From Rhizopus arrhizus (taxonomy: Eukaryota; Mucoromycota; Mucoromycetes; Mucorales; Rhizopodaceae), in NCBI GenBank assembly GCA_024220505.1, contig JAKZZE010000004.1, positions 1,488,001 through 1,552,000 on the forward strand: a stretch of 64,000 nucleotides of DNA, written 5' to 3'. The number at the start of each line of letters is the position of its first letter. Positions within the stretch are counted from its first letter, which is position 1. Position numbers and translations under genes: made by a program. The notes under the pieces are model-generated. The model made no database searches. It was not told the origin of the DNA and worked only from the letters and a program-made list of their open reading frames with translations. This document shows, piece after piece, positions 1 to 64,000 of the stretch.

Positions 1-1580
1 ATGGATACTGCATGAAACTATCTCAAACATTGATTGTTTGTACCTCACTAGAAGGGGCATTTATTCGTCGATTATCTGATATGGGCAATAGTTATTGGTG
101 GAATTTGATATTGTTAAAGGGAATTTTATAAACATCCGGCATTTTTTACTTGTTTACATATGTTTGGAATAACAAATTTTAATACGACCCAACCGGTTGC
201 TATCATAATTTTTCACATTCTTGACATGATTAGAATGTTGCCAGTGTATAAAAGCGCTTACAATTCCTTTATTCTAAATTTTAAATTTTCTTATTTAAAT
301 TATTTCTCTTTTTTATCTTATTACCAATCGCATGCCTAAACGACTGCCAGAAGAAAAAGTAAACGATCTCAAGCAAGCATTAACTGGATCCACATCAACG
401 TACGATATTGCTAAGGAGGTTGGAGTACATGAATCAACTGTTAGTAGATACTCTAGGCGGTTGTTTTCAAATAGGACAATGGGCTCAGCTGGTAGACCTA
501 CATTAGTCTCCAAAGTGACGAAGCGGCTAATCAAAAGAAAAGTCATTGAAGGGGTTCTAAAGACTGCCAAAGAGGTACACCGGGAGCTGGTTCAACTTGG
601 CTATGATATCTCATACCAGTCAGCAATTAATGTCCTGAAATCAATGGAGTTCCATTCTTCAATAAAAAAAAAAGAAGCCGTTTCTGACAAAAGCTCATAT
701 GCAGCATCGATTAGAATGGGCCAAGAAGCACCAGGATTGGACAGTGGAAGAATGGCGAAAAGTCGTCTTTTCTGATGAAACCAAGATCAACGTATGGGGC
801 TCTGATGGTTGTAAGTATTATTGGAAAAGACCAAGTGATCCTCTTCAACCGCATCATCTAGAGTTTACAGTCAAGCATGGAGCCGGCAAATTGATGATGT
901 GGGGCTGCATAACATCTGAAGGACCAGGATATGCTTGTCAAATTTACGATGGGAACATGAACGCGGATGTTTATCAGCATATATTAGACACTACACTTCG
1001 TGATACTATGAAGTACTACAATTTCAACTGGTCCAACATTTACTTTCAGCATGATAATGATCCAAAGCACAAGGCAAAATCCACAATAGCCTGGTTAGAT
1101 AATCATCAAGTGCGCTATATTAGCGATTGGCCAGCTCAAAGTCCGGACTTAAATCCAATAGAACATGTATGGCATCAACTGAAGTTAAAGCTCAGCTGTT
1201 ACGAACGTAGAGCAAAGAATACGGATGAGCTTTGGGAACGAGTAGAAAAAGCATGGAATGAATTTGATAAAGAACTTTGCCAAAGGTATATCGATAGCAT
1301 GCCGGCAAGAATTCAAGAGGTTATTAATAAAAAAGGAGGACCAACTAAATATTAATAAATAAACCCATTTCGTTCAAATTTTCGTTTTTTCAAATTTTCA
1401 AATTGCGCGCCTCATACTTCCTTCAATACTTATCCAATGGGGCTTAAACTCTTTCGGATTTTTCAAGACATGTAGGAAATCTACTATGTAGAAACAGAAG
1501 CAGTTTGTACCATTGTGACAGGATGTACGCTACAAAAACTGAGAAAAATGGATTCCTTGCAGCAATTTTTTGACCTACTG
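1..1580 (+). mobile_element. Tc1/mariner element, family A, copy 1 (left end outside window)
   Basis: The right end is an inverted-repeat terminus that reads inward as CAGTAGGTCAAAAAATTG and stops at 1580. It is followed by the TA target dinucleotide at 1581-1582. By comparison with the complete copy at 9695-11332 (1638 bp), about 60 bp of the left end lie before base 1. The element carries one transposase gene (332-1355). It is inserted in the C-terminal part of a CACTA-like transposase relic, whose reading frame runs into the terminal repeat. The two family-A copies are very similar, so both insertions look fairly recent. Confidence 0.93.
332..1355 (+). pseudogene. Tc1-family transposase, frameshifted
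   Basis: This was a transposase of about 340 aa that cuts and rejoins DNA at TA sites. The start at 332 (MPKRLPEEK) opens an N-terminal helix-turn-helix region (residues about 1-110). The DDE catalytic region follows, with FSDETKIN, QHDNDPKHK and SPDLNPIEHVW marking the three acidic residues in Tc1 DD34E style. A run of ten A at about 664-673 replaces the nine A of the other copy. This shifts the frame and splits the gene into 332-775 and 699-1355. The total length of 1024 nt against 1023 nt in copy 2 confirms a single inserted base. No other break is seen, so it is a young pseudogene. Family assignment is firm; present activity is very unlikely. Confidence 0.92.
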
Positions 1581-2707
1581 TATATTTTTGTCCAAGCAAG
1601 TTTATATTTTTAAATGAATGAATAATATTGCTGATAAACGTGCCAGGGATGAGTGCATAGGTATAGGTGTAGTAATTAATTAATGATTCATAGTGTTCTG
1701 GGCATATAAGTTGAGTTCGATTGTCGAAATTTAAAGGAAAGGATGTGGGTGGCAGAGGCTCACTACCAGTTATTGTTGAATTGAATAAGCTAGGTCCGTC
1801 TATGAAACGAGAGTAATCAAATGGCGTTAAACCACTCTCGTCATTCGTAACCTCACCTATCTCTTCTATAAATTTAATTAGTAGGAGTATGTCTTCGTTT
1901 GTTGAATTTATAAAGGAATGTAAAGAATATACTAGATCTTGTGTGTGAACATTTTGAATAAACATAGTAGCATAAGTGGTTTCAAATCCAGTCTTAAAAT
2001 TGATGTTGATATGTTTCATATCGCCATTGAGACGTTCAAAGCCATAAAGCCAAAAAGAGTATGAGGGACCAAAGTCCAGGAAGCTTTCTTTTAAATGAAG
2101 ATGCATATGCATATTTGGGGTGGGCATAGATTCACCATACAGCTCGACACAGGTCTTGCCAAAGTTTTTCATCAATAGATGTGCGGTATCTATGTCTTCT
2201 ACTGTGATGGAAGGGCCAGTGACCAGCTTCACAGCATCGACATACCGCAACCAGTTTGTAAAATGTTCACCTGCCAGTTTTTGTTTGAGCAGGAAAGGTG
2301 ACAGCACAACAACCCAGGTTCTCCACTCATCTGATTTCATATTAGCAAAAGCACCAGAGATTTTTCCTATTTTTTTTTAAAAAAAAAGAAAAAAAATAAG
2401 TATTTTGTTCCACCATGAAATAAAGCTTTATTCCATGTATATATAAACACGATCAAGCAGTATTACATACCTTCAGATAGCTTAGCGTATTGCTGAGGAA
2501 TGCTGATAGTAGTCGACTCTGTTGCCATTGCTGGAAAATCAGTAGAAACAAGCAAGCCAAAATCCTGCCAGACTTCAATCATTTTTTTAGGCGTTCCAAG
2601 AAACAAGTTATGCATTGGATCGACAGTTACATATCTCACCACATCAAAGTAAGGAAGTCGATGTACTTCACTCCACTTTGTACCAGAACTTGCCTGTTTT
2701 TCTTCTT

Positions 2708-3047
2708 TGTCATGTTTTGACATGTCAATAAGATACAGTCTTATCATTCTGGACTAAATCTTTACAAATGAGTTTGAATAAGAATAGAACCTGATAATTA
2801 TCACTGCCCTAAACAGCCAAGTTTCACTTTCATCTCAACAGTTGATTATTAACATCAGTCTATAAAATTTTCTTATACATGTCAAATCATATCGGTCGTA
2901 ACTATTTTTGTCATCTAATCTCAGGTCTTGCTCAACTAATATAAATAGCCTTGAAATCTTTCTTTAATAAAAGTATTCGACTTTAGAACTATTGTTCGGT
3001 CTCGTTAATTGTTCTTTATCTTATTTTTGAATACTTAAAACACTTCA
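2708..3047 (+). mobile_element. Solo LTR in the CACTA relic
   Basis: A 340-bp sequence begins TGTCATG and ends CTTCA (TG...CA), flanked on both sides by the 5-bp duplication ttctt (2703-2707 and 3048-3052). It has a TATA-like tataaatag near 2940 and an AATAAA-type signal shortly after, in plus orientation. Taking it out joins the two transposase segments in frame, which confirms the boundaries. Confidence 0.9.
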
Positions 3048-4309
3048 TTCTTGTTGTGCCTTGTGCGTAGCAGTCAACCAGTCATACGCATCAAATCTTT
3101 GCTGTTCCCACGTTCTTTGCACCCAGTTTTCATCGTTGAAATCAGAAAAGTTTGGCTTTGAAGACCTGGTACCAGTTGATAGACGGCCAAAAGCAGTTGA
3201 GCACTTGTTACATGCTTTAGTAGCCATGGCGCCCATGTATCCAGCTACTTTTCTTGCTGCAGGCATATCACAATTGATGGACATCAATGCCACACGAACT
3301 AGTTCTCCGTTAGGATTTTCGTAAGTGGGCATTATAACACCATTGTACAGTACAAGCAATTCATCTACCAATGGCTTCAAGAAGTTTTGGATTTGATCAT
3401 CATTGGGCTCATGTGGTCCAGGAATAACACCTGCCAAAACGATGTTGGAAAACTTCATACGTGTATTTCTTGGCAGATTGTTGATTGCAAGGTAAATGGC
3501 ACCACTAGAATGCTTCATGTTGTCACTTGGCTGGAACCAATCCACATTCAAGGATACCATCAATGATCTTGGTTGACTGGTAAAAATTTGCCCGTTTGAA
3601 TCCACAAGCTGATTCCAAACTCTGCCATCGTATATGTCGAACATAACATCTTCATCAACTGATCTTCTTCTCCATTGCTCAATTTGTTGTTCAAAACTGG
3701 GTCGCATAAAGAACTTTTTTAAAGTCTCAGTAATTGAGTTGTAGGGATACTCAAGCACTGGCTTTAAACTGCTGCCTGCAAAAAGAGCATTTCCACATGG
3801 TTGTGCTTGTCGATAAGGGTTGTGAGGGAAGCGTACATAGCCACAGGAGCGAGAATGCAAGCTTCCAGAAGTGTAAACGCTTCGACAAGCAGAGCAAACA
3901 AGAAAACGGGACAAACCATTGCTGGCAGTGGAATAATTGACCATAGTACGGGCAGTAGAGATCTTTGTAGGAATCTCCATACCATGGCCAAGGGAACGGA
4001 CAAAGAAGGAAAGAAAGGCCAACAAGTCTTCACCGGCTTTCACCGAGAGGTGCTTTGCTTGAAAAAGCACAATGAACAACAGCAAGAGGTGACGAAGCTG
4101 TTCTTCATTACTCATTCCTTCCTCTTCGTCAATATTCATTCCGTCTAACAAGTTGCAAAATACATTTCAATAAATAAAACCTTTCTTATATTAAATACTT
4201 TGCTGATTAAAAATATACCTTCAGTTACTGGTTCAGGAATGGCTGATGAGTATTCGACAGTTTCCTCCCCGTTGTCGTTAGCTTCAGATACTCTTCTCGA
4301 TTCTATTTT

Positions 4310-4310
<1 letters not shown>

Positions 4311-4342
<32 letters not shown>
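4311..4342. repeat. Homopolymer T32 tract
   Basis: There are thirty-two consecutive T on the plus strand (A on the transposase strand) inside the N-terminal part of the CACTA relic. Confidence 0.95.
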
Positions 4343-4343
<1 letters not shown>

Positions 4344-4519
4344 AAAATTAGCACGTTTGGATTTCTATTGAAAAATAAAACAAAAAAACCTCTATTTCTA
4401 ACTCTGTCGATAAGTTCATGACCTCTTACAGTTCTCTTTGCAAGCATTCTGAATCCATTGGGATGGTTGCTGCATTCAGAACAGGTACAAATAATTTTGG
4501 TGGTGTTGAAGTTGTTCAT

Positions 4520-5908
4520 GTTTATATTTTTTAAATTTGGAAATAGCAAAGAAAATTGGTAGAAAGAGAAAATATGCCTGATAAAAAAAAACATGTTAAA
4601 TTTAAAAAACAAAGTCGGTGCTTAAAGTAACCTTTTTTTTTTCCCTCGTTTTGTTTCATAGAATACTCTAGATGCCAAAGGCATAAGAAAAAAGGAAAGC
4701 TCAAGCACTGGTCAAATGTAAGTTTATTAAAAAAAAATAACAACCAAGTCTAATGTCGATTTCTTTTTTTTTTTTTTTTTTTTTTACAGTAGGAATTCCT
4801 AATGGGACACATTCGGATGATGAACATTAACCTCATGAGAGAAGCTGTTCTTTCCAACATGACAAAGCTATAAGAATATCAAACTTTTATTACTGCTTGC
4901 TGCTGAAAATTCCTCTTTGGTAACGGAAGTTGGCAATGTTAACATCTCTAATGGCTAATGGCTGATGGCTAATGGCTAATGGCTAATGGCCTAATGGCCT
5001 AATGGCAAATTACACACATGTGTAAACATGAGGTAAGTAATGAACCAGTGTAAGCTTAAAAACATATATTCTCTTGTATTATTTGTCATAAAAAATAATA
5101 AAGCCATCTATTTACTTGAAAAACAAAAACGCTGTACTTGTATGTGTTAATTATAACAAAATGTGAGCAAAGCTTCTTTATTTTTTTATTCTTTTTAGAA
5201 TATACAAGTATTCTTTTGTTATAACATAAAAGCATTTGCATTTCTATAAAGTATATTTGCTCTAGATTATTGTTTTCATTTGAATAAGGAACCTTTTATT
5301 GCTATATTCTTTTTTTTTTTCGCTGTCTTTTTTTTTTAACTGTGTCTTTTTTTTTAACTTTGTCTTTTTTTTTTACTTTTAATCTTTCAGCTTCTTTTTT
5401 TTTTTTTACTAAACGCAACTATTTTGTTACGTTCTGTTACACATTTCCAATGAGCTTAGCTAAAGATCACAGATTGCCTTCCTAATATGTATTCTTCTGT
5501 ACAAAATAATCGCACGGTGCTTTTGATTTCCGCATTTTGCCCTCAAAAATAAAAAAAAGAAAATATCGGTCTTTAAACAATGGAGAGAAATACGCTTTCC
5601 AAAAAAAGATCGTTTGTAAAAAAAGACATTTCTTTAAAAACATGAATAACTCCATGAATATTTACCCTACAAATAAAATAATAACATCGTTAAATTTCTT
5701 TATTTTTTTCGCATCTAAATCTTTTTTCAAAATTCGAAAATGATCAATACAGCAAGATTTAATTTTTTTCACGAAAAAAAGTAACAATTTGTTACCCAAA
5801 CGAAGAGCAATCTTGCGCAATCCGGTACCTAATTGGAACGATTATTTGCAGTGTTCATTTGAGAAAAAGAGGCGGCCCTGGCGAACATAGCACATATCAA
5901 AAAAAGAG
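4520..5908. other. AT-rich spacer with small tandem repeats, no convincing gene
   Basis: This is the upstream side of the CACTA relic and then the original upstream flank of the tRNA-Gln locus. It contains a heptamer array (4948-5006) and three imperfect T-run repeats, each starting gtct, near 5326-5385. The only longer open frame (5537-5743) is low-complexity and lysine/phenylalanine-rich, and I do not accept it as a gene. Confidence 0.6.
4948..5006. repeat. Tandem heptamer CTAATGG, about 8 copies
   Basis: CTAATGG is repeated about eight times with one G variant (CTGATGG) and extra C bases between the last copies. It is not the fungal telomere unit TTAGGG on either strand. Confidence 0.85.
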
Positions 5909-5922
5909 GGTCCTATAGTGTA
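5909..5922 (+). repeat. LINE target-site duplication, left copy (tRNA-Gln bases 1-14)
   Basis: ggtcctatagtgta is identical to the first 14 bases of the tRNA-Gln gene at 12938-12951. The preceding and following bases differ between the two sites, so the duplication is 14 bp and brackets the LINE exactly. Confidence 0.92.
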
Positions 5923-8900
5923 GACAAAAGATTTTTATTTAAAATGATAGTGGGTTACTTAGCCGTGGCCCTATGGGGTAAAATGGCTCACCCAAGGTAC
6001 AAAAAATATATAAATTAAAGGCAATTGTAGTGCGCATGAAGCGGTGTGTGAAATAAAAAAACTAGTCACTGACTAGAAAAAGGTAGAAAATACAAAAAAG
6101 TAGTGGGTTTGCAAAAAGAAAATAAAATAACAAAACAAAAGAACAAAATAAAAGAAAAGTTGTAACAAAGTATAGTTTGTTTGTTGGGTTGAACGCACGG
6201 GAGGGTTGAGAGAGAGGCAGAAGTAGAGTTATTCAGTCACGTCAAGGACTTGCGGCAACAGCAGAGAAGGTTTACCATTAGTATAATACCAATTGAGAAA
6301 TGTTGAGCCTGAAGTGTCCAAAGCATCGCCAGTGAACGTCTCATCAGGATGGCAGATTTGATCTATTTCCAGGAGTATTTTGCTGATTTCTGGCCACCAC
6401 GTCGACCAACGAGAGACAACGTGAGTGTTAGCAGTGTTTTTCTTGGCTGGTTTACTGGGCAGCGTATTCAAGACGTAATCCAGAGGATTAGGAGGCGTAA
6501 GAATAGCCACATCCAGACGAGAAGCGACAGACAAACAAGAGAGGAGATGGTTTCGGGACGCATGAGGGTGTCCACAGCTACACGGCGCAGGACGGCCAGG
6601 CAACCAGCCCATTTTCCACCGAAGGAGACGACTTCGCTCATACTTGCTCATAGGGATGAACAAAATGGGGTCGACGCCAAGAACACCACGGCAGGCACAC
6701 AACAGCACCGGAGGGAAGGAAGAAGCACGCATTAATCGTAAGGAGCGAGTACGGTAGTCTAGGATCGATTGACGCAGCTGCTTTGACTGTGTGTAATAGG
6801 CTAGACGATCTTCTACCGTAGTGGTTGCACCATTATACTGAGGATCTCGCCAGATAGGATTAGCACGTAAAAGGGCTGGCCAACGGAACCGTTTGTACTG
6901 GGGGGCCGTTTCAGTAAAGGAGCGAATGGTGTGCAGTAGCGTATCCTCTGGCAAGAAGTGAGTACGTAGGATGAACTTCAATACCAAAGTATGGGCTCGT
7001 TCGTGCATGGCAGGGAGGGATGTCATGTGTCGAAACACCGTGGTAGAGGCTGTACGATGTCCACCAAAAGCGAGACGTAGACATTGGTCTTGAGCCTTGT
7101 CAAGCAGCTTCAGGTTCTTCATTGTGAACAGACAGAGACACAAACCATATTCCAGCTTGGGTCGGATAAATATCGCGTACAAGCGGCTAGCAGTAAGGCG
7201 AGAGAAGCTTGGAGCATGGAGGCCCAGAGGCTGCAATGTATTACGCATGGCAGGCAAGGCAGAGGCAATGTTGCGTTTAAGCAGTTGGTCAGTAGCAATA
7301 GCGCCTTTGGAGTCGAAAGGGATACCCAAATATGGGAAAGAGTCAGCAATGGGTATTGGATCACCATACAAACGTAGAGGAGGGGCACCATAGATCGTAG
7401 GTGAGTTAACTACCACACACTTTGCTGGGTTCCATCGATAACCAAGTTCCATAGAATGCTGAGCAGCTCGACGAAGAAGACGGGGCATTACGTCAGGTGC
7501 AGCGATAATTACCACATCATCGGCATAGAGCAGGCAATTGATCCATAACCCAGAGTATTCTCTACGTGGCATGGTACCAAAGACACGGGAGGAAATAGGT
7601 AGAGGGACAGCACGGAGGACAGCAGGAAGAGAATTGATATATATGGAATACAGGAAAGGCGATAGGATAGAGCCTTGAAGCACGCCAGTCTTGGGCCAAA
7701 AGGAACGAGAAGAATGACCGTTGATTAGTACCTGTATACTCACTTTGTCAAACAAGCTTTGAAGAAGACCAAGGAGGGGTTCAGAGATGTATGTTTCAAG
7801 TGCTCTCCAGATGGTCGCACGGTCAACAGTATCGTAAGCAGATTTGATATCTAAGAACGCCAAAACAGGGGCTTCACCATAATGATCCTCTGCATGTTGT
7901 CGACACAGCTCATGAAGACAAAGAGCCTGGTCAAGAGTACTACGGCTTCGGCGAAATCCACCTTGAACAGTATCAAGAGGGGGTGCCGAGGATTCAAGTT
8001 CATCAAAGATGCAGAGTTCAAGCAGCTTGCGTAGAACCGAGGTCAGACTGATAGGGCGAAAGTTGCCTGGTTCTAGCGGGTTACCCTTCTTATAGATTGG
8101 GACAACCTGGGCAGTACACCAAGCAGCAGGAACAGTGGACCACTTCCAACAGAGACAAAACAAGAGAGTAAGTACAGGTACCAACTTTGGAGCAATTGGT
8201 AACAACATTTCTGTTCTTAGATCATCAACTCCAGGAGCTTTGCGACGGGACAGGCGTTTGACCAAAGTATCACGTACCGTAGATTCTGTGAAAGGACAGG
8301 TGATTAGGTCAATTGCATGAGGGCCAGAAGGAATTGGAGGCGCTGGATAACGAGAAGCAGGGAGCGACGCACCAGAGAAAACTTGCTTGAGGTGATTAGC
8401 CATAGTATCAGCAGCAGCTTGGGGACCATTAGGATGATTGAACGTTGGGGTAATCGCTCGATTACGCTTGACCCGACGAACAATGGATGCGGTCTCTTGC
8501 AATGGACCAGAGGAGAGCTTCTTACAGAATTGTCGCCAAGTTTCACGTCGACGACGCTTCATGTCACGATTGAAGTAGTGACAAGCGAGCTGGTATCTGT
8601 CCCATGCTTGACACTTCTCAATTCCCACAGCACGGTGCCATTCCTTACGGCAGTGCTCACGGTGGTCAAAGGCATCTTGCAGCAGTGGAGTCCAAAACCA
8701 AGAATTGTTAGACTGTTTAGGATTCTTGCGACCGACTGAATCATCGAGAGAGGAATGAATGATACCAGTCAATTCAGCAGCTAACGCATCATGGTCAGGT
8801 TTTTGAAGATAGGATTGGCTATGTGGATCAAAGAAGGTTAGCAATCGTTCATGAAAGGAGAGAATGCGATCACTAAAGATAGACACATAGGTGCAATCTT

Positions 8901-9694
8901 CTTCAGTCAGGCGAGACAAATTCCATAGCTTACGAGGGTGAGTAGGCGGTGGTGGTGGTAGTTCTGGAAGTAGACAAGTCAATGACACAGGATGATGATC
9001 AGAGCCCATGTTTAGGTCTTCTCTTACAACCAGTGTAGGATCGACAAGTTCTTGGGTGCTGATGAACAAGTCAATGACACTCTTGAACTGAACACCAGAC
9101 TGATGATGTACTCTTGACTGTGAGCTGTAGGTGGGGACCCCAAACGCCAGACGTGAATTCCAACAGGTGAGACCCGTGTCTTCAAGCCATTCCTGGAGCA
9201 ATGTGCCTCTGGTGGTGGTGCGAGTGTCGCCTAGTAGTAGTTGGTGTCGAGCATTAATATCGCCACAGATAATAGTGTTCGACTGTGATGGGTGCGTTTG
9301 AGTAGGTAAGGAGCGTAGGATATCAAGTGCTTCAGTGTCAGACAGAGTGGAAGGAGGTAAATACACACAATGTATTAACAGAGAGGCAACTTGACAAGAA
9401 AGTACATAGGGAGAGGAAGACGGAAAGTGGGTCACTGGGTAGGGACACTCAGGGTTGACAAGAAGTGTGATGCCCATTTTACCACGATATGAATCCTCAA
9501 CCGGAAGGCCATAGGTGTGATATTGCTGCCAGTGAGTTGGATACCGCAGAGGTGGCAGCAGCCATGTCTCTGACATAAAAAGGAGCGACGAAGAAGAAAG
9601 TGAATCAGTGATAGCACTAATAGCGTGGCGAGCACAACCATTAGCGTTCCATATGGTGATGTTGAGTTCTTGGTAAGGAGTGGACTGGGACATA

Positions 9695-11332
9695 CAGTAG
9701 GTCAAAAAATTGCTGCAAGGAATCCATTTTTCTCAGTTTTTGTAGCGTACATCCTGTCACAATGGTACAAACTGCTTCTGTTTCTACATAGTAGATTTCC
9801 TACATGTCTTGAAAAATCCGAAAGAGTTTAAGCCCCATTGGATAAGTATTGAAGGAAGTATGAGGCGCGCAATTTGAAAATTTGAAAAAACGAAAATTTG
9901 AACGAAATGGGTTTATTTATTAATATTTAGTTGGCCCTCCTTTTTTATTAATAACCTCTTGAATTCTTGCCGGCATGCTATCGATATACCTTTGGCAAAG
10001 TTCTTTATCAAATTCATTCCATGCTTTTTCTACTCGTTCCCAAAGCTCATCCGTATTCTTTGCTCTACGTTCGTAACAGCTGAGCTTTAACTTTAGTTGA
10101 TGCCATACATGTTCTATTGGATTTAAGTCCGGACTCTGAGCTGGCCAATCGCTAATATAGCGCACTTGATGATTATCTAACCAGGCTATTGTGGGTTTTG
10201 CCTTGTGCTTTGGATCATTATCATGCTAAAAGTAAATGTTGGACCAGTTGAAATTGTAGTACTCCATAGTATCACGAAGTGTAGTGTCTAATATATGCTG
10301 ATAAACATCCGCGTTCATGTTCCCATCGTAAATTTGACAAGCATATCCTGGTCCTTCAGATGTTATGCAGCCCCACATCATCAATTTGCCGGCTCCATGC
10401 TTGACTGTAAACTCTAGATGATGCGGTTGAAGAGGATCACTTGGTCTTTTCCAATAATACTTACAACCATCAGAGCCCCATACGTTGATCTTGGTTTCAT
10501 CAGAAAAGACGACTTTTCGCCATTCTTCCACTGTCCAATCCTGGTGCTTCTTGGCCCATTCTAATCGATGCTGCATATGAGCTTTTGTCAGAAACGGCTT
10601 CTTTTTTTTTATTGAAGAATGGAACTCCATTGATTTCAGTACGTTAATTGCTGACTGGTATGAGATATCATAGCCAACTTGAACCAGCTCCCGGTGTACC
10701 TCTTTGGCAGTCTTTAGAACCCCTTCAATGACTTTTCTTTTGATTAGCCGCTTCGTCACTTTGGAGACTAATGTAGGTCTACCAGCTGAGCCCATTGTCC
10801 TATTTGAAAACAACCGCCTAGAGTATCTACTAACAGTTGATTGATGTACTCCAGTCCCCTTAGCAATATCGTACGTTGATGTGGATCCAGTTAATGCTTG
10901 CTTGAGATCGTTTACTTTTTCTTCTGGCAGTCGTTTAGGCATGCGATTGGTAATAAGATAAAAAGAGAAATAATTTAAATAAGAAAATTTAAAATTTAGA
11001 ATAAAGGAATTGTAAGCGCTTTTATACACTGGCAACATTCTAATCATGTCAAGAATGTGAAAAATTATGATAGCAACCGGTTGGGTCGTATTAAAATTTG
11101 TTATTCCAAACATATGTAAACAAGTAAAAAATGCCGGATGTTTATAAAATTCCCTTTAACAATATCAAATTCCACCAATAACTATTGCCCATATCAGATA
11201 ATCGACGAATAAATGCCCCTTCTAGTGAGGTACAAACAATCAATGTTTGAGATAGTTTCATGCAGTATCCATAGACAACCAGCTGTAAAACCGGTATTTT
11301 GCAATTCCTTGCAGCAATTTTTTGACCTACTG
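9695..11332 (-). mobile_element. Tc1/mariner element, family A, copy 2 (complete, 1638 bp)
   Basis: Both ends are present as about 29-bp inverted repeats beginning CAGTAGGTCAAAAAATTGC. They are flanked by TA at 9693-9694 and 11333-11334. The transposase is on the minus strand. The element sits inside LINE ORF2, and its TA target overlaps the second in-frame ATG of that ORF. Confidence 0.96.
9920..10942 (-). pseudogene. Tc1-family transposase, nonsense mutation
   Basis: The 1023-nt gene codes for 340 aa from ATG at 10942 (MPKRLPEEK) to 9920. It keeps the helix-turn-helix region and the DD34E motifs FSDETKIN, DNDPKHK and SPDLNPIEHVW. The A run that is shifted in copy 1 has the in-frame length of nine here. 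A single C-to-T change turns the Gln codon before HDND into TAG (near 10226), just ahead of the second catalytic Asp. The catalytic core is therefore truncated. Downstream the frame is open to the normal stop. Confidence 0.93.
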
Positions 11333-11375
11333 TAGATGGTATAGGGTTAGTGATATATGTGTTACTGTCAAAACT

Positions 11376-11380
11376 CATTA
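11376..11380 (-). promoter_or_regulatory. TAATG stop-start overlap of LINE ORF1 and ORF2
   Basis: On the minus strand the ORF1 stop TAA (11380-11378) shares its last A with an ATG (11378-11376). The frame of that ATG continues, across the Tc1 insertion, into the endonuclease. Overlaps of this kind are known to couple ORF2 translation to ORF1 termination in some insect LINEs such as SART1. Coupling here is inferred. Confidence 0.8.
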
Positions 11381-12712
11381 ATAGTTATTGACAGATTCAC
11401 CAACACCTGAAGGTTTGTCAGAGGAAGCTTGGGTGTCATCGGTAAAGGTGTTGATGACATCGGTCATATCATCATCAGTGTGCTGGTTATCAACGTGCTC
11501 AACAGAACCCGAGTCAACAACCACAGCTTGATCGTACTGTGCCTTGGTGATCCACTCTTGCTGGTGGAAGAAGCGGGCTACAGCCAAACGAACAGGTAAA
11601 CGAATATGCTTAAGAGCACGAGAGAGACGTTGTTGGTGGAGGTCGACGCATTTAGTCTTACGTTCCTCTTCAGGTAGAGAAGCGAAGGAAGGATTACGCA
11701 GACGGGCAGTATCAAGAGGATCGAATGACTCCAAAGGCTTAACACCAGCCTTATTAAAGTGATCCAGCAGTTCAGCAGCATAACTGTTGTGCACAAGAAG
11801 AGCAACAACGTGGTTATCTGGATAGTGAACATCTAGCACACGAGCATTATTGATTTTGAGCTTATTCAATTTAGCTCGAAGGCTAGAGTAAGCCTCACGA
11901 AAACGGCAAGGCAGGTATATGTACTGATACCTATGACCACCAGTAAGAGGAGCAAAGGTACGAGCGACAGCCTTCATCTGCCGAGGCGTGATACGACGTC
12001 GTCGAACAGGTTGGGACATCTTGGGTGGTGCAGGAGACGTGGCAGTGGCGGCACTAACGGCAGCATAGGACTTGTTAGCGGCAGGCACAACTGGAGCAGA
12101 CTCTGGTGAGGACCAGCGGGAGACAGGTGTACCTTGACTAGTCGTGGGTGGTGTTGGTGTCGAGGGTGCAGAGGTGGGTTTGGAGTGAACGGCACGGTCA
12201 GCCTCCAAAGTCGCTATACGCTGTTGTGCGGTCTCAAGGGCAGCACGCAGGCGCAGGTTTTCTTCAAGCAGGTGCTCAAAATTGGCCAGTCTTTCATCAT
12301 AGCGACGAAATTGTGCCTGGAAGATTGAAACCCAGTCGTGGGCAGGTACAGCGGGAGTACAGGTTGGTACCTGGGGAGAAGTAGGTAAAGGGGTGGTTTC
12401 CTTTACATTGTCTAATGCAACTTGTGATGTAGGAGGAGCAGTGGCTACACCAAAGTCGAAGGGTCCGGTCACGTTGACGGCGAAGTTGTGGGCAGGTGGT
12501 TGTTGTGACATTACGGAAGTAATAATGGCAGGAGCTGGACTGGTGCGAATGTCGATTGGCACAAGTGGTGGCGTACGGACAGAGAACAGACGCTTGCTTG
12601 GAGTGAGTGGTGAGGGTGATTCAGGAGTGTTTACAGAGACGGATTGGTGAGTCTGTGTAGACGGATGGATGCTTCCTGATGTGGGTTGATCTACCTTTGC
12701 TAATGATTCCAA
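11378..12712 (-). CDS. LINE ORF1 protein (RNA-binding, coiled coil)
   Basis: The predicted protein is up to about 444 aa. A Pro/Ser/Thr-rich N-terminal half is followed by a leucine heptad-like stretch (RLANFEHLLEENLRLRAALE, about residues 139-158). The C-terminal half is folded and basic (YIYLPCRFREAYSSLRAKL through LAVARFFHQQEW). This matches the layout of LINE ORF1 proteins, which bind element RNA and assemble the ribonucleoprotein. No CCHC knuckle is visible. The 5' end is uncertain. The frame is open from an in-frame TAG at 12850-12848, but no ATG occurs before codon 68 (12511). Translation may begin there or at a near-cognate codon, or the original ATG is mutated. The gene lies directly upstream of ORF2 with a TAATG overlap. 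Confidence 0.82.
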   Translation of the reverse strand: MESLAKVDQPTSGSIHPSTQTHQSVSVNTPESPSPLTPSKRLFSVRTPPLVPIDIRTSPAPAIITSVMSQQPPAHNFAVNVTGPFDFGVATAPPTSQVALDNVKETTPLPTSPQVPTCTPAVPAHDWVSIFQAQFRRYDERLANFEHLLEENLRLRAALETAQQRIATLEADRAVHSKPTSAPSTPTPPTTSQGTPVSRWSSPESAPVVPAANKSYAAVSAATATSPAPPKMSQPVRRRRITPRQMKAVARTFAPLTGGHRYQYIYLPCRFREAYSSLRAKLNKLKINNARVLDVHYPDNHVVALLVHNSYAAELLDHFNKAGVKPLESFDPLDTARLRNPSFASLPEEERKTKCVDLHQQRLSRALKHIRLPVRLAVARFFHQQEWITKAQYDQAVVVDSGSVEHVDNQHTDDDMTDVINTFTDDTQASSDKPSGVGESVNNY

Positions 12713-12937
12713 ATCAAGATCTTGAGATGTCGAAATGGTGCTACGGATGTCAGAGATCTTAGTGCCTGAGAGTGTTGGCAGGTCTTGGGGTGCTTTGGGT
12801 GTGGTTGACTGTATCTTTACAGGTACGTCTTTACTGTGTATACTGTGCTAATACTCCTCTTTAAGAAAATCGCTTGATGGCAAAACTTTTATCCGGTGGC
12901 GGAGCCAAGTAAAAGTTTCGAAATACGAAAGAAAAGT

Positions 12938-13009
12938 GGTCCTATAGTGTAATGGTTATCATATCGGTCTTTGAATCCGGTGATCCGAGTTCGATTCTCG
13001 GTGGGACCT
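12938..13009 (+). tRNA. tRNA-Gln (anticodon TTG)
   Basis: The sequence folds into a complete cloverleaf. Acceptor stem GGTCCTA pairs with TGGGACC. The anticodon loop CTTTGAA (12969-12975) gives TTG at 12971-12973, and the T arm is CCGAG-TTCGATT-CTCGG. The A box (tagtgtaatgg) and B box (agttcgattct) are intact. There is no intron. One weak pair closes the anticodon stem (T-T). A T6 run follows 30 bp downstream. The gene remains whole because the LINE insertion duplicated its first 14 bases. Confidence 0.95.
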
Positions 13010-13039
13010 ATAAAAATATCTAAAAGATATACGGTCAAA

Positions 13040-13045
13040 TTTTTT
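13040..13045 (+). terminator. Probable RNA polymerase III terminator of tRNA-Gln
   Basis: Six consecutive T lie 31 bases past the tRNA 3' end, just before the gypsy LTR. Confidence 0.6.
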
Positions 13046-13051
13046 GTACCA

Positions 13052-13172
13052 TGCTGTCGTATATTTTATTCTCATTTTGGATAGTGTTACAAATATTCCT
13101 TTTTTGATACTTCTACCTACAGTTGTCATCCGCAGTATAGTCGCAGTAATGTCGCAGTACTTTCAATATTAA
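13052..13172 (+). repeat. 5' LTR of gypsy element, left part
   Basis: It aligns with 21045-21176 of the 3' LTR, except for a missing catagtcgcag-like unit and point changes. It stops abruptly after caatattaa. Confidence 0.9.
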
Positions 13173-15014
13173 TGTGAGAATGATCGCTTTTTGGATGAAA
13201 CGCAAACCAACTCCGACATGGATTGTTAAAATAATATTAGTTATTTTAACAACCATTGTCAAAGAAATAATAATAGTCGCAAAAATAAGAAATGCTAAAA
13301 AAATAAGAAAAGCTAAAAAGAAAAAAAAAATATTATTCATATATATATATCCCATCTTTTTGTGAAGAAATTGTCAGTCAGTTTAAATAAATCATATATT
13401 TTTACTCAATAATTAACAAACTTTAACAAGAAAGTCCCTGTTCACTTAAACTTTTTACTCTACTTTAACTTTTATCAAGAAACATCGTATTGATCTTACA
13501 AATAAGATCTGGTGGTCACTACTTAACAAGCATCTGCTTAAATTCTATATAAAACAACAACTTACAAGGCTATCTTAACCTTACAATCAAGCTTCACAAG
13601 CAAACTTAACTCAAATTAACTCACTTACAACAAGCCAATCTATATACAAATAACATTAACATTGTAATGTAACACACACAACGTGAAAATATTAAAAAAT
13701 TGTACCACAAGAATTGAATGAATACAGACAACTGTATGAATACAGACAACTGTATGAATACAGAAAGTTGTATGAATACAGACAGTGTCTGAATTCAGAT
13801 GGCTATGTAGATTCATACAAAAATTTTCCACACTAAAAACCAAAAACAACAGATAATCAGAAAACTCAAAAAACATATAAATACCTCGACATTTTAGCAG
13901 CAATCAAGACTTACTTACTGACTTACTTACTTACTTCACTCTTAACTTTTGTTTTATTTTACTTTATTTACTTTACTTTTTGATTATTTGAATAAATATC
14001 ATATAAAGTAAATCTCTTTTGTTTTTCTTTTATTTTACTTAACATCAAGAACAAGAAGTCCCTTGAAGTATATACACTTCATTGTAAATCCTTTTTATTT
14101 CATTTTATCTTTATTTTACCTTTTTATTTTTACTTTACTTAAAACAGTCTGATCTACTTATAAGATCTGGTGGTCACTTTACTCAAGCAACTTATATTCA
14201 AATCATTACTCTTTCTGGAATCAAATCCTACTTAAATCTTTGATCTTATATCAAGCCTCTCTTAAATCAAACCTATTTAACACTATATAAACCATATAAA
14301 CTCCAATCTCACAGTAACAAAGAAGCTAAAAAATGAAAAAAGTCAAAAAAATGAGAAAGGTCAAAAAAATGAAAAAAGTCAAAAAAACGAAAAAAGTCAA
14401 AAAAATGAAAAAAGTCAAAAAAATGAAAAAAGTCAAAAAGAAAAAAAAAAATTTACAGCATATAAATATCCTAACCATTTAGTCAAAGAAAAAGGACAGT
14501 ACAGTTCTACTCATATATTTTATTATATATTTTATTCAATAAACAGGCAACTTTCTCATAAAAAGTTCCTGATCCCTTTATTTTTTTTATCTTTACATTT
14601 TACTTACTTATATTTGATCTTACATAAAAGATCTGGTGGTCACTACAGTACCTTACTTTGAAATTTCAAAAAAAACTTCTATATAAAGCACTCAATAAAC
14701 CCACAAGGTGTGGAATAGGCGTGTTGTTCTCTCGATTAATAAAATTAACAAATAAATCAAATAATCGATGAGTCTCTTGAACCTCTTTATTGAGTAAGGA
14801 CGAGAGAGAGAGCCCATTCAATACAAACTACGTCTTAGAATATAACAATATGATTTAGGGTCCGAGGTAGTACGGTATAAATTGTGTGGGCTGTTTATCG
14901 TACATAGCACGAAGTGCTATATATGATATACAGTCAAATTATTAATTTTAAGTGATCTCACACGACATTAAGGAAATTATTAGAGTAAATACGACACAAG
15001 GTTACAAAAATAAC
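13173..15014. mobile_element. 1.84-kb non-coding insertion in the 5' LTR: three related LTR-like units
   Basis: It has no reading frame of note. The motif aagatctggtggtcact occurs three times (about 13503, 14162, 14629), each preceded by a gatct/tta-rich near-palindrome and by a TATA box (such as tataaatatcc) about 150-300 bp upstream. An 18-bp A-rich array lies at 14331-14450. A short direct repeat, atgaatacagacaactgt and variants, occurs near 13717-13800. The part from about 14714 on has its own LTR-like look. It resembles stacked promoter/leader ends of an unclassified retroelement. No 5-bp duplication was found. Confidence 0.55.
14331..14450. repeat. 18-bp A-rich minisatellite, about 6 copies
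   Basis: The unit gtcaaaaaaatgaaaaaa (18 bp) repeats about six times with few changes. Similar degenerate A-rich blocks precede the unit near 13260-13330 and the Tc1-B insertion at 21525-21630, which suggests one dispersed family. Confidence 0.85.
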
Positions 15015-15174
15015 AACATTATAACAATATATAACAACATCACCACCGCAGCAAATGTAAAATAGTATAAATAGACATTATCTTTATTAAATAAAATCAA
15101 TCTTTTACTACTTAATAAGTTCTCGGTACCTTTGTTAATTACTATAAAAAGACTATTCGTGATCAAACACGACA
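15015..15174 (+). repeat. 5' LTR of gypsy element, right part
   Basis: It matches the last 160 bases of the 3' LTR. It includes the TATA box (tataaatag), an AATAAA signal and the end ...aaacacgaca. Confidence 0.9.
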
Positions 15175-15176
15175 AT

Positions 15177-15191
15177 TGGTAGCATCTGTTG
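15177..15191 (+). other. Primer-binding site candidate
   Basis: tggtagcatctgttg begins two bases after the LTR. The first seven bases fit the 3' end of an initiator tRNA-Met (PBS TGGTAGC...). The rest of the primer match cannot be verified here. Confidence 0.5.
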
Positions 15192-17900
15192 TAAACAAGC
15201 AAGCTTTACAACATAGAAGAAAGTTATATGTCAAATCCAAAAAGGAGCCTATCACAAGAACAGAAAATATTTGAAATTGAAGAAAGAGTATACAGATTAT
15301 TAGCACCAGAACTTAGAAGCAAATACACTTTATATCGTAAATTACCTACATATCCCAAAGAACAGAGACAAGATTTCGGAACCAAAACATCAGAATATTT
15401 AGACACATTAGCAACTCAACTAGCAAATAATTTTACGCTTAACAGTAACAAACAACCTACATTTGAAGAAGATACAATATTAGAAGACGCAGAAATGAGT
15501 AATACCTATAACAATAACATTAATATGCAAGATTTGGCACAATTAATTGCTTCGGCTGTAGCAACAGCAATCAATAATAAACCAGAAAAAGAACGGAATA
15601 ATGTACGAATTCCAATGCCATCAACTTACAACGGAGAAAGAAATGCGGCCGTCATAAACTTATGGATTCAAGAAGTAGAAAGATATCTTAATTTTTATGA
15701 TGTCCCCAAAACTAGATGGATCTCCTATGGTGTAACTCTTCTCCGAGATCGTGCACAAAAATGGTGGAACCAATTATCACAGAAAAATGAAGAATCAACA
15801 ACATGGGAAAAATTTAAAGTTGATCTAGAATATACATTCAAGCCATCGTATTCGGAACATGCTGCAAGAGATCGACTAGCATCAGTAAAACAAACCCGAT
15901 TGGTGGCCGAATATGTGGATGAATTCCAAGATATATTATTGGATCTGCCTAGAGTATCTGATGACGAAGCGTTGGATAGATTTGTCCGTGGATTGAAAGA
16001 TGACGTTAGAATACATGTTATGACTAAGGATCCACGTTCATTAGAAGAAGCAATGAGATTCGCTATTGCATATGATAGTGCCAAACAGACTGGGATGTTC
16101 ATACCTACAACTCGTCAAGATCAAATACCAAACGATCCAATGGATTTATCAGTATTGATACAACAACTCAATGCTATGAATATGGCAAACAATGGCCATC
16201 ACCAGCGAGAACGAGTGCCTTTAAGAAATAACCGCAACATCATTTGCCACTGGTGCAAGAAATCCGGTCATGTTATAGCTGATTGCAGAACTAGACTTCG
16301 TGAAGTAAGAGAGTTTGAGCAAAATAGAATGCGACAAAACCGAGGAAATAATAGACAACAATTCAACCGTCAGCGTGACTATCGTCAATATAACAGTAAC
16401 AAAGTGTACCATGCTGATCTGATCGAATTTGAACCGAGTAATGTTGACAATGCAAACAAACCACGTAGTAATTTTACTTCCATTGATAGTGTTAATAAAG
16501 ATTCTCTACTTGAACTTTCCCCTTATCCTTTTGACTTTACTTTGGATCGTGGCTTTCTAATGAATGCATCTTTGACTTCTTCATTATTACCTACCTATAC
16601 TATTCATATTAATGGTCAACCTTTTCAAGCATTGATCGATAGCGGTGCTAGTGCAAACTATATTCATCCTAAGATTTTAAAGGTTGTTGATTCATATCGC
16701 CCTGTTAGTAACCAAGCAGTGGAAACGGCCAATGGTGAACAATCGATTATCTCTGGTGAAGCCACATGTACCATGGAAGTAAAGGGGGAGGGTAAGATCT
16801 TTATTAACACTTTCAAGGCTTTTGTCTTTGAATCTAAATTTGATGTCATACTGGGTACCTCATGGTTAAAACAAGTCAAACCGAAGCCAGACTGGTTCGA
16901 TAGTACATGGACTATTACTTTGATTGATGGTTCATCTATGACAATAGAACCTTACAAGGAAAATAATAATGATCAAAGAAAGCAAGAAGATATTAATGTA
17001 GTAATTTCTGCAAAACAATTGAATCGTTTAGCCGAGAAAAAACAAATATCGGAATGTTACCTAGTACATGCTTCATTTGATGGAACTACATTAAATTACC
17101 TAAACAACATAAATGAAATCGATGTCAATTGGGCTACAGAATTCAGCAAAGAATTTCCTGAAGTATTCAAAGGTCACATTTCTGGACTTCCACCTATGCG
17201 AGATACTCAAGAAATTATTGTCACAAGACCTGATGCTGTGCCTGTATCTAGACCACCGTACAAAATGTCGCCTTTGGAATTAAATGAATTACGCAAGCAA
17301 CTTGATGATCTTTTAGCTAAGGGATTGATTGAGCCATGTGCTTCGGAATGGTCAAATCCTGTTCTATTTGTCCGAAAACCAAATGGTGATCTACGCATGT
17401 GTTGTGATTATAGAATGCTAAATAAGGTGACATTAAAGCAAAAGATACAATTACCTAGAATAGATGAATGTTTAGAAAGACTTCATAATGCTAAACATTT
17501 TACTTCATTGGATCTCACTAATGGTTTCCATCAACAAAGATTGTCTGAAGCTGACTCAGCAAAAACGGCTATAAGTACCAGATATGGACAATTCTGTTGG
17601 AAAGTAGTCCCCTTTGGTCTATCAAATAGTGGTCCTGCTTTTCAGAAGATGATGAACAATGTTTTGGCTGAATATATCGATAAATTTGTGATGGTGTACC
17701 TGGATGATATTTTAATATTTACCAATGGTGATGAACAACAACATAAGAAGCATGTTCGTATGGTGTTGGAAAAATTGAATGAAGCAAAGCTGATAATCAA
17801 CAAGAAAAAATGTCTTTTTAATCGTAAAGAACTAACGTTTTTGGGATTCAATATTAGTGCACAAGGAATTAAGCCGGCTCCTCAAAAAGTTGATGCTATT

Positions 17901-18361
17901 TGTTGTCAACATAGTTATTTTCTATATGATATCAGTTGTATTAAAATAAATAACGATACACAAAAAGATTAAACTATGATTGAACAATTCCACACTTTTC
18001 CAAATTTAGAACAATAAGATCGATATCTGTCATCCTAGAGAGTCCAATCAATTGTCAACCCCAAAAGTAATTAGATCAAAGTTAATTGACTGGTTATTAT
18101 TTCTATTGTTCAATTTCAGATGCATATATTAGAACATCGACAAGCTTTAGCTTAATCATTGGTTCTTCAGCACGACATCGTGACCGAGTCTATATCTTTT
18201 ATATCTACGCTCACAAAGAATATAAATAGATGCCAACTTTTTATCCATAAAGCGAGGCCTTTTCACAATATAAAGAAATCTGCAATAAAGAAGGATTTTA
18301 ATTTTATATTGCTGCTATTGTTTTTTTGTTTAATTTTTTATTTAATCTTGCGATTAAAACA
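17901..18361 (+). mobile_element. Solo LTR in gypsy pol, RT/RNase H junction
   Basis: It is 461 bp, from TGTTGTCAACATAG to TTAAAACA, flanked by ctatt at 17896-17900 and 18362-18366. It has a TATA-like tataaatag near 18220 and aataaag further on, in plus orientation. Confidence 0.92.
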
Positions 18362-19655
18362 CTATTCAATCTTGGCCTGTGCCTACTAATGTTCAACAAA
18401 TAAGACAGTTTATTGGTCTAGCTCAGCATTATCGAAGATTTATTCCTGGATTTGCAGGCATTGCTGCTCCTTTAACTGATCTCACAAAAGGATCTGGTCC
18501 AAAACGTCGTCCGATTGTATGGACTGAAGAATGTCAGAAAAGCTTTGATTTGATAAAGAAGAAAATGATGAATGCACCTGTGTTGATGAATCCTGATATG
18601 GCCAAACCGTTCCGAATCGAATGTGACGCCAGTGATTTTGCTATTGGTGCTGTACTATTACAAGAAGAATCAAAAGATGTATGGAAACCTCTGGCATTTG
18701 AATCAAAAAAGCTATCCCAGGCCGAAAGAAATTATCCCGCACAAGAAAGAGAGCTGCTTAGTGTACTATACGCATTGCGTACATGGCGTTGTTTTATTGA
18801 AGGTAATACGTATCAGGTCTTTACGGATCATCTCCCTTTAAAGTATCTACGATCGCAGAGCAAGCCCACGCCTAGACTAGTTAGATGGTTAAGTGAGATA
18901 GAACTATACGATCCAGAGATCTTGTATAAGCCTGGTGTGGAAAACCAAGTGCCAGATCTGTTGTCAAGACGTGATGGTCCGGAATCTAGACCTGCAGAAA
19001 AATCAATTCAGCCTCGCTATCTTTATAATATTACTGCTGCATTAAAATCGCTACCGCTGCTAGATCAAGATCCTATACAAGATTGGCCATTACATTACTT
19101 ATCCTCACAAGATAAATGGCCAGCTAAGATTAAGGATGAATTAATTAAAAAGCAACATCATTTTATCATTAAAGATGGCAGTGTATACAGAAAAGAAAAG
19201 ATTCCAAAAATTGAAAAATATGAAGAATGGAAATTTATACCTTTCGCCAAAAGAGCTGATTTAGTTGATAACTTCCACGTTGGATATGGTCATTCGGGTA
19301 AAACCACTATATACAATCTTATGAAGTCAAGAGTTTGGTGGCCAAGAATGAAAGAAGATATTGACACTTGGATTTCAAGATGCCCACAATGTCAAATGGC
19401 TGCTTCTCCTGACAAGATGGCTCATCATGCTCCTATGAAACCACTAGAAGTTCCCCGTGCGTTCTCTCGTTGGCATTTGGACTTCATTGGTGAGCTACCA
19501 ACAACAAAAAATGGCAATCGTTGGTTATTAATGGCTGTGGACTACACTACCAATTGGCCAATTGCGAGGGCGTTAAAAGATGTTACGGGTGAAGAAATCG
19601 TGAAATTCATATATGAAGAAATAGTGCTCAGATTTGGTTGTCCTGATGAAATCAT

Positions 19656-20235
19656 TGTTGTAGAACAGCGTCTGATCATAACGGACATTGAATAATCACA
19701 ACTAAAAGAAGTATATTAAAATTGATAAAAGATAATAATTTAAATCTTTATTAAATAAAATATATTCTTCTTCTTTTTATATAAAACTATCACTATTAGA
19801 TTCATTCTATAAAGTAAACATGAACAATAAATAAGTCATGATCTTTACTATTCATCATTTCTGTAAATGAATAATAATGGATCAGGTATCTAGTCAACTT
19901 TGATCTGACTGGAGGCATTTCATATAAATATATCTTTCCTCTCAATGAAGACGGGACAATTCTCCCAGATCAGTCAAAGAACAATAAGATCTATAAAAAC
20001 AACGAATTAAAAATTTTCATAATCGATTCAGTGATCATTCTTCAATCAAACATGTCAATTATTGGATCTACGCTCATAACTACTCATTTACCCGCCAACT
20101 GATAGAAGAATATAAATAGTAGACTTTGTAATGATTTCTTTTTAACAATTAAGATTGTCTTAAATAAAGTTCAGTCTCAAAAAGTATTCTTTGGTTTTTA
20201 TCTCTACCTTTAAATTACTTTACCAGAACATAACA
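19656..20235 (+). mobile_element. Solo LTR in gypsy integrase
   Basis: It is 580 bp, from TGTTGTAGAACAG to CAGAACATAACA, flanked by atcat at 19651-19655 and 20236-20240. The 3' part (aataaagttcagtctcaaaaagta near 20164) resembles the LTRs at 28015-28582 and 25777-26344, so they are probably one broad LTR family. Confidence 0.92.
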
Positions 20236-21034
20236 ATCATAACAGATAGGGGTGCTAACTTCATGTCAAAAATTGTCAAACAGTATATAAAGAAGATAAA
20301 GAGCAAACACAATTTTACTAGTGCTTTTCACCCTAGGACAAATGGAAAATGTGAACGATTAAACCAAACATTCAAAAAAATGTTGATCAAATATGTTAAA
20401 GGCGAGGTCCATAGTTGGGATGAATACGTTGACGCTTCATTATTTGCCTGTAGAATCAGAAAGCATACCACAACTGGATTTAGTCCCTTTTTCTTGACTT
20501 ATGGTGTTGATCCCCACATTCCTGGTGACTTCCATCGTCCTTTTATGAGTGAATTCGTAGAACAAGATGCAGAATTGATATCACAAGACATCCTAACTCG
20601 CATGCGTGCTCTTAGAGAAAAGCGATTTTTAGCAGAAGAAAGGCTTCGCAAGCAAGCTCAGATTGACAAGGCTCGGTGGGACTCTTTACTCAAAGACTCA
20701 ACAGTACAAACTTTCAACATTGGCGACTACGTATTAATGCGACATGAAAGCAAGAAAGGCTTAGAATTTCAATGGATGGGTCCCTACAAGGTGTTAAAGA
20801 GAAACTTAGACTTCAATACATATCAAGTTCAAGAAATTGCAGGAAAAACATATGCGTCTTGGGTACACACTGATCGACTTCATCCTATCAAACATGATGG
20901 TTCTTCCATTAATAAGCCTTGGTATATTCCTAGAATGGCTCGAAATACATCAGAATCAGATAGTATCTCTACTCAGTAAGATTTTTTTTCTCTTTTCTCT
21001 CTTTGGTTTTGTTGATCGGGTCTATCAACACTTT

Positions 21035-21044
21035 GGAAAGGGGG
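21035..21044 (+). other. Polypurine tract of gypsy element
   Basis: ggaaaggggg lies immediately before the 3' LTR, the expected place of plus-strand priming. Confidence 0.85.
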
Positions 21045-21338
21045 TGTTGTCGTATATTTTATTCTCATTTTGGATAGTGTTACAAATATTCCTTTTTTGA
21101 TACTTCTACCTACAGTTGTCATCCGCAGTATAGTCGCAGCATAGTCGCAGCAATGTCGCAGTACTTTCAATATTAACATTATAACAATATATAACAACAT
21201 CACCACCGCAGCAAATGTAAAATAGTATAAATAGACATTATCTTTATTAAATAAAATCAATCAATCTTTTACTACTTAATAAGTTCTCGGTACCTTTGTT
21301 AATTACTATAAAAAGACTATTCGTGATCAAACACGACA
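21045..21338 (+). repeat. 3' LTR of gypsy element
   Basis: It is 294 bp, tgttgtcgtat...aaacacgaca, with a TATA box and an AATAAA signal. It is the uninterrupted partner of the split 5' LTR. Confidence 0.93.
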
Positions 21339-21631
21339 TTAGTGTGACGCAGTTGGTGTAACTTTTGCGGAAGAAGGGACTCAGTCCTAGGAGGGACATC
21401 AGTCCCTGAAGATAAACAAAAAAAGTTCAAAAATAGAAAAACACAAAAAAATCACAACCCTATTGTAACGAAAATGGTAATAAGGATACACAGAGATTAG
21501 CCGAGTCAAGTCAGAAAGATAAAAAAAATTAAAAATATAAAAAATGTTAAAAAGATAAAAAAAGTTGAAAATATAAAAAAAGTCAAAAAAATAAGAAAAG
21601 CTAAAAAGAAAACAAAAAAATATTATTCATA
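21339..21631. other. A-rich repeat flank between gypsy and Tc1-B
   Basis: No gene is present. It has self-complementary GGGACTCAGTCC/AGTCCCTGAAG-like bits and then A-rich blocks. The last of these (ataagaaaagctaaaaag then tattattcat) also occurs at about 13300-13340 inside the 5' LTR insertion, so it is another copy of that repeat family. Confidence 0.6.
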
Positions 21632-22002
21632 CAGTAGCGGACAAAACTGGTGCACAAAAATTAAAATCATCATTGCATCTCCGCTATATGCTTGTGACTT
21701 TTGTGGCATATACCATCTGAAAGACAGTCTAAAGTACACATTATGCTACGTAAACCGGAACTATGCCGGGCATCCCTCAGGCATAAGGTCATTTTTAGTG
21801 ATTTTTCGAATATTTCAATTTTCGCCAAAAATGTAGTACTTGTTTAGCCTTCTTTCGAATTTATCCATTTCTTTGTAGTTCACTGTAAAATTTCATAATA
21901 CACTAGTGCATTTCGATGGCTTTTAAAAAATATATAAACCCTTGCTTAGTTTGCATTTCTCATTGAACCTCACTTCTTGCTTTTACCCTATTCATTATAA
22001 CA

Positions 22003-23460
22003 ATGTACCAGCACTCTATGCCCAAAAAAATTAGCCGCGATAAAAAAGAAGCTGTGAAATCTGGAATGCACTCAGGTCGAACTACAGTGGATATTTCTAG
22101 AACAACAGGAGTCTCTAAATGGACGATCAACAGGATAAAGAAGGAAGAAAAGAACATGAAAACCCATGACCGTGGTGGTCGACCGCTTGTAGTCAGCAAA
22201 ATAACTAGTGCAATCATCCTCCTAAATTTTCGACAAGATCTCTAAGGCACAGCTTCCGATGCTCAGCTCTTTTTGAGATCGTTAGGTTACAATATTAGCA
22301 AACGGTCGGTCATAAGGCTTCTTCGAAAGCTAGTTTTCAAGTCTGGATTTACGAAACACAAGCCTTTCATCAGCTATACAAACTAGAAAAAGCGAATAAA
22401 ATGGTGTCGTGACAAAGCATCATGGACTGTGAAGGACTGGAAGTCTGTGGTCTTCAGTGATGAAACAAAGATCAATGTTTGGGGTGCCGATGGTATACGC
22501 TACTATTGGAAGCAAGTCGAGCAACCTTGGCGATCTTTTCATGTTGATCAAACAATGTAGCATGGTGGAGGCTCTATTATGCTTTGGGGCTGTATTACAT
22601 CTCAAGGATCAGTGATGTATCCATCATTCATAACTCGATATGAAAACAGTATTAATAAGCTACATGTAAAATATATCCAATAGATAGGCTACAGGTTAAT
22701 TCGGATAATCTTCATTAAGGATAAGATGCTGCGTAATTGCACGGTTAAATTATATTAAATCCAGGAACTAAATCACAGTCAATCGCAGTCAATCATATAC
22801 GAGTATTCTATGGATAAATGCTTATGATGACAAAGATAACAATGGAAGAACACGTAACCATTATCTATTTGTCATCAGTTATATCATACTCATTAATTAT
22901 TAATCCATGACATGAAATATTATCCGTGTATGAAAAGTATAAATAGAGTATCATTTTCTTATTAAATAAAGCAATCTCTTTATCGAGTCTCGTCCTCTCT
23001 TGTTCCTTTCTATTCTTGGATAAATCAATCAGGATATGCTTGTCGAGTATACGATGGTGCAATGGACTCACAAGTCTACATGCATATTTTGTCCACTACA
23101 TACCGAGAAAGCCTAGAATATTACGGCCTGAAACATCGTGATGTCTTGTTTCAGCATGACAACGACCCAAAACACAAGTCAAGGCACACCACCAAATGGA
23201 TATCTGATAATGGGATATCGGTATTAAAAGATTGGCCGCCACAAAGTCCCGATCTAAATCCCATTGAGCACGTTTGGCGGCAGTTAAAGTCAAAGCTATC
23301 TCGATACGATACCAGGCCCAAAAGTATAGACGATCTTTGGAAAAGAATTGATAAAGAGTGGAACTCTTTTACTAAAACTGATATGCAGCCATACTACGAA
23401 AGCATGCGAAAACGAATTGCTGCTGTTATCAAACGACGAGGCAATTATACGAATTTTTAG
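22003..23460 (+). pseudogene. Tc1 family-B transposase, decayed
   Basis: The N-terminal helix-turn-helix part (MPKKISRDKK..., 22018-22245) is followed by a frame change and several stops (for example after FISYTN and after DQTM). The catalytic motif FSDETKINVWG is still readable. A solo LTR splits the gene after ITSQG. The C-terminal part (23062-23460) is open, with QHDNDPKHK and SPDLNPIEHVW and the usual C-terminus. It is older than the family-A copies because it has several independent lesions. Confidence 0.9.
22613..23027 (+). mobile_element. Solo LTR in Tc1-B transposase
   Basis: It is 415 bp, from TGATGTATCC to TTGGATAAATCA, flanked by atcag at 22608-22612 and 23028-23032. It has an internal TATA-like tataaatagag near 22938 and an AATAAA signal. 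Confidence 0.92.
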
Positions 23461-23685
23461 GTTTTAACTATTTTTATGGTTTTTCTAAAAATATGTATTC
23501 TTATAAATAAAAAACATGTTTCTCCCTCATTTTTAGCAATACAATGATTGAACTTCGCGTAAGTCACAAGGTTTAGTATGTCTTCTATCTGGTATAGTTT
23601 CATAGCTATCGCAACTGACAGGAGCAAGTACTGGTAGTTAAAAGCCGAAAAAAAGTTTTGTGCACCAGTTTTGTCCGCTACTGTA

Positions 23686-23899
23686 AACAAGTAAAAAATG
23701 CCGGATGTTTATAATATTCCCTTTAACAATCTCAAATTCCATCAATAATCATTACCCATATCAGATAATCGACGAATAAATGCCCTTTCTAGTGAGGTAC
23801 AAACAATCAAAGTCTGAGATAGTTTCGTGCAGTATCCATAGACAACCAGCTGTAAAGCCGGTATTTTGCAATTCCTTGCATCAGTTTTTTGACCCACTG
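23686..23899 (-). mobile_element. Fragment of Tc1 family A (214 bp terminal part)
   Basis: It aligns with 11119-11332 of copy 2 with scattered substitutions. It ends in a family-A inverted-repeat terminus (gacccactg) followed by TA. The transposase and other end are missing. Tc1-B borders it directly, as if it had landed in a TA of this element before the left part was lost. Confidence 0.88.
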
Positions 23900-23911
23900 T
23901 AACCGTATTAT

Positions 23912-24209
23912 GACTACTCAAAGAACTGACAACGAGTATTTTACAAAGAAGCACCGCATTGTACATCAACAATTTCCTAATAATAGCGAAGTTATGATAA
24001 AAAATGTGAATAGAAATAGTAAAACTGACCCAAGGTACGAGGGCCCCTTTGTCGTACATGGAGTCACAAAAAATGGTAGCTACATTTTGACGGATAAAAC
24101 AGGTACATTATTATTGCGCGACGTACCTACCTCGCACATCAAACTCATCTCTACAGACAACGTTGTTAATAATCGCGCTGACCAACAACAGTGTTTTGCC
24201 AAGTATTAA
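23912..24209 (+). pseudogene. Gypsy integrase C-terminal fragment
   Basis: About 95 codons contain DPRYEGPFVVHGVTKNGSY, the GPY/F-type C-terminal module of Ty3/gypsy integrases. A short tail follows and then a stop. The rest of pol is absent. It differs from the gypsy element at 13-21 kb. Confidence 0.75.
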
Positions 24210-24241
24210 AATAAGAGACAAAAACTAAAAAAGACAATAGT

Positions 24242-24615
24242 TGTGAAACTAAAGATTATATGTTGCTTTATTAATAAAAACATTTGAGGCTATTTATACT
24301 TTTTGGATGTCTGGATCTTTACCGCTATTTCAATTGATCGGTTAAAAGAATAATGTGGGAAGGATGGGAAGATAAAGGAAAGATAGTAGATAATCAATAG
24401 CCGCTGTCTTCTTGACGAATCAAGGGACAATGAAGTAGATAAATTATTGATCTAACGATAATTATCGAATAAGGTTGAATTGAACTGCCGTTGTTGTAAT
24501 CAGGTTCCGATATAGTCGTGGGAACGCCGATAGGGACAACAGGGCAGAGTTGGCTATTGCGGAGATCTCTCGTTTATCCATGAATGTTCACTTTACTAGT
24601 TGTGTGGATACAACA
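24242..24615 (-). mobile_element. Probable solo LTR
   Basis: On the minus strand a 374-bp sequence runs from TGTTGTATCCACAC to AGTTTCACA, with a TATA box (rc of ctatttatac near 24291) and AATAAA-type signals. No matching 5-bp flanks were found, so the call rests on termini and internal signals. Confidence 0.6.
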
Positions 24616-25063
24616 CGCATAGCCTAATAATTGGTCGAGTTACAGTGTCAGAAGTAAAAAATGTTGAAACACTGGGACAATTAGTCCACCCACTGTATGT
24701 TCGAATTAACCAATAAAAAGAAAGATAACAACAAAGATCCCGCTCGAAGTGTAATGAAACATAAAATCTATTTGTAACTATGCATAATCGCAAATAGGTT
24801 AATATGACAATTAAATAAAATTTGAACTTCGCTATTGTGGAGAATAATTCATCTAAATATTTCTACAAATGGAATTCTAATAGAAGTAGAAAAAGCTTTT
24901 TAATATATATTAAAATAGATATTTTTATAAATATTATAAAAAATAGTTTATTAAGAATTATTATTTTATAATATGAAAAATATAAATAGACATTATAACA
25001 TTGAAGTTAATAAAAATTAATTAATTTATATACATTTTTAATAAAATCATTAACATAAACATA

Positions 25064-25597
25064 ATGTTTATTTCTCCATACTCATCCACACGATCCGACA
25101 ATTATGCAACTCTACGAAACCACTTTCGCATTGGTGTGCCACGATCAAGTTTTCGAACAAAATTTTTTTCATCGATCGAGACTATTTGCGACACAAACGA
25201 ACAGCTGTTCAAAAGGACGATTGGCAAAATATCTTCCGGAATGGACATGGACAGAATCAAACGAGCTTGTGAACATGGCATCGAATACAACCGTGAAATC
25301 AAACATCGTTTGCTGAACGATTCGAGTTCAAACTCTTCGCAAGAATTGGAATACCCTAATAGTTTACAACTGGGGCCTCCATCAAAAAAGAAATCCACAA
25401 CACATATCATGTCGAATCAAGATTTCGAATTCGTGCAATACTTTAAAAAGAAATCCACTGGACGAATGGATTGGAAATTGTGCTTACAAATGGGTCAAAG
25501 CCGGAATTTACTTAGTTCCTTTACCACTTCTGAGAGTCTGCGTGTGTCATACTCCTCCGTTTCCAAGAAAAAAAATAAACGACAATGTGTGATTTAA
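25064..25597 (+). CDS. Unknown 177-aa basic protein of the duplicated block
   Basis: I do not recognise this protein. It is hydrophilic and rich in Ser, Lys and Arg, with no signal peptide or membrane segment. A lysine-rich linker (GPPSKKKSTTHIM) precedes a C-terminal piece with DWKLCLQMGQSRNLL and SESLRVSYSSV spacing, which loosely recalls SANT/Myb-like domains. It ends in SKKKNKRQCVI, a possible nuclear signal. A TATA box (tataaatag near 24986) lies about 80 bp upstream of the ATG. The second copy differs by one residue (Asp to Asn). Because a DDE transposase relic lies next to it in opposite orientation, it may be the accessory protein of a Harbinger-like transposon; that is inference only. 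Confidence 0.5.
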   Translation: MFISPYSSTRSDNYATLRNHFRIGVPRSSFRTKFFSSIETICDTNEQLFKRTIGKISSGMDMDRIKRACEHGIEYNREIKHRLLNDSSSNSSQELEYPNSLQLGPPSKKKSTTHIMSNQDFEFVQYFKKKSTGRMDWKLCLQMGQSRNLLSSFTTSESLRVSYSSVSKKKNKRQCVI

Positions 25598-25776
25598 ATG
25601 CCATATAAAGTAAGACTTAAGAAGACGAGAGATGATGCTTATTAATCGCTCTATTTATACTGTACTTTAGAATGAAGAGATGTGAATCTAGGACATGACC
25701 AATAATCTTTAGATGAGTTATTTGGATGGTGTTGTGAGGGAATTTTGCTCACTTAGATATCTCGGGGTGTTAAGGA

Positions 25777-26344
25777 TGTTGTATAATGGTTAAGGTAATA
25801 AAATAGAAGGTGGAAACAAAAATAAAGAAACAGTTTGGAGTACTTTTTGAGACTGATCTTTATTTCAGTTTAAGTTAAAGTAAAAATTATTCTAATTGAA
25901 GGCAGGTATTTATATCTTATTGAGTGAGTGGCTTGATATCTTCTATTGTAAGCGTTCTTCTAATATTGAGGTACTTTAGCAAGTGTCATCTATAACTATG
26001 GTTATGAAAACTTTTCATTTGTTCTTTTGTATGTCTGTCATAGATTATCTTTTATTCTGGGAATTCCTCACTGATTTGAATAACGTTATTTTACGCGTTA
26101 TTTCAATTATATGAAAGATTAGCAATATTCCTGACATTGGATTGGATCTTGTTATTTTAGTTGATACTTCTTCTTATTAAAGAACTCTCATTAATACAAA
26201 ACATATTCTAAAAGAACATGTTTAATTGGAATTGATTGTATGATCTTATTTAAATAAGCTTATATTTTATTTTATTTAATTATGATCTTATATTAAGATT
26301 TATGTTTATCAATGTCAACTACAATCAGTTACTATTCTACAACA
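25777..26344 (-). mobile_element. Solo LTR (minus), inverted partner of 28015-28582
   Basis: This 568-bp sequence is the reverse complement of 28015-28582, with only a few differences. Termini are TGTTGTAGAATAG and ATTATACAACA on the minus strand, with a TATA-like element and AATAAA inside. The flanking 5-mers (aagga, atcat) do not match. Confidence 0.82.
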
Positions 26345-26405
26345 ATCATAACTATTTATTTTTTTATATTATTTCATATTTAAAAACATGCTTTCATCAG
26401 AACTA

Positions 26406-27062
26406 TCAGCACAAAAAATCACTTTTTGAAATATAAATTATCATATCATTAACATCAGAAATTATTTGTGTTCCTACTCCATTTTTTTTAAACTTATATG
26501 AAAATAGTCTTTCTCTTTTTATATCTGTGTCAACATAGTTAATTCTGGAATCGTGGCCATCAATAATTAAAGTTACGTGTTTAAAAAGTGGTGAATTATG
26601 TTTATATACAGATAAAATTATTAATCTTATTGAAGAAAACATATTTTCTAATGAATCATTAATAATTTTATTTTTTCCTTTGTACTTATCTTCATCCATC
26701 CAAAACGTTTTATAATATTTATGAAAGCTACTTTGTGGAAGAAACTTACTTATATCTATACCTGATACCCCGAATACCAAATGATATAATAAAAATAAAC
26801 ATTTTTCTACTTCAAAATATGGTGCAGGATATTCCTTACTAGTGTATAAAACAACTAAGAAGAAAAATACAAATATATATCCTAATTCTTCAACTAATTC
26901 TTTTTTGATTTCTTTAATGTTTCTTATATGTTATATTTCTGTTCAATGCTTATATTAATAACTTATAATAGGCCAATTATAATCCAAAAAACTCCAATTA
27001 TTAATAATAATTTTATTTACTTCATTATTAATCTCTTCTTCAAGTGAAGTATTAATAGTCAT
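26406..27062 (-). pseudogene. DDE transposase relic (Harbinger/DDE_Tnp_4-like)
   Basis: It starts at ATG 27062 (MTINTSLEEEINN), hits a stop after about 35 codons, and reopens in a long frame. That frame contains VSGIDISKFLPQSSFHKYYK, VTLIIDGHDSRINY and FSYKFKKNGVGTQIISDVND. The IDGHDSRI and ISDVND motifs resemble the first two acidic positions of DDE_4-type transposases common in Mucorales. A T run near 26412 adds a shift. Beyond it a few residues (SSDESMFLNMK) read on before the solo LTR. The C-terminal third with the last Glu is missing. Family placement is by motif memory and not proven. Confidence 0.6.
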
Positions 27063-27163
27063 TTTTATACTATATTATAAATTCAATTTTATAAACAGAG
27101 CAAAGTTTTTAAAATATCAGGTTTAATTTTAATTATTATCATAAAACTTGAACATTAGTTTTT

Positions 27164-27812
27164 TCAAAAAACAAAAAGTAAGGTTTTACCCCCATGGAGG
27201 TATAATGAAGGCTTCTGTCCGGCCAAAAACAGAGACAAAGCCATGACTGGGCTCAGTGGACTACCAGAATCTTGACCACGAATCGTTTCTTTTGATACCA
27301 AATAACAATGTTTGGCCCACATTGTGCATGGAAAAGAGAACAGCCAAGGTTTTTCATCTGATGAAGGTGTAAATTGCAAAAGAAGATTGTTAGGAGAAAT
27401 TTTGTTAACGTTAAAAACCAATACGACAGGCAGGGTTTTGTGTACTTTCACAACATTGAGAGAGTAACCAATCAACCTTTGCATGAATTGCGAGTCGATA
27501 GTATGTTGAATTTCAATTAGAATAGGTGGAAGGGAACCCAGCGCAGAAAGTGCATGTATAAGATATCAGACCTTGTGCCATTCCAATCAGCATCGGCGAC
27601 CTTGTATGAGCCATTGGGAGTGCCCATTAAATCATGGCTTATAAAATCAACAACCGATTGATTCTTCAATAGCATACGGCTAATCCTGTCGCCTCCTGGT
27701 GTATATTCTGAAGGAAAATGTTAGGTAAGCAAACTATCTGCGAATGAACAAAATTAAGACAAATAAATATTAGTCACTTTGGAAACAACTTACCTGGAAC
27801 GTTTGAGTCCAT
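27164..27812 (-). pseudogene. PD-(D/E)XK (Rpn-like) nuclease relic
   Basis: It starts at ATG 27812 (MDSNVPG) and then has a GT-AG intron. A segment with DRISRMLLKNQSVVDFI and NGTRSDILY follows, then a frameshift near 27548. The frame then reads LPPILIEIQHTIDSQFMQRL, IGYSLNVVKVHK and LPVVLVFNVNK. The pattern TRxDIL ... IEIQ ... F.QRLI.Y matches the PD-(D/E)XK core of Rpn/PDDEXK_2 transposase-like nucleases (Asp, then Glu-x-Gln). The C-terminus (WAKHCYLVSKETI, PLSPVMALSLFLAGQ) seems typical of this family in related fungi. The assignment is by motif only. The role of the original protein is unknown. Confidence 0.5.
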
Positions 27813-28014
27813 GGTAATAGAGGATAGAAAGAAAAAAAAAAGAGCGAACCCAGAAAACCTAGGCACACGCGCATGAATCAGCGTAATTCATTCCAACCAA
27901 TCAAATTAATCCATGATAATTCATGACACCTTTTTTTTTTTTTTTTTTTTTTTTAGTTTTACAGTCTTTTTTTGTTGAGGCACTTACCGAAACATTTTGC
28001 AGAATGAGAAACAA
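27813..28014. other. Short spacer
   Basis: It contains a purine-rich leader, a CCAAT-like ccaaccaatc, a run of about 22 T and no open frame. Confidence 0.5.
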
Positions 28015-28582
28015 TGTTGTAGAATAGTAACTGATTGTAGTTGACATTGATAAACATAAATCTTAATACAAGATCATAATTAAATAAAATAAAATATAAG
28101 CTTATTTAAATAAGATCATACAATCAATTCCAATTAAACATGTTCTTTTAGAATATGTTTTGTATTAATGAGAGTTCTTTAATAAGAAGAAGTATCAACT
28201 AAAATAACAAGATCCAATCCAATGTCAGGAATATTGCTAATCTTTCATATAATTGAAATAACGCGTAAAATAACGTTATTCAAATCAGTGAGGAATTCCC
28301 AGAATAAAAGATAATCTATGACAGACATACAAAAGAACAAATGAAAAGTTTTCATAACCATAGTTATAGATGACACTTGCTAAAGTACCTCAATATTAGA
28401 AGAACGCTTACAATAGAAGATATCAAGCCACTCATTCAATAAGATATAAATACCTGCCTTCAATTAGAATAATTTCTACTTTAACTTAAACTGAAATAAA
28501 GATCAGTCTCAAAAAGTACTCCAAACTGTTTCTTTGTTTTTGTTTCCACCTTCTATTTTATTACCTTAACCATTATACAACA
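28015..28582 (+). mobile_element. Solo LTR (plus), inverted partner of 25777-26344
   Basis: It is 568 bp, tgttgtagaatag...attatacaaca, with tataaatac near 28445 and aataaag near 28495. It is nearly identical, in inverse orientation, to the LTR at 25777. The two enclose 1670 bp with both relic genes. There are no matching flanking 5-mers. Confidence 0.82.
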
Positions 28583-29091
28583 GTGAATGCATAGCGATAA
28601 AAAGATGAATTGAATTGAACAAACTTGAAGCTAATTGCATGATGAACTCAAAGCACATTCCCAAATTATCTGGCTTAAATCAAAATGAACAAGGTTAGAT
28701 CTAAGGATATAGAGAATCCTACAACTCAAATGACGCGGCCCAATTTCGAATAAAGAAAGCTTCAAAAAAGGGAAACCTGAAATTGCGTACGCCCATCGTT
28801 TTGTTTCCATAGCATTTGCTAATCTAGTATATTAAAGAGTGAAGGCTAGTTGATGCACTGTGGGAAGACAATTTACCTGAAAATTGCAAATCGTTGCAAT
28901 AGTTCTTGCAACTACTGTATCTATATTATATAAAGAGCTTTAATTTATTAATTCAAATTTGTCTTCCATAATCAATACTAATATTCATTTTATGATTTTC
29001 CTAAGAGTTTCTTCTCAGAATATTTAACCTAGAAGAGCATACAATTAATTTGATCTCTTACAATATCCGTTGTTGTGACACATTTGACTTA
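28583..29091. other. Gene-free AT-rich stretch
   Basis: No open frame or recognisable repeat was seen. There are scattered TATA-like sites only. Confidence 0.5.
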
Positions 29092-29420
29092 TGTCGTATT
29101 TACCTCATTAAATACTTATTATTCGTATGAGATTACTCAGATCTTATATAAGAAATAACAAGTACTGAATACATAATATTATTACATATTCCTTAAAGCT
29201 CATATGCAATGTTTATATTGTTCAAGCTCAATACTAAAATTGACCATGAACTCACTTCGGTCCCTGAATAATTTCATTTCCTTATAAAGGCGTAGTTTGG
29301 TTAAATAGGTTCTCTCTCTCGTCTTGAAATCTAATAAAGAGGTTACATAGAGACTCATTCACTAGTTTTCAAGTACTATTTCCTTTCTATTTTCTTACTT
29401 TATCATCTGCAAATATCTCA
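29092..29420 (+). mobile_element. Solo LTR with 5-bp duplication
   Basis: It is 329 bp, from TGTCGTATTTACC to GCAAATATCTCA, flanked by actta at 29087-29091 and 29421-29425. It has tataaagg near 29284 and aataaag near 29333. The first about 145 bp recur at 60692-60836. Confidence 0.92.
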
Positions 29421-29652
29421 ACTTAGACTGATATGAATATGTGTACAAGTTAAATAATGTGCTTTAAAAAATATACTGATACACCATGTATAAATAATAA
29501 TTACTGTTTCAAAGCATATAGCCAAAAGTCCAATATTAGAGGCTTGTACACAACATTAGCTTTTGAGAGATAATGAATATAATATTTAATAATCCGATTG
29601 AACAAAAAAGTAAAATGTAATTTTTAAAGCTGGGTTCTAATGTAATTTACGC

Positions 29653-30269
29653 TTAGTCTTCAAGACCATTCACATCACCACCAAAAACTCCCTTTCTATA
29701 ATGCTCACATTGTTTCCTTAACCAAGATCTATAATCATGAACAGACTGAATCTTTTCACCATAATAATTGGGTACAGGGTTACGAATAGAATTGAGTCGA
29801 GCATCAGCACGGTTTTTCTTTATATGTTCATAAAACTCCTTATCCCAGATATCCATTGCATGGGCTGTTTTTCTATTCATTAATTTAAATAGTGTTTCCA
29901 AACACAGGGCCTAACAAAGCCCCACTAAGACCCTACAAATATATGCGCTCACGATTAGTTATTGAGCAGAGTAGCTTTTTTTAACATTACGGCACCTACA
30001 GCAGCCATAAGAGGATCCATACCGAAAATATTTGTCAAGGGATCTACTTGCATTTGAATAAAATAAGCAAATGTACCAAAAGCTGGAACAGCAGTGCAAG
30101 GCAAATAAGAGACAACTTCATACGTACATCTCTTTTTACGAAGGCTGAAATAAGCATTCCAAATTGGGAAGACATTTTGAGCTGCATTTTTGTTGGTGGT
30201 TAAATGACGTACATTGGGATTCGCGAGTAAATGTCTTAAAAGATTAGGTTTAACAAATAATAACGCCAT
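29653..30269 (-). CDS. PAM17: PAM17-like mitochondrial import motor subunit (frame problem in exon 2)
   Basis: Pam17 is an inner-membrane partner of the TIM23 import motor. From ATG 30269 the N-terminus is a basic presequence (LLRHLLANPNVRHLTTNK). SLRKKRCTYEVVSYLPCT, a membrane segment and NIFGMDPLM follow. Exon 2 ends with NPVPNYYGEKIQSVHDYRSW, the family signature. A GTAATG donor (29990) and TTTGTAG acceptor (29933) with branch site ctaatc give a 58-bp intron. That reads GLSGALLGPVFGNT, as expected, but then shifts frame by two bases before LFKLMNRK. Using the next AG (29911) keeps one frame (178 aa) but loses that conserved loop. Either a 2-base deletion, an assembly error or the odd acceptor explains it. 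Identity is firm; integrity is unsure. Confidence 0.82.
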
Positions 30270-32405
30270 TTTACAAAAGTGGTTCAAAAAAAAAAAAAGT
30301 AAAATCCCCACCTTTACTAATACTACATTTTTGGTGACCAATCTTTCATGCATCCACAGAGCTCTCTATCAAATCTCCCACGGAACCCCACAGCACGCTG
30401 ATGGGATCACTAATTTTCTGCTAGATACTATCTTGTATATATATGCATATTCCGTTCACTTGTATTTTGTATATTATCAAAACTTTAGCTTATGTCTGCC
30501 TTTTATTAAAGCTTTTTTACTGGAGGCTAAAGCGATTTAGGAAACCTAATATGTGTATATGTGTGTGTATGATTAAATCAGTGAAAAATGATAATAAAAA
30601 TTATGTAAATTAATTCTCACAGCAATAACTATTATTTTGTATTTATATGCTTCAGGATAAAAACGTTCTTTCTCATTTAATGCAACATAATCATATTCAA
30701 CTCTTTCAGAAAAGGATACGAGCCGCTTTCTATATCTTCAGGTTTACAATTAAATACGTCAGCATTTACGATATATGAAATAAGGTAAAATAGGTTAGTA
30801 TCCAGTGAGTTGTAATAAGATAGATTGATTAGGTAGAAAAAAAAACGGTTAGCAATAGACTTTATTTTTATTGTATAAAATTAATAAATGCTAAAGAAAG
30901 CAAAAAATGCGCTGATTTTGTATTTTCGTCCAAGAGACATACGAGTATAAACGACTTTAAAAGTTTTTCAGACAAATCAATCAAACAAGGAAACATGTGT
31001 TTGCAAAGGAAATAGTAACATAAACACTAGATCCCATTTTAATTGCTCAATAACATGGCCATTGTTCCGCTGATCTTCTAAGCTATTTTATGTCCTTTGG
31101 TGCATTCCTCTGCGTAACATAAAGTGCTCGAAGACAAGTTGATCCCCAAAATTGTCCGCGTATGTAATGTTCACAAGCAAATTAGCCTGCTGGCCCATAG
31201 TCGAGTTACTGTTCTCAGCCCTTTAATATTGTCTATCGTGACTTGCTTTGCGAGTTTGTTTATTAAATCAAGCTGCACTGGGTGGCCTGTATAGAATCCA
31301 TTACAGCTTTCTTATTTTAAAATATTTCTTATTGATTTTTGATGCTATCCAATTGTTTTTGAAATAAGCTAGGCTGAAATTTTGAATCTATTTTTATAAT
31401 ATTCTTCATCCGTTCACGTTACTTTTCAATAATCTTGTGTTCATATTTTGAATATCTTCTACTGTAAGAATATATGGTCATCAATTACTTTTTTTTGTCC
31501 TTTCTCATACATCCTAGTTTCCTTTAACAATCTAGACAGAGTGTATGCACAATGATTCTTAGGGGGTTTGCTTTGCTCTTTGGCTCTTCAATAGTATTGG
31601 TCGCTGCCATTAAACATTTGGATTCGCTTAAACCATTTCTGTGATACTTAGTCAATAAATCAAACATGAATAGAGTATGTAGTATCGAGCAATAAAGCCT
31701 ACCTATAAGAATTTAGTTATTTAGTCATATAACACCTTAAATAATTTTGTTTTATTTATGTACAAATATATGCAAATACAAATTTACAACACCCATACCA
31801 GGTAATAAGATGAGAGTACTATAAATACAAAGCTTAAATTTAACAAAAGAAAGAGCTTGAAGATATGTTAAGACGTGCTTTTAGATTCTATGTTACAATG
31901 AAAATGTTTGTTGCATTCCTCTGCTATTATATTCATTATTACTTAAATATTCAGCAAGAGTTATATCATACAATTGTGCTATTGAACATTCTTAAATAAG
32001 ACTGTATCTTCCCAGTGAGATCTTCTCATACTGTAACAGTTAAAACCAATATGAAGTAAAATAAATTGGTATTACTGGCTCATATATACAGTAACGAATG
32101 ATCATAAGATCTATCCTTCTCGTTTTGTCAAAAATGATATAAATGATGGAGGCTGTAAGCTTGGATTTCTAACACTTTATTTATTATTTCTTAGGGAAAA
32201 TATAATTTCAAGATAGGTACCGATTTGATACTGTATATTTCTGAAGCTTATCAAGCACCAGTCATGAATGAATGCTTAGATTGGGTCAGAATTTCAAAGC
32301 TATTGATACAAAAGCTTTAATAGAAAATTGTATTTGAGTTCATGAGCATCATTCTGCTAAATTACAAACAATTTTAAACTGCAATCACTATCGCCTCAAT
32401 CTCAG

Positions 32406-32447
<42 letters not shown>

Positions 32448-33289
32448 TAGAGAAAGACTGGATTTATAAACTCAAAATGCACTTTGTAAACAAATAGCGA
32501 AATTGACATCAAAGGATTAGTTTTTAATATGTCAGTAAGCCAAACAAACAAGTATTCTTATGAATATCTCAAAGATAGTTTGACAAGAGTATATTACTAT
32601 ATATAAAGTATTTACAGATTAAATAAAAACCTTATGTGTAATCTGAAGGAGAAGAAAATGAAGTATCTTCGTTACTTCATAAGATGGCTTTTTTTTTTTT
32701 TGTTTAAACAATGATATTCAAAATGTTATCTATCAATAAAAGCAAATAATATATATATTATAGTGTACCGAAAGCACTTATGAGATTATATTTACTTGGA
32801 GCTCAAACAAGTGTTGTTTATTGTTCCTTCTAAAAAAACTTGTAATTTGTATAATTGATTAATATCTATCAACTAATAGGGGAGATGTCTTATATCGTAA
32901 AGCCATAGTACGAAAATTCAAAACTTATAATAGAGCAAAGCAATAGATTCTTATTAATAAATTGTATCTTTGATTAAATAATCAATATAAAGAGTGGTTT
33001 TATGTAGTAGTATGCAACGCGTAATAGGTATTTATGAAGAAAAGCCAAATGATGACTACTTTTTTAAGATGGCGCCTATATAAAATAGAGCCACTATTTT
33101 TAATTTCTTTTTTTTTTTTTTAAAATAATCTTTAACTAATCTACACTTTTCTATTTATTTATTTCTTTATTATTCTTTTGAAAATATCTCAACACTTTCT
33201 TTCGACTTCTATTCAACATGGAATAACTTTATAAAAAGAGCCTTGCTTATAAAGAAAGGAAGAACAAAAAGGAAAGAAAAAAGTTTTAA
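30270..33289. other. 3-kb intergenic region, no convincing gene
   Basis: It is AT-rich with short homopolymers, including about 31 A at 32409-32439. A somewhat more GC-balanced patch near 31000-31320 may be an old decayed element, but no frame or motif could be followed. The 30214-30540 open frame overlaps the PAM17 promoter side and looks random. Confidence 0.5.
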
Positions 33290-34051
33290 ATGTCGACTTT
33301 TATATTTGCCCCAAGTTGGGTTGATTATCCCAATAGAACCAAAAGTAAACATATGATAAAGTGACAAGTATTATTCTACAGTTGCTAATAACAACCATTT
33401 AGTACCAAAAATATTGATGAATTTCCAACACTTGCTAGTTCTAAAGATAATAATAACAAAAAGAAGTTAAATGATAATGTTAACAATAATGTTTGGTCCA
33501 ATTCACATATAATACAAAAAATACAAAGGCCAGAAGATGAGGAATACGTTGGAGATGATGTATCATCAGAAGAAAAGAAGATAGAATTAGAAAGATTAAA
33601 AGCATTAGTTCCTAAAAGAAAGCCAATAATACCTAGTCGTTCAAGAAGTATGATGACACCTAAACCAATGAAGGCACGTCTTAATACACCCTTGGCACGT
33701 ACAATAACAGCAACAAGCAATAACACAAGTAACAGTAATAATAATATTAAGACATTTAAAGTACCAACACCTAAATTATTTCATCAACATATTTCAGAAG
33801 AAGAAAAGCAAAGATTCATTATGTTTATCAAATCTTGGACATCATCTGGTGCAACTAAGCAAGAGAACGATACAAAACGTATTCATGATCATAATGTGAT
33901 TGGATATAATAATCATAACCAACAACAATCATTTACATGTTATTCTTATTTTGATACATTTGGTTCACTTAATGATAAGATAAATAATAATAATGTGTCT
34001 TACTTCTATTATAATCATTTCCCTACATCTTCCACTTCTTCTTTTTCTTAG
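33290..34051 (+). CDS. Hypothetical protein, low-complexity, 5' structure unclear
   Basis: I do not recognise it. The open frame from about 33391 to the stop at 34051 codes for at least 215 residues. It has NIDEFPTLASSKD, an Asn-rich stretch, an acidic then basic segment (PEDEEYVGDD, SEEKKIELERLKAL, VPKRKPIIPSRSRS), ISEEEKQRFIMFIKSW near the middle and an Asn/Ser-rich tail. A plausible exon 1 begins at ATG 33290 (MSTFIFAPSWVDYPNRTK) with a gtaaac donor. A tgctaataac branch site and catttag acceptor follow, but that splice lands out of frame with the long ORF. A missed splice form, a pseudogene or a base error is possible. It is convergent with the neighbour at 34174 (122 bp apart). Confidence 0.5.
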
Positions 34052-34173
34052 CATTTACTATTATTCAATAAAGTTTTTTCTTTTTCTTTTTATATGCATA
34101 GTTCATTGCAAAATATTCTCATTCTTTACCCCCTTCTCCCTTAGTTTTTATTGTTACTGCTATATGATTAATA

Positions 34174-35249
34174 TTAAACTATTGTTTTGTCAACTTCAGT
34201 GCTTTGAGCTTTTGATTCTTGATAAGGAGGAGCAGCTGAGGAACTACTGTGATTATCTCCATAGCTATAACTATGCCCATGACCATATCCAGCTTCGAAA
34301 GATTTAGTTTGTTGATAAGAAGGAGCAGCTGAAGAACTGGCGCTGTATCCATCACTATATCCAGGACCAGCAGCTTTGATAGGCGCTTGTGGGTAAGGTG
34401 AAAAAACAGGTTGCGGATAAGGCGAAGTAACAGGTTGTGAATAAGGCGGAGTAGCAGGTTGTGCATAAGGCGAAGTAGCAGGTTGTGAATAAGGCGAAGT
34501 AGCAGGTTGTGAATAAGGCGAAGCTGCTACAACGTTTGCTGGTTGTGGTTGTGCATAAGGAGGAGCAGTAGTTGAATTATTCTTGTGCTGATTACCATAG
34601 CCTTCTACGTTAAAGGCTTCTTTTTTGATATTTGATGGTGCTCGAACGTTACATAGGTGAAAAAGAACATAAGCAATACCGACCACAATAATCTAATTAT
34701 AAATAAATATATAGTGTTTTTTTTTTTTTTTTTTTTTTTTTAAGCTTACAATAACACCACAGGTAATAGACAATGCACCATCATCAAGCGTAATAAAGCC
34801 AATGCTATGCTTTGGTTAGCTTAACCTGATAAATGACAAAAGTATAATAGCTCACAAAATATAAACTATGTACAATTAATATAAATTATTCACTTTTATA
34901 TAATCTTTATACTTACATAAGGCACGACCCATAAATGAAAACATAAATGATGCATATTGAATTATAGCAGGAGGTAAAACAAATTCAAATGCACCAGTAA
35001 TTAAGCCAAAAAAACTATAAACAATGAATAGATGAATCAATAATGGTTTTTTTAATGCTTACATTATAAAAATACCCACAATAAACTTAGAAAACCCTAG
35101 ACAAATAAACATAAGGATAAAATGTTTAAAATATCAACGCGATTGTTTCTTTTACCTCCATTGATACATTTCGCTATACCACCAGCAAACATTAAACTAG
35201 CAGCGATTATATTAGCTACTCTAAATAGGTTGGGAAAGCCTACACACAT
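34174..35249 (-). CDS. COPI-associated (Tvp15-like) membrane protein with repeat tail, paralog 1
   Basis: Six exons: 35249-35156, 35096-35063, 35014-34917, 34865-34856, 34804-34750 and 34692-34174 (810 nt, 269 aa). The first 140 residues are a four-helix membrane domain of the COPI_assoc family (FRVANIIAASLMFAGGI, GAFEFVLPP, SFMFSFMGRALFYIF). Yeast Tvp15 of this family is a Golgi membrane protein. A long cytosolic tail follows, with six imperfect SPYSQPAT-type octapeptides and Ser/Gly/Tyr-rich blocks (AGYGHGHSYSYGD). Exon sizes 94, 34, 98, 10 and 55 equal those of the gene at 36467, so this is a tandem duplicate whose tail expanded. A 10-nt microexon encodes FYIF. A role in Golgi/vesicle traffic is likely. 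Confidence 0.85.
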
Positions 35250-36466
35250 TTTTTGCTTAGAAATAAATTGAGACGAAACAACAAGTTAAAGAATACAAAA
35301 TAAGCTTGCGTTTAAAATAAATCCAAGCTTTTCTTACGTTCAATTCAGTTCCGATTTATGGACCATGTACTGTTACACTAAAATAGTTACAGACATACCT
35401 CTACCATGTAGAAAGTATAAAGCACTTTTGGAATATAATTGATGTACTCGTTGAAAAAAAAAGGGAGGAATCATTGAATTCTATGAGTAATGCTCTATTG
35501 AGTGAAATGGTGATAATGTTTTTTTTTTTTTTTTTTTTTATTGTACTTGTTACTATGAAGCAATTAGCTAAGCATGGTGAGCATCAAGAAGCTAAACATC
35601 AAAATATACAAGTTACATGATCCTTGATTTAGGCAAGCCCACTACTATATACTGATCCTACTTGAATTTCTTTAAATAACTTACAATAAATGTTAAATAA
35701 TAGCAAAGATAAAAAAAAAAATGAGCAAGACCCCATAATTAGCTATGATGATAACAAACTTGATGCAATAGATAATTAAACTGAATATCTCACGTTGCCA
35801 AAGAAAGTTACCAATGAAAGTTGTCAAAAAATAACACTTTGTCATCCAACCGATTGATCCTTTAAATTTACAGCCCTATTAAACTTTAATAGACCACAGA
35901 GATCAAATAAGCAATAAAAATAAATTATCAAAGCATGCTGTTGGGTATGAGAGTGTTTAGCAACTTATTTTTATTCATGTTCATATGGAGCAGATTATTT
36001 ATATCAAAAGATACAGAAAGAGAACAAGGTTATATGATTTTATAAGTTGATAAGGAAATATTTATTATTATAAAGTAGTATTCTGTTATAAAACAACAGT
36101 AAATAATTTGATCCTTAAATAGATACTCTTTATATAAATAAGTGCACATTTTATATTTATTAAGTCCTCTTCTCTTCAATGACTTAAAGTTTGAAATGGA
36201 ATCAAAATAACATGCAATATTGGACAAGAATATATAAAAGTTAAATATAGCTTATAGTTTATAATGTAAAATAGCTAAAGAAATAAAAGTCTTGATTACA
36301 AAAAACTTACAAGTCACAAAAAAAAAGAGGTTTAAATGAATGTTTGCAGTCAAAAATATAATTTATATATGCACTAAAAATTATGTCAAGCATAGATAAG
36401 AAATAAATGATATTATTAAAAGAAGTTTATTATAATTTCTGTAAAGAGGCTTATGTTGTAAAGTGA
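35250..36466. other. Intergenic region between the two paralogs
   Basis: It is AT-rich, with a T tract near 35519-35539. The longest frame (36030-36227) is low-complexity and near the 3' side of the second paralog. No feature is supported. Confidence 0.5.
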
Positions 36467-37220
36467 TTAAACGACTGCTGCATTAACTGTAGCAGGTTGA
36501 GCTTGTGGTTGTGAATAAGGAGTGGTTGTAGGATCAGTGTGAGTACCACCATATCCAACTGCATCATCAAAAGCTTCTTTTCTCATATTTGATGGTGCTT
36601 CAATCTTTAGGAATTGAAGGACGACATATGCAATACCAATTACGGCAATCTATTTATTACATAAAAATATGAATATATCATTTCATATTTCATCTTTTAC
36701 TACTCACAATCACACCTGAGGCAATAGCTAATCCACCATAATTTAATGTGATACAGCCAAGGCTAAAATAAAGAAAACTTCAGAATCACATTCGTATACA
36801 AAAAAATAAAAATGATGGCTCACAAGATGTAAACTACGTAATACAAATGAATCATTAACAAATATTAAATATTCTTTTTTTTACTTGTCTTACATATACC
36901 ACGACCCATAAAAGAAAACATAAAGGAAGCAAATTGTGTAATAACACCAGGTAATCTAAACTCAAATACAGCTGTCATAATACCAAATAAACTATATTTA
37001 TGCAAATGAGAACAATTCAATAACACTTTTACTTTTTTCTTACATAACAAAGATGCCTTGAATAAAATTTGGAAAACCTAAATAAAAACATGAGTTATTT
37101 GTCAACTATTTCATTCACTCTTTAACCTCCAGCAATGCAAGTCATTACACCACCAATGATCATAAAGGCAGCAGCAACTATATTAGCCGCTCTAAACATA
37201 ACAGGATAACTAATATTCAT
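36467..37220 (-). CDS. COPI-associated (Tvp15-like) membrane protein, paralog 2
   Basis: Six exons: 37220-37127, 37077-37044, 36991-36894, 36833-36824, 36762-36708 and 36649-36467 (474 nt, 157 aa). It has the same membrane domain as its neighbour (FRAANIVAAAFMIIGGVM, VFEFRLPGVITQFASFMF, SFMGRGIFYIFLGC) and then a short cytosolic tail (APSNMRKEAFDD, PTTTPYSQPQAQPATVNA). FRLPG and FSFMGRG are the best-conserved motifs of the COPI_assoc/Tvp15 family. The 10-nt fourth exon explains why an automatic caller might miss it. It lies in tandem, same strand, with paralog 1 about 1.2 kb downstream. The short tail is probably the ancestral form. Confidence 0.87.
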
Positions 37221-39137
37221 TTTATAAAGAAATCAAAATATATAAAAAAAAACAAAAAAAAAACAAAAAAAAAGAAACAGAAAATAACCTTGTTTGTTTT
37301 ATATAAAAAATAAATTTCCAAATAAGGTGTATGAATGCAATCATAAAATGAAACAATAATTTTTATAAAGTTTTTATTGTTATTCAATACAATGTTTTCT
37401 TTTCTTTTTATTCAGAATATAAGTTGAATACATTATATACCTCGGTCATAAAGACGGAAGTATATTGATATTAGAGATGCCAGAATATGCAATTAAAGTA
37501 TTCATCATCAAAAAAAAAGAAAACATTGTCATTTTTTCATGTATAAAAAAATAAAAAAAAAACCTTTCTTATGGAAGTAAATGCAAAGTAAAGATTATGA
37601 TTAACCTATCAATTTATTTATTAGTTTCATTCAGTAAAATTTATTTCATTCCATCAGACATCCAAGGAAGTGTTATTACCAACATAGAGAGGGTATTTCC
37701 AAAAAGCCAAAGGCTAATCGTACTAAACCACAACAAGTCTCTTCTGGAGGAAACTGCGAACACGGGATTTCATCATCACTTGGAATTGTGTTTTTTTATG
37801 TAATTACCTTTTATTGACATTAATAAAGCATGTACGTAACCATAAGAAAAGTTTCTTTTTTTTTTTCTAAAGAAAAATATAAAACTATAAAAAAATATTA
37901 ATAAAAAAGTTTTGATGACAAGATAAACGTTGTAAATGTGGTCAGGAAGTTATACTGGCAAGTATCAACAGCGCTCAGCGAAGCACTGCGGTTTATTTCA
38001 CCATGGTCGATAAGATAAGATGAAGACAAGTAAAGTTTTTCATCGTCCCACACACAACATTTTTTATATAAAGCTACACTTACCAAGTTCCTTTTCTTAA
38101 CCTCCAAGATTGGAAGTGTAAAGAAGAAAAAAAAATTTTTAGGGCAGTGAAAAATAAGGCTTATTTATAGTTTCACTGAGGAGTACACAGTCACGACTTC
38201 TTGATTAAGCCAATGAGGTCTTGATGATTGGACTGTTGAAATAAAAAAAAAATTAATACTTTTTTAAAGCAACGCTTGTCAATGAAAACTACACCAAAAA
38301 ACCTGTTTCTGTTCTTTTGCCAACCCTCTTTCTCCCCTCCCCCTCTCTCTTTCTCTTTTCGTAAAGACCTGATGATATCAAAGAAAGTGATAAATTGATT
38401 GTGTGTCTTTAGGTTATATTCAAACTTTTTTGTCTGAAAAACAAAAAATTGGGATCCAACTTCTTTCTGGAACCATCTAAATGGAAATCGTGTTACTGTT
38501 GAATACTTAAAGGCATAAATGGAACCATGCTATTTGTAATGATTTGCCTGAATCTATCAATAATGATACAGGCAAATCATTTCTTTTATTCATAACAATT
38601 ATCTCCCCTTTTTTTTTCACTTTTTAACAATAGACGCGTAAAAGTTCATTTTTCTTTGCTTTTGAAATTTATGCATAAGAGAACAAATTTATTATTATTA
38701 ATTTATCAATAATCAAAGCATTTATTTTATTTAAATAGGAATAAAAACAATCGTATTAAATTAGTATCTGTCTGACTAGTAAAAGTCTAAGTGTTTTAAA
38801 GTTGATGGCCTTTTCTTATTTTTATTGCAGTCATCTTGCTCAAATTAGCTAAGCATAACCATTGTTGTACATGATTAGTACTAAATCGTATGAATTGAGC
38901 ATGTATGCAAGATTAACATATCCAAAATAGTAAAAAAAAAAAAAATACAAATTGAATTCATTTGCTCTTAACTTCACAAGACTATATTAGCAAATTGATA
39001 TCGAGTGTGTATACTTTATAACAAAATACACAAAATGTTGCTTACGTATTTATCTCTGATTTACCCTTGTCGGGCTTTTTGTACAAAAGATAAATCTTCC
39101 ATTTCTTTTATTTCTTTTTTCTTTTCTGTGTACAGAG
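37221..39137. other. 1.9-kb intergenic region
   Basis: It is AT-rich with A/T homopolymers. Two short frames (37597-37803 plus, 37898-38107 minus) show no family resemblance. There is an inverted repeat at 38538-38581. The final about 150 bp before 39138 are pyrimidine-rich (ttcttttatttctttttt), as expected for a fungal promoter/leader. Confidence 0.5.
38538..38581. repeat. Perfect 13-bp inverted repeat (hairpin)
   Basis: aatgatttgcctg is followed after 18 bases by its exact reverse complement. No T run follows directly. Function unknown. Confidence 0.7.
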
Positions 39138-41455
39138 ATGGCAGATAAGAGTACCTCACAACCGGTTCCAGAAGGAACTGGTGAACAACCAAAACAAAAG
39201 TCTTTTTTTCAACAGATCTCTGGTTCTATTATTCAAGTCGTCTTCTTTTGGCTGATTATGAAAATGCTTACTGGAGGTATAAAAAAAAAAGGACAACTCC
39301 TTTACTTCATGAACACTAAAACATAACTCTTTAGGATTTAACAAGACCGAGACACCTACTTCAACTACATCTCCACAAGAAACCTATTCTCACTCAGAAT
39401 CCACTCCTAATAATATTGTTCATCAACTTCGAGACTATGCATCTGTTCCAGAAAACATTTATTATTTTCCTAATCCAATCATTCCTGCTTCTGACTTGCC
39501 TGATGCTATTGCCCCTCTTTGGCAAACAGGTATTCCTTTAGATGTATCAATTTATGTTAGTCAAGATGAGTATTTCAACGACTACAATAAGCAACCTGAT
39601 GTGAAAAGTTTCGGTATTCAATATGGCGAATGGTTTGAAGGAAAAAAATACGACATCAATATCCCTGCAACAGAGGTATATAACACACAATCAAATGTAA
39701 TGGACAGTAACTAAAACTTTATAGTCCATTCAAAATAATGGCACTGTTTATGCTCATATCTTTGTCACACAAGATCGTATGCCCATTGATCCTCATCATC
39801 CAGCTCACGTTCCTGATGCAGTTGTTTATCAACGACATGGTATAAATACGCGTGAATTTGCTTATAAAACTATATACTAAACAACTATCTATTTAGTATT
39901 GACCAAGTTTTATCCTCAAAAAGCAACTATAAAGCAGAAAAACTTATTGAAAAAGGATGATCAAGAAGAGGAAGCACCACAAAAAGAGCAAAAATCACAA
40001 CAGGAAGAGGTAATGATGAAACATCGAAAGAGCCCTTTTTTTTTTATAAACAAAGTGAATATAGGGGGTGTCAAGTGCTTTTGGTATCTTGGGTAACTTT
40101 ACACGACGAGCTCCTTTAGTTGCTTACTGGCAACAAAATTTTACATTGAGTTTAATCAGTGACACAAAGAGCGTCCTTCCTAAAAACGGTTTACAACCTG
40201 CCATTTTACAATGTAAGTTTTTTTTGGATGTTTGCGTATAAAAAGAATGAAACATAATGCAAAAGATAGACATTCCCATGAGCCATGCACTTTCTCGTGA
40301 TTCTCAAGGCAAAATAAGTTATTACCGTCCAATTGTGTTCCCCAATGATTTTTGGCAGCTTCGACAAAATGCTTATGCGATCAATGAAACTGTGAGTTCC
40401 TTACCGCTCACGATTCATATTGAACCCATCTCGATGTGGAAGTTCAATATCTTTGCCACCTTGGACGAAAACATGAAGCAGCAAGCCAATAATCCCTTGG
40501 GCGGCATGACGTCCAGCGACATGGATGAAGCCAAACGCATGTTCCTTGAGACTAATCCAGTCTTGCTTGGCACAACTATCCTTGTCAGTTGTCTGCACTC
40601 TGTCTTTGAAATGTTGGCATTCAAGAACGACATTGCCTTCTGGAAGAAGAAATCCAACAGCACGGGTATCTCTGTACGTACACTGCTGGTCAATATCTTT
40701 TTCCAGATTGTCATCTTTTTATATTTGTTTGATAACAGCCAAGAGACCTCCTGGATGATCTTGATCAGTCAAGGGTTTGGGTTGCTCCTTGAGATCTGGA
40801 AGGTTTTTAAGGCTCTAAAGTATGAACTGGTCTGGACACCTGGGTCGTGGATTCCCAAATTAGGTCATCAACAAGAGAACGCCTCAGAGGAGGAAGATGA
40901 GACGGCTAAATACGATGCAATAGCTTTCAAATATCTTACTTGGGTTGCCTATCCTCTCTTGGCTGGATATGCAGTTTATTCACTCCTATATGATGAGCAC
41001 AAGAGTTGGTATTCATATGTGCTCAAGACACTTGTAGAGTTCGTGTATATGTTTGGGTTCATAACTATGTTGCCTCAACTTTATATCAATTATAAGCTCA
41101 AGAGCGTAAGTGTAGCTTTAGGCTAGAAAATAAGATACACAAAGACTAATTAAATATTTAGGTTGCGCATATGCCTTGGAAGACATTAATGTATAAATCA
41201 CTCAACACCTTCATTGGTAAAGTTCCTTTTTTTTTTTAGTTCAGGAAAAAGATGAATAACCTTTTATATTTAGATGATTTGTTTGCATTTGTGATCAAAA
41301 TGCCTACGTTACATCGTCTTGCTTGTCTTCGAGATGATGTTGTATTTTTTGTCTACTTATATCAAAGACATGCCTATAAAGTAGATCCTACACGTGCCAA
41401 TGAATACGGTCAAGTGGGTGAAGAGGATGAAAAGGAAACCAAAAAGAATAAATAA
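39138..41455 (+). CDS. CLPTM1 family transmembrane protein
   Basis: Eight exons: 39138-39276, 39335-39675, 39725-39839, 39897-40009, 40065-40212, 40270-41105, 41162-41216 and 41274-41455 (1929 nt, 642 aa). An N-terminal membrane anchor (VVFFWLIMKMLTG) precedes a large lumenal domain with PLWQTGIPLDVSIYVS, VAYWQQNFTLSLISD and SYYRPIVFPNDFW. The conserved membrane half follows: NPVLLGTTILVSCLHSVFEM, LAFKNDIAFWK, GFGLLLEIWKVFKAL, PLLAGYAVYSLLYDEHKSW, MFGFITMLPQLYINYKLKS and DDLFAFVIKMPTLHRLACLRDD. An acidic/lysine tail (EEDEKETKKNK) ends it. CLPTM1 relatives are ER/Golgi multispan proteins linked to receptor assembly and lipid scrambling in animals. The fungal role is unknown. It converges on SmG with 22 bp between stops. 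Confidence 0.93.
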
Positions 41456-41477
41456 AAAAAGTTTTTTCTAATTTATT

Positions 41478-41813
41478 TTAAATGCGTTCAAGTGCTTCCA
41501 TAATAGCAATACTGTTACCGCGAATAACCTAAATGTAGGAATTAAAAAACCGAATGTATTCGTAACCTACTTTCTACTTACAACCATGCCAATGTTGTGT
41601 TTCTCAGTTGAACTCACTTCTTCAATTGTTTCATCCAAAACAATGTTCATAAAAGGATCATATCCGCGAAGAACACCAGTGACTTTACGATTGCCATTAA
41701 GCTGAAGTGAAAGACGTTTGTCCATGTATCTAAATATTTCTGTTAATTACGCTGATCTAAAGTAGCCATCGATGTTGTTACTTTTTTAATTCTGGTGTGC
41801 TTGTCTTTCCCAT
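41478..41813 (-). CDS. SNRPG: Small nuclear ribonucleoprotein SmG
   Basis: Three exons: 41813-41782, 41729-41582 and 41528-41478 (231 nt, 76 aa), the usual size for SmG. The sequence starts MGKTSTPELKKYMDKRL. It has the Sm1 motif (NGNRKVTGVLRGYDPFMNIV) and Sm2 (VIRGNSIAIMEAL). SmG is part of the heptameric Sm ring on U1, U2, U4 and U5 snRNAs and is needed for pre-mRNA splicing in the nucleus. The gene lies tail to tail with CLPTM1 and head to head with the microprotein gene at 41926, about 110 bp away, so a shared bidirectional promoter is likely. Confidence 0.95.
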
Positions 41814-41925
41814 TATGTATTGTATTAAAAAGTAAGAAAAAAAAAAAAAAAAAAAAAAAAAAGAAAAAAGATTTTACACGTCATCAAATTTTTTCTTTCT
41901 GTTACTTGACATATTCACAAGCAAA

Positions 41926-42168
41926 ATGGCTAAAATAAACAAGTTTTATACATTTGTAATCATGTGTACTGGTATGGCGACTGGAAGTACTGTAGTTAAC
42001 AGGGTAATAGTATCTGCTTAATGTTTTCAAGCTATTTGACTAATAATATAAAATAGATGATGAAGCCTGACATGGTAAAGTAATCATTATTTCTAATGCA
42101 AACACAAAACTAAACACAGATCACAGAGTATTCCTAAAGTTCGACTTGAAAAGAAAACAACAGAATAA
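41926..42168 (+). CDS. BRAWNIN/UQCC6-like mitochondrial microprotein (DUF4516)
   Basis: Three tiny exons: 41926-42003, 42057-42074 and 42127-42168 (138 nt, 45 aa). An N-terminal hydrophobic segment (FYTFVIMCTGMATGSTVV) is followed by NRMMKPDMSIPKVRLEKK. The arrangement transmembrane helix, G.EVVHR-like, RPDLTIPE-like matches animal BRAWNIN (C12orf73/UQCC6), a small inner-membrane protein needed for complex III assembly. The second exon is only 18 nt. Introns are 52 bp each with GT-AG. The stop lies 29 bp before the kinase stop at 42198, in convergent orientation. It is too short and too split for simple ORF calling. Homology rests on motif order in a very short protein, so it is good but not certain. 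Confidence 0.78.
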
Positions 42169-42197
42169 TAGTTTCTTTAATAATTTAATAAATTGCT

Positions 42198-44372
42198 TCA
42201 AGATTGATGTTTGACAGATGCAGAACGACTTAGCCAGGAACCAATTTTACCAGTCAATCGATTTACAGAGCCTTGACGAGGACGGCGACGCGTATTACCG
42301 GAAGGAGCTGCCAAAGAAGCAGACCGAGTGACTTGAGGAGTAGGCGGCTTGACTTGAGCCATAGCTGTATTCAGATCGACCGTGTGTGCTGTTTGGCGCG
42401 AGGTGACGGTAGCAACAGACATGCCAGGTGGAGGAATGCGTATATAATTGATATTATCTTTGGGTGGTACAGGAGGTGGTATATCTTCTTGATTATCAAT
42501 TGTTTCAATGCTATTATCACTATTGTCGGGTACAGCAAGGTGGTTTAATTTTTTGTCGAGTGATTTAGATGATTCTTTACGTAAGATGGCTTTTGATAAT
42601 TTTCTAAAAAGAGATTTACTTCCTTGTAATTGTTGAGCCCCTGAACCAGCAGTTGCCATGTTGTTATTGTCTTGTTCATTATTATTGCTGTTATCATTAG
42701 TGGTAGTAGTAGTATTATTGTCAATGTAAAGTGTAGTGATATCTTCTTTTGTTTCTTCCGCTTCTTCTATAATAGGCTTGCTTTCTATAAGTGGAGGTAC
42801 AGGAGGGGGTGCTTGTTGACTTTCGATGGGTAATTGATGTTGAGATAAAGATGAACGTAGCCAGCGCTGTATACGAGTGAGGTAATTGGTAGATATGATG
42901 GCTGTAGAAGTAGCTGCAGCCACAGGTGTTTGGTTAATAGGCACCTCGGTTAGCAATCGAGGCCCAGATGATTCGTCTACCAAAGAGGCTTGACTGCTAC
43001 GAGCCGACGATGTTCCACCGCCCATGGACTCTATCGAGCCCTTTGAAGACAGACTTCGTTTGATTGATAAAGCACGATGAGCCGCCACCTGCTGTTCACC
43101 AGCAAGTTGCTTTTCAGCAGCCAAGTAATAAAGTGATAAATAAGGATGATAAGCAGCAGGCACAGACTGTGGTCCATCATAGACAACGCCATCACCAAGT
43201 TCATGAGAAACCTTCTTGATTTGAGCAATCGACTCAATAGCGTAATGATAGACTGGAGATTGAACAATCACATTTAATTTTTGTTTTATTTCCTCTACTG
43301 TCCCCAAATCAAATCCCTGAGACATTCTTTCAATTACTTTAAGGTCTATTGGAAGACTGATAGGCTTTCGAGAAGGCAAATGATTCTTGATGAGGGCTGC
43401 ATCTTTGTTGATCCAGGGGTGATGTATGATATCAGTCATGATGATACGTTTAGCTGGATCAGTAATGAATATCTTAGAGAGTAGATCTTTACAGTCTTCA
43501 GTGAGGTGAATAGGGTAGTCGACATGTCCTTTCTTTATCTTTTCATGTAAGCCAGGCATTGATTTATCATCAAAGGGGACAGAACCTGTAGCCATCACGT
43601 AGATCACTACACCTAAACTCCAAATATCAACCTCAGGACCTTGATAAGGGTTTGCCCTTAATAATTCAGGAGCAGCAAAATAAAGTGAACCACAGTATGT
43701 AGTCAAGAGTCTCTCTGGACAAAATAGGTTGGATAATCCAAAGTCGATGATCTTGATCTGTCTTCCAGACTTGTCAATCATAATGTTCTCAATCTTCAAG
43801 TCCCGATGCACAATTGAGTTACGGTGTAGATAATCAAGGGCACTGATAATTTGCCGTGAGAACATCCGTGTACGTCTATCAGATAATCGTTGCCTCTTAA
43901 CAATATAGTGAAGTAATTGACCACCACTGACATAATCCATAAGAATGTAAAAATAAGGTCCTTGTATAACAAAATCCTTCAGCCCAACAATATTTGGATG
44001 CTTTAACAACATCATCATGTGTGCCTCTCTAATTGTACGCATCTCTCTATTTTCTTCTCTTGCCTTTTCCTTGGCAATTTGTTGCATTGTTTTACCATTG
44101 ATATATGAAGGCGAACTAAACATTTGCAAATTGGCTCGAGGTACTATTTTGACTGCAATCTACAGTAGGAAGTTAGATAGACTATGATTAATTTATGTAA
44201 ATTTTACCTTTTCACCAGTAATATTATGAACTCCCAATTTGACCTTTCCCATACTACCTTTACCAAGACTTTGTTGAAGTGTATAGTTACCTATCGTCTT
44301 TGCAGGTACACTACGCTGAGGTCCTTGTTCACTGTTTACAGCTGTTGCTGTTGGTTCAATCTCAGCAACCAT
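42198..44372 (-). CDS. CAMK-type protein kinase, KIN1/PAR-1/MARK-like
   Basis: Two exons, 44372-44208 and 44159-42198 (2127 nt, 708 aa), with a 48-bp intron. The kinase domain is at the N-terminus. It has the glycine loop LGKGSMGKVKLG, the catalytic Lys in IAVKIV, HRDLKIENI, DFGLSNLF, the activation segment ending AAPELL, and VDIWSLGVVIYVMATG. The segment after the kinase domain includes IERMSQGFDLGTVEEIKQKL, like the UBA-like region of AMPK-related kinases. The C-terminal half is low-complexity (Ser, Thr, Asn, Gln) with several PPPVPP motifs that could bind SH3 domains. It ends in a basic amphipathic stretch (GSWLSRSASVKHQS). Yeast Kin1/Kin2 act in polarity and secretion. This protein is shorter and no KA1 domain is seen, so exact subfamily is open. 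Confidence 0.88.
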
Positions 44373-45729
44373 CCTTTTTTAAAAAAAAAGCAAAATAAAA
44401 AAAAAGTAAAAAAAAAAAAGAGCAAGTTTATAATAAAAATTAAAAAAAAAAGAGAAAAAGCCTTCTTTGCTGAATTGAGATAATTAACGCGTGACAGTGC
44501 CCTTTATTGACAGGAGTTTTAAAAAGCTTACATGAAGAAAGCTTGCTTTTTATTTTTATTTCTTAAGCAAAACCTCAAGAAAGTGATAAAAAGAAGCAAG
44601 AAGAGAAAAGGTATTTTGATTTTGTAGCTACTTTTTTGCTTTTTTTTTTTTTCTTTATTAATAATAACAATAAAGTTGACAATAATTAATGTATTGTTAC
44701 ACTAAACTCCTCTCTTCTTTTCTTTTTTCAAAAAAGGACAAGTTTAATAATTTGTCAAAAAAAAAAAAGACGCTGTCTGTAATTAATATATTACAATCAT
44801 ATAGGCGCACGAGCTTATACTCTCTTTTTTTCAGTCTATATCCACGTATATACACGTGGGATAGAGAACTATCTCCTGTGTTTTATGACGTCTATCTTGA
44901 ATCTCAGTCAATTTGATTGGCTGATCGAATAAGATGCAGTTTATATTCTAGATTATTGGATAGAAAATGGGTGGGTATTAATAGATGTGTTATCAAGTAG
45001 TTATTCTATGAACAAAAATAGTATAATTGTATAATTACTTAAGCTAATGGACATTCATTGGCAAACACATAAAAAGAGAAACAAGAGAAAGAATAAATCA
45101 ATGTGCGTGTGATGTTCTTGGCATTGAGCTCAGTCACAACGTGAATCTATATACACTGAACCTTCCTAACGCGTCAAACTCTTAATTCAATAGCCATTGT
45201 GTACTTTTCTAAAACGAGCAATAAAATGCTGATTGCCAATACCAAGCAACATGCTTTTGACTGAACTGCATTGTACACTATTCTTGAGTTGTAAATTCAA
45301 TTTTCTAGTTTATATTGCTGCGGTGACATTTATATTTCGCAGTATCATTTACTTTTTTTTTTTTTTTTTTTTTCCTCTTTTTAGAGATACACACCTTTGC
45401 TGATCATAAATTTATATATGTATGACTATAAAATGATGGACTAATTGGTTATCTTGGTTGTATAATAATCTTGTTTGTAAAAATAAAAATGTGTTGTAAA
45501 TCTATCTACGTCATTTCCATAATAAAATTGGAACTAGAATAAAAAATTCACTTTATGCCTCTTTTTTTATTTTATCAGTTACAAACAAATTACATTATTT
45601 AATAACCAAAAAAGTAATTTGCTATAAATGTGTCTGTGTAAGCAATAATGAGTCACGCAGTAAATCGGAGACCATAAAAGCACAAAGTACATCTTTGATT
45701 TCTCTTTTCTTTCTCACGTACACGCAAAC
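44373..45729. other. Divergent promoter region (kinase / class-V enzyme)
   Basis: It is 1.36 kb, AT-rich with T tracts (for example about 19 T at 45353-45373). ccacgt and acgtgg lie 6 bp apart near 44837-44854, giving a CACGTG E-box-type core. No ORF is credible. Confidence 0.5.
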
Positions 45730-47008
45730 ATGAAGAAGCCTTTTGGTAGAGAATATAGAAAGGAATTCCCCCTTGAAGAGGAATATCTTCCTTTGTCTCA
45801 TGGCTCTCATGGAACTTATCCTAAAGCACTCCAGCCTATTATTGATCAATATCGACAAAGAGCTGAACAACATCCTGATCGATGGCACCGATTTGAAGTA
45901 AGAGAATTAATAGAAGATAATCTTAAACGCGCTGCTACTCTTCTTCGCTGTGATCCTAAAGATCTTGTATTTGATCTTAACGCTTCTACTGCTGCCAATA
46001 ATATCTTGAGAAGTTTCCCTTTTGAAGAAGGTGATAAGATTCTTTGTGTAAGCCATTCTTGAAGATTAAAAAAAAAAAAAAATTAATATGTACACATCTC
46101 TGTAGTACCAAACAGCATATGTAAATTGTGATAAAACCTTAGAGTTCTTGCAAAACTACAAAAAAGTAGAGCTGGTAAGGATTAATCTTAATTATCCTAT
46201 TGAAGACGATGATGTGATTCGTTTAACCCGTGAAACAATTGAGAGAGAAAATGCAAAAGAAAATGGCAAAATTCGTCTCTGCATGTTGGATGCTATCACC
46301 TCACTTCCAGGTGTATGTAAACCCTACAAGAGTTTGGTCAAACTACTAAAGGAATATGACATTTTGTCCTTGGTGGATGGTGCTCACAGTTTGGGACATG
46401 TTGAATTGAACTTGACAGAATTGGATCCTGATTTTTTCTTTGCTAATTGTCACAAATGGCTATTCACCCCACGTGGTTGTACGATTTTGTATGTAGCCAA
46501 GCGTAATCAAGGCTTTATTCACCCGACTGCCATCAACTATGCATTTCAGCATCATTCAGATCCTGCGGATGGATCTACATTTAAGGAAGAACATCTTCCG
46601 GGTGTGGTGGATGTCATCCCTTTTCTTTGCGTAGGACCAGCCTTGGAGTATCGTGAATCCATTGGTGGAGAAGAAGCTATTCGTGAATATAATCATCAGT
46701 TGGCTGTCGAAGGTGGAAAACTTGTTGCAAACATGTTGGGTACACAAGTTATGGAGAACTCAACCAAGACACTGACTGCTAACATGGTGAACATTGAATT
46801 GCCCATTCCTTCTACTGTGAAGTTGTCAGACTATGAAATTACAAGATTCTTTATGAAAAAGTCCATTTTTGAGCACAATTCAATCCTGTGTGTGTACAAG
46901 AACAATAGCAAATGGTGGGTTAGATTGTGCTCTCAAATTTATTTAGAACTAGATGATTTTAGACTTGCTGGCGAAATCATTATCAAGTTACTTAAAGAAC
47001 TCGAATAA
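45730..47008 (+). CDS. PLP-dependent class V aminotransferase-fold enzyme (isopenicillin-N epimerase / cysteine desulfhydrase-like)
   Basis: Two exons, 45730-46047 and 46106-47008 (1221 nt, 406 aa), with a 58-bp intron. It starts MKKPFGREYRKEFPLEEEY and then LSHGSHGTYPKALQ, the N-terminal signature of the epimerase-like group. FDLNASTAANNILRS is the phosphate-binding region. SLVDGAHSLGHVELNL holds the cofactor Asp and His. NCHKWLFTPRGCTILY holds the Schiff-base Lys. HLPGVVDVIPFLCVGPALEYRE is also typical. Fungal relatives are annotated as LolT-like or L-cysteine desulfhydrase. The actual substrate cannot be read from sequence. No targeting signal is seen, so it is probably cytosolic. It converges on the p24 gene with 16 bp between stops. 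Confidence 0.9.
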
Positions 47009-47024
47009 TAAAGACTTTTATTGT

Positions 47025-47859
47025 TTAGTCAATCAATCTCTTTCTTCTAAAGAATTGACGTAAATATAAAACTTGCCATGTACCGAGTCCAAAGAGTGTA
47101 ACTAAGGATAAGATGCTGAACCATTTCACTCTTTCGTTTGTAGATTCTATACAGTGTGTTGGTTAGTATCCTTTATTACTGTTATTTATTATAGTAATTT
47201 ACCATTGGTATCTCTTAATTTAGTTTCACGTCGCTTTAAATAATTCATTTCATCCACAATTTCATTCACAACTGTTTCCAACTTTCGAAGTTCAAGTTCA
47301 AGAGGACTTAACTTTTCATCATTTGCCATCTTTTTAAAATCAGCTGCTTCAGCTCCAACACTGAATTGTAATTCAATAGAACGTTTATATTGTGGTCCTT
47401 CCTTAAAGCCTAACGATATATTGCATTATTCATTATCTGTGATGTGAGACACTGCTATTCATTATTGTACCACTGTCGAGAATATTTTCGAAGCAAACAT
47501 AGATTTCACCTTCCTTGTTGGTATTAAAAGCATTACGAAGCTCACCAGAGACATCATTCTTTTTTACATAAACATTAGGCGTTTCACTGTCATCTAAGAT
47601 CTAGACAAACAGAATTTCAATTATGAGTTTTCTTTGATATTTGAATTTTTATTACCTCGAGATTCACGCGTTGGTTATAACCTTCTCCGATATTGACAAC
47701 TGCCAAAACTAAAGTGTCGTCAGGTACATACTGACTAAAACACTTGGTTCCTTCTTCAGCATGTTCGATAGTAAAAGCAGGCAAGTCGAAATGAATAGCA
47801 TTAACAGTAGCAGTGAATAAGCTCGCCACAAAGAATAACCCAAAGAGTGATGGTTGCAT
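47025..47859 (-). CDS. p24 (emp24/gp25L/TMED) cargo receptor
   Basis: Four exons: 47859-47656, 47600-47471, 47409-47203 and 47146-47025 (663 nt, 220 aa). A signal peptide ([21 protein letters not shown]) precedes a GOLD domain ([17 protein letters not shown], and GEIYVCFEN with the conserved Cys pair). A coiled-coil heptad region ([20 protein letters not shown]) and one transmembrane helix ([20 protein letters not shown]) follow. The short cytosolic tail [11 protein letters not shown] has the FF motif bound by COPII and a basic COPI-binding end. These proteins cycle between ER and Golgi and select cargo. A consensus tactaac branch site lies in intron 3. Confidence 0.93.
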
Positions 47860-50800
47860 TCTTGTATAAGTTAATAAAAAAGAAAAGTTACAATGATCGG
47901 AAATAGAATTTGAAATCTGACAAATTTTTGAGATTCTATGTTTATTAAAACTCACCAAATAGAATAGAACGAAAAGTTTAAACGTCCTTCATCTTTGACA
48001 TGCTGCCACTTGTTAACACTGGAACAATGCAGAGAAGACTAGAATGACACCTGCACTTGAATAAAATACATTTCACTTTTTAGCAATTATCATACTTTTT
48101 TTTTTAGTTTTCGTCTTCACTTCTCTTCCCTTGAAAAAGTACTTTTACCTCTCTTCTCTTCCTTTGATAACAAATCAAGTAGTAAAATAAATAACTTTAA
48201 TATTAATGACATTGACTACAATTATTATGAGAAAGTTTCTTTCCATTAAAAGATGGTTCACCTTTAGTTTGGCTGTGAAACTTCATTTTCGTTTTGACAA
48301 CAAAGCGTAGCTGATAAACACGCTAATTAGTGCTTTTATGAAATTTACAGTAAGTAAAAAATAAGTTGTTGATGGTGACACTCTTCCATTTAAATGATTA
48401 TGGTTGATTACAGCCACATGAAATATGTATTATTTGTAGATTCTTTTGTGAATTAATCAATATGTTACTGTGCTATTGATATGAAATGAACATGAGGAAA
48501 GCACATAAGATCTAGGATCAAAGCTTTTAATTTTACAATGAAATTGTATAAACATATTCTACAATCATGGCTATTTTAAATTCAATATTTATTTTAATAG
48601 CATGATTTTTTCTAGGGAAAAAAGTTTCCTTCTTTTTCAGTTATTACCATGAAAAGACAATCATGGTTTCATTCTTGGAAGGAACATGGAATATTTCATA
48701 TTAATGACTATATGGAATCATATCATAATCGGTGAAAGTCGTATTATTTGGTCAGTGTTCTGCAGACACGCAGCAACTAATGCGTATCATAATTTTATAA
48801 TATCAGCAAACCCCCTAGCATCAAAAAGAGGGATGAAGAGATTAGCGGAATATAGCACAATACCAACCCCCTAGATGCAGTACTTGGCCTTATGTTTCAT
48901 AACCCAAAAAATGAACGGCATTTCCGATGCTAAGTGCTCTATATTTGAAAACAAAGAAGCAAACTTATTCAACTATATCGTAGGTAGAATCGAACAATGA
49001 GGATATTACAGGCAAATCTTGATCGGATACCTCATCAGTTCAAATAACCCAACAGCAACCCATGTTTGCATTAGTTTTTGGTGAGATCAAAGCCCTCAGT
49101 TCTGCCAAACATCATGTCTATCCATGAAAATTTTCTACGTTAGGTCCATTTTTGCAAAGCGGCAATCGATCGCGAAAGCGTGAAAGTGATGATCGCCTTT
49201 CATGCAGTTAGTAAATTTTACAAAGATTCTGTATGTATCGTTTGAACGATTACTCGATGGCTTGTCTTCATAAGTTTCCTGTTACCTTTTGTTTTATTGA
49301 ATTTGCCGGGATTTATACCATATTTGAAATTGACAAAATCGACACGATTGCAATATTAAAAGCCATCAAGGAATTTATGCTAAATTATAAGTCATCAGAA
49401 GTATTATGTAAACATATGATCGATCATGTATCAAGGCGGACAATCCACCCAACAATAGGGAACGGTCCTCTTTAAATATTAATGAATATCTTGATACTTT
49501 AAACAACAAAAAACCAAAGAATGACAATTTCACTCGTCTTTGAATAGTTCTTTATCTCTCTATCCCTTACCTGTTTGTTTTCTTTCAATAGCACACAATA
49601 TTTTATCCAACCAAAAATAAAATAAAATAGAGATCAACCCATAGCTTTCTTTTTTTTTTGTGCCCATCCTTTGATTTGCGCAAAGAGCTATCTTGATATA
49701 AGTACCTGTACGAACTGCTCATAATAACTCTTTACTTAAGCCAGTGGCTGTAATACTTGCAACACAGCAAGTATTTTATTTCATCATCATTATAAAAAAA
49801 AAAATAGCCAAAGTGCAAAGAAAAAAAAAAGCGTATTCAGTTATCACAAAAACCGAATACAATGTCTCACACAAAACCAGCTTACAGATTTGGAAGCCAA
49901 AGAAAATAAACGATATCGTTAAATTGGGGCTTCTAAAGTTGCGAAACTCGGACAATTTTTCTTGTAAAAACGGAAAAATTTTAATAGTATTTATTTACAA
50001 GTCCAATGAAGCGCGTGATGCTTTTTACATCTGTTCGCCCGGGTCAGATCAATTATGATACAATGTAACAGGAAACGAAAACTTTGGGATCAAAGATAGA
50101 AAAGGTCAATGGAACAGTGTGTGAAAAACGACAACGTATTGAACGCTTGGTGATCCAATTCGTTATAATTTAATGATGTTGAGGCCCATTACTGGTATAT
50201 ATAACGATGAATGTGATTATTTTAAATAGGATAAAATATATGATTAGCTAATGAAAGATTAAAAGACAACTATACGATTTAAACAAGGTATATTTCTTGG
50301 TTAAAGAACTTGATAGAAACGATAGAGGATCACTAATAGCACTGGGCATCTGTAATCAGATGTACATCTTGAGGAAGTGGATTGTATGCTTTTGTGAACA
50401 TCTAGGTTGGATGGAGGTGCTAAGGTTTGGGTTTGCTAACAAGAAGCCCCCTAAGGCTATGTTTGCAACTGCTTCGTTCTGTTCCTATCATTGGTAGCCA
50501 AAGGATTGGATTAAAAAGGGCACGAAAATAGACTCTAGTGTACAAATTCATTGGAAAAATCACTATGAAAGGGATCCTTCTTGGCTTAACCCTATATTTA
50601 CAGCATTATATTCAAAGCGATATTTTTATGTAGCCAATGTATCTGTTATTTGAACATCACCTTGTCTTATCTGTAAGCTTTCAATTCATATTAACAACAC
50701 GTACTTATAGTAGATAAGGAAGTATAACAGAGTTGTATTATTTTCATGAATAAAACTGCTTCAACTTTTAACTTAATTACCTTTGGTTCTTTTTATTGTC

Positions 50801-51282
50801 AAAAAAAAAAGTCAAATAAAGATTCCTTAAAAATACAAGAATTAATCATCTTTTCTTTGTTTTATTTTTTATTATTATTTATTTCTTCAAACAGATAAAA
50901 TGAATTAAAAATACAGAAAAAAGTGGTGCAGTGTGATATAATATATAAATATGAAATGATAATCTTATAGAACCCTAATTCACTGTATGTTTTTCTTTTC
51001 TTAACAGCACAGAGATGCTAACTAATATAAGCATTTTTCGAATTAAAAATATATAAAAAATTAGTATTGAAATCAAGTAAAGGTGTTATCTCAGGTCTTA
51101 ATTTATGCAGTAGCTTACTAACGTGAGTTCTTTTCATTTCATTGCAGCATCTTCAGCGGCTGGAAGTGAACTAAAGATAAATTTTTTAATTTTATTGGGC
51201 AGAATTTTTTCAGTGCCGAAAGATAAAATGGGAGATAACCACGTAAATTATTTTATCAGTTTCATTCATTCTATTGTTAAAG
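47860..51282. other. 3.4-kb intergenic region with decayed coding relics
   Basis: It is AT-rich. Short frames at 48686-48874, 49233-49475, 49744-50058 and 50297-50653 look like worn pieces of one or more old elements, more coding-like than the surrounding DNA. No complete domain can be named. The last about 150 bp before 51283 belong to the eEF1B-gamma leader. Confidence 0.45.
50297..50653 (+). pseudogene. Decayed protein-coding relic, family unknown
   Basis: The frame reads VKELDRNDRGSLIALGICNQ, FGFANKKPPKAMFATASFC and SYHW, then a single TAG at about 50498. It continues PKDWIKKGTKIDSSVQIHWK and DPSWLNPIFTALYSKRYFY to the next stop near 50653. About 118 codons with one stop and a sensible amino-acid mix suggest a former gene, probably from a mobile element. 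Confidence 0.5.
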
Positions 51283-52608
51283 ATGAGCCCCATTGGTGTA
51301 TGTAAACCATCCATCCATTCAACGTAAACACTCATCCTTCTTTATTAGACCATCAAGTCCTACCCTACCAACCCTCGTGCTGCTAAGGCCAGTATTGCTG
51401 TGAGTTATTAGTAAAACAAAATGAAAAGCGATTAATTTTTGGCACAATAGGCTGCTTACAACGGTTTAGAATTCAATGTTGAAAGCTTTGATTTAGCCAA
51501 GGACAGAAACGAAGAATTCTTGGCCAAGTTCCCCCTTGGTAAGGTCCCCGTTTTGGAATCCTCTGAAGTCAACCTTTTTGAATCTTCCGCCATTGCTTAC
51601 TACGCTGCTGCCCTTAAGGAAGACTCTGCTCTTTTGGGTAAGAACGCTGTTGAAAAGGCTTTGATCTTGCAATGGACTCTTTTTGCTGAAAATGAAATCT
51701 CTCTCCACTTGGCTAACTGGTTGTACCCCATCTTGGGTTACTTTCCTTACATGAAGCCCAATGTTGATGCTGCCACTAACAACTTCAAGCGTGCTTTGGG
51801 TGCTTTAGACAAGATCTTGTTGACTAAGACTTACCTCGTCGGTAACGAAGTTACCTTTGCTGATATCGCTGTTGTCACTGCCCTTTTCCTTGCCTTTGTC
51901 AACCTTCTCGATAAGCCTACTCGTTCTGAATTCAAGAACGTCACCCGTTACTTCACTACTGTTGCTAACAAGCCCATCTTTAAAAAGTATCTTGGTGAAC
52001 TCACTCTTTGTGAAACCCCCTTGAAGTATACTCCTCCCAAGAAGGAAACCAAGAAGAAGGAAGCCGCTCCTGCTCCTGCCAAGAAGGAAGCCAAGAAGGA
52101 AGCTGCCCCTGCCGCTGAAGAAGAGCCCAAGCCTGCTCCCAAGCCTAAGTCCAAGTTGGATTTATTGCCTCCTTCTAAGTTCATCTTGGATCAATGGAAG
52201 CGTGAATACTCCAACAACGACACCAAGGATGCTATCAAGTGGTTCTGGGATAACTTTGACTCTGAAGGCTTCTCCATTTGGAAGGTTGACTACAAGTACA
52301 ATGATGAATTGACCTTAACTTTCATGTCCAACAACTTGATTGGTGGCTTCTATGCTCGTCTTGAACGTGCTCACAAGTACGCTTTCGGTTCCATGATTGT
52401 TCGTGGTGAAAACAACAAGAACAGCATTGGTGGTTACTTTGTCATCCGTGGTCAAGAAGTTCCCTTCGAAATTTACGATGCTGCTGATTACCCCTCTTAC
52501 AACTTCACCAAGATTGAACCCTCTCAATATGAAGAAAAGAAGGAAGAATTCTACAAGTACTTGGCTTGGGACTTCGAAGACTGTGTTGATGGTAAGGTTT
52601 TCAAATAA
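51283..52608 (+). CDS. Translation elongation factor 1 gamma (eEF1B-gamma)
   Basis: Three exons: 51283-51297 (15 nt), 51349-51399 (51 nt) and 51451-52608 (1224 nt, 407 aa). The N-terminus is a GST fold (IKSYPTNPRAAKASIAA, FPLGKVPVLES, then SSAIAYY), with a GST C-domain to about residue 200. A Lys/Ala/Pro/Glu-rich hinge (APAPAKKEAKKEAAPAAEEE) follows. The conserved EF1G domain comes last (LDLLPPSKFILDQWKREYSN, ...FYKYLAWDFEDCVDGKVFK). It anchors the eEF1B nucleotide-exchange complex that reloads eEF1A with GTP. Codon use is strongly biased to C- and G-ending codons, unlike neighbouring genes, which fits very high expression. The two tiny 5' exons fix the start. Confidence 0.96.
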
Positions 52609-54675
52609 ACTGCATCAATTGCATAATAAAGTAAAAAAAACATTATTTCATTTTAATTACCTTTTTATTTTCCTCTTTGTTTTATAAACAAACGGTATCC
52701 ACGGCCAAGGACTATTGTTCAAAGTTACAATATGTCTTGCCAGCCGAGAGGTTTAACATATGTTTTGGAACCAAGATTAAAGTAAAAGGTCTCTTATAGA
52801 CCCTGTGTTTAAAAGTTTCATTGACACGGGGACAGATACGGGATCTAAATATAATAATGAGAGCAATTTGTCTACCAGACAAACAGTTGTTAGTAATCAT
52901 TTATAAAAAGAAATAAAAACGAATTACAAAGTTTGTTCATTGTGTTGTTCAATTTTTAAGGGAAAGATGCTACAAAGTACCATCAGCTATTTACCATTCT
53001 GATGAACCACTTATTTAATGCTCGTAATTTTCGTGAAAAATTTGACATCTGAAGAGAATTCTGTCCTATGACTTTTGAATAAAGCAATAGGTGGAGAATG
53101 CTGTTTCTGAAGGAAATCAACGTGCTACTGAAAATCTAGCGTTGTTCCAAATTAATAAATTTTGTAGTCATGCTTTGTGCAGCAAACCCCTCCCCAACTT
53201 ACGCCAAAAATAAACTTCCATAGGTTTAGACGATAATATAAGTCATAAGGTGATCTATTGTTACTTGGCCCTTGATAAAATCATTTGCCTCTATTACTTT
53301 AAAACCTCTTTCCCAAAAATAATAAATTAGCTAATATTTCATTCTTGCCTACCACAAAATCTATAATTCAGAAAGATCACATTGCTGACAACTTATTTAT
53401 CATTATCTTATAATTTAAAAACACAACAGAGAGCAACCAAGAAGCATACCTTTATTTGATAGGATGAAGGACAATGAAAATCAAGTATTTTATTGGATCC
53501 TCTTGCAAGTATTCTAAATAACCAAGGCATGTAATTTACAGAACAAACACAACACTTTATTAGTCAATAGAATTCGGCAAATATTGCTGTTCATTCAAAT
53601 CGTAATAATCAATGTAATGTAGTATCCATATATTATACATGCACATCAGAGTCTTACATTATCATGAAGAACTAGCGAGTCTCTTCCGACATTTTATCTA
53701 CTCAAATCAAATCAATGTTCATTGAGATGCAACTTGTGTCACTTATAATTATGTTACGAAGAAAAATCAGATTTTGCTATTATTCTTTGGGTGGTATGGA
53801 GCTTGAATAGTCAATGAGTTATCCTCCTTGTCTTGCCGAAGATTTGAAATATATTCCTGAAAATCTGATAATATTAAATTACGAAATCAAGTCTACTAGA
53901 ACTGGAAAATAATTGGTAAATTCTGGTTTCTTTGATTATGATGAATGCCTTCATTTGTCTGCAATGCGTTTTGTTGATGGCAAATTCCAAAATAAAGTCC
54001 TCAATATATCAAGCTGCCTACCATGTCTATTCCTTATTAACATAAAGTTCTGGAGTTCTTGCTGAGTTTCTTTGACCAGATATCCAACAGTCTATATGAT
54101 GATGGTCTTTATAAATTCCTCTTACGTACAAAGCAAAATTATCTTTTGATACTAATTTTGTCGATTTCATTATTTTAAGCATTCATTTATAAAACACCCT
54201 GATATACTTATTATTTATGTTATACAGTAATGGTTATAAGTATAATTTTATATAAAGCATATATAGATCAGTCAATTTTTTTCAAATCTACACTTATTGT
54301 AATCACAGTGCCTAGAAGATTTGATTTTATCACTAGTGTTATTAACACAAAAGTACAAAAGAAATAGAATAAGATCTCATTAATAATTGATTATCTCTCA
54401 ATTGCTCTATCAGCCAATGCTAATCACTAGTACAATTTAATTGCTTCGCATTCTGCTATTTTTTCATGAAACATGACAGTACCATGATCATACCAGCTGT
54501 AACAAATAACACGCAAAATAAAAGAAATCCAAGTGTGCAAAAGCCTTTACCAGGTCGCTTTTTTAATTTCTTTTATATCTGGGGATCTGCATCAGAGAAT
54601 CTTTTTTTTTTATTTTTTGTAAAAAAAAAAAAAAGAAAAAAAAGAAAAAAAGAAAAATCTTCTTTTCTTATTTGG
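52609..54675. other. 2-kb intergenic region
   Basis: It is AT-rich, with one decayed coding-like stretch (53786-54120). Immediately upstream of TPS2 lies an A/G-rich leader (54600-54660) that happens to stay open in the TPS2 frame as a Lys run. I treat this as untranslated. Confidence 0.5.
53786..54120 (+). pseudogene. Decayed coding-like stretch, family unknown
   Basis: One frame reads about 110 codons with three stops: YSLGGMELE, SMSYPPCLAEDLKYIPENL, then VNSGFFDYDECLHLSAMRF and VDGKFQNKVLNISSCLPCLF. The composition is protein-like, so it is probably an old transposon or gene remnant. Confidence 0.35.
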
Positions 54676-57265
54676 ATGACAAGTCAGGATAATTTTTCAT
54701 TTGTACCGCTTGTACCAGCTAACAGTGAAAAACAAGGAAGAATTATAAGCATCACTCATCAAATACCATTGGAAATCATACACAATGCAGCAAAAGACAA
54801 CAAATGGTCGTTCAGACCTCGTCATGAACACGCTGCCATGTATGCAGGTATTCAGTCACTTGCTGATGAGTGGAAGACACTATCCATTGGGTGGACAGGT
54901 CAAGCCTATGAAGGGAACTCTGGTCGTTGTGAGCTGGATAATTTAGACGAACAAGAAAAGGAAACAATACGAGTCCAACTTGAGCAGGAATATAATTGCA
55001 TACCTTTATTCTTGGACAATGAAAGTGTATTAGGACATTATCACGGCTATTGCAAAACATGTAAAGTGTAAATTTAAGTATCTCCTCATATTAACATTAA
55101 ATAGTATTATGGCCATTATTTAATTATATTGTATGGAACGACGCAACTGATGGACGAATTGAAAAAACATGGTGGAATTACTATGAGACAGTGAATCAAA
55201 AGTATGCAGATTTGACTGTGGAACAATACCAGGATGGGGATACAATCTGGATTCATGACTATCATTTATTATTAACACCAAATATGATCCGTAAAAAGTT
55301 GCCAAAGGCTCATATTGGATTATTTTTGCATTCACCTTTCCCAAGTTCAGAAATATTTCGATGTTTACCAAGTAAAAAAATATATAAACAGCATTTTCAA
55401 TAGAGTGCTAATATTGCTATATAACAATAGAACGCCAAGAGATTCTAAAGGGAATGTTGGCTGCAAACTTGGTAGGATTTCAGGTAAGAAGTGCTCTTAA
55501 ATTGTAGTCGTGATAACTAAAGGTAAGAGTTTAGACATATGCAAACGCTAGACATTTTATTTCTACATCTACTCGTGTCTTGGGGTATGAAGCATCCCCT
55601 GAAGGTGTTGAATACGATGGTCACTTCTGCCATGTGGGTACTTTTCCTATTGGCATCAATGTAGAGGCAGTCGATGTCAATCGAAGAAGTGCTGAAGTGA
55701 TTCCCAAAATCAATGCAATCGCTGACATGTATTCCGACAAGAAGATCTTGGTGGGTAGAGACAAGTTGGATCTAGTGCAAGGCGTTCTACAAAAACTAGC
55801 CGCCTTTGAAAAGTTCTTGTTGGACTATCCTCAGTGGCAAAATAAAGTGGTCCTTATCCAAGTGACTGATTCACCCAACTCTGCAGATACAATCAAGAAT
55901 GAACATCGAGTATCAGAGATGGTGGCCCACATTAATGGTACTTATGGTTCCCTGGAGTTTACTCCTGTGCACCACTATTATCACCAGATACAAGTAGATG
56001 AGTACTATGCTTTGTTATCCAGTGCTGATGCCGCCCTGATCACATCTATTAGAGATGGTATGAATACGACAAGCTTTGAGTATGTGATGTGTCAGCAAGA
56101 AAAACGAGGTCCTTTGATTGTCTCTGAATTGACAGGTACAGCAGGCTCAATGAGTTCTGCATTATTAGTCAACCCTTGGGATTATTCGGGTGTAGCAAAA
56201 GCTATCAACGATGCCTTAGTGATGAGTGAAGAGGAAAAATTAACAAGACATATGGTAAGTAGATGCATAGACATATAAACCACAGGTTCCTTATGATTTC
56301 TATTGTTAGCAATTATTGGCTCATGTTAAATCTAATACAACTTCATTCTGGGCTCATTCATTTGCAAAAACATTAATTCAGACGTGTCTTTTATCTGAAC
56401 AAAGTAAAAATACACCAAAACTTAGATTAGACTACCTTCAAGAACAATATCAACAATCTAGCAAAAGATTACTCTGTTTTGATTACGATGTAACGAGTCA
56501 TAAACAGCATATTAAATAATTATAACTAATACATGAAATATGTAGGGAACTCTTACACCTATTCAAAAGACACCTATGGCTGCTATCCCTCCAAAGGATA
56601 TGCTAGAATATCTTGAAAAGCTCTGTCAAGATCCACGCAACGAAGTCTGGATCATATCTGGTCGTGATGAGAACGCGCTGACCCACTGGCTGGGCCATAT
56701 CGAAAATCTGGGCTTGAGTGCTGAACACGGTTCATTTGTGAGATACCCATCAAGCAAGAAGTGGATTAATCTAATGGAGCATTTTGATATGAACTGGAAG
56801 AACGATGTGTTAGAAATTTTTACGTATTATACGGAGCGAACGACAGGTAGTTTTATTGAACATAAGCGGTGTGCAATCACTTGGCATTACCGTCTTGCTG
56901 ATCCAGAATATGGTGCCTTTCAAGCCAAAGAGTGTCAGAATCACTTGGAACAAGCTATTCTAAGCAAATTTCCTCTTGAAGTTCTGATAGGCAAGAAGAA
57001 TCTAGAGGTACGCCCGGCGATGGTGAACAAAGGTGAGATTTTAAAGCGTTTGTTAAGCAGCCGATCAACACCATTTGACTTTGTAATGTGTTGTGGTGAT
57101 GATCGAACAGACGAGGATATGTTCAAAACATTGAAAAAGACGATTGATTTAAATGAAAAATTCTCAGTCATGGTTGGCCCTGAGGATAGGCAGACTCAAG
57201 CCCTTTGGCATTTACCAACTGTACAAGAAGTTATTGATTCCCTTCAGATTTTGTCTCAGTCGTGA
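54676..57265 (+). CDS. TPS2: Trehalose-6-phosphate phosphatase/synthase (TPS2-type)
   Basis: Six exons: 54676-55060, 55105-55371, 55431-55483, 55535-56254, 56310-56489 and 56546-57265 (2325 nt, 774 aa). The N-terminal GT20 domain has IWIHDYHLLLTPNMI, LFLHSPFPSSEIFRCLP, FQTYANARHFIS, GRDKLDLVQGVLQKL and RDGMNTTSFEYVMCQ. The C-terminal HAD phosphatase has DYDGTLTP (split exactly by the last intron), IISGRDENALTHWLG, SAEHGSFVR and CGDDRTDEDMF. All phosphatase motifs are present, so it should remove phosphate from trehalose-6-phosphate. Whether the synthase half is active is unknown; in yeast Tps2 it is not. Trehalose protects spores and stressed cells. The start at 54676 is preferred; the frame is open upstream to 54466 through low-complexity DNA. 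Confidence 0.94.
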
Positions 57266-57307
57266 ACGCAGTTTGTATAGAAAAAGAAATAGTTGTATAA
57301 TATATAT

Positions 57308-58800
57308 TTATAAAAGAATGAGAACAATAAAAAAAGCGATACACATAGAATAATAAAACGAAAGGTTTTCTAATAATCTATAACCATGGCTGGTGATTGT
57401 AAATAACTTTGCATCCAATCCCATACGATTACATGTTGGGTTGTTAACGCCGAATTGGTGGGCTGTGTTATTTATAATGATGTCTCCAGTCTGCCAATAT
57501 CCATATTGATCGCGAGCCAAGTCGCCCACGGGACAGTAGAATTGCAAATAAGGAGGACAGCTCTGGACAACATGATAGCAAAGGTCAATGCAAGGCAAGA
57601 GCTCAGTCCATTCATTGGGTTTCACGGAATTGTCAATCCATGTGTTACGAGAACCATTGACGGATACATCACGAAGGGCTGGCGCTGCAGCTAAAGGAGA
57701 ACCTTGTCTTAGATCAGATGTATCTGTACATCTTGGTATCGTGACTGCACAGAGCCAAGCCTTATAATCTCGATAACAGTCTGTACAATTACGCACCAAG
57801 GAATACTGCGTCGATTCACAGTTATATTGTGAAAGTGAGGTGGCAAAAGGTTGAAAAGTAGCGTATGCCTGATTGTCATACTCAGTTGCTAATGAATACC
57901 GATCTAACATCGGGTTTGAAGGGACACTATAGGCTACTTGGTTACAAAATGATAAGTCATGGACCAATTGACATCCAGATCCAGCCTTGGTCTTGAACGT
58001 AATGGGTGCTGTCATGCCTGTGATGCCATTCGAGGTCTCCAACAGATAGGCTCGGTATAAAGTAGCTTCAGACAATCCAGAGATGAAGAATTGGTTCCGT
58101 GTAGCATCTGGTGTCGGCCCTCGGGTTGTCATAGTCTGATTGATGTTGATACCAGAAACATTATAGATTTTGGCAGCACAAAGAGACCAAGACAGCTCAG
58201 CAGGTTGATTGGAGGTGACTATCAACGTGGAGTTGGGTAAGTATCCTCCAAGCGGATTTGATAAAAATAAGGCGCTATCTCCATCTGTGTCATCTAATGT
58301 CATTGAAGGTACTGTTGAATTTGTATCATTATATACTAGATGCATACTTTCTATTATATAAAAGTACGTAAGCAAAAATACACAACAGAGAAAAGTGTGT
58401 AGACGTGCTTACGTTGAGTAGATACACCAATCTCATATGTTCCAGTATTTTCAGTTTGATTTGTACCTACCGCAATCCAAATTTCATTTACTGAACTGTT
58501 ACTGTTCCATACCATTAGGCCATTTACATTATTAAGAGGAGTGCCGTTTTGGGGTATAGTGATGTTATTTGTGGTAGATAAAAAAGCATTCAGGCCTGTT
58601 TGGGTGCAGCTAGTGATGGTGAGGTATATATTGGGTTTTGCTGCCAAGAGTTGTGTCTGTGCAGGAATAGAAAAATAATAGTACTGATAAGCTGTAACAG
58701 AGGTAAGTGAAGCTAAGATGATTTGATTATTTTGAAGTTGGATAGTTTGACATGATATAAAGCAAATATAACTTAATATAAAATAAACCTGTATACGCAT
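57308..58800 (-). CDS. MID1: Mid1-like stretch-activated calcium channel component
   Basis: Two exons, 58800-58413 and 58350-57308 (1431 nt, 476 aa), with a 62-bp intron. A signal peptide (MRIQVYFILSYICFISC) precedes a long extracellular region with many N-glycosylation sites (NNIT, NQTE, NSTV). The conserved cysteine-rich C-terminal domain follows: CQLVHDLSFCNQVAYSVPSN, NCTDCYRDYKAWLCAV, then IPRCTD, LLPCIDLCYHVVQSCPPYL and QFYCPVGD. Mid1 is the regulatory partner of the Cch1 calcium channel in the fungal plasma membrane. The C-terminus is hydrophobic (FYYSMCIAFFIVLILL), possibly a membrane or GPI-type anchor. The stop is 42 bp from the TPS2 stop, convergent. It is about 70 aa shorter than yeast Mid1. 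Confidence 0.92.
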
Positions 58801-58807
58801 TAGAGGG

Positions 58808-58839
<32 letters not shown>

Positions 58840-59087
58840 CAAGTCAACCAAAAAACCTTTTTCGTTGGAACAAAAAAAGGAGGGGATTTGTTTAAATATT
58901 ACGCTTAAGCAAGATATTTTATTTAAAGGCTTAAATGAGAATGCAGTGTTTCAAGACACCATAATTACTCAATCCAGACTAAATAAAATGTAAAAGAAAC
59001 CTAAAAAATCCCTTATGGGAGTAAGAAGTAACTTGTGAATAAATCACTGTTTAGAAAATGGGTCTTTAAAAAGAAATCCACTTGCTA
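58801..59087. other. MID1 upstream region
   Basis: There are about 27 A at 58808-58834 and AT-rich DNA without ORFs. Confidence 0.5.
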
Positions 59088-59205
59088 AAATATAAGTTGA
59101 GCTCATTGAGTACAATGGTAGCTAGGATGCCTTTGTCAACGAAAAAGCGGGCAACAGCGCGCTGGACTGAATCCTTGAGGCAGCGAATAGCACAAATGAT
59201 ACGTT
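59088..59205 (-). pseudogene. LINE ORF1 C-terminal relic
   Basis: The minus strand reads CAIRCLKDSVQRAVARFFVD and then KGILATIVLNEL. This aligns with the C-terminal part of the ORF1 protein at 11378-12712 (LKHIRLPVRLAVARFFHQQE). It is a short, isolated fragment. Confidence 0.6.
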
Positions 59206-59206
59206 G

Positions 59207-59309
59207 AATATTTAAACATTAAGATTAAATTTTTTTATTTATATTATAAAAAAAAAAAAAAAAAAAAGACTTAAGTGAGCGCACGATGTTTTTGATAAAC
59301 CTTAATTAC
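59207..59309. other. Spacer between LINE relics
   Basis: It contains an A tract of about 19 at 59249-59267. Confidence 0.5.
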
Positions 59310-59846
59310 CTAAGGCAGATCAAAAAGGAATGAAAGGGGATCGAAAAAACATCCTTTGAGACCAAGGACAAAAAAGTAGAAAAGAAAAAAAGAAAAAAGC
59401 AATCGAGTAAGAGGGGAAAGGCGTGCCATAGACATCAGTATGAGTTCTTTGGCAACCAATCTAAGAGTCATTTTCCGGGAAAGAGTGGAGGAGATAGAGG
59501 CATATTGAAAGGAGTGATGTTTGCGAGTGGGCAATAGGCTCAAAAAGAAAAACAGAGGATCTTCAATAGTAGTCGACATTTGTAACATTCGATACATATC
59601 GAGACATTGTATAGCATGTTTCTTGGGAAGAGAGCTACCAGAATGCTTGGAACAGGACTTTAATTGGCCATCAGGCAGCCAACTAAGTCTCCAACGGACA
59701 CATATGCTACGTTCAGAGTAGGACATGGGAAGCCAAAGTATAGGATCCAAGGACAAAAAAGGACAACAAAGAGTTTGAATACTACTATGTTTTCTAAATA
59801 AATGAAAAATTAGAACTTCTAAAACTAGAAAAATCATATTGGCCAA
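59310..59846 (-). pseudogene. LINE ORF2 C-terminal relic
   Basis: The segment SLDPILWLPMSYSERSICVR, WRLSWLPDGQ aligns with GVDPILFIPMSKYERSRLLR, WKMGWLPGRP near the ORF2 C-terminus of the 5.9-12.9 kb LINE. The zinc-knuckle region is only partly kept (CSKHSGSSLPKKHAIQC). It is a related but divergent family member, lacking the endonuclease and reverse transcriptase. It lies on the wrong side of the ORF1 relic to be one intact element. Confidence 0.7.
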
Positions 59847-60329
59847 TTGAGAAAATGTGATAACTACATGCTGATGATTTAGAAAAGGTCAAGGCATATA
59901 TCAAAGAGATTCAAGACAGTACGTTCAAGACCAGACAATATACTGGATCTAGAGGATCAAGAGCGTTTTCTTTACCCTCATTGCATGATTGCAAGTCCAA
60001 ATCTGTCAAAATCAAGGAACAATTTTTTTTTGGAAAATTGCCAAATCATGTATTAGTGATAAGGAAAGCACCCCTGGAAAAGCAATTGACGATGATCTTA
60101 CAATACAGTACTCAAAATTCTTTGAATTTTCTAAGATAGATATTAAAAAGGACAATTGTATCTCAAATGATAAGCTATGCTATTTTCACATACGTATTCA
60201 TCGATTTTAACTGATGATGACTTTTAAGAAATTGATTCAAACCAGTGGTTACTTTGTTAAATTTATTTCAAGAAGGAACCAAGAAAACCCCTTTAAGTGC
60301 TGATAAAATACAAAATGCCGTGATTCCCA

Positions 60330-60628
60330 AAGACTTTGCTGAATAAATTAAGAGTAATGAAGCTTTTGTTTGTAGTGTTGGCCCTGGTGTTACTGATACC
60401 TTTACTGCAGTTGATTATAGTTCTTCATCTTCAAAGGAAAGAATTAAAAAGACATCTACTAAAAAAATACTATCATATGTACAGCTTCAATTGTTCTATC
60501 CAAAAGGGTATGAAACATCAACAACACGACCAAGAAGACTTTAGATTTATTAGTAAACAACCTATCTTTAAAATATCAAATTTGATTGATTCCTCAAAGG
60601 CCGCTTCCATTAGACTAAAGGCCTACTA
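60330..60628 (+). pseudogene. Possible Fanzor/TnpB-like RuvC fragment, decayed
   Basis: Frame one reads NEAFVCSVGPGVTDTFTAVD and SSSSSKERIKKTSTKK. After an A-run shift near 60458 another frame continues KYYHMYSFNCSIQKGMK, ISKQPIFKISNLIDSSKAAS. The block VxSVxPGxxDTFTA is like the RuvC-I strand of TnpB/Fanzor proteins (usually with DPG), but here Gly replaces Asp. The ISKQPIFKISNLIDSSKA part recalls the linker after it. It is too short and eroded for certainty; another RNase H-fold transposase is equally possible. Confidence 0.3.
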
Positions 60629-60691
60629 AAGATACATGACTACTATAAAAAGGATATCCAGTAAGAGGCTTCAATTGGTAGACAAGTATTT

Positions 60692-60836
60692 TGTAGCATT
60701 TACCTCATTAAATACTTATTATTCGTATGAGATTACTCAGATCTTATATAAGAAATAACAAGTACTGAATACATAATATCATCTATTACATATTCCCTAA
60801 AACTCATATACAGTATTTATACTTTTCAAGTTCAAT
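60692..60836 (+). repeat. Truncated LTR, same family as 29092-29420
   Basis: TGTAGCATTTACC onward matches the first about 145 bp of the 29092 LTR, with small changes. It is cut off where another LTR begins. Confidence 0.8.
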
Positions 60837-61260
60837 TGTGTTATCTCGTAAGAATAAAAAAAGACTATAAAATTCAACGAGACTTAGAAAGTTATCTTTT
60901 TATTTAATATTATTGTATCTGGTATTTATATCCTTTTCATGAAGATTCAATTAAATCCTTTTCAAGATACTTTAATTCATTATAGCTATAGATCTAGTAT
61001 GAATAAATTTTAGTATGAAGACCTGTTCCTGGTTATGCAAGTGGACTGTTTATAATTATTTAAGTAGATCTATTTTTCATTTATGTCTCATTGCATCAGG
61101 AGCTATATTAAAACAACTTGTATTGAGTTAAAGGAGTGGAATTAGTTATGACCGAATAATAGAGAAAAGATTGTAATAAATCTTTGTAAAAGCATTCACT
61201 ACTCTGATTTATTATAAATTGAATATGAGTCATGTTTAAAGTATGTTGGGATACGACACA
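60837..61260 (-). mobile_element. Probable solo LTR
   Basis: On the minus strand it runs from TGTGTCGTATCCC to CGAGATAACACA, 424 bp. It has a TATA-like tataaatacc (rc near 60929) and an AATAAA before the end. It interrupts the LTR fragment at 60692. No 5-bp duplication is seen because the right side abuts the duplicated block. Confidence 0.65.
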
Positions 61261-61635
61261 CCCACTGTATGTTCGAATTAACCAATAAAAAGAAAGATAA
61301 CAACAAAGATCCCGCTCGAAGTGTAATGAAACATAAAATCTATTTGTAACTATGCATAATCGCAAATAGGTTAATATGACAATTAAATAAAATTTGAACT
61401 TCGCTATTGTGGAGAATAATTCATCTAAATATTTCTACAAATGGAATTCTAATAGAAGTAGAAAAAGCTTTTTAATATATATTAAAATAGATATTTTTAT
61501 AAATATTATAAAAAATAGTTTATTAAGAATTATTATTTTATAATATGAAAAATATAAATAGACATTATAACATTGAAGTTAATAAAAATTAATTAATTTA
61601 TATACATTTTTAATAAAATCATTAACATAAACATA

Positions 61636-62169
61636 ATGTTTATTTCTCCATACTCATCCACACGATCCGACAATTATGCAACTCTACGAAACCACTTTCG
61701 CATTGGTGTGCCACGATCAAGTTTTCGAACAAAATTTTTTTCATCGATCGAGACTATTTGCGACACAAACGAACAGCTGTTCAAAAGGACGATTGGCAAA
61801 ATATCTTCCGGAATGGACATGGACAGAATCAAACGAGCTTGTGAACATGGCATCGAATACAACCGTGAAATCAAACATCGTTTGCTGAACGATTCGAGTT
61901 CAAACTCTTCGCAAGAATTGGAATACCCTAATAGTTTACAACTGGGGCCTCCATCAAAAAAGAAATCCACAACACATATCATGTCGAATCAAGATTTCGA
62001 ATTCGTGCAATACTTTAAAAAGAAATCCACTGGACGAATGAATTGGAAATTGTGCTTACAAATGGGTCAAAGCCGGAATTTACTTAGTTCCTTTACCACT
62101 TCTGAGAGTCTGCGTGTGTCATACTCCTCCGTTTCCAAGAAAAAAAATAAACGACAATGTGTGATTTAA
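61636..62169 (+). CDS. Unknown 177-aa protein, second copy
   Basis: It is identical to the product of 25064-25597 except Asn for Asp in GRM(N/D)WKLCL. The copies are so young that the intact frame says nothing about selection. See the first copy for description. Confidence 0.5.
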   Translation: MFISPYSSTRSDNYATLRNHFRIGVPRSSFRTKFFSSIETICDTNEQLFKRTIGKISSGMDMDRIKRACEHGIEYNREIKHRLLNDSSSNSSQELEYPNSLQLGPPSKKKSTTHIMSNQDFEFVQYFKKKSTGRMNWKLCLQMGQSRNLLSSFTTSESLRVSYSSVSKKKNKRQCVI

Positions 62170-62348
62170 ATGCCATATAAAGTAAGACTTAAGAAGACGA
62201 GAGATGATGCTTATTAATCGCTCTATTTATACTGTACTTTAGAATGAAGAGATGTGAATCTAGGACATGACCAATAATCTTTAGATGAGTTATTTGGATG
62301 GTGTTGTGAGGGAATTTTGCTCACTTAGATATCTCGGGGTGTTAAGGA

Positions 62349-62916
62349 TGTTGTATAATGGTTAAGGTAATAAAATAGAAGGTGGAAACAAAAATAAAGA
62401 AACAGTTTGGAGTACTTTTTGAGACTGATCTTTATTTCAGTTTAAGTTAAAGTAAAAATTATTCTAATTGAAGGCAGGTATTTATATCTTATTGAGTGAG
62501 TGGCTTGATATCTTCTATTGTAAGCGTTCTTCTAATATTGAGGTACTTTAGCAAGTGTCATCTATAACTATGGTTATGAAAACTTTTCATTTGTTCTTTT
62601 GTATGTCTGTCATAGATTATCTTTTATTCTGGGAATTCCTCACTGATTTGAATAACGTTATTTTACGCGTTATTTCAATTATATGAAAGATTAGCAATAT
62701 TCCTGACATTGGATTGGATCTTGTTATTTTAGTTGATACTTCTTCTTATTAAAGAACTCTCATTAATACAAAACATATTCTAAAAGAACATGTTTAATTG
62801 GAATTGATTGTATGATCTTATTTAAATAAGCTTATATTTTATTTTATTTAATTATGATCTTATATTAAGATTTATGTTTATCAATGTCAACTACAATCAG
62901 TTACTATTCTACAACA
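62349..62916 (-). mobile_element. Solo LTR within duplicated block, copy 2
   Basis: It corresponds base for base to 25777-26344, showing that the LTR was already in place before the block was duplicated. Confidence 0.82.
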
Positions 62917-62977
62917 ATCATAACTATTTATTTTTTTATATTATTTCATATTTAAAAACATGCTTTCATCAGAACTA

Positions 62978-63634
62978 TCAGCACAAAAAATCACTTTTTG
63001 AAATATAAATTATCATATCATTAACATCAGAAATTATTTGTGTTCCTACTCCATTTTTTTTAAACTTATATGAAAATAGTCTTTCTCTTTTTATATCTGT
63101 GTCAACATAGTTAATTCTGGAATCGTGGCCATCAATAATTAAAGTTACGTGTTTAAAAAGTGGTGAATTATGTTTATATACAGATAAAATTATTAATCTT
63201 ATTGAAGAAAACATATTTTCTAATGAATCATTAATAATTTTATTTTTTCCTTTGTACTTATCTTCATCCATCCAAAACGTTTTATAATATTTATGAAAGC
63301 TACTTTGTGGAAGAAACTTACTTATATCTATACCTGATACCCCGAATACCAAATGATATAATAAAAATAAACATTTTTCTACTTCAAAATATGGTGCAGG
63401 ATATTCCTTACTAGTGTATAAAACAACTAAGAAGAAAAATACAAATATATATCCTAATTCTTCAACTAATTCTTTTTTGATTTCTTTAATGTTTCTTATA
63501 TGTTATATTTCTGTTCAATGCTTATATTAATAACTTATAATAGGCCAATTATAATCCAAAAAACTCCAATTATTAATAATAATTTTATTTACTTCATTAT
63601 TAATCTCTTCTTCAAGTGAAGTATTAATAGTCAT
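62978..63634 (-). pseudogene. DDE transposase relic, copy 2
   Basis: It has the same sequence and lesions as 26406-27062, including the early stop and the T-run shift. The decay therefore predates the duplication. Confidence 0.6.
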
Positions 63635-63735
63635 TTTTATACTATATTATAAATTCAATTTTATAAACAGAGCAAAGTTTTTAAAATATCAGGTTTAATT
63701 TTAATTATTATCATAAAACTTGAACATTAGTTTTT

Positions 63736-64000
63736 TCAAAAAACAAAAAGTAAGGTTTTACCCCCATGGAGGTATAATGAAGGCTTCTGTCCGGCCAAAA
63801 ACAGAGACAAAGCCATGACTGGGCTCAGTGGACTACCAGAATCTTGACCACGAATCGTTTCTTTTGATACCAAATAACAATGTTTGGCCCACATTGTGCA
63901 TGGAAAAGAGAACAGCCAAGGTTTTTCATCTGATGAAGGTGTAAATTGCAAAAGAAGATTGTTAGGAGAAATTTTGTTAACGTTAAAAACCAATACGACA
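63736..64000 (-). pseudogene. PD-(D/E)XK-like relic, copy 2, cut by window end
   Basis: It corresponds to 27164-27428. Only the C-terminal part (LVFNVNKISPNN onward) lies in the window. Confidence 0.5.

Follow-up and report, generated by a model that had tools for sequence, protein, structure and literature searches.

LINEs of Rhizopus arrhizus inserted after base 14 of tRNA genes

In Dictyostelium, the LINEs TRE5 and TRE3 are found at tRNA genes, where several of them at one gene form tandems, two traits that they share with the Rhizopus LINEs described here; TRE5 lies ~50 bp upstream and TRE3 ~100 bp downstream of the gene (PMC5391098). Also alike are LINEs specific for tRNA genes, namely NeSL-1_TV (tRNA-Pro), LIN15_SM (tRNA-Arg) and LIN25_SM (tRNA-Glu), which are placed near the RLE-type NeSL clade (PMC4640811). 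Further likenesses are found in Dewa of zebrafish, a target-specific LINE linked to tRNA genes, and in the Dada DNA transposons, which sit inside tRNA genes, use family-specific tRNAs and in some cases duplicate TAGCTC in the A box (PMC3706591). Within the Mucoromycotina, Grem-LINE1 of Mucor, an L1-like LINE, likewise has two ORFs and lies in clusters (PMC7377519).

The LINE at tRNA-Gln(TTG)

The window, that is, the whole 64-kb stretch of R. arrhizus DNA that we analysed, belongs to an assembly of 50.3 Mb in 41 contigs. Its sole tRNA call by ARAGORN is tRNA-Gln(TTG) at 12938-13009, and a LINE of the lineage's family A lies antisense to it, with its 3' end at 5923 and its 5' end at 12937 (Table 1). 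The first-pass annotation had recognized here a two-ORF fungal LINE between exact 14-bp repeats of the tRNA start, and its reading is supported: the bases at 5909-5922 and 12938-12951 are identical, ORF2 carries endonuclease and reverse transcriptase (RT) Pfam domains, an ORF1 frame occupies 11378-12511, and the tRNA-Gln whose 5' end the duplication was said to rebuild is structurally complete. The fungal origin agrees with the protein relatives of ORF2, which include a Rhizopus arrhizus protein (100% identity over 67% of ORF2), one of Mucor velutinosus (54% identity) and weaker ones named Phycomyces, Lichtheimia, Gilbertella, Choanephora and Dichotomocladium. Two points were absent from that annotation, the antisense orientation and a Tc1-like insert within the LINE. 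The 14-nt target site duplication (TSD) and the lack of long terminal repeats are those of a LINE; in a repeat search of 4000-14500, no long direct repeat at the LINE ends was present among the 20 largest of at least 60 repeat families.

Table 1. Features of the LINE insertion in the window
Feature	Position	Strand	Basis
Stub: tRNA-Gln bases 1-14, upstream TSD copy	5909..5922	+	Exact repeat of 12938-12951
Family A LINE, 7015 bases including Tc1-like insert	5923..12937	-	Bounded by stub and tRNA; insert-free full-length relative on C39
LINE 3' terminus, AAATAAAAATCTTTTGTC in LINE sense, without poly(A) tail	5923..5940	-	Identical terminus in 5 complete copies
ORF2: APE-type endonuclease and reverse transcriptase	6229..9693	-	Pfam Exo_endo_phos_2, RVT_1
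Tc1-like transposon inside LINE, flanking TA	9693..11334	-	31-nt perfect inverted repeats; absent from C39 copy
Part of Tc1-like transposase frame	10226..11113	-	HTH_Tnp_Tc3_2
ORF1, 377 aa: predicted coiled coil and RRM-like domain	11378..12511	-	ORF list; weak structural support
LINE 5' untranslated region, directly upstream of tRNA	12512..12937	-	Position; C39 and C2 copies share 5' end
tRNA-Gln(TTG), complete	12938..13009	+	ARAGORN
Downstream TSD copy: tRNA bases 1-14, holds most of box A	12938..12951	+	Exact repeat of 5909-5922

The Tc1-like element (inverted repeats at 9693-9723 and 11304-11334) separates ORF1 from ORF2; it sits at the start of the latter and cuts off the first 15 codons of the uninterrupted frame (1154 aa in the window against 1169 aa in the family A copy on contig C39, which lacks the insert and is otherwise 99.7-99.8% identical). 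Window positions 1-1582 hold a second Tc1-like copy, which shares 99% identity with the LINE-borne one across 1583 bases, and an open frame at 15228-17972, with a retropepsin-like and an RT-like stretch recognized by eye, resembles an LTR retrotransposon polyprotein. In the C39 copy both LINE frames are open and overlap by 1 base. The ORF1 and ORF2 frames of elements of families B, C, D1 and D3 overlap by 1 or 4 bases, and such overlaps suggest that ORF2 may be translated by reinitiation; D2 has no ORF1 of at least 200 aa within the stretch examined.

ORF2 joins an APE-like endonuclease and an RT within one frame, which places the element among APE-type LINEs; an APE domain with conserved motifs is present, and no RLE family appears among the Pfam matches to E 1. 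RNase H, which fungal Tad-like LINEs carry, is also absent from the ORF2 matches to E 1, as are zf-RVT and zinc fingers from those of ORF2 and ORF1. For ORF1, without Pfam matches at E 0.001, a coiled coil and an RRM-like domain are weakly predicted. A profile of 46 ORF2 relatives matched human L1 ORF2p over both the endonuclease and RT domains (E 1.9e-64) and R2 over the RT only (E 4.3e-40); L1 ORF2p was likewise the best solved-structure match of ORF2, ahead of R2, among the few LINEs with solved structures. The endonuclease motifs are invariant across all six families aligned, and dN/dS could be estimated for 7 of 15 family pairs, at 0.10-0.18, the remaining 8 being saturated.

Families and their tRNA targets

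With the 478 bases at the LINE 3' end as probe, six genomic copies of the family A 3' region were found. In five of these the 3' end is complete; the C17 copy is missing its final 85 bases, so that its 3' junction is uninformative. The proposed check, whether other copies start at base 14/15 of tRNA-Gln genes, bore out the position and showed tRNA-Gln to be one of two targets: all five complete 3' ends are followed by a 14-nt tRNA start, three by GGTCCTATAGTGTA, that of tRNA-Gln(TTG), and two by GGTTTCTTGGTGTA, that of tRNA-Val(AAC). The Gln 14-mer occurs 11 times in the 50.3 Mb (8 intact tRNA-Gln genes and 3 family A 3' junctions) and the Val 14-mer 15 times (10 intact tRNA genes and 5 stubs before a LINE 3' end, of which 2 belong to family A and 3 have different 3' ends). 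The same 14-mers read backwards occur nowhere in the genome (0 and 0), and a chance match is rejected by these controls together with the tRNA-type starts at 96 of 102 ends described below.

Among the best 40 of 1288 ORF2 candidates, those that were scored, there are relatives at 63-67% identity, some in tandem. Across families A, B, C, D1, D3 and E, 96 of 102 3' ends carry a 14-nt tRNA-type start ending in A14; these ends were found by exact patterns, which miss mutated 3' ends, or by the probe, and tandem neighbours among them are not independent events. The 96 ends show 18 distinct starts, all with T8, R9, Y11 and A14, which is the box A form; 13 of them, accounting for 81 ends, were confirmed as tRNA genes by ARAGORN, and the other 15 ends carry one of 5 starts without a confirmed tRNA gene, including GCCGTGATAGTATA, for which a pattern with the expected next bases GTGGT matched no gene.

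The sets of tRNAs differ between families. All 18 family B ends are followed by GCCCGTTTAGCACA, and its arrays on C4 and C40 end at tRNA-Thr(TGT). In family C, 13 of 15 ends lie at tRNA-type starts: Met(CAT) in five cases, in one of which five extra bases precede the stub, Phe(GAA) in three, Lys(TTT) in two, Thr(CGT) in one and GCCTTCTTGGCTCA, not matched to a tRNA gene, in two. The latter start also marks the only one of four D3 ends at a tRNA-type start, while nine of ten D1 ends are at Ser-type starts (four Ser(CGA), four Ser(AGA) and one unconfirmed). Family E, defined by its 3' terminus, is at tRNA-type starts in 50 of 50 ends; 44 match a box A pattern that has G at base 1, and the remaining six carry TCTTCGGTAGTATA, the tRNA-Asp(GTC) start. 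Its other starts are Pro(AGG) (22), Gly(TCC) (8), Val(AAC) (2), Gly(GCC) (1) and three unconfirmed ones in 11 copies. The starts used by family E have the endings GTTTA, GTGTA, GTATA, GTTAA and GCGTA. One of the two family E neighbourhoods compared with ORFs (L036) contains an ORF2 ~43% identical to that of family A; no recognisable ORF2 lies within 3 kb at the other (L035), nor is there one at a Val stub outside the family E pattern (L029).

The six ends away from tRNA-type starts belong to C (two), D1 (one) and D3 (three). In three of them CTCA precedes the cut, as in the tRNA targets of C and D3. One exceptional C copy, located just upstream of tRNA-Gly(GCC), has a ~12-base duplication of its own, a D3 copy on C35 shows no clear duplication, and no tRNA was found near three other exceptional ends in the stretches examined. 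The D2 elements, counted apart, were not at base 14 in any of the three copies read: in two, the insertion interrupts tRNA-Val around base 8-10, and the third has a different sequence as its site.

Stacks, arrays and the mode of insertion

In all 23 copies read at both ends, the stub matches the adjoining tRNA (table compiled by hand); two of these, A on C2 and D1 on C34, contain later inserts and were paired by position. With these two and the window copy set aside, tRNA and stub lie a nearly constant distance apart: 5.0 kb (E), 5.3 kb (C), 5.4 kb (A, B) and 5.6 kb (D1). Many LINE 5' ends are separated from the tRNA by short, variable bases. Stacks occur at single genes: one intact tRNA-Val gene on C38 comes after a row of three stubs, of which family A left one and family E two, and behind a D3 copy on C4 there is a C copy, truncated at its 5' end, whose stub is identical. 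Long head-to-tail LINE arrays extend over C4:246-337 kb and C40:944-993 kb, both anchored at tRNA-Thr(TGT), and over C8:1179-1226 kb, anchored at tRNA-Pro(AGG).

Occupancy was read at 57 tRNA genes, obtained from 63 of 2878 Rfam candidates (the other six being tRNA-Gln genes examined separately), with the 5' ends of A, B, C, D1 and E and a D3-like one as references, so that all counts are lower bounds. A known LINE 5' end lies at most 15 bases from 12 of the 57, with one more, diverged match farther off; such ends are present at three of eight tRNA-Gln(TTG) and five of ten tRNA-Val(AAC) genes and upstream of none of the 12 tRNA-Lys(CTT) genes, though their starts share GCTCA with family C targets. 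After a few variable bases, the 5' ends of families A, B, C and E open with CTTTTCTTTCG or CTTTCTTTCG, pyrimidine-rich and common across families. Other sequences recur at tRNA genes: a shared tRNA-like antisense segment directly upstream of some tRNA-Val, Gly and Asp genes (L028, L074, L183, L186), LTR-like ends (...tca) at a distance of 5-10 bases upstream of tRNA base 1, and an element end ...attatttgcagtg ~40-55 bases upstream of that base (L059-L115). Both of these end kinds are also present in the window at 5770-5908, upstream of the stub.

We are highly confident that the window LINE is one copy of a site-specific LINE lineage that inserts after A14 with a 14-base duplication, leaves the tRNA rebuilt and can strike it again. 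As read from the junctions, the APE-type endonuclease would nick the tRNA sense strand after A14, inside the Pol III box A, and the 3' end of tRNA bases 1-14 would prime reverse transcription from the fixed, tail-less 3' end of the LINE RNA, by analogy with target-primed reverse transcription in other LINEs. A cut of the other strand at tRNA base 1 would yield the duplication of 14 bases that we observe, and the outcome would be the observed arrangement, a LINE immediately 5' of a complete tRNA gene and antisense to it, with the 14-base stub at the LINE 3' end. Target-primed reverse transcription fits the orientation, the 14-base duplication, the variable 5' junction and the fixed 3' end. Because the target is rebuilt, entry can be repeated; each new LINE at a tRNA gene would displace its predecessors away from that gene, an order suggested by the stacks.

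As to how the site is found, we lean towards box A being read mainly by the endonuclease, perhaps helped by Pol III factors: the base-exact cuts and the CTCA kept by some stray insertions argue for direct reading, and the tRNA-Lys(CTT) genes left unused and the wide range of starts in family E for further factors. Targeting chiefly through docking to the Pol III complex (TFIIIC/TFIIIB), with the endonuclease only finishing at an exposed box A, appears unlikely, if still a serious contender. Docking has been proposed for Dictyostelium TRE5-A, and it would suit the fact that every start is the box A of a tRNA gene, the five different endings used by family E and the family C copy just upstream of tRNA-Gly(GCC); against it stand a cut exact to the base, unlike that of TRE5-A, the different tRNAs of each family and the CTCA before the cut in three of the six ends off tRNA-type starts. 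That the 14-nt tRNA sequence is instead a tail carried by the LINE, whose insertion would then not be tRNA-specific, has hardly any probability left. Every complete family A 3' end does bear such a sequence, but stub kinds vary within a family (2 in A, 5 in C, 8 in E), so that stubs are not part of the element, and each stub equals the tRNA at the other end of its copy in 23 of 23 cases; we therefore rejected this reading.

The tandem arrays could also have arisen from unequal recombination or segmental duplication after one insertion, as regular spacing (~5.0 kb for E on C8, ~5.4 kb for B on C4) and the similar ORF2 scores of neighbours would have it. As a replacement for repeated insertion this is improbable, given that the few bases separating the stub from the LINE 5' end are not the same in C4 neighbours, that the stacks on C38 and C4 mix families and a 5'-truncated copy, and that E stands beside other LINE 3' ends. 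Repeated insertion and recombination may both be at work, and recombination may have enlarged some arrays.

Meaning and comparison with described elements

Many of the site-specific LINEs described have a single target. Tentatively, we propose that one Mucorales LINE lineage addresses the tRNA box A, its families each reading their own set of tRNAs, and that a target made self-renewing, since every insertion rebuilds box A, lets one tRNA gene give rise to LINE fields tens of kilobases long, in which the tRNA takes a LINE 5' end as its upstream region; LINE-rich regions of Mucorales chromosomes may have been built in this way. The shared cut position on different tRNAs makes changes in endonuclease specificity readable from sequence within one genome, and the stubs record, in order, the insertions that a tRNA gene has received. 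The rebuilt target also suggests a way for a LINE to live in essential genes, and base-exact, target-restoring insertion could interest those who work on gene addition.

Both LINEs of the RLE type within tRNA genes and TRE elements in their vicinity were already known. An APE-type LINE inside tRNA genes, and a fungal host for any such element, appear to be new, as we found no report of either in the literature searched, which omits most subscription papers. Grem-LINE1 is described as pericentric, with zf-RVT in ORF2 and zinc fingers in ORF1, in a paper whose main text does not contain the word "tRNA" (PMC7377519). Dewa differs in inserting in the tRNA-Leu spacer, and Dada in its DDE transposase, its 6-7 bp duplications and the lack of reverse transcription (PMC3706591); a Dada-type DNA transposon is rejected for the window element by its RT-element domains and 14-nt duplication. 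TRE5 and TRE3 stay outside the gene and are thought to be targeted via Pol III complexes, whereas the Rhizopus LINEs lie inside it, at base 14/15 rather than at the ~50 bp upstream or ~100 bp downstream typical of TRE (PMC5391098). In contrast to the RLE-type NeSL and LIN elements (PMC4640811), finally, the Rhizopus lineage is APE-type, lives in a fungal host and uses at least 13 tRNA species.
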